NCBI GenBank assembly: GCA_017549285.1
Contig: JAFYVE010000014.1
Coordinates: 1 to 64,000 of the forward strand
Length of the DNA: 64,000 nucleotides
Source: Clostridia bacterium
GTDB taxonomy: Bacteria > Bacillota > Clostridia > Oscillospirales > Acutalibacteraceae
Direction of reading: 5' to 3'
Below, piece after piece: positions 1 to 64,000 of the stretch. The stretch's first letter is position 1. Each line of letters starts with the position of its first letter. The position numbers were made by a program, and so were the translations under genes. Below the pieces are notes generated by a model. That model did no database searches and was not told where the DNA came from. It saw nothing but the letters and a program-made list of their open reading frames with translations.

Positions 1-7
1 ATTTCGG

Positions 8-193
8 AAGGGCTTCGCCCTTACCCATTTTATAATTCAAGCCGCAAAGCGGCTTCCGACATTTTTGCCAAAGGCAAAAACATCATTTTGTGAAACAAAA
101 CATCATTATTCGCTTTAAGCGAATACATCATTTTTTGCCAGTGGCAAAAAACATCATTCAATAATTTATCGAGCAAAGCTCGATAAATTATTG
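8..193. repeat. Array of seven hairpins, five joined by a catcat spacer
   Basis: Perfect or near-perfect inverted repeats follow one another: 8-22 (AAGGGC/GCCCTT), 39-55 (AAGCCGC/GCGGCTT), 62-80, 86-100, 108-124, 131-151 and 159-193. The last is a 16-bp stem with an AAA loop. From 62 onward successive stems are separated by the same spacer, catca or acatcatt, while stem sequences differ and most loops are 1-3 nt (AAA, GAA, T, AGT). Nothing in it codes. It lies upstream of the sigma-factor gene and may continue left of the window. It could be a structured 3' region, a multi-hairpin terminator or a repeat family; the function is unknown. Confidence 0.85.
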
Positions 194-206
194 TTTATAT
201 TATAAA

Positions 207-234
207 TTAATTTTTTACTCAATTCAAGTATAAT
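207..234 (+). promoter_or_regulatory. Candidate promoter for the sigma-factor operon
   Basis: A perfect TATAAT (229-234) has a weak TTAATT 16 nt upstream. It is the only promoter-like signal between the hairpin array and the ribosome site at 291-295. Confidence 0.4.
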
Positions 235-303
235 TATTGTTCTTATAAATAAATATTGAATTTTTTAAAAAAACAGTATATAATTAGTATGGAGGATGAT
301 ATC

Positions 304-1551
304 ATGACAAGTTCCGATTATCGTAAATTATCGATGCTGCTTTCAAATATAAAATCCGGCTCAAGAGATGCTTTTGCAGGCATCTATAAAATGTATGAAA
401 AGAAAGTATATTTCCTTTTCTGCAAAATTCTCAAGAGCAAAAGCCTTGCAAAGAAGATGACTATTGAATTTTTTGACCATATTTATATGCAGACAACTTC
501 TTTCGGGGATGCTGCTGTTTTTGAAAAATGGCTCTACAGCTCACTTTTCTCAAAATGCAGAAGATATTTAATAGACAACCAGCCTGCAGTTTTCGGTGAT
601 TATCTTGATTCCGATTCTGCCGACGGTGAAGCAATTGATGAATTCCTTGCACAGGATTCAGACGAAATGATTGAATTCCCTGACGGAATTGATATTTCTG
701 TTGATATGATGCAGACGGTTGACGCTATTCTTTCCGAAATACCTCTCAAGCTCCGTCTTGCTGTTCTGCTTTACTGGTTCTGCGGTTTTGACTATGCCGA
801 TATCGCATCAATCGAGCAGATATCCGTAACTGCCGTAAAGAACAGACTTTACAAAGCTCACATCCGTCTTGAAACAGAAGAACATAAATATACCGAAATC
901 GGTTATGACTGTGCAGGAATGGTCATTTTTATGTCAGACGTTCTTTCAACAATGGCTGAAAATATTGTTATTCCCGCCGATATCGCATCAGGCATCACAT
1001 CAAGAACAGGTATAAACTGTCTTGATAAAGAAATTAATTTTGATGAAGACAATTCTCTTGAAAACACAGCTTACATAAACATAACACGTCCCTATAACGG
1101 AAAGAATTATGTTACAACATATGCAACACAGGTGCGTCCTCCGAAACACAACATCGGTCAGGATATGTCACCTGCAGTAAAAATCCTTATGACAATAGTG
1201 GCTCTGCTCGTTATCATCGGAGGTGTTCTTGCAGTTTTCTTTATGATTCAACACAAAAACAACGACCCTTCATCCCCTGTTGCAGAAACAACAACGGTTG
1301 CAGAAACCACAACAGAAGCTGAAACCACCACTGTCCCCGAAACCACTACAGAAGCAGAAACAACAACAGAGGCTGAAACGACTACGGAAGCAGAAACCAC
1401 TACAGAGGCTGAAACAACTACCGTACCCGAAACCACAACAGAGCCCACAACCGTTCCCACTACAGCTCCGACAACACAGCCCACAACAACTCCTCCCGCA
1501 GAAGAAGAGCCTGAAAATGAAGATGTCGACGCTGAAGTGAATGAAACCTGA
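304..1551 (+). CDS. Sigma-70 family factor fused to a membrane anchor and Thr-rich tail
   Basis: The predicted protein has 415 aa. Residues 22-90 look like sigma region 2. Residues about 144-190 look like region 4, with an HTH in the stretch DYADIASIEQISVTAVKNRL, so it should bind core RNA polymerase and promoter DNA. A transmembrane helix follows at 292-314 and then a low-complexity ETTTEA/ETTTVP tail (326-398) ending in acidic residues. ATG 304 is chosen because GGAGG (291-295) lies 8 nt upstream; an upstream TTG at 256 has no ribosome site. The following phosphohexomutase starts 18 nt after the stop. ECF sigma factors with C-terminal extensions are known; the tethering model and an extracellular tail are inferences. 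No separate anti-sigma gene is visible. Confidence 0.8.
   Translation: MTSSDYRKLSMLLSNIKSGSRDAFAGIYKMYEKKVYFLFCKILKSKSLAKKMTIEFFDHIYMQTTSFGDAAVFEKWLYSSLFSKCRRYLIDNQPAVFGDYLDSDSADGEAIDEFLAQDSDEMIEFPDGIDISVDMMQTVDAILSEIPLKLRLAVLLYWFCGFDYADIASIEQISVTAVKNRLYKAHIRLETEEHKYTEIGYDCAGMVIFMSDVLSTMAENIVIPADIASGITSRTGINCLDKEINFDEDNSLENTAYINITRPYNGKNYVTTYATQVRPPKHNIGQDMSPAVKILMTIVALLVIIGGVLAVFFMIQHKNNDPSSPVAETTTVAETTTEAETTTVPETTTEAETTTEAETTTEAETTTEAETTTVPETTTEPTTVPTTAPTTQPTTTPPAEEEPENEDVDAEVNET
1279..1497 (+). repeat. Degenerate ETTT(E/V)(A/P) coding repeat
   Basis: Tandem 15-18 nt units encode Glu-Thr-Thr-Thr plus two linker residues in the tail of the sigma-factor fusion. Codons vary between copies (aca/acc/act), which argues for selection on the protein rather than recent slippage. 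Similar Thr-rich linkers are common in secreted proteins of ruminococci. Confidence 0.85.
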
Positions 1552-1569
1552 TTTTACGGAGATGATCAG

Positions 1570-3075
1570 ATGTCCCTTATGAAACTCAAAAGCGGAACCG
1601 ATATCAGAGGTACCGCCATAGGTAAAAACACAGACCTTACAGATAATGCTGTTAAAAAAATCATTTCGGGCTTTGTCAGGGTTATGTGTGAAAAAACAGG
1701 AAAAACTCCCTCCGGACTCAAAGTTTCAATCGGTCACGATTCAAGACTTTCTGCAGAAAGAATCCGTAAAAATGTCGTTTCGGTCCTCAGTTATCACGGA
1801 GTTAAAATAATCGACTGTTCTCTTGCATCCACACCTGCGATGTTTATGACAACAGTAACAATCGGTTGCGATGCGGCAATACAGATAACAGCAAGTCATC
1901 ACCCATCTGACAAAAACGGACTCAAATTCTTTACGGAAAACGGCGGATTTGAGAACGAAGACATAATAAAAACCCTTGAATATGCCCAAGACGCTGACAT
2001 ATCGGCAATCGGTGACTCAGACAACAGCGAAAAACTTGATTTTATGTCACAATACGCTGAAATGCACCGTAAAATGATCTGCGAAGGCATCAATGCGGAA
2101 AATTACGACAGACCTCTTGAAGGTTTTCATATTGTAACCGATGCAGGTAACGGAGTGGGCGGTTTTTATGCTACTCAGGTTCTTGAAAAACTCGGGGCAG
2201 ATATATCGGGCAGTCTTTATCTTGACCCCGACGGAAATTTTCCAAATCACGCACCCAACCCAGAAAATGCCGAAGCGATGAAAAGTATTTCAGATGCAGT
2301 TATAAATTCAGGTGCTGATTTCGGCGTTATTTTTGATACAGACGTTGACCGTTCAGCCTGCGTTGATTCTGAAGGAAATGAAATAAACAGAAATGCACTC
2401 ATAGCTCTCGCATCAGCCATAGCTCTCGAAAACAATCCGGGAGGAACAATAGTAACAGATTCCGTTACAAGTGACGGACTTAAATATTTTATTGAAAATG
2501 TGCTCGGCGGAAAACACCACAGATTCAGAAGAGGCTATAAAAACGTAATTAATGAGTCACTCAGACTCAACAGTATCGGCATAAACTCGCCCCTTGCAAT
2601 TGAAACATCGGGACATGCCGCACTCAGAGAAAATTATTTTCTTGATGACGGTGCATACCTCATCACAAAAATTATCATTCTTCTCGTGAACCTGAAAAAA
2701 GAAGGAAAAACTCCCGCAGACCTTATTTCGGAGCTTCCCGTTCCCGCAGAAGAAAAAGAACTGCGTTTCCCTATCCTTGACGAAGATTTCAGAACATCGG
2801 GACAGAATGTGATAAAAGACTTTGAAGAATATGCAAAAAACCGTGAAGGCTGGTATATTGCAGAAGATAATCACGAGGGACTCAGAGTTTCTCTTGACGA
2901 AAATCACGGTAACGGATGGATGCTTTTAAGACAGAGTGTACATGACCCCATACTGCCGTTCAATGCAGAAAGCAATTCAGAAGGTGGCGTAAAAAAAATT
3001 ATCAGAGAATTCAGCGGATTCATAAAAAATCAGAAATCTGTTGACACCTCAGTTATGGAAGGTCTTGACGAATAA
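1570..3075 (+). CDS. Phosphoglucomutase/phosphomannomutase family protein
   Basis: A 501-aa alpha-D-phosphohexomutase that moves phosphate between C6 and C1 of hexoses, feeding nucleotide-sugar synthesis or glycogen metabolism in the cytoplasm. Visible landmarks are the phosphoserine loop TASHHP (Ser109), the metal loop DTDVDR (256-261), the sugar-binding ETSGHAALRENYFLDDGA segment and a C-terminal phosphate-binding HGNGWMLLRQS stretch. Length fits the family. The ribosome site ggagatgatcag precedes ATG 1570. The next gene starts on the base after the stop, so the two are probably translationally coupled. Substrate preference (glucose, mannose or glucosamine) cannot be read from sequence alone. 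Confidence 0.88.
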   Translation: MSLMKLKSGTDIRGTAIGKNTDLTDNAVKKIISGFVRVMCEKTGKTPSGLKVSIGHDSRLSAERIRKNVVSVLSYHGVKIIDCSLASTPAMFMTTVTIGCDAAIQITASHHPSDKNGLKFFTENGGFENEDIIKTLEYAQDADISAIGDSDNSEKLDFMSQYAEMHRKMICEGINAENYDRPLEGFHIVTDAGNGVGGFYATQVLEKLGADISGSLYLDPDGNFPNHAPNPENAEAMKSISDAVINSGADFGVIFDTDVDRSACVDSEGNEINRNALIALASAIALENNPGGTIVTDSVTSDGLKYFIENVLGGKHHRFRRGYKNVINESLRLNSIGINSPLAIETSGHAALRENYFLDDGAYLITKIIILLVNLKKEGKTPADLISELPVPAEEKELRFPILDEDFRTSGQNVIKDFEEYAKNREGWYIAEDNHEGLRVSLDENHGNGWMLLRQSVHDPILPFNAESNSEGGVKKIIREFSGFIKNQKSVDTSVMEGLDE

Positions 3076-4194
3076 ATGATAGAAACAATGAACAAATTAA
3101 TGGCAGCAGTAATGTCTTTGTTACTTGCATTTTCGTCATATCTCGGCATACCCACCGAAAAAAAGATTCAGAATGTAATTCTGATGATAGGTGACGGAAT
3201 GGGAGAAATGCACCTGAAAATGACGGAAGATATGCGTGACATATCTCTGGTGATTGACGAACTGCCTCAGCAGGGCAAAGCGATCACACGTTCAGCAAAT
3301 AAAAAAACAACCGACAGTGCTGCAGGTTCCACAGCTCTTGCGTGCGGAGTAAAAACCGCAAACGGTCAGATAGGTTCTTACTGGCTTGAAGACCCTGATT
3401 TTAATTACCATTCAAATACACATCCGAAAAATATCACCGAAGCGTGCATGGAAAACGGACTGAAAACGGGAATAGTCACAACAGATGAAGTTTCAGGAGC
3501 GACACCCAGCGGATTCACCGCCCACACAAGCAGCCGTGATAATCATTCTGATATAACTTCACAGCAGATAAAGTCAGGCATAGATTTAATCTGGGGAAAA
3601 ACAGACGGAACCCTGACCGAGCAGCAGGTAACATCGGCAGGATATACATATATTGACACAATAGCTGAAATGAACGCTCTTACAGGCAACGAAAAAAGCT
3701 ACGGAATGTTCACTTCAAGCCTTTACCACACATACAACAAAAATGAATATACTCCCACTCTTTCACAGATGACGGCAAAAGCGATTTCAATACTTGACGC
3801 AACAAGTGAAAACGGATTTTTCCTTATGGTTGAAGGTGCTCACATCGACAAGAAGGCACACGATAAAGATGAAGAAGGTTCGGCAGAAGCACTTGAGGAA
3901 TTTGACAATGCTGTTGAAATTGCTCTGGATTTTGCCAAAAAGGACAAGCACACTCTTCTTATTGTAACGGCAGACCACGAAACAGGCGGTGTCACACTCA
4001 ATGAAGACGGTGAATATGAAATGACAACAGGCAGTCACACATCTGTCAATGTTCCCGTCAGAGCATATGCACCGGGAAATTACGTATTCATAAAGAACTG
4101 GGATACAATCGATAATACGCAAATTCCGAAACGTATTGCAAAAGCCCTTCAGCTTCCCGGCGACAGTATTCCGTGCGAAGTGCTTAATAAATAA
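3076..4194 (+). CDS. Alkaline phosphatase family protein (copy 1)
   Basis: A 372-aa metal-dependent phosphomonoesterase. Landmarks are IGDGMG (metal Asp40), TDSAAGSTALACG with the presumed nucleophile Ser81, SGFTAHTSSRDNH, EGAHIDKKAHD and TADHETGG, plus GSHTS near the end. The N-terminal 25 residues form a hydrophobic helix that could be a signal peptide or anchor, so extracellular action is likely. It lacks the large crown insertions of longer PhoA enzymes. The ATG immediately follows the mutase stop. It is about as similar in layout to the next gene as expected for a tandem duplication. Confidence 0.88.
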   Translation: MIETMNKLMAAVMSLLLAFSSYLGIPTEKKIQNVILMIGDGMGEMHLKMTEDMRDISLVIDELPQQGKAITRSANKKTTDSAAGSTALACGVKTANGQIGSYWLEDPDFNYHSNTHPKNITEACMENGLKTGIVTTDEVSGATPSGFTAHTSSRDNHSDITSQQIKSGIDLIWGKTDGTLTEQQVTSAGYTYIDTIAEMNALTGNEKSYGMFTSSLYHTYNKNEYTPTLSQMTAKAISILDATSENGFFLMVEGAHIDKKAHDKDEEGSAEALEEFDNAVEIALDFAKKDKHTLLIVTADHETGGVTLNEDGEYEMTTGSHTSVNVPVRAYAPGNYVFIKNWDTIDNTQIPKRIAKALQLPGDSIPCEVLNK

Positions 4195-4208
4195 AACATT
4201 TGTAATAC

Positions 4209-4237
4209 TTGATTTCTTTTTTCTTTAGTGATATTAT
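4209..4237 (+). promoter_or_regulatory. Promoter for the second alkaline phosphatase
   Basis: TTGATT (4209-4214), 17-nt spacer, TATTAT (4232-4237), followed by an AGGAGG ribosome site at 4254-4259. It suggests that copy 2 has its own internal promoter. Confidence 0.6.
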
Positions 4238-4266
4238 ATCTTTATAAAAACTTAGGAGGTTTTTTT

Positions 4267-5451
4267 ATGATTTTTATGCTCAGAGGATTTCTCGCTCCCG
4301 TTATAGCAACTCTCACATCTATTTTCCTTTCAATCTCAGCTCTTTTCGGTGCAACTGAAGCTCCCGTCAGAACACCCGACTCTTTTGAGAATGTAAAAAA
4401 TGTTATTTACCTTATCGGCGACGGTATGGGGCCTCTTCACCTTGAAATGGCAAAAGACGAAAGAGATATTACTCTTACAATGGATACATTTGAAATTGAA
4501 GGCTGTTCACAGACACGTTCAGCAAGCAGTTCTGTTACAGACAGTGCAGCAGGTGCAACAGCTCTTGCCTGCGGTGTAAGAACATTCAACGGTGCTCTCG
4601 GTGTTTATACATATGATATTCTTCATGTTGAAAGCAATCCGAAGAATCTTACAGAACTCTGTATTGAAAAAGGCATGAAAACAGGTGTTGTAACAACTGA
4701 CTCAACATCAGGAGCAACACCGAGCGGTTTTTCTGTTCATACAGATAACAGAAATAACACAAAAGACATCGGCAAACAGCAGATGAACTCAGATATTGAC
4801 CTTATCTGGGGCGGAACATCAGACTATGTCACACAGGAAAAATGTGAAGAAAACGGCTTCACATTTGTAAAAACATATTCAGAAATGATGGCACTTGAAG
4901 AAGGCAGCCGCAGTTTTGCTCAGTTTGACAACAGCACATGGACAACAGAACAGGTTGATGCAGACACTCCCACTCTTTCACAGATGGCTGAGAAGGCAAT
5001 TGACCTTCTTGATGACACAGATGAAGGCTTCTTCCTTATGATTGAAGGCGCTCACATAGACAAGCATTCACACAATAACGAAGCTGAAAAAATGGCAGAA
5101 GCTCTTGAAGAATTTGATGAAACCATTGCATATGCTCTTGAATATGCAAAGCTTGACGGTGAAACACTCGTTGTTGTTACAGCTGACCACGAAACAGGCG
5201 GTATTGTTCTCAACGATGACGGAACATATTCTTACACAAAAGGTTCTCATTCTGCAGCTGACGTTCCCGTGTTTGTTTACGGTTCAGAAACATTCATCGA
5301 AAACGGTGAAACTGTAAAGAATATCCAGATTCCCGAAAGAATTGCTTATTCACTCGGCTTCACAGCAGAAGAATTTCCGTATGAAGTATTCAATCCCTGG
5401 GTTTCATCATTCAATGATTTTATCAGCAATCAGGATTTCTTAAAGAAGTAA
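4267..5451 (+). CDS. Alkaline phosphatase family protein (copy 2)
   Basis: A 394-aa paralogue of the preceding gene with the same landmarks in the same order: IGDGMG, TDSAAGATALACG (Ser93), SGFSVHTDNRNN, EGAHIDKHSH, TADHETGG and GSHSA. The start is ATG 4267, 7 nt after AGGAGG; an earlier TTG (4228) overlaps the promoter. The N-terminal 28 residues are hydrophobic, consistent with export. The C-terminus carries an extra amphipathic stretch (WVSSFNDFISNQDFLKK) absent from copy 1. The tandem pair probably scavenges phosphate outside the cell; different substrates or regulation for the two copies are possible. Confidence 0.88.
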   Translation: MIFMLRGFLAPVIATLTSIFLSISALFGATEAPVRTPDSFENVKNVIYLIGDGMGPLHLEMAKDERDITLTMDTFEIEGCSQTRSASSSVTDSAAGATALACGVRTFNGALGVYTYDILHVESNPKNLTELCIEKGMKTGVVTTDSTSGATPSGFSVHTDNRNNTKDIGKQQMNSDIDLIWGGTSDYVTQEKCEENGFTFVKTYSEMMALEEGSRSFAQFDNSTWTTEQVDADTPTLSQMAEKAIDLLDDTDEGFFLMIEGAHIDKHSHNNEAEKMAEALEEFDETIAYALEYAKLDGETLVVVTADHETGGIVLNDDGTYSYTKGSHSAADVPVFVYGSETFIENGETVKNIQIPERIAYSLGFTAEEFPYEVFNPWVSSFNDFISNQDFLKK

Positions 5452-5483
5452 AATAAAATGAAAACATGCCGGGAGGCATATTA

Positions 5484-6428
5484 ATGGGTAGTAAAAACAA
5501 AAACAGAATTTTAGCAAGTGTGGCTTCAGTTCTTGTAATTTTCACAGTTGCAGTTGCCGTATGGTTCATTACTGACAGTCCGACTGATATTCTTGCTTCA
5601 AACAACAACGGTGGCGTTGAGAATATCACTTACATACCTGCAGAAACAAGCATCAAAGAAGCTACTACCTCTGCACCTGCACAGCAGAATGTAACAACAA
5701 CAAGACCTTCTTCTGCCAACACTTATGTTGAAAACTTCCTTGCAGAAGCAAACACTTTCAATCAGACAATTGAAGCTACTACAATTCCTGCCGGTCAGAA
5801 ACCGTTTTTCCACGTTGTAACAGACGGTACTGTTTCAGAAGACACACTTGACGGTCTTGAAGAACCTTTAAAAACAGTAGGTGAAGTTATTCTTGCCGCA
5901 GGTTTCAGATATGATAAAAATCAGCAGATTTTCTATTCTGAAGAAGAATCCTGGCAGAGAAACTTCGGTTTCACTCCATTTTATGATGCTGCCGCTGCTT
6001 TCACAGGCATGTATTATGATACAATGCGTCTGAAATTCAACTATGACAACATGGACTGGATGATTCAGATATGGAAAGGCAGATACGGAATCACAACAGG
6101 CGGTGAAATGGGCGTTTATTATAAAGAACCCACTCAGGAAGAGAATTTCTACAAATGTGTTCCCGACGATGAAATGCTCACAATGTCATTTGCTCTTTAT
6201 AAAGGCGATGAGCTTTATATGACAAGAGGTCCCGAGCCTCATTGGTGGCTCACAGGATTCAAACTTTTTGATATGATAGCTCCCGGTGACCTGACAATGC
6301 ACGCAAGCTTCTTTATGGAAGATGCAGGTATGGCGGATGCTCTTGAAGAATCACTCAAAGACCTCGGATTTATAAAAGATATAAACTATCAGCGTCTCGG
6401 TCTTACAATGACTATCATCTGGAATTAA
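5484..6428 (+). CDS. Membrane-anchored extracellular protein of unknown function
   Basis: A 314-aa protein starting at ATG 5484 behind GGGAGG (5471-5476). Residues about 8-30 form one hydrophobic helix. A Thr/Ser/Asn-rich linker follows (about 45-75), and then a folded acidic domain rich in Tyr, Phe and Trp ending at FIKDINYQRLGLTMTIIWN. No catalytic motif is recognised. It is the last gene of the sigma/phosphatase cluster and ends at a strong terminator. The layout (TM, flexible linker, globular domain) resembles the sigma-factor fusion tail, so an envelope role is inferred. Confidence 0.7.
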   Translation: MGSKNKNRILASVASVLVIFTVAVAVWFITDSPTDILASNNNGGVENITYIPAETSIKEATTSAPAQQNVTTTRPSSANTYVENFLAEANTFNQTIEATTIPAGQKPFFHVVTDGTVSEDTLDGLEEPLKTVGEVILAAGFRYDKNQQIFYSEEESWQRNFGFTPFYDAAAAFTGMYYDTMRLKFNYDNMDWMIQIWKGRYGITTGGEMGVYYKEPTQEENFYKCVPDDEMLTMSFALYKGDELYMTRGPEPHWWLTGFKLFDMIAPGDLTMHASFFMEDAGMADALEESLKDLGFIKDINYQRLGLTMTIIWN

Positions 6429-6433
6429 AACAT

Positions 6434-6468
6434 AAAAACTCCGATTCAGAACGAATCGGAGTTTTTTG
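6434..6468 (+). terminator. Rho-independent terminator of the sigma/phosphatase cluster
   Basis: Perfect 10-bp stem ACTCCGATTC/GAATCGGAGT with a 5-nt loop and a following T-run. Confidence 0.9.
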
Positions 6469-6474
6469 TTTTTC

Positions 6475-6710
6475 AAATCATAATTTGTCGGGATGTTTTA
6501 ATAATGTGTAGGGACCGATGCCCACATCGGTCCGCATTTGTCGAAGACAAATCGGAAATCTCTGATTTCCGCATGATGAACAAATTGATTCATTGAATTT
6601 ATTGCAATAGAACGATTTTCAATCGTTATTGCTCCATTACATTACGCAATCGGACCGATGTGGGCATCGGTCCCTACATAATTTGTTTTTCCTGAAATCA
6701 TTGTACATTG
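6475..6710. repeat. Dispersed repeat, copy A
   Basis: A core of 172 bp (6507-6678) begins TGTAGGGACCGATGCCCA and ends with its inverted complement. Each end is itself a short palindrome (GGACCGATG/CATCGGTCC), and internal stems such as GCAATAGAACG.../...CGTTATTGC are present. The flanks (aatttgtcg.gatgtttta on the left, cctgaaatcattgtacattg on the right) are shared with copy B at 26.7 kb, so the unit is about 235 bp. No ORF is present. It lies just 3' of the minus-strand GH36 gene. It resembles a MITE-like or structured intergenic repeat. Confidence 0.9.
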
Positions 6711-6742
6711 TTCATTGAAAGACCTTGACAAATTATTGTTTA

Positions 6743-8914
6743 TCATTCAGCAAGAAAATGCATTGCGATGCTGTCGCCTGTATATCTGAGTGATGAAAGG
6801 TTGATGCCTGAATTCATAAGAAGTGCACCTGAATAAACTTCACCTGTCTTCTGACACTTGTACATCTTGTTCTTGTCAAGGCCTCTGAGTTTGAGGAAGA
6901 AGAGATGATCCATATTTTCTCTCATTATAACAGCTGTTGCAAGAACCTCATTCTTATCGGGAGAAACAAAGCTCCACGCACACTTGAAGTGGTCAAAATA
7001 GGGGTCAATAAGTCTGTAGAGATCACCATAATGGATAAGGTCGTAATACTTATGGTAATCCTTGACCTGTTCTTTTACAATTTCTCTGTCTTCTTCAGTC
7101 AGTTTTGTGGGATCAAGCTCATAGCCGAATGTACCCCAGAGAGCAACGTTGCCCTTTGTCTTATAACCTGTTCTGCTTGAAGCTGAAACGTGAGCACCCA
7201 TTGTTGATGCGGGATAACACATTGATGTGCCGAACTGAATTGTGAGTCTTTCAATGGGATCTGTGTGGTCGCTTGCCCAGATCTGAGGTGAGAAGTAAAG
7301 CATACCGGGGTCAAAACGTCCGCCGCCGCCTGAACAGTTTTCCATAAGAAGATCAGGGAATGTGCTTGTAAGTCTGTTCATAAGGTCATATGTGCCGAGA
7401 ACGAAACGGTGAAAGAATTCCTTTGATCTTTCGGGAGGAAGAATTGCTGAGCCTGCCTCTGAAATATTACGGTTGAAGTCCCACTTGAGGTAGTCAACCT
7501 TGTTCTTTGAAAGAACTGAATACATCTGATTCCAGATATTATCCCTTACATCTTCTCTTGAAACGTCAAGAACATACTGATGTCTGCCGATTGATGATTC
7601 TCTTACGGGCACGTGAACATACCAGTCGGGATGTGCTCTGAAAAGCTCTGAGTCAGGAGAAATCATTTCCGGTTCATACCAGATGCCGAACTTCATTCCG
7701 AGAGCATTGACTCTGTCAATAAGAACACCGAGACCACCCTTGAGCTTATCTTCGTTTACAAACCAGTCACCGAGTGAGTTTGTATCGTCATTTCTCTTAC
7801 CGAACCAGCCGTCGTCCATAACGAGCATATCCATACCGAGCTCTTTTGCATTCTTTGCAAATTCAACAAGCTTGTCTGTGTCAAAATCAAAGTATGCAGC
7901 TTCCCAGCTGTTGATAAGAAGAGGTCTCTTTTCAGTTTTATATTTACCTCTTACAAGGTTGTTCATATAAAGTCTGTGATAGATACGGCTCATTTCGCCA
8001 AGGCCCTTATCTGTGTAAACAAGGACTGCTTCAGGGGACTGGAAGCTTTCGCCCTGTTCAAGGTGCCAGGAGAAATCTGTGGGATTGATACCCATTATTA
8101 CTCTTGTTGTGCCTGAGTAGTCACATTCAGCGCTGAATTCAAAGTTGCCGCTGTAAACAAGATTGAAACCGTATGCATCGCCGTTGTCTTCAGTTGCACC
8201 GTGACGGAGAAGTGCTGCAAAGGGATTCTGATTGTGGCTTGATGAACCTCTCTTGCTTGCAACACCCTGAATGCCGTGAGCAAGTCTTCTCTGCTCTCTG
8301 CATCTTTCCTTTGCGTGTCTGCCGTAAAGAGTGATAAGGTCAAAATCCATTGAAGGCAGGTCAAGACAGGTTGAGAAGACTCTTTCGACATCAACAGCAT
8401 CAGCACCGCCGTTTTCAATTCTGACACTCTTTGTTATGGCATCGATATTGTTGAATGCTGTGTAAATAAGAGTAACCTTAACACCTGTTACACAGTCTTC
8501 TGCAAGAATTTCAAGTGTGTCAGCCTCATCGTCATTGTTTACGTAAACAGACGGAAGAGGAGCGAGTGAAGGTTTGCCTTTATAAAGTTTGTGGCTGACA
8601 TAACGGATGTCTGTTGTTGTGTTGCCGTGAACATTCTTTATTGCAAGTGCTGAAATTCTGAAGTCACCGCTACCGTTGCAGGAATATTCCATAGGAGCAA
8701 CGTCTGTTGAAAACTGTTCATCGGGAATATTCTTGTTTGCGGGGCTGAATGATGCGCTCTTGATACGTTTTGCGTTTGCCCATAAATTTGAATCGGGAAG
8801 ATATGCACCGTAATAGAGGTTGAGAAGATAATCCTCAGCACCTACACCAATAACATAACTTGAATTGGGCGTATCAAGTTTGAAAATTTTCTGAGAAGCG
8901 TCAAATGTAATCAT
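6743..8914 (-). CDS. Alpha-galactosidase, GH36
   Basis: A 723-aa protein, typical of clostridial and lactobacillar GH36 enzymes. It releases terminal alpha-1,6-galactose from raffinose-family sugars or galactomannan. Visible are MDDGWFGKR, the nucleophile strand LKWDFNRN (Asp479), CSGGGGRFD and ASDHTDP with the acid/base Asp549. There is no signal peptide, so it is probably cytoplasmic and acts on imported oligosaccharides. A GGAGG ribosome site precedes the ATG. It lies 17 nt downstream of rhaD on the same strand and probably shares the rha transcript, an unexpected pairing. Confidence 0.93.
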   Translation of the reverse strand: MITFDASQKIFKLDTPNSSYVIGVGAEDYLLNLYYGAYLPDSNLWANAKRIKSASFSPANKNIPDEQFSTDVAPMEYSCNGSGDFRISALAIKNVHGNTTTDIRYVSHKLYKGKPSLAPLPSVYVNNDDEADTLEILAEDCVTGVKVTLIYTAFNNIDAITKSVRIENGGADAVDVERVFSTCLDLPSMDFDLITLYGRHAKERCREQRRLAHGIQGVASKRGSSSHNQNPFAALLRHGATEDNGDAYGFNLVYSGNFEFSAECDYSGTTRVIMGINPTDFSWHLEQGESFQSPEAVLVYTDKGLGEMSRIYHRLYMNNLVRGKYKTEKRPLLINSWEAAYFDFDTDKLVEFAKNAKELGMDMLVMDDGWFGKRNDDTNSLGDWFVNEDKLKGGLGVLIDRVNALGMKFGIWYEPEMISPDSELFRAHPDWYVHVPVRESSIGRHQYVLDVSREDVRDNIWNQMYSVLSKNKVDYLKWDFNRNISEAGSAILPPERSKEFFHRFVLGTYDLMNRLTSTFPDLLMENCSGGGGRFDPGMLYFSPQIWASDHTDPIERLTIQFGTSMCYPASTMGAHVSASSRTGYKTKGNVALWGTFGYELDPTKLTEEDREIVKEQVKDYHKYYDLIHYGDLYRLIDPYFDHFKCAWSFVSPDKNEVLATAVIMRENMDHLFFLKLRGLDKNKMYKCQKTGEVYSGALLMNSGINLSSLRYTGDSIAMHFLAE

Positions 8915-8931
8915 TTTATAACCTCCGATTA

Positions 8932-9747
8932 TTACAGATTAAGGAAATCTTTTCTGTATTTCACACCGAAGAATTCAGCGAGTTCAACCATTTCTTCGTC
9001 TTTGATTGTATTCTTACGGGGAAGATGAGCTGTGAGCATATAAATCTGTGCAGCCTTTTCAACTGTTTCAATAAGACCGAATGTTTCATCAAGATTCTTA
9101 CCTGCACCGTAAATGCCGTGCATACCCCATACAACAAGGCGGAATTCTTCCATTTTCTTTGCAGTTGCTTCACCGATTGAGTTTGTACCGCAGAGCATCC
9201 AGGGAAGAACACCAACACCGTCGGGGAAAACAACGATGCATTCAGTACACATTTCCCAAAGAGTGTGAGTAAAGCTCTTTTCGTCAAGCTCGTGAACATA
9301 GTTCATAGCAAGTGTGTATGTAGGATGCGAATGCATAACAACTCTGTTTTCGGGGTCAACCTTAAGTCTTGCCATATGGCTCATAAGGTGTGCAGGAAGC
9401 TCGGATGTGAATTTGCCGCCGTCTTTGTAACCCCAGAGGAGTTCAGCTGTTGTGCCGTCTTCAGCAATTCTGATAATACCGAGGTTTGTTTCGGGATCGT
9501 GTTCAACATTCTTGAAATATTTGCCTGTACCCGTAACGATAAAGATTCTGCCGATAAGGTCAGTTGCATCAAAACCTGTGGGAATTGTGCGAAGAACGGT
9601 ATCTTTATCAAGATATTCATAAACTTCGTCATTTTCAAGCATATAGCTTATGTTACCGCCGTTTCTTTCGTCCCAGCCCAGACGGTACATATTGGCTGTC
9701 ATTTTTTTCATTTCTTCCACAAAGGGAGCTGTTAAAATGTCTTTCAT
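8932..9747 (-). CDS. rhaD: L-rhamnulose-1-phosphate aldolase
   Basis: A 271-aa class II aldolase that splits rhamnulose-1-phosphate to dihydroxyacetone phosphate and L-lactaldehyde. The zinc ligands appear as His139 and His141 in VVMHSHPTYT and His210 in WGMHGIYG. Glu117 in SELPAHL is the expected catalytic acid. Length matches the E. coli enzyme. The rhaA stop overlaps this ATG (TAATG on the minus strand), so translation is probably coupled. The intervening kinase, RhaB, is not in this window. Confidence 0.93.
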   Translation of the reverse strand: MKDILTAPFVEEMKKMTANMYRLGWDERNGGNISYMLENDEVYEYLDKDTVLRTIPTGFDATDLIGRIFIVTGTGKYFKNVEHDPETNLGIIRIAEDGTTAELLWGYKDGGKFTSELPAHLMSHMARLKVDPENRVVMHSHPTYTLAMNYVHELDEKSFTHTLWEMCTECIVVFPDGVGVLPWMLCGTNSIGEATAKKMEEFRLVVWGMHGIYGAGKNLDETFGLIETVEKAAQIYMLTAHLPRKNTIKDEEMVELAEFFGVKYRKDFLNL

Positions 9748-10985
9748 TATCTGTTCACCAGAACTTCCTTTTCATATTTTTTGACTTCGTCGATGTATGA
9801 AACACTCACATTTTCTCTTGCAAGGTATTCATTCCATACAGCCCCGAAGGGAGCTGTTTTCATTTCTTCCTGAAGCACCATAAGTGAAGTGATGTCATTT
9901 TCCTCCTGAAGAGCCTGCATCTTTGCATTGGGCTCAAGAAGTGCGAAAAGAAGAGCCTTCTTTACATTTCTTACACCTGTAATCCACGCAGAAATACGGT
10001 TGATTGATGCATCAAAGTAGTCTGTTGCGATGAAAACTCTGTCAAGTGCATCGTTTCTTACGATTTCCTTTGCAATTTCCTTTGTTTCATCATCGAAAAG
10101 TACAACGTGGTCTGAGTCCCAACGCATAGGTCTTGTGATGTGAAGAGCAATTTTATCGTGGAAAAGAAGCATTGATGAAATCTTATCTGAAACCATTTCT
10201 GTGGGATGATAGTGACCGTTATCCATAAGAGGAGTGATGCCCTTGTAGTCTGCATAGCTGAGAGCAAATTCAGCAGAGCCGACAGTGTAAGCTTCAAGAC
10301 CGATACCGAAAACCTTTGACTCAAGTGTTACATATACCTTTGACTTGTCATAAGGCATATCGAGAATTGCATCAAGTGATTCCTTGAAACGCTTACGGGG
10401 AGCAAGTCTGTCTGCGGGAATATCCTTGTAACCGTCGGGAATCCAGATGTTCATAACACAGGGAATACCAGTTTCTGTTGCAAAATATTCTGAGATTTCA
10501 ACACAGCGTTTACAATGCTCAATCCAGAATTTTCTTACATTTTCATCGGGTGATGAAAGAGTGAGATTATCCTTTACCATAGGATGTGAGAAAAGTGTGG
10601 GATTGAAGTCAATGCCCATATTTCTTGCCTTTGCATATTCAACCCATTTTGCAAAATGAGCGGGCTTGAGAGCATCTCTGTCTGCAAATTCACCGTTTTC
10701 AAAAATAGCATAGCAAGCGTGAAGATTGAGCTTCTTCTTGCCGGGGATAAGTGAAAAAGCCTTGTCGATATCAGCCATAAGCTGCTCGGGAGAAGTTGCC
10801 TTGCCGGGGTAGTTACCTGTTGTCTGGATACCGCCGGAAAGAGCTTCCTTTGAGTCAAAACCTGTAACGTCATCACCCTGCCAGCAATGAACAGAAACAG
10901 TTATATCCTTTAATTTTTCAATCGCATTCTCAGTATCGACACCGAGAGTGGCATATTCTTTTTTTGCAATTTCGTAAGCTGTCAT
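9747..10985 (-). CDS. rhaA: L-rhamnose isomerase
   Basis: A 412-aa manganese-dependent isomerase converting L-rhamnose to L-rhamnulose. The N-terminus (VSVHCWQGDDVTGFD, GGIQTTGNYPGKA) and the LNLHACY, PLMDNGHYHPTEM and WDSDHVV segments are characteristic of the RhaA family, and length fits. The ATG is preceded by GGGAGG. First gene of the rhaA-rhaD-GH36 unit, transcribed divergently from a secreted PHP protein. Confidence 0.95.
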   Translation of the reverse strand: MTAYEIAKKEYATLGVDTENAIEKLKDITVSVHCWQGDDVTGFDSKEALSGGIQTTGNYPGKATSPEQLMADIDKAFSLIPGKKKLNLHACYAIFENGEFADRDALKPAHFAKWVEYAKARNMGIDFNPTLFSHPMVKDNLTLSSPDENVRKFWIEHCKRCVEISEYFATETGIPCVMNIWIPDGYKDIPADRLAPRKRFKESLDAILDMPYDKSKVYVTLESKVFGIGLEAYTVGSAEFALSYADYKGITPLMDNGHYHPTEMVSDKISSMLLFHDKIALHITRPMRWDSDHVVLFDDETKEIAKEIVRNDALDRVFIATDYFDASINRISAWITGVRNVKKALLFALLEPNAKMQALQEENDITSLMVLQEEMKTAPFGAVWNEYLARENVSVSYIDEVKKYEKEVLVNR

Positions 10986-11014
10986 AAGAGCCTCCCAAAA
11001 AACATTGATAATTA

Positions 11015-11043
11015 ATTATACATTTTTATAATAGATATTGCAA
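11015..11043 (-). promoter_or_regulatory. Promoter of the rhaA-rhaD-GH36 unit
   Basis: On the minus strand: TTGCAA, 17-nt spacer, TATAAT. Divergent from the PHP-gene promoter about 30 bp away, so one regulator could control both. Confidence 0.65.
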
Positions 11044-11075
11044 TGTAATTTTGTAATTTTTTACATAAATCATTG

Positions 11076-11104
11076 TTGACACTTTTTCCTGCTTGTGATA
11101 GACT
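11076..11104 (+). promoter_or_regulatory. Promoter of the PHP/GH130 unit
   Basis: Perfect TTGACA (11076-11081), 17-nt spacer, TAGACT (11099-11104). Confidence 0.65.
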
Positions 11105-11144
11105 GAATTTATAAAATAATTGTCTTCCGAAAGGTGAATGCACT

Positions 11145-12614
11145 ATGAAAAAAAGATTCACTTCCGTTGCAAAAAAGGTTACTGCATTATTTCTCGTTTT
11201 TCTTATGACGGGTATTGTTGCAATTCCTGTTTCGGCAGAAACAACAAAGAATTACATCATTGACAATCCTTATGAAGACATTGACTGGGACACCTGGGGC
11301 AGCTACAAAACTCAGCTTCATTCCCACACAAATGCAAGTGACGGTTTCCTTACAATCCACGAATATGTTCAGAAGCATTATGATATGGATTATGACATCG
11401 TTGCAGTCACAGACCACGGCACAATCAACAAGGGCTGGAATGTTGCTCCCGAACTTGTTCCCATAATGCGTCTTATCAAATACGAACGCTCACAGATGAA
11501 GCCCGTAACTCCTCTTACCGAAGAAGAATATGAAGCTTACACTTCAGGCTCGGCATATTCAGAAACAAGAACACACGAAAACGGAATGCTCGATGTCCCC
11601 AAGGGTATTGAGCTTAACATGGCAACACCCATTGCAGACTGTCACCTTACAGGTTATTTCTCCGATTACGGTCAGGGTCTTGCAGGTGTTTTCGGTGATT
11701 ATGAAACGCCTTCAAGAGAAGTTATGAATGACGGCGGTATCACCTTTATGTCACACGTAGGTGAATTTGTATATACAGACAAGGATTCGGCAGACCATGT
11801 GGGTCAGAAGGTTGATGACTACTATGCAAACAAGTTTGCAAGACTTTTTATTGATTATCAGGGCTCCGCACTCGGCATGGGTATCAACAGCGCAACAGAT
11901 GCACACACCCGTTGCGACAGAATTCTTTATGACCAGGTGCTTCAGAAGACCATTCCCAACGGTGTTGTGCCATGGTGTAACACATTTGCCGATTCACACA
12001 ACGAAGCATCAATAAATGATGCTTACACCTGGACATGGATGGAAAATTTCACAATGGAAGACTTCCGTGAAAGCCTTGAAAAAGGTCAGTTTTTCTCAGT
12101 TTCTCACTATTCAAACGGTGTTGAACTCAACGGCATGGAGGAAATGCCCGGTTTCGTTGAACAGAAAGTCTATGACGAAAAACTTTATCTTCTTGATAAT
12201 ACACCCAATGTAACAAGACTCTCAGTTGACGAAGAAAATGACACAATTTATATTGAAGGCGAAAATTTCAACCTTATCACATGGGTTTCTGACGGAAATG
12301 TTATATTAAGAGAAGAAATAACAGACGGCAAGGCTGTTCTTGACCTTCACGATACAGAAAAATTCCTTGCAGAGCCTAATCTTTATTTAAGATTCTATCT
12401 CTCAGGCGAAAACGGAATCTGTTATTCACAGCCTATGGTCTTAAATGTTGAGGGTGAAGAATTCGCACCCGTTGACGTGCCAGAAACAAAAGATATTTCA
12501 ACATTTCTGCGAGACCTTGTAACATTTATTGACAACATTTTCTTCAAGTACAATCCCCTTATCTGGGCATTCAAGTTCTTTGCACTCGGTTACAATCCGA
12601 TTGAAAGACTTTAA
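11145..12614 (+). CDS. Secreted PHP-domain phosphoesterase
   Basis: A 489-aa protein with a clear signal peptide (basic start, hydrophobic core, cleavage near PVSAETT at about residue 31). The PHP metal motifs are QLHSHTNASDG, VAVTDHGT, a later SHVGEF and DAHTRCD. They support a metallophosphoesterase of the polymerase/histidinol phosphatase superfamily acting outside the cell. A beta-rich segment follows, and the C-terminus is an aromatic amphipathic helix (NIFFKYNPLIWAFKFFALGY) that may bind membrane or a partner. GAAAGGTG precedes the ATG. The natural substrate is unknown. It leads a likely three-gene operon with GH130 and a secreted protein. Confidence 0.8.
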   Translation: MKKRFTSVAKKVTALFLVFLMTGIVAIPVSAETTKNYIIDNPYEDIDWDTWGSYKTQLHSHTNASDGFLTIHEYVQKHYDMDYDIVAVTDHGTINKGWNVAPELVPIMRLIKYERSQMKPVTPLTEEEYEAYTSGSAYSETRTHENGMLDVPKGIELNMATPIADCHLTGYFSDYGQGLAGVFGDYETPSREVMNDGGITFMSHVGEFVYTDKDSADHVGQKVDDYYANKFARLFIDYQGSALGMGINSATDAHTRCDRILYDQVLQKTIPNGVVPWCNTFADSHNEASINDAYTWTWMENFTMEDFRESLEKGQFFSVSHYSNGVELNGMEEMPGFVEQKVYDEKLYLLDNTPNVTRLSVDEENDTIYIEGENFNLITWVSDGNVILREEITDGKAVLDLHDTEKFLAEPNLYLRFYLSGENGICYSQPMVLNVEGEEFAPVDVPETKDISTFLRDLVTFIDNIFFKYNPLIWAFKFFALGYNPIERL

Positions 12615-12646
12615 TTAAATTATAAAATATTTAAGGAGACATTCTT

Positions 12647-13600
12647 ATGGCAAAAATTATCGGTGCAAACATTCCCAATATTCCTTGGCAGGACAAACCC
12701 GAAGGATATAAATATCCCGTATGGAGATATGACGGAAATCCCATCATCACAAGAGATAATCTTTTCGGTGCAAACAGCATTTTCAATTCAGCTGTTGTGC
12801 CTTTCGGCGACGGCTTTGCAGGTGTTTTCAGAGTTGACAACATCAGCCGTGACCACACACTCGTTGTAGGCTATTCAAAAGATGCTATCAACTGGGAGCT
12901 TGAAGAAAAGGTTATTTTCAGAGGTTACGACCCCCGTCTTTGCGAAATTGACGGCAAATATTATCTTTCATGGGTTAACCTCACACCTCAGGGTACAACA
13001 ATCGGTATTGCATACACAACAGATTTCAAAGAATGGGTACAGCTTGAAGATGCATGTTATCCCGTTGCAAGAAACGGCGTACTCTTCCCCAGAAAGATAA
13101 ATGATGAATTTGTTCTCTTTATCCGTCCCTGCGACAGAGGACACACACCTTACGGTGACATTTTCTTAAGCCACAGTAAGGACCTTACATACTGGGGCAA
13201 ACACAGATGGGTTATGTCACCCGTTAAAATCTGGGAAAACACAAAAATCGGTGCAGGCCCCACTCCCATTGAAACAGACGAAGGATGGCTCTGCTTCTAT
13301 CACGGTGTTCTTACAAGCTGTAACGGTTTTACTTACGCTATGGGTGCCGCAATTCTCGATATCAACGAACCCTGGAAGGTAAAGCACAGAGCTGACTGTT
13401 TCCTGTTGGCTCCCCACGAAATGTATGAGCTTGTGGGCGATGTTCCCAATGTTGTATTCCCCTGTGCAGCTCTTGCAGACGCAGAAAGCGGTAAAATCGC
13501 TATCTATTACGGTGGTGCAGATACTGTTGTTGCTCTTGCATTCACAACAGTTGATGAAACAATAAAGTTCATCAAGGAACACGACTTGATTAAAGAATAA
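12647..13600 (+). CDS. GH130 glycoside phosphorylase (mannoside type)
   Basis: A 317-aa five-bladed beta-propeller enzyme. The family uses phosphate to cleave beta-mannosides, releasing mannose-1-phosphate. Supporting segments are YDGNPIITRDNL, GANSIFNSAVVPF, FRVDN, GYDPRLCEIDGKYYLSW, KIGAGPTPIETDEGWL and YHGV. The conserved DPR supplies the catalytic Asp and GAGPTP is typical of the mannooligosaccharide or mannosyl-glucose group. There is no signal peptide, so it acts on imported sugars. AAGGAGA precedes the ATG, 32 nt after the PHP gene. Exact acceptor specificity cannot be assigned. Confidence 0.9.
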   Translation: MAKIIGANIPNIPWQDKPEGYKYPVWRYDGNPIITRDNLFGANSIFNSAVVPFGDGFAGVFRVDNISRDHTLVVGYSKDAINWELEEKVIFRGYDPRLCEIDGKYYLSWVNLTPQGTTIGIAYTTDFKEWVQLEDACYPVARNGVLFPRKINDEFVLFIRPCDRGHTPYGDIFLSHSKDLTYWGKHRWVMSPVKIWENTKIGAGPTPIETDEGWLCFYHGVLTSCNGFTYAMGAAILDINEPWKVKHRADCFLLAPHEMYELVGDVPNVVFPCAALADAESGKIAIYYGGADTVVALAFTTVDETIKFIKEHDLIKE

Positions 13601-13612
13601 AGGTAATGTTTT

Positions 13613-15019
13613 ATGAATAATTTTCTTTGTATTATTCTTGCATTCATTATGGGATTTTTTACATATCCTATGAGTTTTTTATCAAACAATACAGATACTG
13701 ATTTTGATATTGCCGAGGGTGATTTCTTCACCCTCAACGGAGAAACGGCAGAAGTCACCGTTGACGGCAATTATGACGAAAGCTCAGTTTTAAATCTTAC
13801 AAAAGAGAAACTGACCATCCGTTTTGAAGACACCTCGGCTGACTGGTTCAATTACTACGGTCTGAGCTACTCATCAGATGCTTACATAAAAGGTGAAATC
13901 ACCTATAATGCAGGCATCAAGCAGAAAACAGAAGAATTCTTCCTTGAACCCGGCGATGAGAGAATTTTCTATTCCTTCATCGATAACTGCCTGTCAGGAA
14001 CAAAGGCAAATATACTTCATTCTGTCAGTTTTCAGGCTCTTAATACCGACAATGCAACGGTAAAAATCAAAGGCATGGCAACTTTCAACAGAGAGGTTCC
14101 TGCCGAAGAGATATTTATTAAAAATGAAAGTCATAAGCTGGGAATAAACCTTCTCTGGGGCGGTGCTGTCAGCTATCTTGAGGATATGAACTCGGACGTT
14201 GAAGCTGTCAGGACACAGGACAGAGTTTACGTTGACTCAAAAGCAAGTGAGCGTTACGGTGTTGATGCTTTCAGCAAAAACGTAAATCTTATCAATTGCA
14301 ATGATACGGGCAGACTGATTCAGCAGTCCTATTACGGCACATATGATTATGATTGCGGTGAATATATGGGCAATGTATGGAGTTATAACCCCGTTCAGGG
14401 CGGAAATCAGTTCAATGACAGCAGTAAAATAGTTGATCTTCGCTGTGATGAAAATTCAATTTACGTAAAAAGCCGTCCTCTTGACTGGGCAAAAGAAAAG
14501 GAACATATCACTCCGTCATATATGGAGGCAAAATATACCTTTGAAAACGGCGCCGTTCATATTGAATGCAGATTCGTTGATTTTTCAGGCTACAATGCAA
14601 GACCTGCAAGTCAGGAAATTCCCGCATTTTACTGCATTGAACCCCTGAATAATTTCGTATATTATGCAGGTGACAAGCCCTGGACAGATGATGCTCTGAA
14701 AAGCGAGCCTGACCTTATTTTCTGGCCCGATGCAGGTTATCCCACCTTCAGCACGCAGGAAAACTGGGCTGCTTTTACAGGTGAATTCCCTGACAGCTTC
14801 GGTATCGGTGTTTATGTTGAAGGACAGACCGATTTCCTTGCAGGTGTTTATCAGAGAGGCGAAGGACTCGGCGAGGACCCCGCAAAGTCAGCCCCCACAT
14901 CATATTTTGCTGTTGTTGAAGAGAAAACAATGAACAGCTTCGAGCCCTTTGAGTATGATTATTTTGTTGCCACGGGTACAACAGAAGAAATCAGAAATAT
15001 ATTTAAGACAGTAAAATAA
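13613..15019 (+). CDS. Secreted protein of unknown function, beta-rich
   Basis: A 468-aa protein with a short hydrophobic N-terminus (IILAFIMGFFTYPMSFL) consistent with export. It starts 12 nt after GH130 behind AAAGGTAATG. The body is rich in Tyr, Trp and Asp, with distinctive stretches KLGINLLWGGAVSYLEDM and GRLIQQSYYGTYDYDCGEYM. These resemble carbohydrate-active beta-sandwich proteins, but I cannot place it in a family. The context (GH130 upstream, GH3 downstream) suggests binding or trimming of a plant or host glycan. It ends at a strong terminator. Confidence 0.7.
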   Translation: MNNFLCIILAFIMGFFTYPMSFLSNNTDTDFDIAEGDFFTLNGETAEVTVDGNYDESSVLNLTKEKLTIRFEDTSADWFNYYGLSYSSDAYIKGEITYNAGIKQKTEEFFLEPGDERIFYSFIDNCLSGTKANILHSVSFQALNTDNATVKIKGMATFNREVPAEEIFIKNESHKLGINLLWGGAVSYLEDMNSDVEAVRTQDRVYVDSKASERYGVDAFSKNVNLINCNDTGRLIQQSYYGTYDYDCGEYMGNVWSYNPVQGGNQFNDSSKIVDLRCDENSIYVKSRPLDWAKEKEHITPSYMEAKYTFENGAVHIECRFVDFSGYNARPASQEIPAFYCIEPLNNFVYYAGDKPWTDDALKSEPDLIFWPDAGYPTFSTQENWAAFTGEFPDSFGIGVYVEGQTDFLAGVYQRGEGLGEDPAKSAPTSYFAVVEEKTMNSFEPFEYDYFVATGTTEEIRNIFKTVK

Positions 15020-15033
15020 TTCCGGAAAAACAC

Positions 15034-15066
15034 AACTCTCCGATAATGTATATCGGGGAGTTTTTC
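15034..15066 (+). terminator. Terminator of the PHP/GH130 unit
   Basis: 12-bp stem AACTCTCCGATA/TATCGGGGAGTT with one T-G pair, 5-nt loop, then TTTTT. Confidence 0.88.
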
Positions 15067-15104
15067 TATTATTGTTCTGATTTGTAAACAATATATAAAA
15101 TATA

Positions 15105-15133
15105 TTGCTATTCGGGAAATTTTTTATTATAAT
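15105..15133 (+). promoter_or_regulatory. Promoter of the GH3 gene
   Basis: TTGCTA, 17-nt spacer, perfect TATAAT (15128-15133). Confidence 0.65.
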
Positions 15134-15163
15134 GAAACATATCATGGTGAGGAGATGACTGTA

Positions 15164-17767
15164 ATGAAAAAATCAAGAAAAGTTTTATCAGTTATTCTGA
15201 CTTTTGCAATTTTATTACCCTGTTTCTCACTTATGGCGAATGCCGTAAGCGGAAACATTGACCCCGACATAGTAAAAATGTCAAGTCAGCTTGCAGTTGA
15301 AATCGAACAGGAGGCAATCGTTCTTCTCAAAAATGAAGATAATGCACTGCCGCTTGAAAACAAAAAAGTTAATGTTTTCGGTGCCGCATCTGTCGTTTCC
15401 CTTCTGGGTGGTGCAGGTTCGGGTGCAATTGTTACTCATGACCCCGTATATTTCTATGAGGCACTTGACGAAGCAGGTATTGAATACAACAAAGAACTTC
15501 AGGCACTTTATGAGAAAAACTGTGCTTCAAATGAAATTCCCAAAACAAGCAATACAATTCTCAACAACCTTCTTCAGCTTGTTCTTGCAAAGAATTCACT
15601 TGATGAAATGAATCCCGATAAGCTTACAGATGAACTGATGGCTGATGCAAAGGCATTCTCTGACACAGCAATTATCGTTATAGGCAGAACGAGTGCAGAA
15701 AACTCCGACCTTACTCCCGAAACACTCAGACTCAGTGACGATGAAAAAGCTATGGTTGACAAAGTTGCAACAACTTTCTCTGAGGTTATTGTTCTTTTCA
15801 ATATCGGTAACGTTATGGAAATGGGCTTTATCGACGAATATGAGTCAATCAAAGCTGCGGCAATAATGTGGATTCCGGGTGAATTCGGTATGCGTGCGGT
15901 CGGTCAGATGCTCAAAGGCGAAGTGAATCCCTCGGGCAGACTTGCAGATACGGTTGCTTACAGCGTTTATGACCATCCCTCAACGGAAAACTTCGGTTCA
16001 TTCAGTTATGATAACGGCGAGCATTACGTTGAATATCAGGAAGGCATTTATGTAGGTTACCGTTATTTTGAAACATTTGCAAAAGAAAAGGTTCAGTATC
16101 CTTTCGGCTACGGTCTTTCATATACAACCTTTGAAAAAGAACTCATTTCTTACAGCACTGACGACGGCAGAATCACAGCCAAAGTCAGAGTCACAAACAC
16201 AGGTGACAGAACAGGTAAGGATACAGTTCAGCTTTATTACAGCGCCCCCTATTACGGCACAATCGAAAAGAGTGCAATCAATCTCGGTGCATTTGCAAAA
16301 ACAAAGCTTCTTGCACCTGCAGAAAGTGAAACAATCACGGTTGAATTCGAAATCAATTCAATGGCTTCATATGATATGAGCAAGGCTGCGTGGGTGCTTG
16401 AAAAGGGTGATTATACAATCATCCTCGGTGAAAATGTGCGTGAACATATTGATTCATTCACATACACACTCAGTGAAGATGTTGTTATGAAAAATGACGA
16501 TGTAACGGGTACAGAAATAAAGAACCTTTTTGACGACGCATACAACGGCTTTACCATTCTTTCAAGAAAAGACGGTGTTGCCACATACCCCGAAGCAAGA
16601 ACACTTGTTGCAACAGACAAAGTAAAGAAACCCGATGAACATCCCGCTCCCGTAAAAGACGGAACAGCACCGAAAATGGGCGTTACCTATGACAAAACAA
16701 TAATGCTTCAGGATGTTTATGAAAACCCTGAGCTTATGGATAAATTCCTTGACCAGCTTACTCTTGATGAAATGACACATCTTGTAACTCACAGCGGTTA
16801 TATGACTTATGGTGTTGAAAGACTCGGCATTCCCAAAACATGGGATAACGACGGTCCTTCCTGCGTCAAGGGTTCTCACGGTATCACTTATTCTGACTGC
16901 GGCACAGCATACCCTTGCGAAACTGCAATTGCTTGCACATGGAACACAGACCTTGCATATAAAATGGGTGACAGCGTAGGTCAGGAAGCAAGAAGCATCG
17001 GTACTGATATCTGGTATGCTCCCGGTGTTAATATTCACAGAAATCCTATGGGCGGCAGAAACTTTGAATATTTCTCTGAAGATCCGGTTATTTCAGGTGT
17101 TATGGCAACTGAAATCATCAATGGTGCGTGGAATCAGGGACTTATAACAACAATCAAACATTTTGCTCTCAACGATCAGGAAACACACCGTACAGGCGTA
17201 TTTACATGGGCTGATGAACAGACTCTGCGTGAAATTTACTTCAAGGCATTTGAAATCCCCGTAAAGAATTCAGAGTGCCACGGTGTGATGTCCTCTTACA
17301 ACAGAGTAGGTACAGACTGGGCAGGCGCCTGCTCAGAGCTTCTCAATGACCTTCTCAGAACTGAATGGGGCTATGAGGGTTACGTTATATCCGACTATTC
17401 AAACAACTTCATCGGCAGAGGCTATATGGACCCCGCACTCGGTGTTTATAACGGCAATGATACAATTCTTACGGGTGTATGGTTCCTTAATATGATTTCA
17501 CACGTAAACCTTGTTAAATCAACTTATAACACAGACCCCGTAGGATTCGGCACAGCTCTTCGTGAAGCCTGCAGAAATATGATTGTTATGAAAATGAAGA
17601 CAAAGGCTTTTCTTGAGCCCGGTAATCCTGTACCCGATATGGAACTTACGGTCAATGAAGCTGATTATGATTTGTCGAATCCCATTGATTCAATGAAATA
17701 CAGTATTGCAAAATTCATTAACACCGTAGCATCACTTGCAAGAAAGCTTATAGACTACGGCGGATAA
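15164..17767 (+). CDS. Secreted GH3 beta-glycosidase with permuted domain order
   Basis: An 867-aa protein. ATG 15164 is favoured over 15155 because GGTGAGGAG then sits 9 nt away. A signal peptide covers about residues 1-27. The domain order is swapped relative to usual GH3. The (alpha/beta)6 domain that normally comes last (VLLKNEDNALPL, NVFGAA) comes first. A fibronectin-III-like domain follows (YPFGYGLSYTTFE near 311). The TIM-barrel domain then runs from about 500, with VKHFALNDQE-like and VISDYSNN segments carrying the nucleophile Asp744. Permuted GH3 enzymes are known in Ruminococcus and Butyrivibrio. The substrate is probably a beta-glucoside or xyloside. The C-terminus is an amphipathic helix. 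Confidence 0.9.
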   Translation: MKKSRKVLSVILTFAILLPCFSLMANAVSGNIDPDIVKMSSQLAVEIEQEAIVLLKNEDNALPLENKKVNVFGAASVVSLLGGAGSGAIVTHDPVYFYEALDEAGIEYNKELQALYEKNCASNEIPKTSNTILNNLLQLVLAKNSLDEMNPDKLTDELMADAKAFSDTAIIVIGRTSAENSDLTPETLRLSDDEKAMVDKVATTFSEVIVLFNIGNVMEMGFIDEYESIKAAAIMWIPGEFGMRAVGQMLKGEVNPSGRLADTVAYSVYDHPSTENFGSFSYDNGEHYVEYQEGIYVGYRYFETFAKEKVQYPFGYGLSYTTFEKELISYSTDDGRITAKVRVTNTGDRTGKDTVQLYYSAPYYGTIEKSAINLGAFAKTKLLAPAESETITVEFEINSMASYDMSKAAWVLEKGDYTIILGENVREHIDSFTYTLSEDVVMKNDDVTGTEIKNLFDDAYNGFTILSRKDGVATYPEARTLVATDKVKKPDEHPAPVKDGTAPKMGVTYDKTIMLQDVYENPELMDKFLDQLTLDEMTHLVTHSGYMTYGVERLGIPKTWDNDGPSCVKGSHGITYSDCGTAYPCETAIACTWNTDLAYKMGDSVGQEARSIGTDIWYAPGVNIHRNPMGGRNFEYFSEDPVISGVMATEIINGAWNQGLITTIKHFALNDQETHRTGVFTWADEQTLREIYFKAFEIPVKNSECHGVMSSYNRVGTDWAGACSELLNDLLRTEWGYEGYVISDYSNNFIGRGYMDPALGVYNGNDTILTGVWFLNMISHVNLVKSTYNTDPVGFGTALREACRNMIVMKMKTKAFLEPGNPVPDMELTVNEADYDLSNPIDSMKYSIAKFINTVASLARKLIDYGG

Positions 17768-17775
17768 ACAGACAC

Positions 17776-17808
17776 AGGGAATGCACTCCGTTTCTGCATT
17801 CCCTTTTT
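17776..17808 (+). terminator. Terminator of the GH3 gene
   Basis: 10-bp stem AGGGAATGCA/TGCATTCCCT with a 9-nt loop, then TTTTT. Confidence 0.88.
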
Positions 17809-17820
17809 CTTATGCCTATA

Positions 17821-17849
17821 TTGAATTAACTTTTTTCTTATGGTATAAT
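17821..17849 (+). promoter_or_regulatory. Promoter of the MarR gene
   Basis: TTGAAT, 17-nt spacer, TATAAT with an extended TGG before the -10. Confidence 0.75.
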
Positions 17850-17879
17850 CAATATATATTTTAAATTTTGGTGATACAA

Positions 17880-18332
17880 ATGGCAGAACAGAAATACGAA
17901 GTCCTGAAACTTGAAAATCAATTATGTTTCCCCTTGTATGCGCTTGCGAAAGAAACGATTAAGCTATACAGACCTCTTCTTGACGAAATAAATCTGACTT
18001 ATACTCAGTATATTGCGATGATGGTTATCTGGGAGAAAGAAAAAATCAATGTCAAGGAGCTCGGGAAAAGGCTCTATCTTGATTCAGGCACACTTACCCC
18101 CGTACTCAAGAGCCTTGAAGCAAAAGGTTTTATCACAAGACACCGTTCTGCGGAAGATGAACGGATTCTTATGGTTGAAATCACAGACAAAGGTACGGCA
18201 CTGAAAGATGAAGCCGTGAAAATCCCCGGTCAGATAGTCTCCAATATTGAGATTTCTCTTGATGATGCGATTGTTATGCACAGACAGTTATATAATCTGC
18301 TTGAACAGTTGACAGAAAAAAAACAGGACTGA
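17880..18332 (+). CDS. MarR-family transcriptional regulator
   Basis: A 150-aa winged-helix regulator. The stretch YTQYIAMMVIWEKEKINVKELGKRLYLDSGTLTPVLKSLEAKG, continued by RHRSAEDERILMVEITDKG, is the classical MarR helix-turn-helix and wing. It resembles the OhrR/MgrA group in having a Cys near the N-terminus (QLCFPLYAL), so it may sense peroxide through that Cys; this is an inference. The start is ATG 17880; an in-frame TTG at 17868 lacks a ribosome site. It is a single-gene unit with its own promoter, and its stop codon lies within its terminator loop. Confidence 0.88.
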   Translation: MAEQKYEVLKLENQLCFPLYALAKETIKLYRPLLDEINLTYTQYIAMMVIWEKEKINVKELGKRLYLDSGTLTPVLKSLEAKGFITRHRSAEDERILMVEITDKGTALKDEAVKIPGQIVSNIEISLDDAIVMHRQLYNLLEQLTEKKQD

Positions 18333-18347
18333 CGTCCTGTTTTTTTG
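18318..18347 (+). terminator. Terminator overlapping the marR stop codon
   Basis: ACAGGAC/GTCCTGT stem (18323-18329 with 18334-18340) plus flanking A/T pairs, then a T-run. The TGA stop (18330-18332) forms part of the 4-nt loop, so the last codons are inside the terminator. Confidence 0.85.
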
Positions 18348-18501
18348 TTGACATATTGCCCGAAAAATATCTTTTAGCAACACAACAATGTATAATGTCG
18401 CAAATTTGTTGTTATTTTTTCCAAAAATTTTTCAATGAACCCCACATTTCTGTGTTATTCTATAAAATTGAAAAAATCTGCAATTTTTCGTTGCATTTTT
18501 T

Positions 18502-18531
18502 TTCACAGAGTAATAAAATATACCCTATAAT
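18502..18531 (+). promoter_or_regulatory. Candidate promoter of gdhA
   Basis: TTCACA, 18-nt spacer, perfect TATAAT (18526-18531). The roughly 250-nt region between marR and gdhA is very AT-rich. It also holds an inverted repeat ACAACAA/TTGTTGT (about 18382-18412) around a second TATAAT (18391), which might be an operator. Confidence 0.5.
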
Positions 18532-18598
18532 ATATTATAAAGAAAATTTATTTTGCGGTTTAAGAATTATTTTATCGCATTGTCAGGAGTGTTACAGT

Positions 18599-19942
18599 AT
18601 GAGTTATGTTCAGAGAGTCATTGACAGCGTAGCTAAAAAGTACGCCAATGAACCTGAGTTTGTTCAGACAGTTACAGAGGTTTTCAATTCTCTTGTTCCC
18701 GTTATTGAGCAGCATCCCGAATATGAAAAAGCAGGTCTTCTTGAAAGAATGGTTGAACCTGAAAGACAGATTTCATTCAGAGTCACATGGGTTGACGATG
18801 AAGGAAAAGTTCAGGTAAACACAGGCTACCGTGTTCAGTTCAACGGTGCAATCGGACCTTTCAAGGGCGGTCTTCGTTTCCATCCCTCAGTTTACAGCGG
18901 AATTATGAAATTCCTTGCATTTGAACAGACATTCAAAAACAGCCTTACAGGTCTTCCCATCGGCGGTGCAAAGGGCGGTTCAGACTTTGACCCCAGAGGC
19001 AAGAGCGATGCTGAAATACTTCGTTTCTGTCAGTCATTTATGACAGAGCTTTACAGACACATCGGTCCTAACCTCGACGTTCCCGCAGGTGACATCGGTG
19101 TAGGCGGCAGAGAAATCGGCTACCTTTTCGGTCAGTTCAGAAGAATCAAGGGTTCATTTGAAAACGGCGTTCTTACAGGTAAAGGTCTTTCATACGGCGG
19201 TTCACTTATCAGACCCGAAGCTACAGGTTTCGGTGCCGTTTATTACGCAGCAGAAGTTCTCAAGCACTTCGGTGAAGACGTAAAGGGCAAGACATTTGCT
19301 GTTTCAGGCTTCGGTAACGTTGCATGGGGTACAGCAAAGAAGGTTGCTGAACTCGGCGGTAAAGTTGTTACAATTTCAGGTCCCGACGGATATATTTACG
19401 ATCCCGAAGGCGTTGTTACAGAAGAAAAAATCAATTATCTTCTTGAAATGCGTGCATCAGGCAGAGATAAGGTTCAGGACTACGCAGACAAATTCGGTGT
19501 TGAATTCTTCCCCGGTCAGAAGCCCTGGGGCGTTAAGGTTGACGTTGCTATGCCTTGTGCTACTCAGAACGAAATCGGCATGAAGGAAGCTGAACAGCTC
19601 GTTGCAAACGGTGTTCCTTACTACATCGAAGTTGCAAATATGCCCACAACAAACGAAGCTCTTGCATACCTTATGGAAAAATGCAAGGTTGTTGCTCCCT
19701 CAAAGGCTGTTAATGCCGGCGGTGTTGCTGTTTCAGCGCTTGAAATGAGCCAGAACTCATCAAGATACAGCTGGACAAGTGAAGAAGTTGATGAAAAGCT
19801 CAAGCACATTATGAAGACAATTCACGATTCATCAGCTGCAGCTGCAGAAGAATATGGTCTTGGTTATAACCTTGTTGCAGGAGCAAACATTGCAGGTTTT
19901 GCAAAGGTTGCAGACGCAATGCTTTCACAGGGTATCTTTTAA
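18599..19942 (+). CDS. gdhA: Glutamate dehydrogenase (hexameric)
   Basis: A 447-aa enzyme that reversibly aminates 2-oxoglutarate to glutamate in the cytoplasm. GGAKGGSDFDPRGKSD carries the catalytic Lys at residue 125, the position used in the C. symbiosum enzyme. DVPAGDIGVGGREIGYLFGQ and the Rossmann motif VSGFGNVAWG are also present. ATG 18599 is preceded by AGGAG 9 nt away; the longer open frame upstream has no ribosome site and no homology-like content. NAD versus NADP use cannot be fixed by eye. Monocistronic, followed by a strong terminator. Confidence 0.95.
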   Translation: MSYVQRVIDSVAKKYANEPEFVQTVTEVFNSLVPVIEQHPEYEKAGLLERMVEPERQISFRVTWVDDEGKVQVNTGYRVQFNGAIGPFKGGLRFHPSVYSGIMKFLAFEQTFKNSLTGLPIGGAKGGSDFDPRGKSDAEILRFCQSFMTELYRHIGPNLDVPAGDIGVGGREIGYLFGQFRRIKGSFENGVLTGKGLSYGGSLIRPEATGFGAVYYAAEVLKHFGEDVKGKTFAVSGFGNVAWGTAKKVAELGGKVVTISGPDGYIYDPEGVVTEEKINYLLEMRASGRDKVQDYADKFGVEFFPGQKPWGVKVDVAMPCATQNEIGMKEAEQLVANGVPYYIEVANMPTTNEALAYLMEKCKVVAPSKAVNAGGVAVSALEMSQNSSRYSWTSEEVDEKLKHIMKTIHDSSAAAAEEYGLGYNLVAGANIAGFAKVADAMLSQGIF

Positions 19943-19962
19943 TTAAAAAGCATATTAATATT

Positions 19963-19998
19963 AAAGCAGATTGCAAATGGATGCAGTCTGCTTTTATT
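19963..19998 (+). terminator. Terminator of gdhA
   Basis: 13-bp stem AAAGCAGATTGCA/TGCAGTCTGCTTT with one wobble pair, then a T-rich run. Confidence 0.85.
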
Positions 19999-20020
19999 TT
20001 TTACAAAATTGCAATAAATG

Positions 20021-20049
20021 TTGATTATTTTTCTGTTTAATGCTAAACT
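20021..20049 (+). promoter_or_regulatory. Promoter of the small membrane protein/GH43 pair
   Basis: TTGATT, 17-nt spacer, TAAACT preceded by TGC (extended -10). Confidence 0.6.
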
Positions 20050-20074
20050 GTAATTAAGAAAGGAGCGAACACAA

Positions 20075-20482
20075 ATGAAAAATAAAATAATATTTCTTAT
20101 TGCAAACATTCTGACACTCTGTTTTGAAATTTTCGCAAAAGGTGCTGTATGTATTTTTGCAACACCTGAAAAAACAATTCCCGAATATTTCTCTTATTTT
20201 TCACTCACACCTTACGGATACGCAAATTTCGGTCCGTTCATAACTGCAGTTCTTACCTGCGTGCTTTTTATTTTTGCCGTTATGATGTTTACTCATTTAT
20301 CTGCAAAAATCAGAAAAGCTGTAAAAATTGTTTCGCTCATTTCGGTTATAACTTCGTTTCTGCCTCTTATAATGTTCGGTGTCCGTTACTTCAACATTTA
20401 TTCCTGCATAATTACGGCTTTATTGATTGTTCAATTCATTATAACATTATTAAAAGGAGAAACAAAAAATGAAATTTGCTGA
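20075..20482 (+). CDS. Small integral membrane protein, four TM helices
   Basis: A 135-aa protein that is mostly hydrophobic, with about four transmembrane segments and a short charged C-terminus. AAAGGAG precedes the ATG. Its last 14 nt overlap the start of the GH43 gene, so the two are probably coupled. No family is recognised. The context suggests a role linked to the glycosidase, for example in uptake, but this is a guess. Confidence 0.7.
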   Translation: MKNKIIFLIANILTLCFEIFAKGAVCIFATPEKTIPEYFSYFSLTPYGYANFGPFITAVLTCVLFIFAVMMFTHLSAKIRKAVKIVSLISVITSFLPLIMFGVRYFNIYSCIITALLIVQFIITLLKGETKNEIC

Positions 20483-21332
20483 CATCAACATCAGAGACCC
20501 GTTTATTGTTCCCGAAAACGGAAAATATTATATGTACGGCACAAGAGGTTCAACGTGCTGGATTTCAGAAAAAGCACCCGGAATGGGTTTTGACGTTTAC
20601 ATAAGTGACGACCTTGAAAACTGGTCTGACCCCATATCAGTTTTTGAAGCAAGCGATGATTTCTGGGGTACACACAATTTCTGGGCACCAGAAGTTCACA
20701 AATACAACGGAAAATTCTATATGTTTGCATCGTTTATCTGCGAAGGCAGAAACAGAGCAACTCAGATTCTCGTTTCCGACACACCTGACGGAAAGTTTGT
20801 CCCCATAAGTGACTCCCCCGCAACTCCGCCTGAATGGATGTGCCTTGACGGAACACTTTACGTTGATAAAAACAACAAGCCTCACATTGTTTTCTGTCAT
20901 GAACATCTTCAGATTGATAACGGAACAATCTGCGAAATTGAGCTCAGCGAAGACCTCACAACACCTGTTTCGGAGCCCAGACTTCTTTTTAAAGGTTCAG
21001 ACCCGTGGTGGGCAAGAAAGAATTATCACAACTATGTCACCGACGGACCGTTCTTTTATCGTGGTGACAACGGAAACCTCTATCTCATCTGGTCAAGCTT
21101 CAACGATACGGGTTATGTTCAGGCTGTCTGCCGTTCAGATAACGGTGATATCACGGGTAATTTTGACCACAATCTTCCTTTGCTTGCAGAAAAAGACGGC
21201 GGTCACGGAATGATTTTCAAATCATTTGAAGGTAAGACATATCTTGTTCTTCACAGACCCAACAGCAATCCCAATGAAAGACCCGTTCTCACGGAAATTA
21301 TTGAAAAAGACGGTCATCTTGAAACTGTCTGA
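20469..21332 (+). CDS. GH43-type glycoside hydrolase (arabinofuranosidase/xylosidase)
   Basis: A 287-aa five-bladed propeller. The GH43 base is Asp in INIRDPFIVPENGKYYMYGT. FWAPEVHKYNGKFYMFASF is the typical second blade, and PEWMCLDGTLYVD and NYVTDGPFFYRGDNGNLYLIWSS follow. There is no signal peptide, so it is predicted cytoplasmic. It probably removes arabinose or xylose from imported oligosaccharides; the exact linkage is not readable. AAAAGGAG precedes the ATG, which lies inside the upstream membrane-protein gene. It converges on the choloylglycine-hydrolase gene with no space between the two stops. Confidence 0.88.
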   Translation: MKFADINIRDPFIVPENGKYYMYGTRGSTCWISEKAPGMGFDVYISDDLENWSDPISVFEASDDFWGTHNFWAPEVHKYNGKFYMFASFICEGRNRATQILVSDTPDGKFVPISDSPATPPEWMCLDGTLYVDKNNKPHIVFCHEHLQIDNGTICEIELSEDLTTPVSEPRLLFKGSDPWWARKNYHNYVTDGPFFYRGDNGNLYLIWSSFNDTGYVQAVCRSDNGDITGNFDHNLPLLAEKDGGHGMIFKSFEGKTYLVLHRPNSNPNERPVLTEIIEKDGHLETV

Positions 21333-22268
21333 TTAAAAAATTATCAATTCATTACCGTCAGTATCAATGCTGTTCATATCAACCGCATTGAGCTGGCGGT
21401 TTTCATATGTGTTGAAATAATAAATACCTTTATCTGCATTCATGCAAGAAGTGTAAACCGTGTATTCACTTCCGTCATCCGTTAATGCACATCCTTTTAC
21501 CTGATTCACACTTCCCATAATATGAAAAAACTGATTTACTGCTGACATTTCATCTTTTTCTTTGACCGAGTTCATTTTTACAAAACAGGCTCTTACAAAA
21601 CGTGACTGAGAAGACCAGTCACCCGGAAGACCTATAGCGCCCATTCCTTTACTGTAGACTGAAAAATCAATATCTGATGCAAAATGATTTTCGGGATTCC
21701 TTGCCGACAGATGCATAAAATTATTAAGATGTTGCATCTGATATTCAAAAGGCGGATTATTGCTAAGCACACCGACATCATTATGATGAATATGCAGTCC
21801 GTCTTTCATGCTTTCAATTGTTATTGAACGGTTTTTATCGGAGAGTATCCAATGAAGCTGTGCCGTAGGTAAATCATTACTGAAAGGCTTATCGGTAAGA
21901 TTGATTTTTTCAAGCAGATACATCGCATCATTTACATTTGTGCATTGAGAGAGAATCCACGGGATGAATTCATACACAGCAATATTATCACAGCCGTCCT
22001 TTTCTTTACCGAAAAATGCATTCCCCACAAAATTGAGCCCTGCCATACAAAGCCCTTTTTCATTCATCGCATCAAAATAAAGGGGATAATTGTCCCTTAC
22101 ATAAGCCATACCGATAATTGCATAATGAGAAGTGATTTTTCTTCCGTTTGAAAAACGGAAAGGAAAATTTCTCGGTGTCACCGTTACTTTTTCACCGAAT
22201 GAAAACTCATTATCGAGTGTTCTTCCGAAATAAAAACTGTCTGCCTTGTATGTCACAGCCGTACACAT
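21333..22268 (-). CDS. Choloylglycine hydrolase family (bile salt hydrolase or penicillin V acylase)
   Basis: A 311-aa N-terminal-nucleophile hydrolase. With the start at 22268 the protein begins Met-Cys-Thr-Ala, so Cys2 becomes the N-terminal nucleophile after Met removal. GGGTGAT sits just upstream, which favours this start over an ATG 12 nt earlier. Arg16 and Asp19 (FGRTLDNEFSFGE), an Asn in GVLSNNPPFEYQ and an Arg in SSQSRFVRACF match the expected active site. The MCTA start and FGRTLD resemble Firmicutes bile salt hydrolases. Cytoplasmic; it would deconjugate glycine/taurine bile acids. Penicillin V acylase activity is the alternative. Confidence 0.87.
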   Translation of the reverse strand: MCTAVTYKADSFYFGRTLDNEFSFGEKVTVTPRNFPFRFSNGRKITSHYAIIGMAYVRDNYPLYFDAMNEKGLCMAGLNFVGNAFFGKEKDGCDNIAVYEFIPWILSQCTNVNDAMYLLEKINLTDKPFSNDLPTAQLHWILSDKNRSITIESMKDGLHIHHNDVGVLSNNPPFEYQMQHLNNFMHLSARNPENHFASDIDFSVYSKGMGAIGLPGDWSSQSRFVRACFVKMNSVKEKDEMSAVNQFFHIMGSVNQVKGCALTDDGSEYTVYTSCMNADKGIYYFNTYENRQLNAVDMNSIDTDGNELIIF

Positions 22269-22280
22269 ATAATCACCCAT

Positions 22281-22312
22281 AAAAAAAATTACGGACTTTT
22301 CAGCCCGTAATT
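22281..22312 (-). terminator. Terminator of the secreted alpha/beta hydrolase gene
   Basis: AATTACGG/CCGTAATT stem followed, on the minus strand, by eight Ts. It separates the hydrolase transcript from the choloylglycine hydrolase gene. Confidence 0.8.
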
Positions 22313-22334
22313 ATTATATACCGCAAAGCTTGAA

Positions 22335-24155
22335 TTATTTTTTAAACATATTTTTTGCAGTCATTGAATACATTTCAGAAAAACCGTTTGTACCGTAGTT
22401 TTCATAGAGCCAGAGGCTTAACTTTCTGAACATTGTGGGGTCTTTTTCTGCTGCGGGAGCTTCCATTTCGCCTGCTCTTACAAGAACATCAATAAGTCTT
22501 GCTTCGCATGCTTCTGCTTCACCGTGTTCACCTGTTGTTGTGTCAAGAAGTGCTTCAGCTTCTGCAACAGCAGCATCTTTTTCTGCGATTTCAGCAGCCG
22601 ACATGCCTGCTGTATCAAGCTCCTTGACCTGATTCATATAAATTCTCACGTTGCTTGTGATTCTGCCGATGTTGAACTGAGGGAATTCGGGTAATGAGTA
22701 AACATCCTTGATATCGTCACATTCAATGAGGTTGAGAGCAAGCTTGAGAATGATATCGTTAAGAGCTGTGAGGTCGTGTCTCTGACCATCGAAATAGAAT
22801 GTCTGGTCGGGCAGAAGACCTGCAGATGCGTCAACTACTCTGTCGGGAGAAATGTGGTTGTGTGTGGGGTCAGAACAGTAAGTGTTCTTCTGAACATAAT
22901 CCTCGGGAAGAGTTTCACCGCAGTTTGCAAAGTAAGCACCCATTGAAGTTGAATCTGTCTGAATGATAAAGTCAGCATTCTGAGTGTTCCATGTTGCACC
23001 GACGTCAATCATAGGTGTGTTGTATTCGCAGAAGCAGAATACCTGAACACCGTTTTCAACAAGATTAAGGATGTTATCCTTTGCATGAAGCTGTGTCTGA
23101 TAATAGATATCAGTCTGTCTTCTGATTTCAGCTCTTTCGGGAGTTGAAAGATATTTTTCAGCTGCTGTGGGATAATCGGCTGAGGGGCAGAGAACCCACA
23201 TATTTGTGCTTGTTGTCATAACATCTTCAACAAGTGTTGAAAGTGCAGCATTAACAACCTTCATAATAACTTCGTCGGGGAGAATTCTGAGAGCTACTTC
23301 AATAAGTCTTGCTGTGAATTCATCAAGAAGACCGAGATTTTCAAGGAAACCATTGTAAAGGAAATCGGGGTCATCAATTGAAAATCTGCCATTGAAAGCA
23401 TCACCGATGATTGTTGAACCGTCGAGTGCAGGAACAACAAGAATAATCTTGTGAAGCTCATTTACAACTTCGGGATAATATTCGATAAGACCGCTGAAAA
23501 GTGTACCGCCCTGACTGAGGGGAACAAGATTCACCTTATCGTGACCTGTCTGAGCCTTTACCATCTGAATGAATTCATAAAGCTCATCAACAAGCTGAAG
23601 ATGATTACCGAATGAACTGTATGCAAAGTAATACATATGATCGAAAGGCTGCTTTGTATCATAAAGATTGAAAGGAACGTGACCGAAAACTTCTGTCTGA
23701 CCGAAATCGGGAGTGTCAGCTGTTGACTGAAGATATTTTTCGGTTACGATTCTGTCTGAAGGCATAGCGTTTTCATCGCAAGCCTGATGACCGAAAGCAT
23801 CCCATACAGCCTGCTTTGCAGCTTCTGAAAGACCTGCATCACTCTGTGTGAAAAGTGACTTGAGAGCAGGAAGAGCAAGAGTCTTTATGAGCTTGTCTGT
23901 CTGAACATATGCGGGGAAACTTGTAATGTAGTTGCCTGCATCGTCTGTGAGAAGAACACCGTTTTCATCAGCAAGCCATGTATTTGACTGACCGAGTCCG
24001 GGAACGATGATTGTGGGATAAAATTCACATTCTCCGTTACAGTCTGTTCTTACGGAAAAGTCTGCTTCTTCGGCTGAAACACCGATAACGCCCATGGTAA
24101 GAACCATCATAAGGCAAAGAAGAACTGAAATTGCTTTTTTAAGTGAGTTTTTCAA
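22335..24155 (-). CDS. Secreted alpha/beta hydrolase (lipase/esterase-like)
   Basis: A 606-aa protein with a signal peptide (cleavage near VSAEEA, residue 28). FYPTIIVPGLGQSNTWL resembles the oxyanion region of lipases. VNLVPLSQGGTLFSGLIEYYP carries the nucleophile elbow with Ser214, in a relaxed Ser-Gln-Gly-Gly form. The C-terminal 120 residues are Ala/Glu-rich and helical. The start appears to be TTG (24155), with AAGGAG 9 nt upstream. The substrate is unknown; a lipid or acyl ester in the gut lumen is an inference. It is upstream of the choloylglycine hydrolase on the same strand but separated from it by a terminator. Confidence 0.75.
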   Translation of the reverse strand: MKNSLKKAISVLLCLMMVLTMGVIGVSAEEADFSVRTDCNGECEFYPTIIVPGLGQSNTWLADENGVLLTDDAGNYITSFPAYVQTDKLIKTLALPALKSLFTQSDAGLSEAAKQAVWDAFGHQACDENAMPSDRIVTEKYLQSTADTPDFGQTEVFGHVPFNLYDTKQPFDHMYYFAYSSFGNHLQLVDELYEFIQMVKAQTGHDKVNLVPLSQGGTLFSGLIEYYPEVVNELHKIILVVPALDGSTIIGDAFNGRFSIDDPDFLYNGFLENLGLLDEFTARLIEVALRILPDEVIMKVVNAALSTLVEDVMTTSTNMWVLCPSADYPTAAEKYLSTPERAEIRRQTDIYYQTQLHAKDNILNLVENGVQVFCFCEYNTPMIDVGATWNTQNADFIIQTDSTSMGAYFANCGETLPEDYVQKNTYCSDPTHNHISPDRVVDASAGLLPDQTFYFDGQRHDLTALNDIILKLALNLIECDDIKDVYSLPEFPQFNIGRITSNVRIYMNQVKELDTAGMSAAEIAEKDAAVAEAEALLDTTTGEHGEAEACEARLIDVLVRAGEMEAPAAEKDPTMFRKLSLWLYENYGTNGFSEMYSMTAKNMFKK

Positions 24156-24319
24156 GTAAAAGCACTCCTTTATTAAATAGTTAACAACATTTTAACATAA
24201 TTAAATAATTTTTCCATACAGAAAATGTAAATTTTTTTAATCTCGTATAAAATTTATGCAACAAAAATTGTGCAGTTGCACCATTATTGTGTTTTTATAA
24301 TCCTTTTGAGCAAATATGC

Positions 24320-24348
24320 TTGACATCATTGCTTATGAAGTTTATAAT
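24320..24348 (+). promoter_or_regulatory. Perfect-consensus promoter of the GH16 gene
   Basis: TTGACA, 17-nt spacer, TATAAT. Both hexamers are perfect, implying strong constitutive expression unless repressed. Confidence 0.85.
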
Positions 24349-24380
24349 TTTGGTATAAATTACTATAAGAGGTGTTGTTT

Positions 24381-25295
24381 ATGTTAGAAACATTCCTTAC
24401 GGAAGTCCTTAAACTTGCTCCCCGTCAGATGTGGGGCGTTGAACAGCTTGCTGCAATTTTCAAAGACCTTTTCTCATCATTTTCGATGCAGAAACTCGGT
24501 GCTTATTTTATGGCAATTCTTGAATTTCTCGGCCTTGTAATTCTTGACACACCTGTCACTCCAAGAGGTGATGAGCTTGACCTTACAGGTTACAGCCTTG
24601 TATTTGAAGACGAATTTGAAGGCGATTCACTTGACACTACTGTATGGGATTACAGAGGAAGCGGCCCCAGAAGAGGCGGTTTCAATGCTGCAAGTCAGGT
24701 TGAAGTAAAAGACGGCACAATGATTATGACAGGCGAATACCTTACAGACGGTACATACGGCGAAGGCTGGTACACAGGCATGATAAAGCTCAAAGAACGT
24801 TACTGCAAGGGCTATTTTGAAATCCGTTGCAAGGTCAACGAAACGCCCGCTTTCTGGTCAGCATTCTGGATTCAGGCTGATGCTCCCTACACAGCTTCAA
24901 TTTCAAAAGGTGGCGTAGGTGGTGCTGAAATCGACATTTTTGAGTCAGCAAATACAGCTGAAATAACAAACAGAGGCGCAGTCACACAGACAATCCATTG
25001 TGCAGGTGTTGACGGTGTCGAAGAAGGCTTCCAGTCATACAATCTCGGCTCATTCAAGGGTAACAACATCTATGACGAATACAATACATACGGTCTTGAA
25101 TGGACAGATACCGAATACATTTTCTACATCAACGGTGTTGAAACACGCAGAACTTCATTCGGCAACGGTGTTTCCGAAGTAGAAGAAGATGTTATCGTTT
25201 CTCTTGAAATTCCTGCTATCGAAGTGCTTGATACACTCGACAAAGATGCATCAGCAACATATACTGTTGACTATGTAAGAATTTATCAGAAGTAA
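24381..25295 (+). CDS. GH16 endo-beta-glucanase-type glycosidase
   Basis: A 304-aa jelly-roll enzyme. The signature GAEIDIFE places the nucleophile at Glu183 and acid/base at Glu188; FEDEFEGDSLDTTVWDYRG and FWSAFWIQAD are also typical. It probably cuts beta-1,3/1,4-glucan or a related glycan. The first 60 residues are not a classical signal peptide but hold amphipathic/hydrophobic helices (LGAYFMAILEFLGLVIL). Export or membrane association is therefore possible but unproven. ATG 24381 follows AGAGGTG; an upstream in-frame GTG lies inside that ribosome site. Confidence 0.88.
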   Translation: MLETFLTEVLKLAPRQMWGVEQLAAIFKDLFSSFSMQKLGAYFMAILEFLGLVILDTPVTPRGDELDLTGYSLVFEDEFEGDSLDTTVWDYRGSGPRRGGFNAASQVEVKDGTMIMTGEYLTDGTYGEGWYTGMIKLKERYCKGYFEIRCKVNETPAFWSAFWIQADAPYTASISKGGVGGAEIDIFESANTAEITNRGAVTQTIHCAGVDGVEEGFQSYNLGSFKGNNIYDEYNTYGLEWTDTEYIFYINGVETRRTSFGNGVSEVEEDVIVSLEIPAIEVLDTLDKDASATYTVDYVRIYQK

Positions 25296-25301
25296 TAATT
25301 T

Positions 25302-25336
25302 TCCCCTGTGATTTTGTGTCACAGGGGATGTTTTTC
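25302..25336 (+). terminator. Terminator of the GH16 gene
   Basis: 10-bp stem TCCCCTGTGA/TCACAGGGGA with a 7-nt loop, then TGTTTTT. Confidence 0.9.
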
Positions 25337-25382
25337 TGCTCATATTCTCATATCAGGTGAAATTTTCTCTCAATATGAGTTA

Positions 25383-25411
25383 TTGAATTGTCATCACAAA
25401 TGAACTATTAT
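25383..25411 (+). promoter_or_regulatory. Promoter of the XRE regulator gene
   Basis: TTGAAT, 17-nt spacer, TATTAT. Confidence 0.6.
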
Positions 25412-25449
25412 TAAATCACGGTACCGTATAAAACAGAAAAGGTGATTTT

Positions 25450-26544
25450 ATGAACATTTACTTCGGCGAAAACCTTAAAAATTTAAGAAAACAGAAGAAC
25501 CTTACTCAGGAACGCCTTGCCGAATTTTTAGGTGTATCATTCCAGACTGTCAGCAAGTGGGAAAGGGGCGACACATATCCCGATATAACCATACTCCCTG
25601 AAATTGCATCGTTTTTCAGAGTGAGCGTTGACGAGCTTCTCGGTGTCAACAGGGCGGCTGATGAAGAAGAAATAACTTCAGAACTCAGGAAATATGACAA
25701 CCTGACTGACGGAAAAATGATGACAGAAATTATCACTCCGTTAAAAAAGAAATTCCCGAACGATTTCCGTGTTCTTATAAGGTATCTCGCTTGTCTTGTT
25801 CATTTTTCTGAGGATGAAACATCCGTTGATTCTGAGATTAAAGCAATTTACAACAATATTCAGGAAAACTGCACCAATGACAAAATAAGAATCAAGGCAA
25901 AAAGAGCTATGATTGAGCATTACAGAAATCTTTACGAAATAAACAAAGACAGTTTGTATATGGAGAAGTGTCAGGAGATTATAAACGAAATGCCTGATAT
26001 GAGGGATTCACGTGAGATGTTCAGTTTTTATCCCGAAGACAGTGCCGAAAAAGACGAAAATATCAGAAATACACTTGAAGAACAATTTTTACTGCTCAAC
26101 ACAGTATATTCTCATTATTTTCATTACAACGGATTTTTCTATGACAGAAGATTCTCTGACGAATGGGTGATTTCAGCATTCCAAAAGGAGCTTGACTTCC
26201 TGAATTTCGTCTACGATGACGGCAACTACGGTAAAATGTGGTGCACGGTGATGTATAATTACGGTCATCTCGGCGTCAGATATGCAAAGCTCGGTGAAAA
26301 CGAAAAAGCAATTGAAAATTTCAGAAAAATGTGCTCACTTGCAATTGAATTTGATAGTATGGATACAGTCACAACAATGCATTCCGTGATATTTGAGGGT
26401 AAGAAGTTTGATAAAAACAGGCTCGGTAGCACCTATAACGCAAAAAGCAGAATAAAACAACTGCTTCTGAACAGATATCCGCTGTCGGATGAATTCAAGG
26501 CAACAGATGAATTTAAGGAAATTATAAAAATGGTTGAGGAATAA
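25450..26544 (+). CDS. XRE-family HTH regulator with C-terminal helical sensor region
   Basis: A 364-aa protein. Residues 7-61 (LKNLRKQKNLTQERLAEFLGVSFQTVSKWERGDTYPDI and following) are a Cro/C1-type helix-turn-helix. The remaining 300 residues are helical and resemble a TPR-like ligand or peptide-sensing region, as in many Firmicutes regulators, but no specific match is claimed. The ribosome site is AAAAGGTGA. It is a single-gene unit ending at a bidirectional terminator shared with the tRNA gene. The target is unknown; the adjacent GH16 gene on the same strand is one candidate. Confidence 0.82.
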   Translation: MNIYFGENLKNLRKQKNLTQERLAEFLGVSFQTVSKWERGDTYPDITILPEIASFFRVSVDELLGVNRAADEEEITSELRKYDNLTDGKMMTEIITPLKKKFPNDFRVLIRYLACLVHFSEDETSVDSEIKAIYNNIQENCTNDKIRIKAKRAMIEHYRNLYEINKDSLYMEKCQEIINEMPDMRDSREMFSFYPEDSAEKDENIRNTLEEQFLLLNTVYSHYFHYNGFFYDRRFSDEWVISAFQKELDFLNFVYDDGNYGKMWCTVMYNYGHLGVRYAKLGENEKAIENFRKMCSLAIEFDSMDTVTTMHSVIFEGKKFDKNRLGSTYNAKSRIKQLLLNRYPLSDEFKATDEFKEIIKMVEE

Positions 26545-26548
26545 CAGC

Positions 26549-26587
26549 AAAAGAGAACACCACCTGACGGTGATGCTCTCTTTTTTT
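26549..26587. terminator. Bidirectional terminator between XRE gene and tRNA
   Basis: AGAGAACACC/GGTGATGCTCTCT imperfect stem with a T-run on the plus side and TTTT on the minus side. The plus-strand T-run abuts the encoded CCA of the tRNA. Confidence 0.75.
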
Positions 26588-26663
26588 GGCCCGCATGAGA
26601 GGATTCGAACCCCCGACCTCCAGAATCGGAATCTGTTGCACTATCCGACTGTGCTACATACGG
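26587..26663 (-). tRNA. tRNA-Arg (anticodon CCG)
   Basis: The minus strand folds as a cloverleaf: acceptor CCGTATG/CATGCGG (one G-T pair), D arm GCAC/GTGC, anticodon loop TTCCGAT (CCG), five-base variable loop, T arm with TTCGAAT loop. The 3' end is G plus an encoded CCA. The anticodon stem has one mismatched closing pair and the T stem two wobbles. It would read CGG arginine codons. Reading frames across it give the well-known false protein RGFEPPT and are not genes. Confidence 0.9.
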
Positions 26664-26692
26664 AAAATTTATTTAATATCAAAGAATCGGAC

Positions 26693-26927
26693 AAATCAGA
26701 ATTTGTCGAGATGTTTTAAACCAAGTGTAGGGACCGATGCCCACATCGGTCCGCATTTGTCGAAGACAAATCGGAAATCTCTGATTTCCGCATAACAAAC
26801 AAATTAATTCAAAGTGTTTATTGCAATAGAACGGTGTACCACCGTTATTGCTCCGTAAACTCCGCAATCGGACCGATGTGAGCATCGGTCCCTACAAAAT
26901 TTGTTTTCCTGAAATCATTGTACATTG
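26693..26927. repeat. Dispersed repeat, copy B
   Basis: 171-bp core at 26726-26896 with the same nested palindromic ends as copy A and the same flanks. The first 65 core bases are almost identical to copy A, while the middle stem has compensatory differences (AACGGTGTACCACCGTT here, AACGATTTTCAATCGTT there). That pattern indicates conservation of RNA or DNA structure. It ends 11 nt from the ychF stop codon, on the 3' side of that gene. Confidence 0.9.
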
Positions 26928-26938
26928 TAAATTGTTAA

Positions 26939-28033
26939 TTATACATTGAATCTGAACAGAACGATATCTCCGTCCTGCATAACGTATTCCTTACCTTCTG
27001 AACGGACAAGACCTTTTTCCTTTGCTGCAGCCATTGTGCCGCAAGCCATAAGGTCATCGAAGGAAACAACTTCTGCTCTGATGAAACCTCTTTCAAAGTC
27101 TGAATGGATTTTACCTGCCGCCTGAGGAGCTTTTGTACCTTTTTTGATTGTCCAGGCTCTGACTTCGGGCTGACCTGCTGTAAGGTATGACATAAGACCG
27201 AGGAGGTCATAGCTCTTCTGGATAAGGAGGTCAAGACCTGCCTTTTCAATGCCGAGTTCTGAAAGGAACATTTCCTTTTCGTCTTTACCAAGCTCTGCAA
27301 TCTGAGATTCAAGCTCTGCACAGATGGGAAGCACTTCTGCGCCTTCTGTTGCCGCAAGTTCCTTGACTTTCTGATAACCGACGTTTGCTTCAATATCTGA
27401 TGCAAAATCTTCTTCACTCATATTACAAGCATAGATAACAGGCTTTGCTGTAAGAAGCGCAACTGTATCAAGAAGTTCCTTTTCATCAGCATCAACTTCA
27501 ACAGCTCTTGCACACTGACCTTCTTCAAAATAAGTGCGGACTCTCTTGAAGAAATCAACAGCTTTTGCGAATGACTTATCGCCCTTCATTGCCTTTGTGT
27601 CCTTGTCGATACGGCGGTCAAGGATTTCCATATCTGAAAGGATAAGTTCATAGTTGATTGTTTCAATGTCTCTTACGGGGTCGATACTGCCGTCAACGTG
27701 AACGATGTCACCGTTTTCAAAGCATCTTACAACGTGGATGATAGCATCAACCTCACGGATGTGTGAAAGGAACTTATTTCCGAGACCTTCACCGTTTGCC
27801 GCACCCTTTACAAGACCTGCGATATCAACAAATTCGATAACTGCGGGAGTGAACTTTTCGGGGTTGTACATCTCAGCAAGCTTGTCAAGTCTGTAATCGG
27901 GAACTGCAACAACACCTACATTGGGTTCGATGGTGCAGAAAGGATAGTTCGCAGACTGTGCACCTGCATTTGTAAGTGCGTTGAAAAGTGTGCTTTTTCC
28001 TACATTGGGAAGACCTACTATACCTAATTTCAT
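26939..28033 (-). CDS. ychF: Redox/ribosome-associated GTPase (ATPase) YchF
   Basis: A 364-aa member of the conserved Obg/YchF group, which binds ribosomes and prefers ATP. Visible are the P-loop GLPNVGKST (residues 7-15), the G3 motif DIAGLVKGA, the G4-like NMSEED (instead of NKxD, as in YchF) and the C-terminal TGS domain ending with [11 protein letters not shown]. Length matches E. coli YchF (363). The ribosome site GGAGAT precedes the ATG. Housekeeping; a single-gene unit whose 3' end abuts repeat copy B. Confidence 0.97.
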
Positions 28034-28077
28034 TTTTTTATATCTCCAATTCTTTTAAAAAGATTTATATCCTTGAT

Positions 28078-28106
28078 ATTTTAACATAACATTAAAAAAA
28101 ATGCAA
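28078..28106 (-). promoter_or_regulatory. Promoter of ychF
   Basis: Minus strand: TTGCAT, 17-nt spacer, TAAAAT preceded by TGT (extended -10). Confidence 0.65.
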
Positions 28107-28300
28107 CCGATTTATGTAAAGCGGATGACAAAACGGGTTATTCTGAGGGAAGTTTTTCCGCCCGTAATGCTTTGATAACCGCAAAAGCGAATCACTACAT
28201 TATATGTAAGAGCGGACAAAGGGTTAATCAATAATTTGCAACGATGTTTCATTAAACAATTTACAATTTTGTATTTTCTTATTACAACTTTGTAACAATT
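28107..28300. other. Non-coding spacer between ychF and a plus-strand pair
   Basis: No ORF or known RNA is recognised. A short imperfect inverted repeat (ACGGG.../...CCCGT, about 28132-28169, with GGAAG/TTTTTCC inside) and GC-rich islands stand out from the AT-rich surroundings. It may be a decayed repeat. Confidence 0.4.
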
Positions 28301-28301
28301 A

Positions 28302-28330
28302 TTGACTCACTCTTTTTTTTGTGATATTCT
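28302..28330 (+). promoter_or_regulatory. Promoter of the two-gene membrane-protein unit
   Basis: TTGACT, 17-nt spacer, TATTCT preceded by TGA (extended -10). Confidence 0.65.
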
Positions 28331-28350
28331 CAAAAAAAAGGGTGATTTTT

Positions 28351-29301
28351 ATGAAGACTTCAAAACGCAAAACCGTACTTATTGTCTTTGGCATTATCAT
28401 CGCATTTATTCTTGAACTTGCCGTTATTTTTCATTTCGGACCTTATCTGATAGCCCGTCTGCTCTTCGGTCCGTCAGAAGTTTCCGCAGAAGAAAGATTT
28501 GTTGAATTTGACGACGGTTCTGTGCTTGAAAGAACGGGCGGTCCCACTTATGAACATAAGCTTGCTGATAAATTCATCTTCGACCGCTGCGATACTACTT
28601 TTGAATGCAATATCTATACTCAGCCTGAGCATACTGATATTACGGAGGAATATCCTTACAATCGTGTTTTTAAATACTCATTCAGTCCCGAAGGGTATAT
28701 TGCATACCGTATTCTTTCCAAACAGTATACACCTGAAACAGATGAACCCGTTCTTTATGAATTTAAAGGTTACAATATTCTGTCAGATAAAAATGTTCTT
28801 TATAACAGCAACACCGACACCCGTATTGAATTTGACTCAATGAATAAACTTATTGATTACTGTGACGAAAACGATATTGAACTCGGTGACTGGTATTATC
28901 CCGTTGGACGCAGTACCGTTCCCGAATTCGATTTCGTTGAAACCGATAACTGGGATTTAAGAATCAGCGGTGCAGACTGGTATCAGACCGTTTATCACAA
29001 CGACAGAATGATGTTTGCGGGAACAATTGACAAGTTCTTCGTTTCGGACAGATATTTTGCATTTCATTTTGTACTCAGAGAAGGTTATGAATACGAAATT
29101 GAAGAAAATCCCGTCATAGAATTCAATCCCGATATCGTTATAGGCAAAAAACTGTTTGCCGATATTTACAGCGATTCTTATGTATTTATTGATACCGAAA
29201 CGGATAAATACGAGATTTTTGAAGATAAATCATCCGTTAAGGAGTATGCAGAGTCACTTGGTGTCCGTTTGAAATGGGAAAAGGTGAAGTATGATGACTG
29301 A
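28351..29301 (+). CDS. Single-pass membrane protein of unknown function
   Basis: A 316-aa protein with ATG 28351 behind GGGTGAT; the in-frame codons upstream overlap the promoter. Residues about 9-32 form one transmembrane helix (TVLIVFGIIIAFILELAVIF), followed by a large Asp/Glu/Tyr-rich extracytoplasmic domain. No catalytic signature is recognised. Its stop overlaps the next gene, which has a similar anchor-plus-acidic-domain layout, so the two may form a complex or be diverged partners. Confidence 0.65.
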   Translation: MKTSKRKTVLIVFGIIIAFILELAVIFHFGPYLIARLLFGPSEVSAEERFVEFDDGSVLERTGGPTYEHKLADKFIFDRCDTTFECNIYTQPEHTDITEEYPYNRVFKYSFSPEGYIAYRILSKQYTPETDEPVLYEFKGYNILSDKNVLYNSNTDTRIEFDSMNKLIDYCDENDIELGDWYYPVGRSTVPEFDFVETDNWDLRISGADWYQTVYHNDRMMFAGTIDKFFVSDRYFAFHFVLREGYEYEIEENPVIEFNPDIVIGKKLFADIYSDSYVFIDTETDKYEIFEDKSSVKEYAESLGVRLKWEKVKYDD

Positions 29302-29779
29302 TAAAAAATGGCGTAAACTGAACATTTTTGCAAGCATTGTTCTTGTGATTCTTATTCTTGCAAATATTTATGTATTCTTTTACAGAGGTGCCATTTCCGA
29401 TTACCGCAGAGAACAACTCGGCATTTTCATTCCCCGCTTTTCGGCAGATGAACTTATTGATGAAAGCTCATTTACGGACAGCCTGACCTTCTGCTGTTTT
29501 AAGTTGAGCAAAAAAGAGGTTCAGCAGATAAAAGAAGATATTGAAAACAATTCTGCATGGCATATATATTCAGAAGATAAAGAAAATTTCCTTGAACTTC
29601 TTCCCGACAGCGAAACAAAATATGCTGTCAGTAAAATTGATTTTACTGATTGTTATATTGCGTTGTATGACTATTATAACGACTGCTTCATAACGGAAAC
29701 AGAAGGACTTACATCGTTCATCTGTGCCGTGTATGACGAAGAAAACAGTATGTATTATTATTTTACAATGATTTGGTAA
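29291..29779 (+). CDS. Small single-pass membrane protein of unknown function
   Basis: A 162-aa protein that begins inside the preceding gene (11-nt overlap, AAGGTG ribosome site, two adjacent ATGs). One transmembrane helix (IFASIVLVILILANIYVFFY) is followed by an acidic, aromatic extracytoplasmic domain. The family is unrecognised. It is the distal gene of a two-gene unit closed by a bidirectional terminator. Confidence 0.65.
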   Translation: MMTDKKWRKLNIFASIVLVILILANIYVFFYRGAISDYRREQLGIFIPRFSADELIDESSFTDSLTFCCFKLSKKEVQQIKEDIENNSAWHIYSEDKENFLELLPDSETKYAVSKIDFTDCYIALYDYYNDCFITETEGLTSFICAVYDEENSMYYYFTMIW

Positions 29780-29783
29780 AAAC

Positions 29784-29817
29784 AAAAAGTGGCTGTATTG
29801 ATACAACCACTTTTTTT
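29784..29817. terminator. Bidirectional terminator before metH
   Basis: AAAAAGTGGCTGT/ACAACCACTTTTT stem with one mismatch. A- and T-runs on both sides serve the convergent membrane-protein and metF-metH transcripts. Confidence 0.85.
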
Positions 29818-29818
29818 C

Positions 29819-32194
29819 TTATTTTATAATCTTTTCCGCATAACGCACCGTTTCCATTGCATCTTTTGCATAGCAATCGGCACCTATCATATCTGCGTAT
29901 TCCTGAGTGAGAACTGCACCGCCTACAACAGTTCTGCAATCGGGTGCTTTTTCTTTCAGGATCTTTATTGTTTCTTCCATAGCAGGTACGGTTGAAGTCA
30001 TAAGTGCTGAAAGTCCGCAGAGTTTAATGTTGTTTGCTGTTACGGTGTCAACAACCGTTTCGGGGGGAACATCTTTGCCGAGGTCAATGACTTCATACCC
30101 GTAATTTTCAAGAATGACTTTAACGATATTTTTTCCGATATCGTGAATATCACCCTTGACCGTTGCAAGAACAACCTTGCCTTTTTTAACGGCATTTTCA
30201 CCCTTTTCGGCAATCTTCTTTTTGATTACATCAAATGCATTTCCTGCCGCATCGGCACTCATAAGAAGCTGAGGAAGGAAAATTGTGTTGTTTTCAAAAT
30301 TCCTGCCGACTTCGTCAAGTGCGGGAATGAGAATTGCATCTATAACATCAGTTGCACTCATTTTTTCAAGGAGCTTTTCAGCCGAAACAGATGCTTTTTC
30401 ACTCATACCCTTGATAACAGCATTTTTAAGAGCATCGGAATCACTTTCATTGTGATTTACGGCTGTTTCTTCTTTTTTAACGGTTGATGCAAACTCAATA
30501 TAATCGAGGAAATTTTCGTCATACCCCATAAGAGCACAGAAGCTGTAATAAGCTTTCATCATATCGTCAGATTTCGGGTTGATTATAGCCGCATCAAGAC
30601 CCGCATTGAGTGCAAGTGTATAGAAAACTGAGTTTATATTCTGTCTTTCGGGCAGACCGAATGAAACATTTGAAACGCCTAAAACGGTTTTGCCGTCAAG
30701 GGCTTTGATGCCTCTTACCGCTTCAAGAGTTATCTTTGCATTGTCACTTCCCGTGCTGACCGTGAGTGTCAACGGGTCAATTATAACATCTTTTTTTGAA
30801 ATGCCGTATTTTAAGGCTTCATTGTAAATCTTTTCAGCTATTGCAATTCTGCCTTCTGCAGTTTCGGGAATGCCGTTTTCGTCAAGTGTAAGCCCTACAA
30901 CCACACCACCGTATTTTTTAACAAGCGGGAAGATTTTATCCATGCTTTCCTGCTTGCCGTTAACGGAATTTATCATCGGTTTGCCGTTATAACGACGCAT
31001 TGCATTTTCCATGGCGGAGATATCTGAAGTGTCTATCTGCAACGGAAGATTTATAACAGCCTGAATCTGTTCAACAACTTCGGTCAGAAGTGCTTTTTCG
31101 TCAATTTCGGGAAGTCCTACATTTACATCGAGAATATGGCTCTTTTTCTCCTGCTGTTCAAATGCTTCGCTCAGAATGTAATCAATATCGTGGTTTCTCA
31201 AAGCTTCTTTGAAAAGCTTTTTACCCGTCGGATTGATTCTTTCACCGATTATAACGGGTTGCTTTCCGATTTCAACAGCATGAGTATATGAAGAAACGAG
31301 AGTAGTATTTTTTTCGGTTATTTCTTTTGCATCAAGTGTTTTTAATTTTTCATTCAATGCCTTTATATAGTCGGGATTTGTTCCGCAACAGCCACCGAGA
31401 ATAACGGCTCCGTTTTCTGCAATTTCAGCCATGGATAAAGCAAAATCTTCGGGCAGAACATCGTAAACAGTTGCACCGTTTACCGTTTTCGGAAGTCCCG
31501 CATTCGGTTTTACAATAACGGGAACGGATGCCGCTTCACACAGTTCCTTTGCTATATTTTTCATTTCAACGGGACCTAATGAACAGTTAAGACCGAGTGC
31601 GGAAACACCAAGACCTTCAAGAGTTGCAACCATAGCCTTTGCATCGGCACCCGTCATAAGCTTGCCTGATGCATCGTAAACATTTGTTGCAAATATGGGC
31701 TTGTTGCTGTTCTCTTTTGCGGCAAGAACGGCAGCTTTTGTTTCATATGAATCTGTCATGGTTTCGATGTTGATGATATCAACTTTTTCGCCGCTGAGTT
31801 TCACAGTTTCAGCAAAAACAGCCACGGCATCTTCAAAGTCGAGTGTGCCGTAAGGCTTCAGGAGTTTTCCTGAAGGACCGATATCAAGAGCTATCCATAC
31901 GTCATTTCTGCCGCTTCTTCTCTTTGCTTCAAATGCGTTTTCTATGGCGGCTTCAATGATTTCTCTCAGATGCTCTTTGCTGAATTTCAGAATATTTGCA
32001 CCGAAAGTGTTTGTGTTTATAATGTGACTGCCTGCATTTATATAAGATAAATGCAGGTTGATTATTTCTTCTCTGTGAGTCAGATTCCATTCTTCGGGAA
32101 GTTCACCTGGAAGAAGTCCTTTTTTCTGAAGAACAGTACCCGTACCGCCGTCAAACAGAGTAAAACCGCTTTTTATTTTTTCAAGAATTGTCAT
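29819..32194 (-). CDS. metH: Cobalamin-dependent methionine synthase, without activation domain
   Basis: A 791-aa enzyme transferring a methyl group from methyl-tetrahydrofolate to homocysteine. Domains in order: the homocysteine barrel with zinc Cys in LGLNCSLGP and GGCCGTNP, the pterin domain beginning GERINPTGKKLF, the helical cap, and the B12 domain with VKGDIHDIGKNI (cobalt-ligand His). The protein then stops, so the AdoMet reactivation domain of the 1,200-aa E. coli enzyme is absent, as in many Clostridia. Reactivation would need a separate protein, which is not seen here. The ATG overlaps the metF stop (ATGA). Confidence 0.95.
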   Translation of the reverse strand: MTILEKIKSGFTLFDGGTGTVLQKKGLLPGELPEEWNLTHREEIINLHLSYINAGSHIINTNTFGANILKFSKEHLREIIEAAIENAFEAKRRSGRNDVWIALDIGPSGKLLKPYGTLDFEDAVAVFAETVKLSGEKVDIINIETMTDSYETKAAVLAAKENSNKPIFATNVYDASGKLMTGADAKAMVATLEGLGVSALGLNCSLGPVEMKNIAKELCEAASVPVIVKPNAGLPKTVNGATVYDVLPEDFALSMAEIAENGAVILGGCCGTNPDYIKALNEKLKTLDAKEITEKNTTLVSSYTHAVEIGKQPVIIGERINPTGKKLFKEALRNHDIDYILSEAFEQQEKKSHILDVNVGLPEIDEKALLTEVVEQIQAVINLPLQIDTSDISAMENAMRRYNGKPMINSVNGKQESMDKIFPLVKKYGGVVVGLTLDENGIPETAEGRIAIAEKIYNEALKYGISKKDVIIDPLTLTVSTGSDNAKITLEAVRGIKALDGKTVLGVSNVSFGLPERQNINSVFYTLALNAGLDAAIINPKSDDMMKAYYSFCALMGYDENFLDYIEFASTVKKEETAVNHNESDSDALKNAVIKGMSEKASVSAEKLLEKMSATDVIDAILIPALDEVGRNFENNTIFLPQLLMSADAAGNAFDVIKKKIAEKGENAVKKGKVVLATVKGDIHDIGKNIVKVILENYGYEVIDLGKDVPPETVVDTVTANNIKLCGLSALMTSTVPAMEETIKILKEKAPDCRTVVGGAVLTQEYADMIGADCYAKDAMETVRYAEKIIK

Positions 32195-33072
32195 AACAGA
32201 ACATCCTTTTTAGGAATGATATATGAAAGATTCGACTGGATTTTTTCAGCAACATCAGGTTTGTTCATTGAATAAACATGAATTGCATTAACACCGTTTG
32301 CAAGCAGGTCAATAATCTGCTCTGTTGCGTAAATTATACCTGCCTGTTTCATCGCATCGGGGTCATCACCGAAACGGTCAACGATATTTATGAATCTTGA
32401 GGGCAGATATGTTCCTGAGAGCTTACATATTCTGTCAATCTGAGCCTTGTTTGTAACGGGCATAATTCCCGCAACAACGGGCACATTCACACCTGCATCA
32501 CGAAGTTTGCAAAGGTATTTATAGAAAATATTGTTATCAAAAAACATCTGTGTTGTCAGGAAATCGCAACCTGCGTCAACCTTTTCTTTGATATGAATTA
32601 TATCTTCTTTTATGTTTGCCGATTCGGGATGGCATTCGGGATAACACGCACCGCCCACGCAGATATCTGAAATGCTTTTAACAAAAGCCGTAAGCTCCGA
32701 AGCGTGTCTGAAATCACACTCTGATACATCAAATCCTTCGGGAATGTCACCTCTGAGTGCAAGGATATTCTCAATTCCGAGACTTTCAAGCTCCCTTATT
32801 CTTTTCTCTGCATCAGATTTTGATGTGCCGACACAGGTCATATGTGCAATTGAAGTCACACCGTAGTCACGGCTGAGCGAAGCAGCAATATCTGCTGTGT
32901 AAACGTCCGTTTTGCCACCTGCACCACAGGTGACTGACATAAAATCGGGCTTTAATTTTGCAATTTCAGAAGTTGCATATTTCACATTCTCATAATTTCC
33001 GCTTGTTTTGGGCGGAAAAACTTCAAATGACAATGTGGGTATTTTTTTTGCAAAAATTTCTGAAAGTTTCAT
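32191..33072 (-). CDS. metF: Methylenetetrahydrofolate reductase
   Basis: A 293-aa flavoprotein reducing 5,10-methylene- to 5-methyl-tetrahydrofolate, the methyl donor for the next gene. LSFEVFPPKT, FMSVTCGAGG, ALRGDIP and TTQMFFDN are conserved MetF segments. The stop overlaps the metH start by 4 nt, so the two steps are translationally coupled. CGGAGATG precedes the ATG. No SAM or cobalamin riboswitch is visible upstream. Confidence 0.95.
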   Translation of the reverse strand: MKLSEIFAKKIPTLSFEVFPPKTSGNYENVKYATSEIAKLKPDFMSVTCGAGGKTDVYTADIAASLSRDYGVTSIAHMTCVGTSKSDAEKRIRELESLGIENILALRGDIPEGFDVSECDFRHASELTAFVKSISDICVGGACYPECHPESANIKEDIIHIKEKVDAGCDFLTTQMFFDNNIFYKYLCKLRDAGVNVPVVAGIMPVTNKAQIDRICKLSGTYLPSRFINIVDRFGDDPDAMKQAGIIYATEQIIDLLANGVNAIHVYSMNKPDVAEKIQSNLSYIIPKKDVLL

Positions 33073-33088
33073 AAAAACATCTCCGTTT

Positions 33089-33610
33089 TTATTTTTCTTT
33101 TTTTGTTCTGTATCTGAATAAAGCTATGAGTGAGGAAACTATACCTGCCAGCTGTGCAAAAATTGCAGTTGAGCCGAGAATTGCGTGGTAAACAGTCCAT
33201 GTTGCCATATTTCCGAGCAGAAAGAGTCTGATGTTCTGTTCTTTTTTCTGGAACATCGCAAACATATAAAGGGCAGCGGCAACAATTGAGAGAATGTCAA
33301 TCCACGTCTTGAAACCGAGCAGTCCGCTTGCCACATAAAGCACAAAGAAAATAATCTGTTCGGGAATTTTTGGTTCCGTCTGCTTCTTGTCGTGCCATAT
33401 TGCCGCGGCAATCTGAATATCAGCAACAAGGCAGATGAGAACTCCCGAACTGAATCCGCCGAGAAGAAGAATGTTCAGCGCAGAGAGTATGTTGACAATA
33501 ATTGAAAGAATGTACATGTGCTGTTTTTTCTTTAACTGAAGATTGACAACTGCACCGATTGTTACGAGTATTCCAAAAATCTGTCCTGTCCAGTAAACAA
33601 TATCATTCAT
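33089..33610 (-). CDS. YgjV-like inner membrane protein
   Basis: A 173-aa protein with about six hydrophobic helices, a cluster of Lys/Gln/His after the first hairpin (QLKKKQHMY) and GNMATWTVYHAILG near the end, which fits the YgjV inner-membrane family of unknown role. Its ATG overlaps the M20 peptidase stop by 4 nt, and metF begins 16 nt downstream, so it belongs to the five-gene operon. Confidence 0.7.
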   Translation of the reverse strand: MNDIVYWTGQIFGILVTIGAVVNLQLKKKQHMYILSIIVNILSALNILLLGGFSSGVLICLVADIQIAAAIWHDKKQTEPKIPEQIIFFVLYVASGLLGFKTWIDILSIVAAALYMFAMFQKKEQNIRLFLLGNMATWTVYHAILGSTAIFAQLAGIVSSLIALFRYRTKKEK

Positions 33611-34980
33611 ATCTCTTTAACAAAATCCTTATAAAATAATACACACTGCCCCACATTTTCTGTTTTTATGTGTTCATCTGCGCTGTGAATTGATGCAAAC
33701 TGTGCCTTGTCGAGGTCAATGGGTGCAAAACGGAAAATAGAATCCGCAACATCTGTGAAACGTCTTGCATCCGTACCTGCTGTAAGGAGATAAGGTGCAA
33801 CGATAACATCGGGGAAGTTGCTGTTCATAACCTTTTTAAGCACACCGAATGACTCGGATGTGAATGAAGACGGCTGACAGTAGTCACGCTCAATTTCTTC
33901 AATTTCAACACCGTATTTTGCAGCAATTTTCTTTATTTTTTCAAATCCCTTATGCATATCATCCTCACGGATGCAACGGATGAACATTGTTGTTTCTGCT
34001 TCTTTTGCGCCAATCTGAGGGTCTTCTTTTGTTCCTGCAAAAACAGTTGTGAAAGTGATTGCAGTTGAAAGCATAGCATTTGCTGTAGGAATTGAAAGCA
34101 TAATTTTTTTGATAATGGGAGCGAAAAGCGAAAGATTGCCGAACATAAAGTTCAGAGGGAAAGACATATAAGGGGAGTGACTTTCAAATGTAGCTTTAAC
34201 TTCCGGATAGAACTTTCCCTTATAGATTTTTGTGTTGTTGACTTCATTTATGAAAGCACAAAGACGGTTTACGGCTGAATCGGACGAAGGATTGAGTCCG
34301 CCGTGACCCTTTGTGTTTTTTGTTGTCTTGCATCTGTACATATGACGGCTCTTTTCGTGGACAGCCACCATAGCGCTCTTTGCTGTTACGGTAGGAATCA
34401 TACCCTGTGTGATTGCACCGCCCTCGTCGAGGACAACGTCGAAATGAATATTGTTTTCCTTGAAATATTCAGTTGCGAGGACCATACCGTCACCGCAGAC
34501 TTCTTCATTGTCAGATGAACCGATATAGAGGTTTATGCCTTCAAAATCATAACCTTCACCGAGTAATTCCTCAGCCGCCTGAAGCTCTGCAAAGAGAGGA
34601 GTCTTTGTGTCAATTGTGCCTCTGCCCCAGAGTGCACCGTCCTTTTCAACAGCGTTGAACGGGTCCGTTTTCCACTCGCTGTCACCGTCAACAACGTCGT
34701 GGTGTGACATAAGCATAATGTTTTTCTTTGCATTTCTGCCTCTGATGACAAAAACGAAACAACCTGTTCCGAAAGTGAGCTTTTCAGCTTTTTCGTGAAG
34801 AAGAGGGAAACACTCTCTGATTATTTCATTGAATTTTTCGTATTCTGCCTTGTTTACACCGTCACGGGTGAAAACAGTTTTGCAGTCTACCATTTTTTTG
34901 AGCTTTCCGATGTATGTTTTCAGGGTGTCGGCAGAAACATTCTTACGGTCTGCTTCTTTGCCGAGGATTGTTTTACTCAT
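33607..34980 (-). CDS. M20-family metallopeptidase
   Basis: A 457-aa zinc peptidase/aminoacylase of the PM20D1/CPG2-like group. Metal-site motifs are MSHHDVVDGD, GRGTIDTK, SSDNEEVCGDG and DEGGAI, with SIHSADEHI near the C-terminus. ATG 34980 is chosen because GGGTGAT lies 4 nt away; the longer frame runs into the upstream gene. It overlaps the transporter gene by 8 nt. It probably hydrolyses an imported dipeptide or N-acyl amino acid, consistent with a neighbouring symporter and methionine genes; the substrate is inferred only. Confidence 0.9.
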   Translation of the reverse strand: MSKTILGKEADRKNVSADTLKTYIGKLKKMVDCKTVFTRDGVNKAEYEKFNEIIRECFPLLHEKAEKLTFGTGCFVFVIRGRNAKKNIMLMSHHDVVDGDSEWKTDPFNAVEKDGALWGRGTIDTKTPLFAELQAAEELLGEGYDFEGINLYIGSSDNEEVCGDGMVLATEYFKENNIHFDVVLDEGGAITQGMIPTVTAKSAMVAVHEKSRHMYRCKTTKNTKGHGGLNPSSDSAVNRLCAFINEVNNTKIYKGKFYPEVKATFESHSPYMSFPLNFMFGNLSLFAPIIKKIMLSIPTANAMLSTAITFTTVFAGTKEDPQIGAKEAETTMFIRCIREDDMHKGFEKIKKIAAKYGVEIEEIERDYCQPSSFTSESFGVLKKVMNSNFPDVIVAPYLLTAGTDARRFTDVADSIFRFAPIDLDKAQFASIHSADEHIKTENVGQCVLFYKDFVKEI

Positions 34981-36376
34981 TGTTATCACCCTTTGCATTT
35001 CTGTATTTTTCAATTGTTGCTATAACCTTCTTATCGTTATAGAAAATGAAGAAAATAAGTGAAAGAAGGCTGAATGCTCCTGCAAAAACGCCTGTGAGCT
35101 TAACACCTAAAAGGCTTACGGATTCACCCTGTGCGGCACCGACTGCGAGAATACTTGAAACACCCATCATAGCAACAGCTGATGCGATTTTTTCGATAAA
35201 TGTCTTTACGGCAGAGAAGATACCCTCTCTGTTGACACCGTTTACAAGGCTGTCACGCTGAATGATGTCTGAAATGACTGACTGCGGAAGAATGTTGATT
35301 GCCGCAAAGGGGAATGCAACAACAACACCGACAGCAAGACCGACAAACAGTTCGTTTCCGGGAGCAAGAGCTGCGAGCTTATCACCGAAATAGATAATTC
35401 CGAATACGATTGTGAAAACGATACTTGCCGCAACAAGAGGGATTTTTTTGTTGTATTTACGGCTGATTTTAATGATAAGCGGGAAGAGTGCGATTGCAAC
35501 AACGATTGCCGTGAGCATAACGAGGAATGACTGTGATTCGGGTACATTCAGAAGCATTGTAATGTAGTAAAGCATTGCTGTCTGGAAGAAAGCCATTGAA
35601 ACACCGCTGAAAAGGTCACCGAGTGTGAATACAACAAATTCCCTGCTTTTGAAAACGAGCCCGAATGATTTGAAAATATTTTCTTTGGGCTTTGTGTTTT
35701 CTTCAACATATTCTTTTTCGTTAAATGCGTAAGCACTCAGAAGAAGACATGTCATACCGATTGCGGCAAAGACTGTAAAAACAGTTCTCCATGACCAGAG
35801 GGGAGAAAGACCTGCTTTTTTGAGAAGGTCAACGAAGAGTGTTGCTGCATACATAAATGAACTTGAACCCATAAAGAATGCTGTACTGATACCGTAATAT
35901 CCTACTCTTACCTTTGCATCGGGAATAATTTCAGGAACAAGAGCATTTCTGGGGATGAAATAGAATGTGTATGCTGTGTAATATGTAACAAGGAATATGC
36001 CTACCCATATTGCGTTTGCAGGTGAACCTTCTTTGAAAGGTGCAAAGAATATGAGAAGAACGGAAAGAGCATATGGAATTGCCGCATATCTCAGGAACGG
36101 CATTCTTCTGCCTGCTTTGTGTGTGCATTTATCTGAAAGTGATGCTACAAGGGGGTCTGTAACGGCATCAACAACCTTACCGATTGCTGTGATAAGTGCC
36201 ATTATTGTGATAAAACCGAGCAGCTTGTTTTCGGGGAGAAGTGTGGGCAGTCCGCTTTTAACCGTGGGCTGGAAGAAGTAAAGAAGATAGTTACCTATCA
36301 TACCGTTAAAAAGACCTTTTGCTATATCAGCAAGACAATAACGGTACATTTTTCTTTTGGGAAGTGTTTTTGTCAT
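34973..36376 (-). CDS. GPH/MelB-type cation symporter (MFS)
   Basis: A 467-aa protein with 12 predicted helices. VVDAVTDPLVASLSDKCTHKAGRRMPFLRYAAIPYA is the hallmark loop of glycoside-pentoside-hexuronide symporters. ATG 36376 follows AAAGGACAG; an upstream in-frame start lacks a ribosome site. First gene of a minus operon with the M20 peptidase, YgjV-like protein, metF and metH. GPH members usually carry sugars, so its coupling to peptidase and methionine genes is unusual. Confidence 0.85.
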   Translation of the reverse strand: MTKTLPKRKMYRYCLADIAKGLFNGMIGNYLLYFFQPTVKSGLPTLLPENKLLGFITIMALITAIGKVVDAVTDPLVASLSDKCTHKAGRRMPFLRYAAIPYALSVLLIFFAPFKEGSPANAIWVGIFLVTYYTAYTFYFIPRNALVPEIIPDAKVRVGYYGISTAFFMGSSSFMYAATLFVDLLKKAGLSPLWSWRTVFTVFAAIGMTCLLLSAYAFNEKEYVEENTKPKENIFKSFGLVFKSREFVVFTLGDLFSGVSMAFFQTAMLYYITMLLNVPESQSFLVMLTAIVVAIALFPLIIKISRKYNKKIPLVAASIVFTIVFGIIYFGDKLAALAPGNELFVGLAVGVVVAFPFAAINILPQSVISDIIQRDSLVNGVNREGIFSAVKTFIEKIASAVAMMGVSSILAVGAAQGESVSLLGVKLTGVFAGAFSLLSLIFFIFYNDKKVIATIEKYRNAKGDNNE

Positions 36377-36413
36377 AATAAACTGTCCTTTCACAAAAAA
36401 TATTATAAATTAT

Positions 36414-36442
36414 ATTTTATCATATTATGTCGTTAAACACAA
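36414..36442 (-). promoter_or_regulatory. Promoter of the symporter-M20-YgjV-metF-metH operon
   Basis: Minus strand: TTGTGT, 17-nt spacer, TAAAAT preceded by TGA. The leader to the ATG is only about 30 nt, leaving no room for a riboswitch. Confidence 0.6.
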
Positions 36443-36471
36443 TAGATTGATTCAATACTTTTTGACGGAAT

Positions 36472-36503
36472 AAAAAAATTCCGGAATCAATCCGGAAATT
36501 TTT
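36472..36503. terminator. Terminator of the amino-acid permease gene
   Basis: TTCCGGA/TCCGGAA stem with a 5-nt loop. T-runs on both strands; the minus orientation serves the permease. Confidence 0.85.
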
Positions 36504-36515
36504 TATAGTTTTATA

Positions 36516-37904
36516 TTACTTTTTGGCTTTCTTTCCTTTGAAAAATGCACCTGCTATCATAATAACTGCAAACACGATAAGGTAGAAAATAACGGGACAC
36601 TTGAATGTTCCTTCTGCCTGAGCTGCAATATAGGGTGAATAGCCGTGTGCATAGCAAGCGGCAAATACCATAAATCCGCAGGCGATGATTGCAAGTAATG
36701 GAAGAACAAATCTCTTCATAACGCCGAGATCTTTTTCCTTCTTCATCCACATAATCATCATAGGGATATACATTGCATAAACAGTAACGATGGGAAGTTC
36801 TGATGAGTCAAAGTTGAACAGACCGAACCAGCCTTCTGTGAGATTTGCACCGTAGAAGTAAAGAAGCCAGAAACCGCAAACAAACAGACCCCAGATAGCT
36901 GAGTTTGTTGTCATATTTGTTGTTTTGTCAACCTGTGAGAACATTTCGGGTTTGGGGCCTTCATTTCTTGCAGCGATAGCATACATACCACGGCTTGCAC
37001 CGACCATAAGTCCGTTAAGAGTACCAAGACAGGAAATAACGATACAGATATTGAGGAATATACCGCCGATATTACCGAAAACGTTTGAGAAAGCAGTTGT
37101 TGCACCTTCATCAATAAGAACCTGAGTTGAAGCACCACCTGCAACGCCGATGTAGTAAAGAACATAAGCTGCAACAACAATTGCGGCACCTGCTACAAGA
37201 GCAATAGGAAGATTCTTCTTGGGATTCTTGAGCTCTGCGTTGATTGATGTTGTAACAATCCAGCCTTCATAAGCAAAAACTGTTGCAACTACAGCTGCAA
37301 AAAGTCCGCCGCTGCCTGAACCGCCGACAGCTTCAGTAACACCTGCGAAGTTCTGGGGAAGAGTACCGTTTGAAATGCCCACAACAGTTCCCACGACAGC
37401 CATAAGGCAGATGGGAATGAGCTTGATAACTGTTGCACTTACCTGGAACTTACCTGCAAGTTTGGGAGAAAGAGCATTCATTGTGTATGATGCGATAAGG
37501 AAGAAACCTGCAAGAGCAAGAACTTCTGCGCTGACAAGACTCCAACCGAACATAACACCGAAATATCTTGCGGAAACCCATGCAAGAACACCTGTCATGC
37601 TGGGATAATAAACATTTACCATAAACCATGCGAGATAATAAGCATAGCTTTTTCCGCAGGTGGCTTCCGCATAGTCAACAACACCGTTGACTTTTTCATA
37701 CTTTGTAGCCATAACTGCAAACTGAGCTGAACAGATGATCATTATTGCACCTGTTATGACCCAGGCGGCAATACCCATAGGCATATTACCGTTTGTTGCT
37801 GCAAGGACATTCTGTGCCTTGAAGAACACACCGGAACCGATAACAGTACCGACTACCATACAGATAGCAGTCAATAAACCGTATTTACGTGTCAGTTTTT
37901 CCAT
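36516..37904 (-). CDS. APC-superfamily amino acid permease
   Basis: A 462-aa transporter with 12 predicted helices. The N-terminal YGLLTAICMVVGTVIGSGVFFK carries the GSG substrate-binding turn of the L-amino-acid/SteT group, and FAYEGWIV marks TM6. It probably exchanges or imports neutral amino acids. The start is ATG 37904 with AAAAGGTG upstream, not the GTG four codons earlier. Single-gene unit. Confidence 0.88.
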   Translation of the reverse strand: MEKLTRKYGLLTAICMVVGTVIGSGVFFKAQNVLAATNGNMPMGIAAWVITGAIMIICSAQFAVMATKYEKVNGVVDYAEATCGKSYAYYLAWFMVNVYYPSMTGVLAWVSARYFGVMFGWSLVSAEVLALAGFFLIASYTMNALSPKLAGKFQVSATVIKLIPICLMAVVGTVVGISNGTLPQNFAGVTEAVGGSGSGGLFAAVVATVFAYEGWIVTTSINAELKNPKKNLPIALVAGAAIVVAAYVLYYIGVAGGASTQVLIDEGATTAFSNVFGNIGGIFLNICIVISCLGTLNGLMVGASRGMYAIAARNEGPKPEMFSQVDKTTNMTTNSAIWGLFVCGFWLLYFYGANLTEGWFGLFNFDSSELPIVTVYAMYIPMMIMWMKKEKDLGVMKRFVLPLLAIIACGFMVFAACYAHGYSPYIAAQAEGTFKCPVIFYLIVFAVIMIAGAFFKGKKAKK

Positions 37905-38030
37905 AATTTCACACACCTTTTGTCAGGATTTTACAGTTTTAATAAAAAATATATAAAATTTTTATTAATCATAAATTCAGTATATCACAATAAAATTTTC
38001 ATGTAAAGAGTTTTTTTGATTTTTCAGAAT

Positions 38031-38732
38031 TTACATCTCTGTACGCTCGGTGAAATCACAGGGAATTCCCTCTGCATAAAGATGCGATACATCTGAATAG
38101 CAATAGCATTTCGGAGCAGTTATTCCGTTTTCATAATTTTCAAATTCAATTGCAGTAACACCTGAATGCTCATAATCAAAACCTGCCCACATAATGTGAA
38201 TAGGGATATGAAGAAGCACCGATACCCACGCTCTTGAAAATGCCGAATGACAGAAAAGCGCCACCTTATCATCATTGGGATTTGTGATTTTATAAACTCC
38301 GTTTTCGTATTTATAGCCGAGTTTTTCAAGAAACTTATTTCCGTTTTCCTCTATATAAGAAACAGCTTTTTTCATTTCGGTCAGATTCATATAATCGCAG
38401 TCATAACCTTTTTCAAAGGGAAGGTCAATATTGCCGTTTTCACGGAAAAGCGAATTCTGGATAAGTGAAACCGATGTTCTTGTGCCGTCGGGAAGAGTTG
38501 TCAGTCTTTCGTCACCGATTTCGTGTGCCCACTCTTCAACTTCTGCCTCAAGACCGAGAAGTCGGCAGGCAGGCTCACTTGTCTGCATTGCTCTGAGAAT
38601 GGGAGAAGTAAAAATTTTATTTACTCCTGCCTTGTGCATTCTTTTTCCTACCGCTTCTGCCTGTTTCCAACCTTTTTCGGTGAGTGCACCACCGTGACCG
38701 GGCTCACCGTGTCTTATAATATATAAAAGCAT
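38031..38732 (-). CDS. Histidine phosphatase family protein (divergent)
   Basis: A 233-aa protein. The phosphohistidine motif IIRHGEPGHGG at residues 5-15, SPILRAMQTSEP and the second catalytic His in VALFCHSAFS identify the phosphoglycerate-mutase-like superfamily. The catalytic start is RHGE and the C-terminal His lies in CHSAFS rather than the usual SHGG. The substrate is unknown; general phosphatase activity is likely. GAGGTGA precedes the ATG. It is downstream of GH2 on the same strand, across an intercistronic hairpin. Confidence 0.85.
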   Translation of the reverse strand: MLLYIIRHGEPGHGGALTEKGWKQAEAVGKRMHKAGVNKIFTSPILRAMQTSEPACRLLGLEAEVEEWAHEIGDERLTTLPDGTRTSVSLIQNSLFRENGNIDLPFEKGYDCDYMNLTEMKKAVSYIEENGNKFLEKLGYKYENGVYKITNPNDDKVALFCHSAFSRAWVSVLLHIPIHIMWAGFDYEHSGVTAIEFENYENGITAPKCYCYSDVSHLYAEGIPCDFTERTEM

Positions 38733-38755
38733 TCCTGTTCACCTCATTATATGGG

Positions 38756-38788
38756 AACGGCTTTCATCGGGTGATGAAAGCCGTTTTT
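38756..38788. other. 13-bp hairpin between GH2 and histidine phosphatase genes
   Basis: Perfect AACGGCTTTCATC/GATGAAAGCCGTT stem with GGGT loop. The T-run lies on the plus-strand side, yet both flanking genes are on the minus strand. In the GH2 transcript it is therefore a stable hairpin without a U-tract: a processing or stability element, or a stop for antisense transcription. Confidence 0.75.
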
Positions 38789-38796
38789 GTTGTTTA

Positions 38797-41073
38797 TTAC
38801 TTCTTAGGCTTCTTAACCTTATTAAGACTTGCATTGAGTCCGAGAATTTCTTCCTTTGTGAAGCCGTTGCCTATCATTGAGAAAGTACGCTTGATTGTGA
38901 ATCCCTTTGCCATACCGTATATATTCTTGAGCATTGCGGGTGTAATCTGGAAACCTGCCATCATTCCGCCCTTTTTCTCTTCACCGTCTTCATCCTTCTT
39001 GCCGCCGCTCATCATATCTTTGAGCATAAGCACAAACTTGAGCATTACAAGTTTGCCTCTGAATGTTGACATAATGTCACCGATTGTGTCGTTGATTGAG
39101 AAATAGCCGTCAGGAGTGTTGATTTCAAACCAGTTGATGACCTGACCTTCCTCTTTCATAATGTATGCTTCATTGGGAGTGTCAACCTTGCGGATTGTTG
39201 CTGTGTCTTCGAGGTCGCCTGCCTTGACTGTAAGAGTTGTTTCACCTTCGTTCTTAACATCAAAGTAGAAGAAGGGATATTTGCCCTTTGTCTGCTTGCC
39301 TACGCTGACACCGTTTGCGAAAAGCTCGATTTCGTCACAGTTTGAGTAAACAGTAACCTTTGTTACATCTTCTGTTCTGTCGATATATCTCTTTGAGCAG
39401 AGGTGAAGCACGGGTTCATCTGAAAGCCATGCTTTGTATGCATAGAAAGAGTCTTTCTTGTACTTTCTGTCGAATGTCACAAGACCCTTGTGATTCATAC
39501 CGTTTTCGCCGCCTTCTGCACGGGCATCAGCTGCGAAGTCAAACATATTCCATACGTGAGTTGCCCACAGGTAAGGTCTTTCGGCAATCTGTTTGATAAG
39601 TTCTTCGTGATAATATGACTGATATTCTTCAGTATAGTCACCCTGAACGGGGTTTGATGTGTGCCAGTCAAGAGCTTCACAGCCGTATTCACTGATGCCG
39701 ATGGGCTTCTTGGGATATTTCTTATGGAAATCATCAAACCAGGGACCGTTCATATCAGTTGTTCCGCCGTACCAGCCGAAATAGTGGTTGTATGAAAGCA
39801 CGTCGCTGATGTGAACATATTCAGAATCGATTGAACACATTGTAACGGAAGCGATTGTTGTAAGACGTGTTTTGTCCATCTTATGACAAAGCTCATTGAG
39901 TTCTTTATGATTGCTGATAAGATCAGGGTCAGCAGCACCTGCGATTGTGATTTCGTTTGAGAGTCCCCATACAACGATTGAAGGATGATTGTAATTCTGT
40001 GAAACAAGCTCCTTCATCTGGCTGATTGTATTATCACGGCCTGTGGACATATGTCTTGAAATATAGGGAATTTCTGCCCAGAGAACAAGTCCTGCTTCGT
40101 CACAAAGATCATAGAAAACCTGTGAATGCTGATAATGAGCAAGACGGATTGTTGTTACACCGAGTTCAAGAATAAGGTCAAGGTCTTCCTTGTGATGTTC
40201 GGGAAGAAGTGCATTACCGATGTCAGGTCTGTCCTGATGACGTGATACACCTCTGAGGGGATACTCTTCACCATTGAGGATAAAGCCCTTTTCAGGGTCA
40301 ATTTCAAATGTACGGCAGCCGAAACGTGTGCTGATGCAGTCAATCTCTTCACCGTTTTCGATAAGAGTTGCCTTTGCTGTATAAAGATAAGGGTCTTTAC
40401 GGCCGTTCCAGAGATGAACATTTTCGATTACAAGCTCTGCTTCATCATCTTCATCCATTACACACTCTGCAATAACTTCACCGTCTGCAATGATTTCATA
40501 TTTTACTTTGCAATCGTCGTCATCCTTGATAAATGTTTTGATTTCAACTTTTGCATCCTTACCTTTGATTTCAGGTGTGACCATAATACCGGGTGCACCG
40601 TAATAATCAAGGTCAAAATGATTTGCGGGAACACCGATTACGCTCACGTCACGGTAAATACCGCCGTAGAATGTAAAGTCGGCATTCTGAGGATAAACTT
40701 TATCATTGGGAGAGTTGTCAACAAGTACAACAAGAATATTTTCTTCTTTTACTTCGGGAAGTCTGACTCTGAAAGTTGAATAACCGCCGTGATGCTCTGT
40801 TATTTTCTTACCGTTCCAGAAAACTTCGCATGAAGAGTTGACACCGTCAAACTGAAGATATTTTACTTCGCCTTCAGGAAGTTCTGATGCAGGCAGAGTT
40901 TTTGCAAAAGCGCAGGTGCCTCTGAAATAGTCATTACCGCCGTCCTGACCATCTTTACCGTTCCAGGTATAAGGAAGGTTCAGTTTTTCCCAGTCAGCGG
41001 GAATTGATGCGGGGGCTGAAGTGATTTTTTTGGCAAAAGCCCAATCCTGATTAATAACTTTTATATTTCTCAT
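38797..41073 (-). CDS. GH2 beta-galactosidase-type glycosidase
   Basis: A 758-aa protein. An N-terminal jelly roll, an immunoglobulin-like domain and the TIM barrel are followed by a galactose-binding-like segment. The acid/base is Glu374 in VWGLSNE and the nucleophile Glu462 in GISEYGCEALD; RHQDRPDIGNAL and TTIRLAHYQH are typical GH2 loops. No signal peptide. After about residue 670 an unusual basic/Met-rich tail (MMSGGKKDEDGEEKKGGMMAG) precedes a C-terminal helical stretch not found in standard GH2 enzymes. GGAGG precedes the ATG. Confidence 0.92.
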   Translation of the reverse strand: MRNIKVINQDWAFAKKITSAPASIPADWEKLNLPYTWNGKDGQDGGNDYFRGTCAFAKTLPASELPEGEVKYLQFDGVNSSCEVFWNGKKITEHHGGYSTFRVRLPEVKEENILVVLVDNSPNDKVYPQNADFTFYGGIYRDVSVIGVPANHFDLDYYGAPGIMVTPEIKGKDAKVEIKTFIKDDDDCKVKYEIIADGEVIAECVMDEDDEAELVIENVHLWNGRKDPYLYTAKATLIENGEEIDCISTRFGCRTFEIDPEKGFILNGEEYPLRGVSRHQDRPDIGNALLPEHHKEDLDLILELGVTTIRLAHYQHSQVFYDLCDEAGLVLWAEIPYISRHMSTGRDNTISQMKELVSQNYNHPSIVVWGLSNEITIAGAADPDLISNHKELNELCHKMDKTRLTTIASVTMCSIDSEYVHISDVLSYNHYFGWYGGTTDMNGPWFDDFHKKYPKKPIGISEYGCEALDWHTSNPVQGDYTEEYQSYYHEELIKQIAERPYLWATHVWNMFDFAADARAEGGENGMNHKGLVTFDRKYKKDSFYAYKAWLSDEPVLHLCSKRYIDRTEDVTKVTVYSNCDEIELFANGVSVGKQTKGKYPFFYFDVKNEGETTLTVKAGDLEDTATIRKVDTPNEAYIMKEEGQVINWFEINTPDGYFSINDTIGDIMSTFRGKLVMLKFVLMLKDMMSGGKKDEDGEEKKGGMMAGFQITPAMLKNIYGMAKGFTIKRTFSMIGNGFTKEEILGLNASLNKVKKPKK

Positions 41074-41124
41074 ATTGACCTCCGTGTTTTTCAGTTTAAT
41101 GCTAAAATTACATTAATCATTTTA

Positions 41125-41153
41125 ATTATAACATCAGTTGGTTTAAATTACAA
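41125..41153 (-). promoter_or_regulatory. Promoter of the GH2 gene
   Basis: Minus strand: TTGTAA, 17-nt spacer, TATAAT preceded by TGT. Its -35 lies 10 bp from the -35 of the divergent promoter. Confidence 0.7.
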
Positions 41154-41163
41154 TACACTTTTA

Positions 41164-41192
41164 TTGACTTTTAAAATATATCAATATATAAT
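41164..41192 (+). promoter_or_regulatory. Promoter of the TIM-barrel hydrolase unit
   Basis: TTGACT, 17-nt spacer, TATAAT (41187-41192). Confidence 0.75.
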
Positions 41193-41222
41193 TTAAGAAA
41201 ACAATCATCAAGGTGAATGCTT

Positions 41223-43133
41223 ATGAAATATAAAAACATGCAGTTGATTTTCAACAAAAGAAACGGAAACTATGAAATAACCCATAAAGGTTTTTCGTGG
41301 GTAAGTGACGGCAGAAAACCCTACATAGAAATCAGAAAAAAGTTCGGTGATAAATATATAAAAACCGTACGTCATCTGAATACGGCAATGAAGAAAAAGA
41401 CCGAATATTCGGAAAACAAGGTTGTAACAAGATATTCGGACTTTGTAGCTTTCGGCAAAAAACTCCCATTTACAATCGTCTGTACTGCTGAGATAACAGC
41501 CGAAAACTCCGTCACATTTTCAATAAAAGCAGAAAATGAAACAGGATATGACATTCAGGCGGCATACTTCCCTGCTCCGTTCAATTCAAAAACAAAGGGC
41601 AGAAACTCATATCACGTTGACCCGATGCGACAGGGCTTTATTCTTCCCGACGGTTATAAGAAGAATTTTTCAACCGTTTTCGGTTACGCCCACATAAAGA
41701 GAATGATAAACACAGGTGATGCATATATGCCTCTCTGGGGCAGAGTGTGTGACGGAAACACATTTTCAGCAATTGTTGAAACTCCGTATGATGCTTCGCT
41801 TTACTCCTCTTTCGGAAAACATAAGGCATTTCTCAATTCGGTTTACTGGCAGTCTTCTCTCGGCAAACTTTCTTATGAAAGAAGAATAAAATTCACTTTT
41901 AACTCAGAGGGTGACTACAACACCGTTGCAAAAGACTACCGTAAATATCTTCTTGAGAGAAACGAGCTTGTTTCAATTGATGAGAAAATCGAAAAGAATC
42001 CGAATATAAAAAAGCTAATCGGTTCGCCCGTGCTTCATCACAAAATTTATTCAAAGATAAATGAAAAATCACAGTTCTATGACAAGAACGGCTCAAATGA
42101 AATTCTCTGTGCCACATTCGGAGAACGTGCCGAAGAAATGAAAAAACTCAAAAAGGCAGGTCTCGAAAAACTCTACATACATACTGACGGCTGGGGAAAA
42201 GACGGCTATGACAACAATCATCCGTACATTCTTCCCCCTTGTGAACAAGCAGGCGGATGGGAAGGTTTCAAAGAGTTTGCCGATGTGAGCCGTGAACTGG
42301 GATATGTTTTTGCTCTTCACGACCAGTACAGGGATTATTACTACGACAGCCCCGTTTTCGATAAGGAAAAGGCAATAAAGAACATTGACGGAACAAATCC
42401 CTACTGTTCAATCTGGGACGGTGGTGAACACAGCTATCTGTGTACGGAATTTGCTCTTGATGCTGTTAAAAAAACTTATGAAGAGCTTGAAGAACACAAC
42501 ATTGATGTTCAGGGTGTATATCTTGATGTATTCTCGATAATGCAGGGAGATGAATGTTTCCACGAAGACCACAGAGTCACAAGAGAGCAGAGTATGAAAA
42601 ACCGTGCCGACTGTTTTGATTATCTCAACAGCAAGGGAATCATCATGTCGTCTGAGGAACCGGGTATGCAGCTTCTCAACAAGCTTGCTCTCGTTCATCA
42701 CGGTCCTCACGCTCTGCGTCCTCAGGAAAACGGTGCCGCTGTGGGTATTCCCATACCTTTAGGAAATCTTGTTTATCACGATTGTCTTATGGTGCCGTGG
42801 AACTGGTTCAACAACTGGGGTATTCCCAAGGGTGAGGACGGCGACCTTTACAGCGCACTCAATGCAGGTATGCCTTACATTCATCCCTACGGAAACGAGC
42901 TGAAAAAAATCGGCACTGACAACAGAACTGCCGACGTGGGTATGATGAATGACGGAGCGCTGAAAAAAGAGCTTGAAAGAATTGCTCCTCTTTGTGAATT
43001 GCAGGCAAAACTTTATAACAAAGAAATGATAAAACACGAGTTCCTCGGTTCATACCGTATTCAGAAGGCTGTTTATGCAGACGGAACCACGGTAACAATC
43101 GACCTTGACAAAGGAACATATAAAATCAGTTGA
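41223..43133 (+). CDS. Putative TIM-barrel glycoside hydrolase, family unresolved
   Basis: A 636-aa protein. Residues 1-220 are beta-rich, and residues about 280-560 look like a (beta/alpha)8 barrel. QGVYLDVFSIMQGDECFHEDH offers a candidate nucleophile (Asp435), and MSSEEPGMQ a candidate acid/base (Glu478/479). LYIHTDGWGKDGYDNNHPYILPP and FALHDQYRDYYYDS resemble substrate loops of GH101/GH129-like enzymes, but I cannot confirm a family. No signal peptide. The start is ATG 41223, 6 nt after AAGGTGA. It leads an operon with an oxidoreductase and an EamA transporter, suggesting catabolism of an unusual sugar or sugar derivative. Confidence 0.65.
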   Translation: MKYKNMQLIFNKRNGNYEITHKGFSWVSDGRKPYIEIRKKFGDKYIKTVRHLNTAMKKKTEYSENKVVTRYSDFVAFGKKLPFTIVCTAEITAENSVTFSIKAENETGYDIQAAYFPAPFNSKTKGRNSYHVDPMRQGFILPDGYKKNFSTVFGYAHIKRMINTGDAYMPLWGRVCDGNTFSAIVETPYDASLYSSFGKHKAFLNSVYWQSSLGKLSYERRIKFTFNSEGDYNTVAKDYRKYLLERNELVSIDEKIEKNPNIKKLIGSPVLHHKIYSKINEKSQFYDKNGSNEILCATFGERAEEMKKLKKAGLEKLYIHTDGWGKDGYDNNHPYILPPCEQAGGWEGFKEFADVSRELGYVFALHDQYRDYYYDSPVFDKEKAIKNIDGTNPYCSIWDGGEHSYLCTEFALDAVKKTYEELEEHNIDVQGVYLDVFSIMQGDECFHEDHRVTREQSMKNRADCFDYLNSKGIIMSSEEPGMQLLNKLALVHHGPHALRPQENGAAVGIPIPLGNLVYHDCLMVPWNWFNNWGIPKGEDGDLYSALNAGMPYIHPYGNELKKIGTDNRTADVGMMNDGALKKELERIAPLCELQAKLYNKEMIKHEFLGSYRIQKAVYADGTTVTIDLDKGTYKIS

Positions 43134-43149
43134 TTACGGAGGTAATTTT

Positions 43150-44394
43150 ATGAAAAAAATAAAAATCGGTATTTTCGGTGCCGGCAGAGGTGCTGATATT
43201 GCTGAGAATCTTATGCTTTTTGATGATTGTGAAATTGTTTCTTTATGTGAACGGGATGAAAAGAGAGCGGAGAAATTTCTCAGCAGACTGAATATTGATA
43301 TTCCTGTTTTTAAAGATTTTGATGAATTTATTGAGCAGGATATGGATGCCGTTGTACTTGCAAACTTCTTCCACGAGCATGCACCCTATGCGATAAAGTG
43401 CTTTGAGAGAAACATTCATGTTTATTCCGAATGTATCAGCAACGGAACAATGGCAGAAGGTGTTGAACTGCTCAGAGCTTTTGAGAAGACCGATTCAATT
43501 TATATGCTTGCAGAAAACTATCCTCAGATGAAGTTCAACCGTGAAATGAAGAAAGTATGTGACGGTGGAACACTCGGTAAACTCATTTATGCAGAGGGCG
43601 AATACAACCACGGACTTTCTCCCGATGATTATGATTTTCTTAAAGGTTATATATATTTCCCCCGTCATTGGAGAAATTACGTTCCCAGAACATATTATGT
43701 TACACATTCACTTGCACCGATTATGTGGGCAACGGGAGCAACTCCCGTAAAGGTCAGCGCTCAGGCTGTTTTCAATCCTATGACAGAAGTTGCCACAACA
43801 AGATGTGTCGGAGACAGAGCTGCAATAATCACAACGGTCAACGATGACGGAACTGTATTCAAGTTCACCGGTTGTGCCGGTTTCGGTGCACACAGCAACT
43901 CATACCGTGTCTGCGGTGACCTCGGTCAGATTGAAAATCTCAGAGGTATGGGTGAACAGGTGATGCTCCGTTATAATAATTGGTCAATTCCCGAAGGAAT
44001 GGAGGAAAACAACCTCTATGAACCCGAATGGAATGACAAGGACGAAGAAAAAATCGAAAACAGCGGTCACGGCGGCGGTGACTTCATAGCCTGCAGAATG
44101 TTCCTTGAATGTATAAAGGAAAACAGACAGCCGGAACATCCTTACGACATTTACTCTGCTGTAACAATGTCTTCTGTTGCAATTCTCGGTCACCGTTCGG
44201 TTCTTTCAGGCGGTATGCCCATTGACATTCCCGATTTCCGTAAGGAAGAATGCAGAAAAGAATACGAAAACGACAGGGAAACTCCTTTCTGGGGTACGGA
44301 CGGCAGCGCTCCGACCATTCCCTGTTGTTCAAAGACCGATTACAAACCTACAGACGAACAGATTGAAAATTACAATAAGCTTTTTGAAGGATAA
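43150..44394 (+). CDS. Gfo/Idh/MocA-family oxidoreductase
   Basis: A 415-aa NAD(P)-dependent enzyme. The Rossmann start is KIKIGIFGAGRGADIAENL. The usual EKP catalytic triad is replaced by YSECIS, and YAEGEYNHG and HSLAPIMWATG follow. ATG 43150 has GGAGG 7 nt away; the longer frame overlaps the upstream gene. It probably oxidises or reduces a sugar, inositol or glycosyl intermediate. It sits between the putative glycosidase and an EamA transporter. The loss of the canonical Lys suggests altered chemistry. Confidence 0.85.
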   Translation: MKKIKIGIFGAGRGADIAENLMLFDDCEIVSLCERDEKRAEKFLSRLNIDIPVFKDFDEFIEQDMDAVVLANFFHEHAPYAIKCFERNIHVYSECISNGTMAEGVELLRAFEKTDSIYMLAENYPQMKFNREMKKVCDGGTLGKLIYAEGEYNHGLSPDDYDFLKGYIYFPRHWRNYVPRTYYVTHSLAPIMWATGATPVKVSAQAVFNPMTEVATTRCVGDRAAIITTVNDDGTVFKFTGCAGFGAHSNSYRVCGDLGQIENLRGMGEQVMLRYNNWSIPEGMEENNLYEPEWNDKDEEKIENSGHGGGDFIACRMFLECIKENRQPEHPYDIYSAVTMSSVAILGHRSVLSGGMPIDIPDFRKEECRKEYENDRETPFWGTDGSAPTIPCCSKTDYKPTDEQIENYNKLFEG

Positions 44395-44396
44395 TT

Positions 44397-45251
44397 ATGC
44401 AATACTATTTACTTGTTTCTGCGGCAACTGTGCTGTTTGCCCTGCAGTTTCTCTTTAATCAGAAATTTGAAGAACACAGAGGTAACACACTTAAATCTGC
44501 ACTCGAATTCACTTTATACAAAAGCGTCGTCATTGTTGTGATGATGCTCATAATCAGCGGTTTTAAAATAACCTCGGTTTCACTTTTCAGCGTGGGACTG
44601 GCAGTCATTTATGCCGCAGCCTGCATACTGATGACGTATTTCAGTATGAAAGCTTTTGCTGTGGCAAATCTTTCGGTTTATTCCGTTTTTTCAATGCTCG
44701 GCGGTATGCTTCTGCCCTTCATTGCAGGTGTGGGATTCTATGACGAGAAACTTACTCCGTTTAAAATTATATGCTGTGTACTGATTGTGGTTTCCGTACT
44801 CCTTAATCTCAGAGGAGGAAAACAAAGCAAAAAGGCATTTCTTTACTATATGGCTGTTTTTGTTCTCAACGGCAGTGTCGGTGTTATTTCAAAAATACAT
44901 CAGTCATCGGAATTACTCCACACGGACAGCACGGGCTTTATGTTCCTCACATCAGCTGTAAGTGTAGTGATAAGTGCATTATGGCTTCTCATTCAGCACA
45001 AAAAAATCCCCGTTATCAAAGGGAAATGCCTCGGTTTTGCGGCAGGATACGGCATTTTCAACGGAGTAGGCAACTGGTTTTTGCTCATTTCACTTGTCAA
45101 TCTTCCCGCATCGGTGCAATACCCTCTCGTAACGGGCGGTGTTATGGTTTTCTCAACGATTATCAGTATGATAAGAAAAGAAAAACTTGCTAAAACTGAT
45201 TATATCGCTGCGGCAATATCGTTTATTGCTTCGGTACTGATGGCGTTCTGA
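44397..45251 (+). CDS. EamA/DMT-family transporter
   Basis: A 284-aa protein with about ten transmembrane helices in two repeats of five, typical of the drug/metabolite transporter superfamily. The start is 2 nt after the oxidoreductase stop with GAAGGA upstream, so they are cotranscribed. It may move the sugar or product of the two upstream enzymes; direction and substrate are unknown. Repeat copy C lies right after its stop and may act as terminator. Confidence 0.85.
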   Translation: MQYYLLVSAATVLFALQFLFNQKFEEHRGNTLKSALEFTLYKSVVIVVMMLIISGFKITSVSLFSVGLAVIYAAACILMTYFSMKAFAVANLSVYSVFSMLGGMLLPFIAGVGFYDEKLTPFKIICCVLIVVSVLLNLRGGKQSKKAFLYYMAVFVLNGSVGVISKIHQSSELLHTDSTGFMFLTSAVSVVISALWLLIQHKKIPVIKGKCLGFAAGYGIFNGVGNWFLLISLVNLPASVQYPLVTGGVMVFSTIISMIRKEKLAKTDYIAAAISFIASVLMAF

Positions 45252-45256
45252 TAAAC

Positions 45257-45340
45257 AATAATCTGCAGATATGTTTTAAATATTTTTCAGGGACCGATAA
45301 AAACATCGGTCCCTGAAAATTTATTTGTGTTATGCAAATC
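45257..45340. repeat. Dispersed repeat, reduced copy C
   Basis: TTTTCAGGGACCGAT (45284-45298) and its exact complement (45305-45319) form a 15-bp hairpin with a 6-nt loop. The left flank (gatatgttttaaat) and right flank (gcaaatcattgt) match those of copies A and B, so this looks like the same element with the interior lost and the two ends joined. Its right end runs into the stop codon of the PnuC-like gene. Confidence 0.75.
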
Positions 45341-45995
45341 ATTGTTTGCTCTGCTGTTCCTTATAAAACTTCTGAACACTTATGTAAGCTCCGATTACAC
45401 AATAAACGGAATAAACACCATAAATGAGATATGTCATCTGAGAGAAGTCATTCATCACCATCTGAACATTCAGGAGAAGCCCCACGACAGCGGACACAAT
45501 CCACAAATAAGTATATTCAATAAATGCAAGCCACGTAAGAATAGGGACAATAAAGCCGAGAAGGAATGTCAGGCTGTCAAGGAGTGCATATTCGTAATTA
45601 AGATGATAAAACACAGCCGCAAGACCTGCCCACAGAAGTACAATACCTCCGAAAAACAGAATCCGCATTTTTGTGCTCATTTTTTTAAATATAACGGTGC
45701 TTTTGTAGGCATTTTTCTTCCAACGGAAGAATGTCATCAGCTGAATGGGGAAACTGAAAAGAATTGCTGAAGCTGCCGAAGCATAAACACCCATATAAAT
45801 ATATGTAACGGTATAAAATACCGAATTCACGGAACCTATCAGAACACCTATACGGTTTGCTTCCGACTGAAAAGCCATAACAAAAAGTGAAATAAACAAC
45901 GGCACCATAAGGAACCATTCCTGTTTACATAAAATTCCTGTCACAAAAATTGCGAGTCCCGTAATGATTATAATGATTTTCTTATAATTTTTCAT
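45339..45995 (-). CDS. PnuC-like nicotinamide riboside/vitamin transporter
   Basis: A 218-aa protein with about seven transmembrane helices. NRIGVLIGSVNSVFYTVTYIYMGVYASAASAILFSFPIQLMTFFRW resembles the PnuC core, with its conserved Asn/Tyr/Gln residues and terminal Trp. PnuC proteins move nicotinamide riboside or related vitamins by facilitated diffusion. The identification is by pattern only. The stop codon overlaps the edge of repeat copy C. Confidence 0.7.
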   Translation of the reverse strand: MKNYKKIIIIITGLAIFVTGILCKQEWFLMVPLFISLFVMAFQSEANRIGVLIGSVNSVFYTVTYIYMGVYASAASAILFSFPIQLMTFFRWKKNAYKSTVIFKKMSTKMRILFFGGIVLLWAGLAAVFYHLNYEYALLDSLTFLLGFIVPILTWLAFIEYTYLWIVSAVVGLLLNVQMVMNDFSQMTYLIYGVYSVYCVIGAYISVQKFYKEQQSKQ

Positions 45996-46119
45996 ATTGA
46001 ATTTCCTTTTTTAGAATATCGTATGAAGTATATCATATTTTTATTTTAAAAACAATGTTATATATTCAAAAAATAATAACTATGCCTGCTCATTTATCAA
46101 ACAATTTGCCGCAAATCTA

Positions 46120-46148
46120 TTCCATTTTCTGTTTTTCTATGTTATAAT
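46120..46148 (+). promoter_or_regulatory. Extended -10 promoter of the metallophosphoesterase gene
   Basis: Perfect TATAAT preceded by TGT, with a poor -35 (TTCCAT) at 17 nt. Confidence 0.55.
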
Positions 46149-46177
46149 TACATATTATTTATGAAAAGAGTGACGTT

Positions 46178-47494
46178 ATGACAAACTTTTTTGCACAGTT
46201 TATTTTCAAGGCACTTACTTCAGTTTTCAGTTTTGTTTTTATGCTCACAGGTATGAAAAGCGGCACAACAGGTGAAGAAATAAAAACACCTGACAATTTC
46301 AGACCTATACTCCGTTTTGTAGTATGTTCAGACATTCATCTCAACGGTGAAGAAAATCAGGAAGCTGCAATAAGATTTGCAAACCTTTTCAAGGATATGT
46401 ATGCATATTCAGAAGGTTCTGAATATAAGAATCTTGATGCAGTTGTTGTTGCAGGTGACTTCACAGGCGGCGGCGCTGAAAAAGAATATGAAATGTATAA
46501 TAAAATCGTTGCTGAAAACAAAAAGGAAGAAACTCAGCTTCTTACAATCCTCGGCAACCACGAATTCATTGATTACCGTGATGTTGATGCAACCGTAGGA
46601 TATGATGTATACAAGAAGTTCGTCAATGAAAATGTTGACACAGATGTTGTAATAAACGGCTACCACTTCATCGGTGTTTCATACGATGATGACGGCAAGA
46701 GCTTCACAGGCAAAACAAAGTGGCTTGACGAAAGACTTAAACTCGCTACAGCAGAAGACCCCACAAAACCCGTCTTCGTTTATCAGCATCCCGCTCCCTT
46801 CCTTACAGTTTACGGCAGCGTCAACTGGAGCGATTTCAACATCAGAACAGTACTCAGCAAATATCCTCAGGTTGTTGATTTCTCAGGTCACTCACACTAC
46901 ACACCTTCTGACCCCAGAAGCGTATGGCAGGGTGAATTTACAGCTGTAGGTGCAGGCTCATTGTCAGCTTTCATGAGCAACCTCAACTATATCGACGGTG
47001 ACAAGGATGCTCCCGGCAAATCAGGCGGTGCGTGGCTTGTTGAATGCGATGAAAACGGCAACGTAAGCATGAAGCTTTACGATATTGAAAACAGAATGTT
47101 CTTCGGTAATATTGATTATTACTTCACAAACTTAAGCGACTCTTCAAAGAGAACCCATAACTGGAGCAAACAGATTTCACGAGATACTGCTCCCGTATTC
47201 CCCGAAAACTCAGCTGTATCATCATTCGTGAATGAAAACGGTGAAACAGTTCTTGTATTCCCCGAAGCAAAGGGTCATTACGACGCTGAAGATTACAAAA
47301 TCACAGTTTCAGCAGGCATGTTCAAAAATGTTTATGAAGGAACAGTAATTTCAGAATATGTAAGAGCTACAGATGACGATGTAAATGTAAACATCGGCAA
47401 ACTTGCAAGCGGTGAATACACAGTTAAGGTAACTGCTTACAGTCCTTATGCGGCACAGGGCGAAACTCTTCAGGGTAAAATAACAATAGAATAA
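46178..47494 (+). CDS. Calcineurin-like metallophosphoesterase, membrane-associated
   Basis: A 438-aa protein. The five metal motifs are visible: CSDIHLNGE, VVAGDFTGGG, LGNHEFID, a mid-protein QHPAPF and FSGHSHY. The first 25 residues are hydrophobic (FKALTSVFSFVFMLTGM), as in the phosphatases near 3-5 kb, suggesting export. The C-terminal 100 residues form a beta-sandwich-like domain. It could act on nucleotides, phospholipids or sugar phosphates outside the cell. Single-gene unit. Confidence 0.88.
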   Translation: MTNFFAQFIFKALTSVFSFVFMLTGMKSGTTGEEIKTPDNFRPILRFVVCSDIHLNGEENQEAAIRFANLFKDMYAYSEGSEYKNLDAVVVAGDFTGGGAEKEYEMYNKIVAENKKEETQLLTILGNHEFIDYRDVDATVGYDVYKKFVNENVDTDVVINGYHFIGVSYDDDGKSFTGKTKWLDERLKLATAEDPTKPVFVYQHPAPFLTVYGSVNWSDFNIRTVLSKYPQVVDFSGHSHYTPSDPRSVWQGEFTAVGAGSLSAFMSNLNYIDGDKDAPGKSGGAWLVECDENGNVSMKLYDIENRMFFGNIDYYFTNLSDSSKRTHNWSKQISRDTAPVFPENSAVSSFVNENGETVLVFPEAKGHYDAEDYKITVSAGMFKNVYEGTVISEYVRATDDDVNVNIGKLASGEYTVKVTAYSPYAAQGETLQGKITIE

Positions 47495-47500
47495 ATAATA

Positions 47501-47533
47501 AAAAAGGCTGTCTTAAAAGACAGCCTTTTTTTT
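47501..47533. terminator. Bidirectional terminator of convergent genes
   Basis: AAAAAGGCTGTCTT/AAGACAGCCTTTTT stem between the metallophosphoesterase and the oxidoreductase. Confidence 0.92.
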
Positions 47534-47534
47534 A

Positions 47535-48542
47535 TCAGAAATCTAATTTAGGAACTACCTTTTCACCCGTCTGAGATGACTCAACAATTGCAAGACAGAC
47601 TTCAACTGTTTTTGCTCCTTCTCTTGCATCTGTAAGAATGGGTTTGTTATTGAGAATTGCATCTGCAAAAACTTCAAACTCACCTGCGGCATTATGATTG
47701 TTGACAACAATCTCAACTGTTTCTGCCTCTTTTACAACACCTTCTTCATCCACGGTGAATAAAGTCATTGTAGGAGAAGTATTGTCGCAGATAATTGTAC
47801 CCTTTGTACCGTAAATACATGTACGCATTGTGTAATCACGCTTACAGCCTGTTGAAACGAATACCTTACCCATAAGGTTATCATTAAACTTCATAATTGC
47901 AACCGTTGCATCGTCATAAGGCACGGTGGGAAGAAGTCTGTGTGTACCGTATGCAAATACTTCAATCGGGTCACCTGCAAGCCATCTGATAAGGTCAACT
48001 GCATGGCATCCGCCGCCTATAACACCGTGACGGTTGGGGTCTGCACGCCAGTTTTCAACAAGCTTCATATAATCGTGGGCATATTCCGATTCAACGAAAT
48101 AAAGATCACCGATAACACCTAAATCAATAAGCTCCTTTGCTTTCATAAATGCAGGTGTGAAACGGCATATCTGACCTACCATAAACTTTGCATCGCATTC
48201 ATCAGAAACTTTTATTATTTCTCTTAAATCTTCACGGGTAAGTGCAAGAGGCTTTTCACAAAGAACATGCTTGCCTGCACGCAGAAGGTCACAGCTTACT
48301 TTTACATGCTGTTGGTCGGGAATTGCAACGGTAGCAACATCAATATCCTTGTTATTTACAATATCTTTATAATCAGTAAACCATCTGTCTTCGGGAATTG
48401 AATATCTCTCCCCCGCAAAACGCAGGTTTTCTTCATTACTGTCACATAAAGCGGCAATCTCTGCATCGCATGCCATAGCCCCTTCAACATGTGACATACC
48501 GAATTTCATACCTATATTTGCAACTCTTAATTTATCTGCCAT
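47535..48542 (-). CDS. Gfo/Idh/MocA-family oxidoreductase
   Basis: A 335-aa sugar dehydrogenase-like protein. It has a Rossmann N-terminus, the catalytic motif HVLCEKPLAL (Lys of EKP), QICRFTPAF and GGGCHAVDLIRWLAG with the proton-relay Asp/His. Unlike the enzyme at 43 kb it keeps the canonical EKP. The substrate is probably a cyclic sugar or inositol. AGGAGA precedes the ATG. It is the last chromosomal gene before the integrated element. Confidence 0.9.
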   Translation of the reverse strand: MADKLRVANIGMKFGMSHVEGAMACDAEIAALCDSNEENLRFAGERYSIPEDRWFTDYKDIVNNKDIDVATVAIPDQQHVKVSCDLLRAGKHVLCEKPLALTREDLREIIKVSDECDAKFMVGQICRFTPAFMKAKELIDLGVIGDLYFVESEYAHDYMKLVENWRADPNRHGVIGGGCHAVDLIRWLAGDPIEVFAYGTHRLLPTVPYDDATVAIMKFNDNLMGKVFVSTGCKRDYTMRTCIYGTKGTIICDNTSPTMTLFTVDEEGVVKEAETVEIVVNNHNAAGEFEVFADAILNNKPILTDAREGAKTVEVCLAIVESSQTGEKVVPKLDF

Positions 48543-48613
48543 AATAATTCTCCTGATAAGTAAAATAAGTTTTTAATTATTATATCATATATAAATATAA
48601 ATTCAATAATTTA

Positions 48614-48645
48614 AAAATAAAAAAGACTGAGAAAACTCAGCCTTT
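48614..48645 (-). terminator. Terminator of the interrupted gene
   Basis: On the minus strand: AAAGGCTGAG, TTTT loop, CTCAGTCTTT, then a T-run. It directly follows the gene remnant. Confidence 0.8.
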
Positions 48646-48653
48646 ATATTTCT

Positions 48654-48734
48654 TTATTCAAGTTCAAAACCGTATAATATTCCATCTACAAGAGTAAGAA
48701 TTCCCGTCTGCCCTTTATCAAAACCGTCATACAT
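48654..48734 (-). pseudogene. 3' remnant of a chromosomal gene at the element's left edge
   Basis: A minus-strand frame encodes about 26 residues (MYDGFDKGQTGILTL, then VDGILYGFELE) ending in TAA with a proper terminator behind it. It has no ribosome site and, upstream (higher coordinates), runs within ten codons into element sequence and a stop. It looks like the tail of a gene cut by integration. The rest of the gene should lie past the right end of the element. The identity is not recognised. Confidence 0.6.
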
Positions 48735-48799
48735 TAGCCACAGGTGGCTAAGGACAGTTTAGGTGAAATATACGGTGTAGTCAGTTACGGCTACACCGT
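48734..48799. other. Inverted repeats at the presumed left attachment end
   Basis: TTAGCCA, cagg loop, TGGCTAA (48734-48751) is followed by ACGGTGTAG/CTACACCGT (48772-48799). Both lie between the gene remnant and the recombinase stop. They may be recombinase-binding sites or a weak terminator for the recombinase gene. The crossover dinucleotide is not identifiable without the empty site. Confidence 0.5.
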
Positions 48800-48809
48800 G
48801 TTTTCATTT

Positions 48810-50522
48810 TTATGAAGCCTTTTTGGAATAGGCTTTCATTTCTTCTTTAGCTTTTTCTAACATTTCAGCATCAGGGAACTGCATTATACCAACGCCTACA
48901 AAGTGTATTTTTATAGGAACATGTTTCTTTCCGTCTTCTCCTCTTACTCTGTCAAAGACTTCAATCTTATCAATGAGCTTATTAACAATAGAAGGTGTCA
49001 GCTCCTTTATATCAGTACACTGACGGATGTTAGCAAGAAAGTTTCTGACATCAATGTTTTCTTGTTGTGCGGTATTGATAAGTTTCTCGGCATCCTCAAC
49101 CTTTTGAATTAAATCCTTTTGCTCTTTTTCATAGTTGGTAAGCATACGGTTGTAACGGTCATCAGGTAATTTACCAAGAATATTTTGCTCAAATACCGCC
49201 TCAATGAGTTTATCCAACTCTTGAATGCGTTTCTTGTTTTTCTCAAGCTCATATTTTGCTTCTTTGAGATTATTTGCGATGCTTAATCTGTGTTCCTTTG
49301 TAAACAAGTAAAGAAATACAGGTTCATATTCCGTAATATATTCTGCTGCTTCTCGTATGGTTTTAAGCACCATTTTCTCTAACACTACATTTCTGATATA
49401 GTGAATGGAGCAACTGCCTCTGTTTTCCTTATAGGCTGAACAGCGGAAGAACTCCTGATGTTCTTTTATACTTTTAGCCGCACAGAAATACAGTCTTGAA
49501 CCACAATCTCCACAGTAAACCAATCCTGAAAATATGCTTTCTCTGCCCGTTGCAGTATTCCTGCGACGGTGCTTTTTTATTTCCTGAACTCGTTCCCAAG
49601 TATCCTTATCAATAATCGATTCCTGAGTGTTCGGTATGATAACCCAATCTTCAGTATCATTATACATTTTTTTATGAACCTTATAGCTGACGGTTGTTGT
49701 CTTGAAGTTTACAGTGCAACCCGTGTATTGCATATTATCAAGGATATGCTCAATACTTGTTTCCGCCCAAGCATAAGATGTTGTAAAAGGATTTCTTATT
49801 TTTCGTCCTATTGAAGCATAATATGCTGTTGGTGTCAGTATTTCTTCTCTTTCAAGCCTGCGAGCAATTTTTGTTGTGCCTAAACCTTCCATCGCTAACT
49901 GATAAATATATCTGACTACCTTTGCGGCAGGTTCATCAATTAGCCACTGCTTAGGATTTTCAGTATCTTTTTTATATCCGTACGGAACTGTTGGTGAAAC
50001 TCTTTCTCCGTTATCGGATTTTGATTGCCACACCTGACGGATTTTCTTGCTTGTCTGCGAAGCATACCACTCATTAAACAAGTTGTGGAACGGCATCATT
50101 TCCGTCCCCTTGCCGCTTATGGTTTCAACATTTTCCTGAATGGATATAAAATTCACACCTAAAGACGGATAAAGCACCTGAGTATAGTGGTCAAACAGTA
50201 TATGCTCACGTCCAAAACGGGACAAGTCTTTTACAATAACTGTACCGATTTCACCTGTTTCTATCATGCGTTCCATACGCTGAAAATCAGGTCTGTCAAA
50301 GGTTGTACCTGAGATACCGTCATCAACAAAGAACATTGTATTTTTATACCCGTGCTTTTTGGCATAATCAGAAAGAATCTGCTTCTGATTGGTAATACTG
50401 TTGGATTCAGAATCCTTGTTGTTATCCTTATCCTTGTCCTTATCCTTTATATCATCAACAGATAAACGACAGTATAATGCGGTTATTTTTTCATTAATAT
50501 TTTTCTCGGCTTTCTTTGCCAT
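48810..50522 (-). CDS. Large serine recombinase (TndX/TnpX type)
   Basis: A 570-aa site-specific recombinase that should integrate and excise the element. The catalytic Ser21 lies in ALYCRLSVDD. FVDDGISGTTFDRPDFQRM and VKDLSRFGRE are conserved resolvase segments. A recombinase domain follows (PYGYKKD), then a zinc ribbon (CGDCGSRL ... CSAYKENRGSC) and a coiled coil (about 420-490). An odd Asp/Lys tract (DKDKDKDNNKD, residues about 27-37) interrupts the N-terminal domain and is encoded by GAYAAG hexamers. Terminal gene of the mob-parB-small-recombinase unit. Confidence 0.93.
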   Translation of the reverse strand: MAKKAEKNINEKITALYCRLSVDDIKDKDKDKDNNKDSESNSITNQKQILSDYAKKHGYKNTMFFVDDGISGTTFDRPDFQRMERMIETGEIGTVIVKDLSRFGREHILFDHYTQVLYPSLGVNFISIQENVETISGKGTEMMPFHNLFNEWYASQTSKKIRQVWQSKSDNGERVSPTVPYGYKKDTENPKQWLIDEPAAKVVRYIYQLAMEGLGTTKIARRLEREEILTPTAYYASIGRKIRNPFTTSYAWAETSIEHILDNMQYTGCTVNFKTTTVSYKVHKKMYNDTEDWVIIPNTQESIIDKDTWERVQEIKKHRRRNTATGRESIFSGLVYCGDCGSRLYFCAAKSIKEHQEFFRCSAYKENRGSCSIHYIRNVVLEKMVLKTIREAAEYITEYEPVFLYLFTKEHRLSIANNLKEAKYELEKNKKRIQELDKLIEAVFEQNILGKLPDDRYNRMLTNYEKEQKDLIQKVEDAEKLINTAQQENIDVRNFLANIRQCTDIKELTPSIVNKLIDKIEVFDRVRGEDGKKHVPIKIHFVGVGIMQFPDAEMLEKAKEEMKAYSKKAS

Positions 50523-50608
50523 GATCTAAATCTCCTTTCCGGAAGCCGAGCATTGCATTAGGTATTTCCATTTTACAATGCCCGACTGCCATTTTTCAAA
50601 TGTGTGGT

Positions 50609-50881
50609 TTATGACAACTGTTCCGACAGTATAATTTCTTTAAATTGCTGTAACAGCGATTTATTTAACTTGCCGTCAAACACACCCGTCACATCATAAA
50701 CAATTCCGTGTATCTGTTCGGAAACTTTAATTTCATCAGGAACGATGTGCTGTTCTTCTGTTTGCTTTATTTCGTCACTCTGAGGAATTGCATACTCCAT
50801 AAAATCAACGGGGATGTCATCATTTATTCTGCCTGAACCTTTTCTTGAAACTAGTTTAGGGGTTATTGAAAGTTTCTTCAT
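50609..50881 (-). CDS. Small element-borne protein of unknown function
   Basis: A 90-aa acidic protein. The start is ATG 50881 with GAGAGGTGAT about 4 nt upstream; the parB stop lies in that same ribosome site, so translation is coupled. No motif is recognised. The position between parB and the recombinase suggests a role in excision or element maintenance, for example as a directionality factor. The pI and length would fit, but nothing in the sequence proves it. Confidence 0.65.
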   Translation of the reverse strand: MKKLSITPKLVSRKGSGRINDDIPVDFMEYAIPQSDEIKQTEEQHIVPDEIKVSEQIHGIVYDVTGVFDGKLNKSLLQQFKEIILSEQLS

Positions 50882-50886
50882 TCGCA

Positions 50887-51822
50887 TCACCTCTCATCCC
50901 TGTTTCTCTGTCTCTGAAGATATTTGTGATAATATTCCAGAGCTTTTAAGATGTGCTCTTCTTTCTGTTGCTTGGTATAATTCTTGCCGAAGAACTTGTT
51001 TATACGTTCTTCAGGTATTTTAATAGCCTCTGCCTGATTAGGTTTAGGTGCAGTTAAAATTGCTAAAACCGTATCAGCATTAAGCTGATTCTGCTCCGAG
51101 AGCTTTCGCATTTTCTGTGCCTGTGCAAGTGAGGGTGTAACCTCATCACTTTCATAGGTTTCAAAAATCATCATCTGTTCTTCGGGAGTAAGATATGATA
51201 TTTCAACCGCAGGTCGCATTGCGATTCTTCCTTCATCTACAAGGTTAAGAATCGATTTTTCAAGATTAGTCAGGCGGATATACCTTTTAATTTGGGTGGC
51301 ACTGTCTTCGCTGTCCTGTGAGATTTTTTCTGCAGAGCTCAACTTTGGACCCACCGGGTCCGAAGTTAAATCTGTTCGTTTGCCTTGCTTTTTAAGCGCA
51401 TCCATTTTCATCTTGTAGGCAAAGGCTTTTTCCGAGGGCAGAATATGCTCACGGTGCAGGTTACTGTCAACGAGAATAATGTCAGCTTCCTCTTTGCTTA
51501 TGTCCAAGACAACAACGGGAACATCTGTCATTTCAAGCCTTGTTGCTGCAAGGTACCTTCTGTGTCCTGATACAATTTCAAACACATCCGCCTTATTGTC
51601 CTTTCGCACCATAAGAGGCTGTATAATGCCGTTCTCACGGATACTGTCTTCCAACGGCTTCATATCTTCCTCACGGCACTTGTACGGATTCCTGAAATTC
51701 GGAACAATCTTACCAACAGACACCTGCACGATTTCGGTTGTCTGAGGCTTTACTGTCTCTGTTTCTTTGGTTTCTTTTGCTTTTTCAAATAACTCTTCAA
51801 CAAATTTTTCTTCTTTATTCAT
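50887..51822 (-). CDS. ParB/Spo0J-like partition or regulatory protein
   Basis: A 311-aa protein. Residues about 30-130 form the ParB N-terminal nuclease/CTPase fold (IRENGIIQPLMVRK, VSGHRRYLAATRLEM, NLHREHILPSEKAFAYK). A helix-turn-helix region and a helical C-terminus follow. GHRRY and NLHRE are the key nucleotide-binding motifs. No parA accompanies it, so a role in regulation of transfer or in stabilising the excised circle is more likely than full partitioning. It begins 4 nt after the relaxase stop. Confidence 0.85.
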   Translation of the reverse strand: MNKEEKFVEELFEKAKETKETETVKPQTTEIVQVSVGKIVPNFRNPYKCREEDMKPLEDSIRENGIIQPLMVRKDNKADVFEIVSGHRRYLAATRLEMTDVPVVVLDISKEEADIILVDSNLHREHILPSEKAFAYKMKMDALKKQGKRTDLTSDPVGPKLSSAEKISQDSEDSATQIKRYIRLTNLEKSILNLVDEGRIAMRPAVEISYLTPEEQMMIFETYESDEVTPSLAQAQKMRKLSEQNQLNADTVLAILTAPKPNQAEAIKIPEERINKFFGKNYTKQQKEEHILKALEYYHKYLQRQRNRDER

Positions 51823-51826
51823 TTAA

Positions 51827-53026
51827 TTACCTCTCTTTTTTAATATCAATATTTTTGTTAGGTTTCTCTTTTCGGACAGTTTTCAGCACATCCGAGATAA
51901 ATGCTTTTACTTTTTCAGGCATCAGCCTCAACGCCTCAAGATACGGAGCACAGACTTGTTCAAGTTCATGAAGCCTTGCACTCAGTCTGTTTATACTGCT
52001 TTGCAACTCCCAATTTCTTTTTCGAAGCCTTTCATTTTCACCCTCAAGGTCAAAAATTTTACTTCTTGCTGCAACGGACTGTTTCGCCATATTACTCAGG
52101 TCATTGAAATCTTCACTTGAAATTGTGACTTTGCCCGTAAGCGTTTTCTTGCCCATACCGTCAATCTCGCTGAATGTTTTATGCATGGTATGAATTTCAT
52201 CGTATCTGACTTCTTCTGTCTGTAATCGTTCTTTGATTTTCTCAAGCCTCTTTTTATCCTGCTGAATCTCATATTGCAGACAAGACAGATGCTCAGCCGT
52301 ACTGCCTTTTTCGCCACGGAGAAAATCATTAAAACCGGCTCTTTGCATATGATTGAAGAAATCATCCTGTAGAATACTGTAAGAGGGAATCAGCACAGGC
52401 TTGCCCTTATCGTTGAATATGACATTACCGTTTTCATCTACCGCCTGAGGTGACTTCCACTTCTTTGAATGGCTTATCTGATTGACGGTTTCTTTCACAG
52501 TACCTACAAGAGATTTATCCTTACACCGCTTTGTCCACAGTATTTGCTTTTCTACAACAGGCAGAGCTACAAGGTGCATATGATAGTGATACACAGGTTT
52601 TCCGTACTGTTCTGTGAGAGCGACATTCAGTTCATCAGCATGCATTACGGCAGAGATGATATTCTGTTCACCATACAAGGCTACTGCAAATCTGTATGCT
52701 TCTGCATAAAACTCTTTGGCATATTCATAACCGCCGTGTGTTTCAAAGTAGTCTGTGTTGACATCGAATATCATTTCATCAAAGACTTTTGCATCAGCTT
52801 TCAGACCTCGCATACATACCTTCTTTTCGGCTATGAGCTTATTCAGTAGTTCGTTGTAGGTCAGTTCACCGCAACTCTTGAAATGCACATTCATATCACA
52901 CCGAGCCGTATCAACATTCATGTTGGCATAGTTTTCATTCTTTCTCTCGTTGTGCCTTTCACACTTACCGATTGTACTTTGTGTATGAGTGACAACTCTT
53001 GCTACACTATAGTTTTTCTTTGACAT
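51827..53026 (-). CDS. MobV-family relaxase (Mob/Pre)
   Basis: A 399-aa plasmid mobilisation protein that would nick oriT and lead the strand into a recipient. The N-terminus SVARVVTHTQSTIGKCERHNERKN resembles Mob/Pre motif I. HADELN and the histidine cluster PVYHYHMHLVALP form the metal-binding motif III. A long coiled coil follows (about 245-370). The ribosome site lies in aaggaggtaaaacctATG. An oriT-like inverted repeat lies 110-200 nt upstream, where MobV oriTs normally occur. Confidence 0.9.
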   Translation of the reverse strand: MSKKNYSVARVVTHTQSTIGKCERHNERKNENYANMNVDTARCDMNVHFKSCGELTYNELLNKLIAEKKVCMRGLKADAKVFDEMIFDVNTDYFETHGGYEYAKEFYAEAYRFAVALYGEQNIISAVMHADELNVALTEQYGKPVYHYHMHLVALPVVEKQILWTKRCKDKSLVGTVKETVNQISHSKKWKSPQAVDENGNVIFNDKGKPVLIPSYSILQDDFFNHMQRAGFNDFLRGEKGSTAEHLSCLQYEIQQDKKRLEKIKERLQTEEVRYDEIHTMHKTFSEIDGMGKKTLTGKVTISSEDFNDLSNMAKQSVAARSKIFDLEGENERLRKRNWELQSSINRLSARLHELEQVCAPYLEALRLMPEKVKAFISDVLKTVRKEKPNKNIDIKKER

Positions 53027-53131
53027 AGGTTTTACCTCCTTTCTGCATTACTGCTTTATTTGTTCCGCACTTTTTCAAAGTACGTAACCCACTATGACAC
53101 TTTCAGCCCATTAGGTCTGCAAAGATGTCAG

Positions 53132-53208
53132 TGAGCTCTGCGAGGCTCATAAACTAAAGTTTCTCGCTTATCAAGGGAGCGACAAACTTTAGTTGCGGTA
53201 TATACCGC
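53132..53208. other. Candidate oriT upstream of the MobV relaxase
   Basis: A 17-bp inverted repeat with one mismatch, AACTAAAGTTTCTCGCT (53152-53168) and AGCGACAAACTTTAGTT (53178-53194), surrounds a 9-nt loop. A perfect 14-bp palindrome GCGGTATATACCGC (53195-53208) follows, and a TGAGC/GCTCA pair (53132-53149) precedes it. The dense stem-loops next to the mob start and the ACTTTAG/TATA content resemble MobV origins (pMV158/Tn4451 type). The nick site is not assigned. Confidence 0.7.
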
Positions 53209-53339
53209 AGACGAGCTTCGCTATGTAAGGGTGGCTGTAGTATCTTTTGTGCATAGCTTCATTTGTGGGGGCAGTTATTATATAGATAAACTGCCTCTAC
53301 AAGTAATGGGAATAAGCCACATAAAATTGTTCCTGATTT

Positions 53340-53446
53340 TCAGAAATACTTTTCAGAAAACAAAAAAGCCGTCACATAGACAGCACAAATAGCGGGAAGA
53401 CATTTCATCCTCTCGCACAGTTTGCACTGAAACTATGTAACGGCTT
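53340..53446 (-). promoter_or_regulatory. Attenuator-like leader with short ORF before the mob operon
   Basis: On the minus strand, AAGCCGT.ACATAG (53433-53446) pairs with its complement (53366-53379) and is followed by TTTTTTG, so it can act as a terminator in the leader. A 22-codon frame (53408 to 53340) starts MKCLPAICAVY and runs across the downstream arm of the stem and the T-run. A second ATG 5 nt later, better spaced from GAGAGG, gives a Cys-rich 16-residue frame (MSSRYLCCLCDGFF...). Which is translated is unknown. Ribosome position could decide whether the mob operon is read. Confidence 0.55.
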
Positions 53447-53476
53447 AAAATTTAAGCACTGATTGTCCGTATGTTA

Positions 53477-53510
53477 CTGACCGAGTATTGGACTATACTT
53501 TTTCGGTCAG
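53477..53510. other. Stem-loop in the mob leader
   Basis: CTGACCGA/TCGGTCAG perfect 8-bp stem with inner partial pairing (AGTAT/ATACT). It lies between the consensus promoter and the attenuator hairpin. Confidence 0.65.
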
Positions 53511-53602
53511 ATAATATGTGTTGGCATAAAGCCAATAAGTAAAAAATATGTGTTTCAGTTTGTATTCAGTTGTAGGGTAAATACATTATTTACCAATTTA
53601 CT

Positions 53603-53631
53603 ATTATAGAGAACATTTGTTCTTTTGTCAA
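53603..53631 (-). promoter_or_regulatory. Perfect promoter overlapping a LexA-box-like palindrome
   Basis: Minus strand: TTGACA, 17-nt spacer, TATAAT, both perfect. The spacer contains AGAACAAATGTTCT, whose core GAAC-AAAT-GTTC fits the Firmicutes LexA/DinR box (GAAC-RNRY-GTTC). Binding there would block the promoter of the mob leader, predicting SOS induction of mobilisation. Confidence 0.7.
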
Positions 53632-53769
53632 TGCTTTTCTGCAAATTTCGTGCCGTTTCACCTGAAATAGTTCCTGCCCCGGAATCACACCGCAGCGTTG
53701 CCTCGCTCATATCATCGCAAAGTCGTATCACTTTCAGACGGTCATTCAGTTGTCAAGGTGCATAAACGC

Positions 53770-53810
53770 AAAAAAGTCCTCACCTCCGATGAACAGAGGA
53801 AAGGACTTTT
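53770..53810 (-). terminator. Minus-strand terminator hairpin
   Basis: AAAAGTCCT/AGGACTTTT outer stem with inner CTC/GAG, then a T-run on the minus strand. Confidence 0.75.
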
Positions 53811-53835
53811 ACCGTCGATATCACGCAAGACAAAC

Positions 53836-53891
53836 AAAAAAACACCGCAGAAATAAGTACAGATAGCCTCTGTTCTTATCTTCATACGGTG
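53836..53891 (-). promoter_or_regulatory. Second attenuator-like hairpin with leader ORF
   Basis: Minus strand: CACCG...CGGTG enclosing a long imperfect stem (ACAGA/TCTGT, CTTAT/ATAAG), then TTTTTTT. A frame opening at 53885 begins MKIRTEAICTYFC and runs through the stem. It resembles the first leader in having an AIC element and a U-tract-encoded FLF, although the latter follows from the terminator itself. It may be the left-over control region of a lost cargo gene. Confidence 0.5.
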
Positions 53892-53959
53892 CTTGGGTAG
53901 TCAATAAATATTGCTCCGCTTACGCGCTACAAAGTTATTAAATATCAAATTGTGCCTTA

Positions 53960-53988
53960 AGTATACAGAACTGATACATACTTGTCAA
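53960..53988 (-). promoter_or_regulatory. Consensus promoter upstream of the second attenuator
   Basis: Minus strand: TTGACA, 17-nt spacer, TATACT. It lies just past the 3' end of the ApeA-like gene and fires toward the mob genes. The region 53,027-54,028 otherwise contains no protein gene. Confidence 0.7.
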
Positions 53989-54028
53989 TAGATTTTTGCA
54001 AATAAATGTTCGTGTTGATATGATTTTT

Positions 54029-55615
54029 TTATTTTTTTCCAAAAATGTTTTTTTTGAAAATTTTATTAAGAATGCTTACTTTTTGTTTTCCATCTGTCTC
54101 TTTGTTTTGCAATGAGCTTGGGTGTTCAAAAGGACTATCATCTTCATTTCTCAAGAACATTGTTTGAAAATGAAGTTCGCTATCAAAAGCAAGTATTTTT
54201 CTAATTAACTCCTTTTCAATACCCATATGTTTAAAAAGAATGGCGACGATAGTGGCTTTTAATATATTGATGGAATCTAAAATTTGACCAAATTCCAAAA
54301 CGCCTGAATTGTCCAGCTTATAATGAGAATAAAAATTTCTTGTATCACTCAATTCCTTAAAATATAACTCGACTAATTCTTCGTTAGATTTATCTTTAAT
54401 TTGAGTTGTATCCCTTCTTAAATTTTCTACTGAAACAGCATTGTTGCTTATTATTTGTAAATATTGCTCATCTATTTCTTTTAATCTATGAGATAAAGAA
54501 GTCTTTGAAAGAAATCCGGAAGCAATCCAATTAGCAATTTCATCTTTATGAGAAGAATTGCATTTCCAATCAGGAAGCACAGTTTTGATTGTTTTTTCAA
54601 ATAACAATTTCCCTTCTTCTGTAAATAATAAATTTTTAATTTCTTTTTTTACAGTATTTATTGCGTTTTTTAATTTAGTTTTAGCTTCTTCATCACCAGA
54701 AATGCGAGTATGATACCCATCAAGAATTCTCATATATTCTACAAAAATTTCTTCAGCAAAAATACAGCTTTTATTATTTACTGAAAAATAGATTCTTCTA
54801 AGCAGAGCAAAAGTATCATCAAAAAAGAAATTTCTCCAATTAGAATAATAATATTGTAACTTATCTAAGACAATATATAAATAAGTCCGCGGAGTTTCAA
54901 TAATGCTTTTATTCGTTGTGTTATATGAAAAATCCTTATTAAAATATAACCAGCTATATACTTCTTGATTCTCAATAGAAAGTCGTATATCATCTACAGT
55001 ACTAACAGAACCTATTAACAGTCCTAAAAATTGCATCAAACATTCAATGTCAGACATTACTGTTTCTATACCTTGGCTTTTATCGTATTTAACTGAAATG
55101 CGGGGTTCTTGATTAATTGTTATAGATGTTCTATCGTCATTTGCCAAACTTTTTTCAAAAGTTTTTGTTTCAAAATATATTTCAATATGTGGATTGGCTT
55201 CATGAATAATTATTGGATTTAAGTTTTCTTCTGCTGCAGCAAGATTTCCCGAAATTGTATCTGTATAAAAAACTGTCTTTATACCTAACCAGTTAATCAA
55301 TTCAGGAATAGAAAAAGAAAATTCCACAACACCAGAGATGTTAGTCCCTTTGGAAAAACTAAAATTTTGCATTAATACATAAAACACCCTATGAGAAGAA
55401 GTATAATCAAGTAATCGTTTATTGATACTTCTTGCTGTTCCGTTCACAAATACCTTATAACTGCGATCACCATCATTGCCTATAAATGTTGTTGGAAATA
55501 CTTCTCCATGGAAACGGCTGTAAAACTCAACAGAATTACCATCAATAATCAGTTCGGCAACTTCTTTCTTTTGAGGATTGCTTTCCTTAAACCACATTCC
55601 TATGTGTCTCTCCAT
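54029..55615 (-). CDS. ApeA-like HEPN anti-phage protein
   Basis: A 528-aa protein. The N-terminus (IGMWFKESNPQKKEVAELII, then a beta-rich 300 residues) looks like the ApeA N-terminal domain. The helical C-terminal part holds the HEPN RNase motif SDTRNFYSHY with Arg426 and His431 (R-x4-H). ApeA proteins are single-gene abortive-infection systems thought to cut RNA on phage infection. ATG 55615 has AAGGAG 8 nt away; the GTG three codons upstream overlaps that site. Last gene of a five-gene minus operon. Identification is by pattern and needs a profile search. Confidence 0.75.
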   Translation of the reverse strand: MERHIGMWFKESNPQKKEVAELIIDGNSVEFYSRFHGEVFPTTFIGNDGDRSYKVFVNGTARSINKRLLDYTSSHRVFYVLMQNFSFSKGTNISGVVEFSFSIPELINWLGIKTVFYTDTISGNLAAAEENLNPIIIHEANPHIEIYFETKTFEKSLANDDRTSITINQEPRISVKYDKSQGIETVMSDIECLMQFLGLLIGSVSTVDDIRLSIENQEVYSWLYFNKDFSYNTTNKSIIETPRTYLYIVLDKLQYYYSNWRNFFFDDTFALLRRIYFSVNNKSCIFAEEIFVEYMRILDGYHTRISGDEEAKTKLKNAINTVKKEIKNLLFTEEGKLLFEKTIKTVLPDWKCNSSHKDEIANWIASGFLSKTSLSHRLKEIDEQYLQIISNNAVSVENLRRDTTQIKDKSNEELVELYFKELSDTRNFYSHYKLDNSGVLEFGQILDSINILKATIVAILFKHMGIEKELIRKILAFDSELHFQTMFLRNEDDSPFEHPSSLQNKETDGKQKVSILNKIFKKNIFGKK

Positions 55616-55646
55616 ATTGTGCACTCCTTATCTAAAAAACAATTGT

Positions 55647-56432
55647 TTAATATCCTTTCAACCATTCAACAGATTGTTTCAATCCTTCAATGGTTTTTGT
55701 TTCTAAAACCACACGACAGTTTTGCTCTTTTGCAAGACTAATATATTTTTCAATATCCATTTCACCTGTACCGAGTGCAAGGTGATTTTTTCTGCCTTTT
55801 GCATCGTGCAGATGAATATGATGCAAACGGTCTTTGTGTTTCATAATGAATTCTTCATCTGTACCGCCTATACCGTGATTATGTCCGACATCAAAAGTCA
55901 AGGCAAAAACTTTACTTTCTAAAAGCAGTTCAATGGCTTCTTTCTGAAATTCCTCATATCCGTCACTGTTTTCAATACATATTTTTATATCATTTTCCCC
56001 GATAGCAGATTCACACATATTCCTGAAATCAAAAATACTTTTAAGATACTGCTCTTTGTATTCCGAAAAAAGAAGCACTTTTCTGTCAGGCAAAGTGAAA
56101 TATACACCTTTAGCCATATGCATATTTAACACCTTAATATCAAGTTGCTTTGCAATTTTTATGGTATCCGCAACAGTCTTTTTATAGGCTTCTGCAACAT
56201 AAGTATTGAAATCGCTTATATTCAGATTTTCATCAAGGTGAATTGTGTAGTAAATGCCGTATTTATCAGCAATGCTTTTGAAAAATTTCACATCAATTTT
56301 ATCAAGCTGATATTGTGGTAGATTCATATTAAGTTCAATATAATTAAGTCCTAATTCTGCACATAACTTTGCACATTCTTCAAGTATGCTTGTTTCAATC
56401 AGTGTGGGCATGCCACAATTATGTAATTTCAT
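55647..56432 (-). CDS. Sugar phosphate isomerase/epimerase-like TIM barrel
   Basis: A 261-aa xylose-isomerase-like (AP endonuclease 2 superfamily) barrel. Likely metal ligands lie in KICIENSDG, TFDVGHNHG, HIHLHDAKGRKNHLALGTGEMD and VVLETK. The family covers epimerases, isomerases and endonuclease IV; the short length and sugar-like signature favour an epimerase. Its place between two HEPN-like genes is unusual. A role in modifying a nucleotide or signal molecule is possible but speculative. Confidence 0.82.
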   Translation of the reverse strand: MKLHNCGMPTLIETSILEECAKLCAELGLNYIELNMNLPQYQLDKIDVKFFKSIADKYGIYYTIHLDENLNISDFNTYVAEAYKKTVADTIKIAKQLDIKVLNMHMAKGVYFTLPDRKVLLFSEYKEQYLKSIFDFRNMCESAIGENDIKICIENSDGYEEFQKEAIELLLESKVFALTFDVGHNHGIGGTDEEFIMKHKDRLHHIHLHDAKGRKNHLALGTGEMDIEKYISLAKEQNCRVVLETKTIEGLKQSVEWLKGY

Positions 56433-56458
56433 AATTCACCTCTGTTTGTGTCATTTAA

Positions 56459-57508
56459 TTAATAATTCAAGTTAATTATGCTTTGGATTTGTTTGCCCGC
56501 TTTGTTAAGTTCTGATATTATGTTGCTTTTTACAGTATAGTAATCTTCCGAGAAAAGCTTCTGTGTTAATCCAAACATAGGGTCACTATCAATAATATCA
56601 TTTTCTTTTAAAGAAACGCCTAATTTGTAGTGAGCCATAGCATTTCTAAAAATATCTGAATGATACTTGTCGTCCATAATAATGCTAATGTTTAAGATTT
56701 CTTTTATATCAGGTAAGAGTGCAAGTAAATAATAATATAAAATATATGCAAATCTCAATTTTGTGGATGTCTCATCAACAATAAAATTATCAACCGAATA
56801 AACTATAAAGTTTATTTGACACAGTATTGTAAAAAGTAAAAATTTATAATTATATTTATTTCCAAACGGAGATTTCACGAAACCACAGAAATCTTTTGTT
56901 GTGAAATTGAAATCGGATTTAATTTTATATGGTTCAGTAGCGTTAAAACAAGATATGTATTCTCCACCTATTTTTGCCATCTCAACAGTTTTTTCTTCAT
57001 CTGTTTTGTCAAACGAAAAAAATGGAGTAACAATTTGAGCCAAAACAGTATTATTACAAGGAACTGAATTACAATAAAAAACACCATAAATATCGTACAA
57101 ATGTAAATGCCTTGCCATTGGTTTACAAAGCGAAGAAAAGTATATATCACTTTTTACGTAGTTATCATATAGTATGCTGTTCAAATTTGCATATCCTTTT
57201 TCAAAGAGTTTTATAGATTTTCTCATTTCTGAATAATATTTTTCTTCCTCATCCGTAAATGTGGGAAGTTTTAATTTTTGCTTTGATGAATTGTCATAAG
57301 CATTTACCCAATCCTCAATCCCATCAACAATCAAACCCATATATGGCATTAAAGCAATATAATAGCTTGGTGTAGATGTTTCTTGATAACACAGCAGTGT
57401 AGAAAATAATCTTAAATCATTTTGCATCAATTTAACTGCACATTTTTGCACTTTGTTTAAAGGAGCATTTGTTAAATTATACTTTTCTGTATCGTGATTA
57501 ATTGACAC
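56459..57508 (-). CDS. Uncharacterised protein with HEPN-like R-x4-H motif
   Basis: A 349-aa, mostly helical, AT-rich gene product. Near the C-terminus, DIFRNAMAHYKLG carries Arg288 and His293 in the spacing of HEPN ribonucleases (R-N-x3-H), the same motif pattern as the ApeA-like protein two genes on. No other domain is recognised. The start is probably GTG 57508 with GAGG upstream; a TTG two codons earlier is the alternative. It might be a second RNase effector or a HEPN-fold partner. Confidence 0.6.
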   Translation of the reverse strand: MSINHDTEKYNLTNAPLNKVQKCAVKLMQNDLRLFSTLLCYQETSTPSYYIALMPYMGLIVDGIEDWVNAYDNSSKQKLKLPTFTDEEEKYYSEMRKSIKLFEKGYANLNSILYDNYVKSDIYFSSLCKPMARHLHLYDIYGVFYCNSVPCNNTVLAQIVTPFFSFDKTDEEKTVEMAKIGGEYISCFNATEPYKIKSDFNFTTKDFCGFVKSPFGNKYNYKFLLFTILCQINFIVYSVDNFIVDETSTKLRFAYILYYYLLALLPDIKEILNISIIMDDKYHSDIFRNAMAHYKLGVSLKENDIIDSDPMFGLTQKLFSEDYYTVKSNIISELNKAGKQIQSIINLNY

Positions 57509-57517
57509 ACACAAACC

Positions 57518-58147
57518 TCATTTCTTATGCAGAATATGCCACACATCATCACCGACAAATCCACTTTTTCTATACAAAGCTTCAGGATTAGTCAAATTAT
57601 CAACCTTACCCGAAACGGTTGCGAAATCTGCAACGCCTTTCATTCTGAACAGCAGTTCCGTCACTATAAACTGTCCGATTTTCTTGCCTCTGTATTGCGG
57701 TAATACTTGAATCCATTCAAGGATAAGCTCTTTTGCTTCTGCATCAAAATCTGCTATGCCGCAACCAACATATTTGTTCGTTTCTTTTTCTTTGACCACA
57801 ACCCATAGGTCTGCATTGTAAACAGGCGTCTTGGTATAACTTTTGATAAGGTCTTTGTTTACAGATATATCCATATATGAATCGTTTATTATCTGTACGA
57901 TTGCTTTAGTATCTTTCCGTGTTGCTGTGACAATCTCAAAATCATCAGATGTGATTTTCGGTATTTCTTTGAGCGTGTGATGCAGACGAAAATATTTTTC
58001 ATCAGTATAGTCTGATAAGATATCTGCACTAAAATCCTTATCATGTAAAATCTTCATTTCAGGCGGTATCACAATATTTTTTGCTTTCCAATACGGAATT
58101 GAAAGGGTGCCGCAAGGGTTATTTAAGTATTCAGTAAGTGTAATCAT
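57518..58147 (-). CDS. GNAT-family N-acetyltransferase
   Basis: A 209-aa protein with a GNAT core in its C-terminal 140 residues. LILEWIQVLPQYRGKKIGQFIVTELL is the acetyl-CoA-binding motif A (Q/RxxGxG/A variant RGKKIG), and ALYRKSGFVGDDVWHIL is motif B. The N-terminal 70 residues are an extension. Second gene of the attenuator-controlled operon, 8 nt after the phosphatase. The substrate is unknown; antibiotic, peptide or small-molecule acetylation are all possible. Confidence 0.85.
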   Translation of the reverse strand: MITLTEYLNNPCGTLSIPYWKAKNIVIPPEMKILHDKDFSADILSDYTDEKYFRLHHTLKEIPKITSDDFEIVTATRKDTKAIVQIINDSYMDISVNKDLIKSYTKTPVYNADLWVVVKEKETNKYVGCGIADFDAEAKELILEWIQVLPQYRGKKIGQFIVTELLFRMKGVADFATVSGKVDNLTNPEALYRKSGFVGDDVWHILHKK

Positions 58148-58155
58148 GATTTTCT

Positions 58156-58758
58156 TTAAATTCCTTTTGTATGTTCGTCAAAATTAGCTTTTATAACTCT
58201 TCTTTCTGTGTCACTCACACTCCAAATGTGAATACCTGTGTCAGCGGTATTGAAGAAAAACTTACAGTCAACAGGCATCTCAAACAGTGAACGGTACAAC
58301 TGATTTATCATTCCACCGTGAGAAACAATAGCAACAGTTTCATCAGCTTGAGATTCACCAATAACTCTTGAAAGTGCATTTTCAGCTCTTTGTCTGAACT
58401 CAACCTGAGATTCTTGTCCGTAAACAGCTTTATCAATAGGCAAATCAGGAACTTCAGGATACTTTTCTCTTACAACCGCTCTTGGCAAGCCTGCAAGAAG
58501 CCCGTTATTAAATTCCATCAGGTTCTCATCAAAAACAATGGAGATACCTGTTTTTTCTGATAAATGTCCGGCTGTTTGTTTCGCCCTTGTTAAGGTGCTT
58601 GCGTATATTTTAGAGATATTATAATTGTTTGCAACATGCTCTGCCATAGCTTCAGCTTGTCTGTGGCCTCGTTCAGTTAATGCGAAATCTGCTCTGCCTT
58701 CGTGTACATCAAGCAAATCTGCTTCTGATTCGCCATGACGGATAACTAAAAGTTTCAT
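58156..58758 (-). CDS. Histidine phosphatase family protein
   Basis: A 200-aa phosphoglycerate-mutase-like phosphatase. It has LLVIRHGESEAD, YASTLTRAKQTA, FDENLMEFNNG and the second His in VAIVSHGGMINQL, all canonical. First gene of the five-gene operon behind the leader-peptide attenuator; GGAGG lies just upstream of the ATG. The substrate is not predictable. Confidence 0.9.
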   Translation of the reverse strand: MKLLVIRHGESEADLLDVHEGRADFALTERGHRQAEAMAEHVANNYNISKIYASTLTRAKQTAGHLSEKTGISIVFDENLMEFNNGLLAGLPRAVVREKYPEVPDLPIDKAVYGQESQVEFRQRAENALSRVIGESQADETVAIVSHGGMINQLYRSLFEMPVDCKFFFNTADTGIHIWSVSDTERRVIKANFDEHTKGI

Positions 58759-58772
58759 ATTACATACCTCCG

Positions 58773-58955
58773 ATAAAAAATTAAGGCACCTCCGAAAGTA
58801 TACGGAGATGCCAATAAGTCCTGAAAGATATATTACATCAATCGCAAACGGACAAAACGGCTCTCCAAGTCATAAGATTAAGATTCATTGTCATTTTGTC
58901 CACCTGCCTTTCAGTAATTTTATATAATTATACTCTTCTGCACCAAGAAAGTCAA
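58773..58955 (-). promoter_or_regulatory. Promoter/leader-peptide/terminator attenuator, copy 1
   Basis: On the minus strand: promoter TTGACT-17-TATAAT (58955-58927), ribosome site AAAGGCAGGTGG, then an 18-codon ORF (58894-58838) reading MTMNLNLMTWRAVLSVCD. A terminator hairpin GGCATCTCCG/CGGAGGTGCC (58812-58785) with a T-rich tail ends the module. GGACAAAA at the ORF start pairs with TTTTGTCC near its end (58894-58901 with 58850-58857), so the start codon lies in a stem. Copy 2 at 62.3 kb keeps the same parts in the same order. Transcription into the histidine-phosphatase-to-ApeA operon would depend on leader translation. Confidence 0.8.
58838..58894 (-). CDS. 18-aa leader peptide, copy 1
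   Basis: ATG at 58894 after AAAGGCAGGTGG, ending in TGA. It shares MTM at the start and AVLSVCD at the end with copy 2, while the middle eight residues differ. Because the shared ends coincide with the RNA stem, conservation may reflect RNA structure as much as peptide. Probably functions in cis by ribosome occupancy. Confidence 0.65.
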   Translation of the reverse strand: MTMNLNLMTWRAVLSVCD

Positions 58956-58999
58956 TATTATGAAAATATGTTAATATCCGCAAACTACTTTTTTTGCAA

Positions 59000-60544
59000 T
59001 TAATAGTAATATTTAAAATCCTCAAATGTAATTTCAATTTTCTTTGAATACTTTTCTATATCGATTTTCATTGGAGAAGTAAATGAATTGAAATCTTTAT
59101 TTGTGATTGCTGTTTTTACTTTTCCGTTGTAGTATTCACAAAAACTAGTAACATCATATTCTGAAAACTCTTTATCTCCAATAGTAACATTTGAAAGTAA
59201 TGCAATAGCCGAAAATTTAAGTGATTCAATACTTTCACGTTCCCAAGCATTTAATAGATTCCCGTAAGCATCAAGCACTTTGGTTGCAGAAATTTTTATA
59301 TCATTTGCTATAACCATATAATTTACAAAAAGGCTTATTGGTTCATCTATTGGTGGGTATTCTTGAAGCTGCTCTTTTTGTCGTTTCAAAGAATATAAAA
59401 ACTCAAAAATAGCATATTTTTTCACTTGTGATATTTCTTCGTTTTTCTTTTTTCTAAAGCCAATTGAAAAAATCAACAATGCAATGCTCATCACTAAAGA
59501 TACTGAAAAAATGTATGTAAGTATATCTTGCATTCTCGGCACTACAATTGAAAAATTAAATGTTAGAAGGTCTTTAATTGAAACATCTGAATTTGTTAAT
59601 ATGAGTCCTATAACACTACCAATAACTGCTATTATATTGGCAAATAAATAATAATTTGAACGCTTCATATAATTATCTCCAATCTGCATAGATAAATGAT
59701 GGTTAAGCTTCTTTAAATTCTCTTTCAAATCATCGGCACTTAAACTAACGAAGAGCGTATTAGAAATATTTTTGCGTACAGCTGTAACTTTAGATAAGTT
59801 TATGCCACAAAAAAATAATAGCTGCAATTTCATTCTAAGTTTTTGTTTAGCTCCATCTTTAATTCTGATAAACAGTTGCTCATAGCCGTTATATAGAGAT
59901 AACCCATATACAACAGGCATATTTAATATCAACAAAGCTATAGGGAGAATAAATGATTTTAAAACATCTTTATTAAAAAATGTTTCAGGAGAAGAAATGG
60001 TGTTATATATGGCATAAATTACAATTATAATTCCCCACAATGTTATCAACCCATTGAAAAAATTTTTTGCAGGTTTATGTTTCTTTTCTTTTTCAGATAA
60101 CGCATAAAGAAAAGAAATTATAACGGTCAAGGGGATTAGTATTATTTCTGCTATTAAACTAAATGTCCAAAAATCAATGAGAAACTCAAATAAGGTGATT
60201 ACCTTTATATTCTTTTTGAATAGTTCAAAAAAGAACCTATGATCTTTCGCTTTATCAATTGCTTTGGCAAATAGTGGTAACTCGACAAAAACAACCCAAA
60301 AGATTGTATCTTTAAGCAATGAGATATCCCAAAAATTTATCCATTTTAATAAACCAATAACGGCAACAAGAAAACTTATAAATACTACATAAAAGACAAC
60401 AAACTTCTTGCAAAATAAAATTGGTAAAGCTGTTTTTAAGAATTCGTGTGCAGGTTTTGTAAACAACAATATTGAAATCACCAATATTCCCCAAACACCA
60501 ATAGCAATTTCTCTATTATTAAAGATTTCTAAAATAGTATCCAC
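59000..60544 (-). CDS. Polytopic membrane protein of unknown function
   Basis: A 514-aa, Phe/Ile/Lys-rich protein starting at GTG 60544 behind a near-perfect GGGAGGTGAT. Roughly seven to eight hydrophobic helices cover residues 15-215 and 300-370; the last 130 residues are soluble and helical. No family is recognised. It lies between tnpV copy 1 and attenuator copy 1 and has no equivalent in the mirror half of the island, so it looks inserted. Membrane proteins of this form occur in defence islands, but no function is assigned. Confidence 0.65.
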   Translation of the reverse strand: MDTILEIFNNREIAIGVWGILVISILLFTKPAHEFLKTALPILFCKKFVVFYVVFISFLVAVIGLLKWINFWDISLLKDTIFWVVFVELPLFAKAIDKAKDHRFFFELFKKNIKVITLFEFLIDFWTFSLIAEIILIPLTVIISFLYALSEKEKKHKPAKNFFNGLITLWGIIIVIYAIYNTISSPETFFNKDVLKSFILPIALLILNMPVVYGLSLYNGYEQLFIRIKDGAKQKLRMKLQLLFFCGINLSKVTAVRKNISNTLFVSLSADDLKENLKKLNHHLSMQIGDNYMKRSNYYLFANIIAVIGSVIGLILTNSDVSIKDLLTFNFSIVVPRMQDILTYIFSVSLVMSIALLIFSIGFRKKKNEEISQVKKYAIFEFLYSLKRQKEQLQEYPPIDEPISLFVNYMVIANDIKISATKVLDAYGNLLNAWERESIESLKFSAIALLSNVTIGDKEFSEYDVTSFCEYYNGKVKTAITNKDFNSFTSPMKIDIEKYSKKIEITFEDFKYYY

Positions 60545-60610
60545 TTAATCACCTCCCTGCATTTAATGAATATTATAACATAAAATTACAAGTTTTTCTA
60601 CCACAGTGTA

Positions 60611-60644
60611 AAAACAGCGATAAGAATAATCTTACCGCTGTTTT
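60611..60644. terminator. Bidirectional terminator after tnpV copy 1
   Basis: AAAACAGCGATAAGA/TCTTACCGCTGTTTT stem with one mismatch, A and T flanks on both strands. Confidence 0.8.
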
Positions 60645-60647
60645 CCT

Positions 60648-61013
60648 CTAATTGTATATTAACTCTGTAATCACTATTTCCATTGACCTAGCCTCAATAT
60701 TCTGCATACGGTATATCCATTCCATCTGATTTTCTTCTTTTAGTTGTTCTGTTATACCCTCAGAATTTTTCATTTGCTCAACAAGAGTATCAAACATATC
60801 ACAAGCCTGATTTTCCACCTCAGCACAGTGCTGATAAAGTTTGCCTTGAGTAAGTAGTGTTGTAAATACTAACTTCTTGTTTTTTTGCAAATAATCTTTG
60901 TGCAACATACCCCATTTCCCAAGGGTAACACTTGCCTCTTCAGGCGATAATACGAGATTTGGAATGAGATAATCTCCAACATTTCGATAGCTGATAGAAT
61001 TTTTGTTTGACAT
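60648..61013 (-). CDS. tnpV: Transposon-encoded protein TnpV, copy 1
   Basis: A 121-aa protein of the TnpV family first named in Tn4451. YRNVGDYLIPNLVLSPEE, LGKWGMLHKDYL and LLTQGKLYQHCAEVE, with EQLKEENQMEWIYRMQNIEA, fit the family. The function is unknown. ATG 61013 follows AAAGGAGGA; the longer open frame is an artefact. It is a close paralogue of the plus-strand copy at 61,960, with equal length and more than 70% visible identity by eye. Confidence 0.85.
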   Translation of the reverse strand: MSNKNSISYRNVGDYLIPNLVLSPEEASVTLGKWGMLHKDYLQKNKKLVFTTLLTQGKLYQHCAEVENQACDMFDTLVEQMKNSEGITEQLKEENQMEWIYRMQNIEARSMEIVITELIYN

Positions 61014-61097
61014 AAAAAGTCCTCCTTTAAATTTTGTACTTTCATTGTACAAATTAAAGAAGGATTTGTCGAATGTGCAAATATTAATAAAAAAGAA

Positions 61098-61127
61098 AAC
61101 CAAGAAAGATTTTACTCTCTCTTGGTT
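61098..61127 (-). terminator. Weak terminator between two small minus-strand genes
   Basis: AACCAAGA/TCTTGGTT stem with a T-rich run on the minus side. Confidence 0.55.
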
Positions 61128-61169
61128 ACTTCTTTTCCTTCTGCAATGCACGGTATCTAATGACTGTTT

Positions 61170-61514
61170 TTATAAACTGTCCTTAGCAACCCCGCGCATT
61201 TCTTCGGGGACATTTATTTTGAGAATCTCACCGTTTTCGGTTTCAAAAGAAACAGTAAACACCCTTTTTGATTTGGGTCTTTTTGTTCCCGTCATCTCAG
61301 CATAACAAACCATATCAACAACGATTGCCCTGAACTTTTCTGTTAATGTTTCAGGCTCGATAAACATTTTATCAATTTCAGCATCAATACCGTCCGGATG
61401 CTCTTTCTTGTACTTTTTATGCTGTATGATACCTGCTGTAACAATTGACAAAACAGAAATCACAATAGCAGCAATTATTATCAAAGATGAATTTTCAGAT
61501 ATAAACTCAGCCAA
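61170..61514 (-). CDS. Small membrane protein, DUF2500-like, possibly truncated
   Basis: A 114-aa protein with an N-terminal helix (SLIIIAAIVISVLSIVTAGII). A small domain follows, in which FRAIVVDMVCYAEM and VFTVSFETENGEILKINVPEEMRGVA resemble DUF2500-type YxVTFE..G..... sheets. In that family a further strand follows, so this copy may be cut short, perhaps by the tnpV insertion. TTG start with AGGTGA 8 nt upstream. Confidence 0.6.
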   Translation of the reverse strand: MAEFISENSSLIIIAAIVISVLSIVTAGIIQHKKYKKEHPDGIDAEIDKMFIEPETLTEKFRAIVVDMVCYAEMTGTKRPKSKRVFTVSFETENGEILKINVPEEMRGVAKDSL

Positions 61515-61672
61515 AACAGTTCACCTGCATTCTGTTCATATTTTTGAATAAAAAAAAGACTGAGCTATTGCTCAGTCCTGGTGCGAGTATTCATAACACA
61601 AGTTGTTCTCCGGCAATACATATTCTATCTTTCGTACTCTGATATATTTCCTCAGATATGGAGGAATACATA

Positions 61673-61951
61673 ATGTCAAATATTATTGAAGATTTCTATT
61701 ACGGCAACATTGAGCCGCAAGAAGTAAATTCTGAATTAACACCTAAACTCAAGAAGAAATTGAGTAGCCTTGCAGAGAAAGAAGAACAGCTTACCGCAAG
61801 ACTGACCGGTGAAGATAAGGAACTGTTTCAAAGCTATGTAAGTGCTTATATTGAGTTTTCTACTACAAGTAATGCCGACAGCTTTATATCAGGCTTCAGA
61901 CTCGGTGCAAGATTTACATACGATACATTTGTTAAGAATACGAAAGGATGA
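61673..61951 (+). CDS. DUF6809-like small protein
   Basis: A 92-aa protein. The pattern NIIEDFYYGNIEPQE at the N-terminus and FISGFRLGARFTYDTF at the C-terminus matches small helical proteins common in Clostridia mobile elements (DUF6809). ATG 61673 has GGAGG (61660-61664) upstream; the earlier in-frame ATG is inside that site. It is followed within 9 nt by tnpV copy 2 and is probably cotranscribed. Confidence 0.7.
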   Translation: MSNIIEDFYYGNIEPQEVNSELTPKLKKKLSSLAEKEEQLTARLTGEDKELFQSYVSAYIEFSTTSNADSFISGFRLGARFTYDTFVKNTKG

Positions 61952-61959
61952 ATACTATT

Positions 61960-62325
61960 ATGAAAAACAATACAAATATTCAATACAGACAGGTTGGAGA
62001 TTACAATATTCCTAACCTCAGATTACCACACGAAGAAGCAAATATCACCCTCGGCAAATGGGGTATGTTACATAAAGACTATCTTTTCAATCATAAGAAA
62101 GTGTTATTTACAACACTACTTACCCAAGGAAAACTTTATCAGCATTGTGCTGAGATCGAAAATCAGGCACGAGATATGTTTGATACTCTTGTTGAACAGA
62201 TGAAAGAAGCTGAAGGTGTAACCGAGCAACTGAAAGAAGAAAATCAGTTGGAATGGATATGCCGTATGCAGAACATAGAATCAAGGGCAAGAGAAATTGT
62301 TACAACTGAACTAATTTATACATAA
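61960..62325 (+). CDS. tnpV: Transposon-encoded protein TnpV, copy 2
   Basis: A 121-aa paralogue of the minus-strand copy with the same blocks: YRQVGDYNIPNLRLPHEE, LGKWGMLHKDYL, LLTQGKLYQHCAEIE and EQLKEENQLEWICRMQNIES. ATG 61960 is chosen over 61948 because AAAGGATG then lies at a workable distance. It immediately precedes attenuator copy 2. Divergence from copy 1 shows that the duplication is not recent. Confidence 0.85.
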   Translation: MKNNTNIQYRQVGDYNIPNLRLPHEEANITLGKWGMLHKDYLFNHKKVLFTTLLTQGKLYQHCAEIENQARDMFDTLVEQMKEAEGVTEQLKEENQLEWICRMQNIESRAREIVTTELIYT

Positions 62326-62341
62326 TGCCACTTTCAAAATA

Positions 62342-62524
62342 TTGACTTTCTTGGTATAGAAGAGTATAATTATATAAAATTACTGAAAGGCAGGTGGACA
62401 AAATGACAATGACTATTATTTTACGAAATCGAAGTGCCGTTTTGTCCGTTTGTGATTGATGTAATACAATCTTTCTGAATTAGCAAGGCATCTTCGATTT
62501 TCGGAGGTGCCTTAAATTTTTTCA
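62342..62524 (+). promoter_or_regulatory. Promoter/leader-peptide/terminator attenuator, copy 2
   Basis: Promoter TTGACT (62342-62347), 17-nt spacer, TATAAT (62365-62370); AAAGGCAGGTGG; leader ORF 62403-62459; 13-bp terminator stem (62485-62497 with 62501-62513) and a T-run. GGACAAAA (62396-62403) pairs with TTTTGTCC (62440-62447). From -35 to leader start it differs from copy 1 at only a few positions. It drives the tandem-GNAT/GrpB operon. Confidence 0.8.
62403..62459 (+). CDS. 18-aa leader peptide, copy 2
   Basis: Reads MTMTIILRNRSAVLSVCD then TGA. Same length, start and end as copy 1, but a different middle; the ribosome site is identical. Confidence 0.65.
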   Translation: MTMTIILRNRSAVLSVCD

Positions 62525-62539
62525 GGAAGAGGTTATTTT

Positions 62540-63538
62540 ATGTATTATGTAAAGCCATTAACAGCAGATGATGTTCATTATGTAGCATCAATAATGTCTG
62601 AAACAAGAAACATTACAGCTCTCCATTCAACATATCATTCGTTGTCAGAATGGAAATATATTTTTGATGAAAATGCTTGTGATGCTGATGAAGATAACTT
62701 TTTGATTTGTTCTGATAACGATGTCTGTGCTTGGTTGAAGCTAAACGGCTTGCTAAACGCCGATACAGCTTGGATATCAATGCTTGTTGTTTCAGATAAG
62801 TATAAGCATCAAGGTGTCGGAAAATTTGCTGTTGAATATGCTTTTGAATATCTGCATTCTAAAGGATTTAATCAAATCGGAGTTCAGACAACAAAAGATA
62901 ATGTTGCCGCAATAAATCTGTATAAGAAATGTGGTTTCGATATTGTGGAACTTAAAAAGTTTAAAACAGAAGACGGCACAAAGGTAAAAGCTTATGTTAT
63001 GATGAAAACTCTGGAACCAAAGAAATATTCACTCGTGATTCCCGATGAAACTCATGAAGAAGCATATATTCAAATGATGGACAGATGGGAGTCCATTGAA
63101 GATGATATTCAACCGCAATTACTCCGAAGATACAGTGATTCACAGGGCAAAAATGTTGAATATTCAAAATGGTTAGAATGGTGTGAGGATGACAGAACCA
63201 CAGGTTCAATGTTATCAACAGGTGTTCCTTGTACATTATACTTCTTTGTGGATGATACAGGGGAAATATTCGGTGCAATTGAAATAAATCAGAAGAATAC
63301 ACACAGAGGTCATCTGCATGCAGGAATAGTGCCTTGGTACAGAGGTAAAGGGCTTGGCACAATAATGCTGAAATTGGCATTGAATATTTGCAAAGACATG
63401 GGTATGACAAGTGTTGATATTGTCCCGTATAAGTCCAACAAATCAGCTATTAAAACTATTCTCAAAAACGGTGGAATTCTAATGGATGAGTTCTATGAAG
63501 ACGATAAATGGTCACAAATGTACAGAGTATCATTATAA
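62540..63538 (+). CDS. Tandem GNAT acetyltransferase (two domains)
   Basis: A 332-aa protein with two GNAT cores. Domain 1 covers about residues 1-155 (ISMLVVSDKYKHQGVGKFAVEYA, INLYKKCGF). Domain 2 covers about 160-332 (AGIVPWYRGKGLGTIMLKLAL, AIKTILKNGGILMDEF). Both acetyl-CoA loops (HQGVG, RGKGLG) look intact. Fused GNATs occur among resistance and toxin-modifying enzymes; the target is unknown. AAGAGG precedes the ATG, which follows the attenuator by 16 nt. Confidence 0.87.
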   Translation: MYYVKPLTADDVHYVASIMSETRNITALHSTYHSLSEWKYIFDENACDADEDNFLICSDNDVCAWLKLNGLLNADTAWISMLVVSDKYKHQGVGKFAVEYAFEYLHSKGFNQIGVQTTKDNVAAINLYKKCGFDIVELKKFKTEDGTKVKAYVMMKTLEPKKYSLVIPDETHEEAYIQMMDRWESIEDDIQPQLLRRYSDSQGKNVEYSKWLEWCEDDRTTGSMLSTGVPCTLYFFVDDTGEIFGAIEINQKNTHRGHLHAGIVPWYRGKGLGTIMLKLALNICKDMGMTSVDIVPYKSNKSAIKTILKNGGILMDEFYEDDKWSQMYRVSL

Positions 63539-63550
63539 AGAGGTGTGAAA

Positions 63551-64000
63551 ATGGCAAAACGAGTTATAGTTGTTCCATATAGCGAGCAGTGGAAAGCGGA
63601 TTTTGAGACAATTAAACAGTATGTTTTACCTGCAATAAATGATGTAGTAATCGGCATTGAGCATATCGGCAGCACATCTGTTGATGGACTTTCTGCAAAG
63701 CCGATTATTGACATTGATATTGTCATTAAAGACTATTCAGTATTTGATGCTGTGGTTGAAAAGTTAGCATCTCTCGGTTACATACATGAAGGAAATCTCG
63801 GCATAAAAGACAGAAATGCTTTTGATTATCAGGGCGATGCAGATTTACCGAAACATCATTTATATGTTTGTCCTGAATTTTCAGCAGAGCTTCACAGGCA
63901 TCTTGCTTTCAGAGATTATTTGAGAAACAATCCCGAAGCCTTACAGAAATACAGCAATATAAAAGAAGAGGGTGCAAGATTATTCCCCGATAGCATAGAT
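63551..64000 (+). CDS. GrpB/UPF0157 nucleotidyltransferase-like protein (partial)
   Basis: The first 150 codons are present; the gene runs off the window. VVPYSEQWKADFETIKQYV, IEHIGSTSVDGLSAKPIIDIDIVI and HHLYVCPEFSAELHRHLAFRDYL identify the GrpB family, whose fold is that of nucleotidyltransferases, with GSTSVxGLxAKPIIDI as the active-site strand. It starts 12 nt after the GNAT gene behind AGAGGTG. GrpB proteins are often neighbours of antibiotic-modifying enzymes; the function is unclear. Confidence 0.85.
   Translation, partial: MAKRVIVVPYSEQWKADFETIKQYVLPAINDVVIGIEHIGSTSVDGLSAKPIIDIDIVIKDYSVFDAVVEKLASLGYIHEGNLGIKDRNAFDYQGDADLPKHHLYVCPEFSAELHRHLAFRDYLRNNPEALQKYSNIKEEGARLFPDSID

What the first reader, a model, noticed from the sequence alone, without database searches (positions are those of the whole stretch)
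58773..62524. Duplicated leader-peptide attenuators facing outward from an inverted tnpV pair
Two modules of about 180 nt carry the same promoter (TTGACT-17-TATAAT), ribosome site, 18-codon ORF (MTM...AVLSVCD), start-codon-enclosing stem and terminator. They sit on opposite strands and drive two different operons: phosphatase/GNAT/HEPN/isomerase/ApeA, and tandem-GNAT/GrpB. Ends of the leader are conserved and the middle is free to vary, as expected if RNA pairing plus ribosome position decide termination. This looks like a modular, translation-sensing control cassette for resistance or defence cargo that I do not recognise.
Basis: partly seen in the sequence, partly recalled or inferred. Interest (0 to 1): 0.88.

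Follow-up and report, generated by a model that had tools for sequence, protein, structure and literature searches.

The report
Ribosome-arrest switch for resistance genes
Two copies of a short RNA switch, each with a promoter-like sequence, a tiny leader gene and a transcription stop signal, stand before two gene clusters here and recur in dozens of gut-bacterium genomes before resistance-like genes; the RNA pairing is kept through matching base changes, and the switch is predicted to turn its genes on when a ribosome is held at the start of the leader, as some antibiotics would likely cause.

Summary
The two modules are real (62342-62522 +; 58772-58955 -) and belong to a family of leader-ORF attenuators in gut Clostridia that matched no Rfam family and appeared in none of my paper searches. 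Its 3' half (segment B) is complementary to the terminator's 5' arm and loop, and this pairing covaries (44 hand-picked divergent members: mean -14.75 vs -9.2 kcal/mol permuted, 0 of 5000; 25 hold-out members: -13.5 vs -8.1, 0 of 5000). The stem over SD and start codon covaries too, and its 3' arm has an alternative partner in the linker. Together they make a four-segment attenuator: anti-antiterminator, antiterminator, terminator. Folding with a masked ribosome predicts antitermination with a ribosome on codon 1 in 41 of 44 (hold-out 24 of 25), against 16 of 44 (5 of 25) with none; the window's right-hand module is an exception (0.90 with none). Downstream genes include GNATs, ABC transporters, PF09818 ATPases, methyltransferases and one Lsa-type ABC-F. 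The logic resembles vmlR; sequence, leader length, buried start codon and cassette-like spread differ. Drug induction is untested.

The parts
62342..62370 (+). right module promoter-like sequence TTGACT-17-TATAAT
   Evidence: sequence; 38 of 44 family members have a -35/-10 pair with <=3 mismatches upstream versus 27 of 220 random 65-mers
62391..62405 (+). segment 1: 5' arm of stem P1, holds SD (62392-62397) and start codon (62403-62405)
   Evidence: fold; P1 covaries in the family
62403..62459 (+). leader ORF, 18 codons + stop, MTMTIILRNRSAVLSVCD
   Evidence: sequence; in 106 of 108 modules the stop lies between segment 2 and the terminator
62424..62438 (+). segment B: leader codons that pair with the terminator 5' arm (antiterminator strand)
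   Evidence: B:T covariation; antiterminator fold -25.3 kcal/mol, 0 of 200 shuffles as stable
62438..62452 (+). segment 2: 3' arm of P1 (codons V-L-S-V-C)
   Evidence: fold, covariation
62485..62522 (+). intrinsic terminator hairpin 62485-62513 and U run; its 5' arm and loop are segment T
62540..63538 (+). first controlled gene: tandem GNAT acetyltransferase
   Evidence: PF00583, two stretches
63551..64000 (+). second gene: GrpB family, runs past the window end
   Evidence: PF04229
58927..58955 (-). left module promoter-like sequence TTGACT-17-TATAAT
   Evidence: sequence
58892..58906 (-). segment 1 of the left module (SD and start codon 58894-58892)
   Evidence: fold
58838..58894 (-). left leader ORF, 18 codons + stop, MTMNLNLMTWRAVLSVCD
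58859..58868 (-). segment B of the left module (UUGGAGAGCC)
   Evidence: pairs with GGCAUCUCCG of the terminator; versus the right copy the pair A62432-U62494 is G58865-C58805, a double compensatory change inside the window
58845..58859 (-). segment 2 of the left module
   Evidence: fold
58772..58812 (-). left terminator (hairpin 58812-58785) and U run
58156..58758 (-). first gene of left operon: histidine phosphatase superfamily
   Evidence: PF00300
57518..58147 (-). GNAT acetyltransferase
   Evidence: PF13508, PF00583
56459..57514 (-). protein of unknown family
   Evidence: no Pfam match at E<=0.001, no PADLOC match
55647..56432 (-). xylose-isomerase-like TIM barrel protein
   Evidence: PF01261
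54029..55624 (-). ApeA-like protein with HEPN domain (anti-phage type)
   Evidence: PF18862, PF18739; PADLOC Cas13-ApeA 2.8e-07, PDC-S58 3.4e-10

Best explanation
Each module is a four-segment transcription attenuator with a promoter-like sequence and a short leader ORF, in which a ribosome arrested on the first few leader codons likely opens the stem over the SD and start codon and would let leader codons pair with the terminator's 5' arm, so that RNA polymerase reads on into the resistance-like genes. Shown by sequence and covariation: segment 1 (SD + start codon) pairs with segment 2; leader segment B, just 5' of segment 2, pairs with the terminator's 5' arm and loop; segment 2 also has a partner in the linker before the terminator; the ORF runs through B and segment 2. 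Inferred: with no arrest, stem 1:2 (anti-antiterminator) holds B away and the terminator forms (off); a ribosome held over segment 1 removes stem 1:2 without covering B, the B:terminator pairing forms first, and transcription continues (on); a ribosome lying over B lets the terminator form. The sensed event is then arrest at about codons 1-4, with little dependence on the peptide. The frequent second codon Thr (ACA) fits antibiotics that arrest after a Thr/Ser/Ala residue or right after initiation, but this is the least certain step.
For: B:T pairing: 44 divergent members -14.75 vs -9.20 permuted (sd 0.44, 0 of 5000), 36 of 44 better than 95% of leader shuffles; hold-out 25 of 29 parsed, -13.48 vs -8.09, 0 of 5000; 22 with leader peptides not seen before -13.51 vs -8.09, 0 of 5000. 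P1: 7 of 12 pairs change on both sides, 96.2% of cells paired; hold-out 7 of 12, 94.9%. Segment 2:linker -7.36 vs -6.02, 0 of 3000; hold-out 1 of 5000. Masked-ribosome folding: codon 1 >0.5 in 41 of 44 vs 16 of 44 with no ribosome; hold-out 24 of 25 vs 5 of 25; with terminators swapped between members 64 of 132. Stop codon between segment 2 and terminator in 106 of 108, hold-out 25 of 25. The AVLS peptide is lost in divergent members while the pairing is kept. Second residue Thr 30 of 44 vs 33 of 975 background ORFs, hold-out 14 of 25. A hold-out member precedes an Lsa-type ABC-F ribosome-protection gene. Logic precedent: vmlR (PMC9226507, abstract and sections 18 and 22) and bmrCD (PMC4191407, abstract, passages and section 15).
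Against: No expression, ribosome-profiling or 3'-end data. The folding model is an equilibrium model without pseudoknots or kinetics; for the window's own right module it gives 0.90 antiterminator even with no ribosome, and its segment 2:linker pairing is weak (-2.2). A ribosome at the stop codon also scores on in 27 of 44 and 12 of 25. With the ribosome placed by a fixed rule over B, 15 of 44 and 10 of 25 still score on, although the distance profile dips to 0.20. B:T is weak or no better than shuffles in some members (8 of 44 above 0.05, e.g. L184; 6 of 25). B and segment 2 share at most about a base with each other's partners, so P1 and B:T could coexist as a pseudoknot.
Confidence: 0.68

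Rival explanations
1. Ribosome-free on-switch: P1 and B:T form together as a pseudoknot when the leader is not translated, so loss of initiation (not arrest) turns the genes on and translation through B turns them off.
For: B lies in the P1 loop and the pairings barely overlap; the linker between segment 2 and the terminator is 21-48 nt (median 32) and the loop 5' of B 14-77 nt, long enough on paper; the right module scores 0.90 with no ribosome and about 0 with a ribosome at codons 6-8.
Against: Segment 2 has a covarying second partner in the linker that excludes P1, which a P1-containing on-state would not need; without a ribosome most members model as off (28 of 44, 20 of 25); in vmlR and bmrB, blocking leader translation lowers, not raises, expression (PMC9226507 section 22; PMC4191407 section 15).
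Confidence: 0.17
2. Peptide-specific arrest: the nascent leader peptide (e.g. its R-x-R or AVLS part) is recognised in the exit tunnel with a particular drug, as in erm or cat leaders.
For: Within the main classes the C-terminal (K/R)S.AVLS is strongly conserved; the right leader holds R-N-R.
Against: Divergent members keep the RNA pairing with unrelated peptides, and the conserved residues are the codons that pair with segment 1 and the terminator; my first search pattern itself fixed the VLS codons.
Confidence: 0.08
3. Amino-acid-starvation attenuator of the trp/ilv kind.
For: Same four-segment layout.
Against: No run of one codon in the leaders seen and no biosynthetic gene among the 50 downstream proteins examined.
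Confidence: 0.04
4. A promoter with a constitutive leaky terminator, no regulation.
For: Strong terminators alone are common.
Against: Does not predict leader-terminator covariation, the SD-sequestering stem or the stop-codon position.
Confidence: 0.03

Closest known systems
Bacillus subtilis vmlR leader (PMC9226507; abstract and sections 18 and 22 read)
   Same: Anti-antiterminator, antiterminator and terminator; a ribosome arrested on a leader ORF by an antibiotic prevents the anti-antiterminator; controls an ABC-F resistance gene.
   Different: vmlR has a 3-codon ORF (MIN) in a bulge with the SD in single-stranded RNA; here SD and start codon sit inside the anti-antiterminator, the ORF is 16-40 codons and runs through the antiterminator strand, and the unit precedes many unrelated genes.
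B. subtilis bmrB-bmrCD (PMC4191407; abstract, passages and section 15 read)
   Same: Ribosome-mediated transcription attenuation before a two-subunit ABC exporter; several members here precede ABC exporters.
   Different: In bmrB the ORF is 53 codons and the terminator lies within its coding region; here the terminator lies beyond the stop codon in 106 of 108.
Clostridioides difficile cplR and Enterococcus lsaA leader ORFs (PMC10201436, passages seen)
   Same: Short ORF, terminator, ribosome-targeting drugs; one member here precedes an Lsa-type gene.
   Different: Consensus ORFs MR[I/M] and MAGN of 3-4 codons; cplR combines transcriptional and translational attenuation.
trp-type attenuators (recalled; described in PMC4191407 passages)
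   Same: 1:2 / 2:3 / 3:4 layout coupled to ribosome position.
   Different: No regulatory codon run; downstream genes are not biosynthetic; the start codon itself is in strand 1.

Membership tests
Ribosome-mediated transcription attenuators with anti-antiterminator (vmlR-like logic) | Intrinsic terminator between leader and first gene | tested here: met
   Found in 108 of 108 parsed modules (modules without one in the fetched stretch had been dropped: L013, L014, L049, L063, L069 later); helix covaries 10 of 10 pairs
Ribosome-mediated transcription attenuators with anti-antiterminator (vmlR-like logic) | Antiterminator overlapping the terminator 5' arm | tested here: met
   B:T covariation, 0 of 5000 permutations in each set
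Ribosome-mediated transcription attenuators with anti-antiterminator (vmlR-like logic) | Anti-antiterminator that excludes the antiterminator | tested here: inconclusive
   P1 covaries and segment 2 has a second covarying partner, but P1 and B:T themselves barely overlap, so a pseudoknot is not excluded
Ribosome-mediated transcription attenuators with anti-antiterminator (vmlR-like logic) | Leader ORF on which an arrested ribosome would break the anti-antiterminator | tested here: met
   SD and AUG lie in the 5' arm of P1; masking model
Ribosome-mediated transcription attenuators with anti-antiterminator (vmlR-like logic) | Induction by ribosome-targeting drugs | not testable with these tools
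   no expression data
vmlR / cplR / lsaA leader families proper | 3-4 codon ORF of their consensus | tested here: not met
   ORFs of 16-40 codons, other sequences
bmrB leader | Terminator inside the leader coding region | tested here: not met
   stop codon before the terminator in 106 of 108
trp-type amino-acid attenuators | Run of cognate codons in the leader | tested here: not met
   leader peptides, read by eye
Any Rfam family | Match to one of 4227 covariance models | tested here: not met
   no match on either module in window 52000-64000 at E<=5, none on the modules of 8 relatives at E<=0.1
Translational attenuators (erm, cat type) | Leader structure hides the SD of the first resistance gene | not tested
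   only transcription termination was modelled

The most novel reading that the evidence does not exclude
A 'peptide-blind' arrest sensor that gut Clostridia use as a portable promoter cassette: because the start codon itself is a strand of the switch, any drug, toxin or phage that freezes ribosomes within the first codons turns on whatever gene has been placed behind it, from acetyltransferases, efflux pumps and ribosome-protection ABC-Fs to operons carrying the anti-phage protein ApeA, so the genes behind these leaders form a catalogue of undiscovered translation-stress resistance functions (for example the PF09818 ATPases).
Probability: 0.35. Interest if true: 0.86.

Novelty: new variant of a known kind. 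Interest (0 to 1): 0.73.

Why it matters
If right, one RNA element marks resistance and defence genes in gut Clostridia by how they are regulated rather than by homology, which gives a way to predict function for unknown families found behind it (PF09818 ATPases, unnamed GNATs, the ApeA operon here). It would also give a clean test of whether ribosome arrest at the first codons, with no special peptide, is enough to drive antitermination, and whether some anti-phage genes are induced by translation arrest.

Tried and rejected
Rejected: a further helix P0 (GAAAG before the SD with CUUUC in the linker), attractive in the window and its near relatives, but with no covariation in the family (observed equals permuted, 1513 of 3000). 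A tie to tnpV (13 of 108 loci). Members on plasmids, phages or viral contigs: no blastn match with two different module queries; pattern scans of viral contigs gave two stretches judged chance (no SD or VLS frame), one chance match without a module and none. Occurrence elsewhere in the phylum: the one weak hit besides the window's own genome (L203, E 4.5e-6, 2 of 398 genomes counting the own one) is a terminator without a leader, so weak E-values of model R1 are not trusted alone. A peptide-recognition model and an amino-acid attenuator (see rivals). The permutation test of P1 is biased because segment 2 was found as the best complement of segment 1; I rely instead, and those alignments are fitted to the model structure. 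(A3, 51 rows) includes terminator-only rows (L156, L157, L200), duplicates and opposite-strand hits; one search is the cleaner count.

Rows dropped: of 113 pattern hits in the loci and window, 75 distinct ones passed the SD and VLS filter; 4 of these were rejected as chance (L024, L038, L042, L044) and 2 lacked a terminator in the fetched stretch; 3 more (L049, L063, L069) were left out, giving 66. Of 48 loci given to, 42 were parsed (left out: L156, L157, L200 without leader; L163, L167, L169 duplicates). 66 + 42 = 108. The 44 'representatives' were picked by hand from the 108. Of 29 hold-out loci 25 were parsed (L223, L224, L225, L231 were not).
Full report
What is there. The two modules were confirmed at the given places and aligned: 45 bases of promoter-like sequence, the SD, the start codon, the VLS codons and most of the terminator are shared, while the leader centre and parts of the terminator differ. 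Both fold far better than shuffles. Right operon: tandem GNAT, then GrpB. Left operon: histidine phosphatase, GNAT, a protein without family, a TIM-barrel isomerase-like protein and an ApeA/HEPN protein.

It recurs. The spaced pattern of the P1 stem found 103 stretches in one-genome-per-species contigs, almost all genuine ones being in records titled Clostridia, Oscillospiraceae, Lachnospiraceae, Eubacteriales, or gut Bacilli; 75 distinct hits pass an SD and reading-frame filter, 71 after four chance cases are removed. A covariance model (R1, 65 sequences) gives E<=1e-3 in 67 of 398 genomes of the same family and E<=1e-7 in 40 of 398, the own genome counted; 11 of 391 in the class sample, 5 of them at E<=1e-7; in the phylum sample only the own genome and one hit that is a bare terminator. 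A second model from divergent members (R2) finds E<=1e-4 in 8 of 391 class and 33 of 335 order genomes, 18 of the latter at E<=1e-7, own genome counted in each. Some genomes hold several copies (six matches at E<=1e-3 in G350). The window's own genome has a third copy before an ABC-transporter gene (L162).

The leader middle is a pairing strand. In the right module leader bases 62424-62438 (CGAAAUCGAAGUGCC) are complementary to the terminator 5' arm and loop (GGCAUCUUCGAUUUUCG, one bulge). In the left module UUGGAGAGCC pairs with GGCAUCUCCG. Between the two copies in this window one A-U pair (62432-62494) is a G-C pair (58865-58805). Three large leader classes (RNRS/TWRA, LIKS, VKSA) have three different terminators, each complementary to its own leader; in 52 non-redundant members the own pairing averages -11.7 kcal/mol versus -6.95 for leader shuffles and -8.1 with terminators of other classes, and 32 of 52 beat 95% of shuffles. 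In the short LIKS class that first test was weaker (9 of 21), because the terminator stretch was cut at the loop. With the loop end included, 44 divergent members give -14.75 versus -9.20 (sd 0.44), 0 of 5000 permutations as low, and 36 of 44 beat 95% of shuffles. An independent set, found afterwards with a model that does not contain this pairing, gives -13.48 versus -8.09, 0 of 5000, 19 of 25 beating 95% of shuffles; with leaders already seen left out, 22 members, same result.

The start-codon stem and its alternative. P1 pairs CAGGUGGACAAAAUG with CGUUUUGUCCGUUUG. In 44 divergent sequences 7 of its 12 modelled pairs change on both sides and 96.2% of cells are paired; in the 29 hold-out sequences 7 of 12 and 94.9%. 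Sliding the partner by 1-3 columns drops total pairing to 34-50% in both. The 3' arm of P1 also complements part of the linker before the terminator (for example GUCCG with CGGAU, GUCCA with UGGAU): -7.36 versus -6.02, 0 of 3000; hold-out 1 of 5000. It is weak in the right-hand window module (-2.2) and present in the left (-6.4). A further upstream helix was tested and not supported.

Ribosome position. The stop codon falls between segment 2 and the terminator in 106 of 108 modules and 25 of 25 hold-outs, though loop lengths and frames vary. Folding the transcript just before the terminator's 3' arm appears, with a 30-nt ribosome footprint masked (footprint size recalled; PMC9226507 section 22 reports a toeprint 16 nt from the start codon), the mean chance that the terminator 5' arm is held by the leader is 0.38 with no ribosome, 0.73 with the P site on codon 1 (41 of 44 above 0.5), 0.20 at its lowest when the ribosome lies a few codons before segment 2, and 0.52 at the stop codon (27 of 44). 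Hold-out: 0.29, 0.73 (24 of 25), 0.38 with the ribosome placed by rule over B, 0.47 at stop. With terminators swapped between members, codon 1 gives 0.47 and 64 of 132 above 0.5. For the left window module the values are 0.00 without ribosome and 0.85 on codon 1; for the right one 0.90 both without and on codon 1, falling to about 0 at codons 6-8. So the equilibrium model does not show the right module as off by default; folding order or pausing would have to do that. The antiterminator alone folds at -25.3 (right) and -21.7 (left) against terminators at -18.0.

Codon 2. Threonine is the second residue in 30 of 44 representatives (ACA in 26) and 14 of 25 hold-outs, against 33 of 975 ORFs with an SD-like motif in the fetched DNA. 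It is kept where it no longer can pair with segment 2, so it may matter for arrest. Chloramphenicol and linezolid arrest best after Ala, less after Ser or Thr, in the penultimate position (PMC8987054, passages). This is a lead, not a test.

Cargo. Of 50 downstream proteins examined (cluster representatives and hold-out genes chosen by me, nearest or longest ORF downstream): 17 GNAT-type, 7 ABC-transporter (exporter-like), 5 PF09818 ATPases, 2 LytTR response regulators, 2 methyltransferases, 2 GrpB, one each of MFS, S66 peptidase, HAD hydrolase, nucleoside phosphorylase family, TIM-barrel isomerase-like, HNH, TMEM164 and ABC-F, 2 with matches below the cut-off only, 5 without match. The ABC-F (L222, cut off by the locus end) scores 747.9 bits for Lsa family (cut-off 750) and 492.6 for ribosomal protection ABC-F (cut-off 380).

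Comparison. vmlR (PMC9226507) has the same three-structure logic with a 3-codon ORF and a free SD; bmrB (PMC4191407) has its terminator inside the ORF, and blocking its translation lowered expression and abolished lincomycin induction; cplR and lsaA leaders have 3-4 codon ORFs (PMC10201436, passages). No Rfam family matches the modules. Paper searches, of which I saw listings except for the papers named, showed no description of this leader; the held library lacks many journals. I therefore call it a new variant of ribosome-mediated attenuation: the mechanism class is known, the RNA family, its buried start codon and its use as a cassette before many unrelated genes are, as far as searched, not described.

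Noticed in passing
L075, L205, L215, L221, L226, L232 (downstream genes): PF09818 'ABC-class ATPase' proteins, for which my paper search listed no functional study, stand behind five of the 50 downstream genes scanned (L205, L215, L221, L226, L232; L075 shares the leader of L215). Their regulation suggests a role in translation stress or resistance.
   Followed up: partly
L162 (own genome, contig 49, match 2041-2184 -): Third, diverged copy of the module in the same genome, before an ABC-transporter gene.
   Followed up: partly
L222 1501-1665 -: Member of the family before an Lsa-type ABC-F ribosome-protection gene, the clearest link to ribosome-targeting drugs.
   Followed up: yes
L177, L181, L182, L186, L188, L189, L191, L195: Related modules precede LytTR-type response regulators (Pfam run for L177 and L189 only; the others cluster with them by blastp), so the switch may also set off a signalling cascade.
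   Followed up: partly
L001, L035, L085, L095: Near-identical leader and terminator in different genomes stand behind quite different promoter regions, as if the promoter is exchanged independently.
   Followed up: no
L086 1223-1363 +: Natural variant in which the leader stop codon is changed and the ORF runs on through the terminator.
   Followed up: no
window 51827-53026 -: Mob_Pre relaxase gene (PF01076) near the left operon, so the region is probably a mobile element.
   Followed up: no
window 59000-60544 -: 514-aa membrane-type protein without any Pfam match above cut-off between tnpV and the left module.
   Followed up: no
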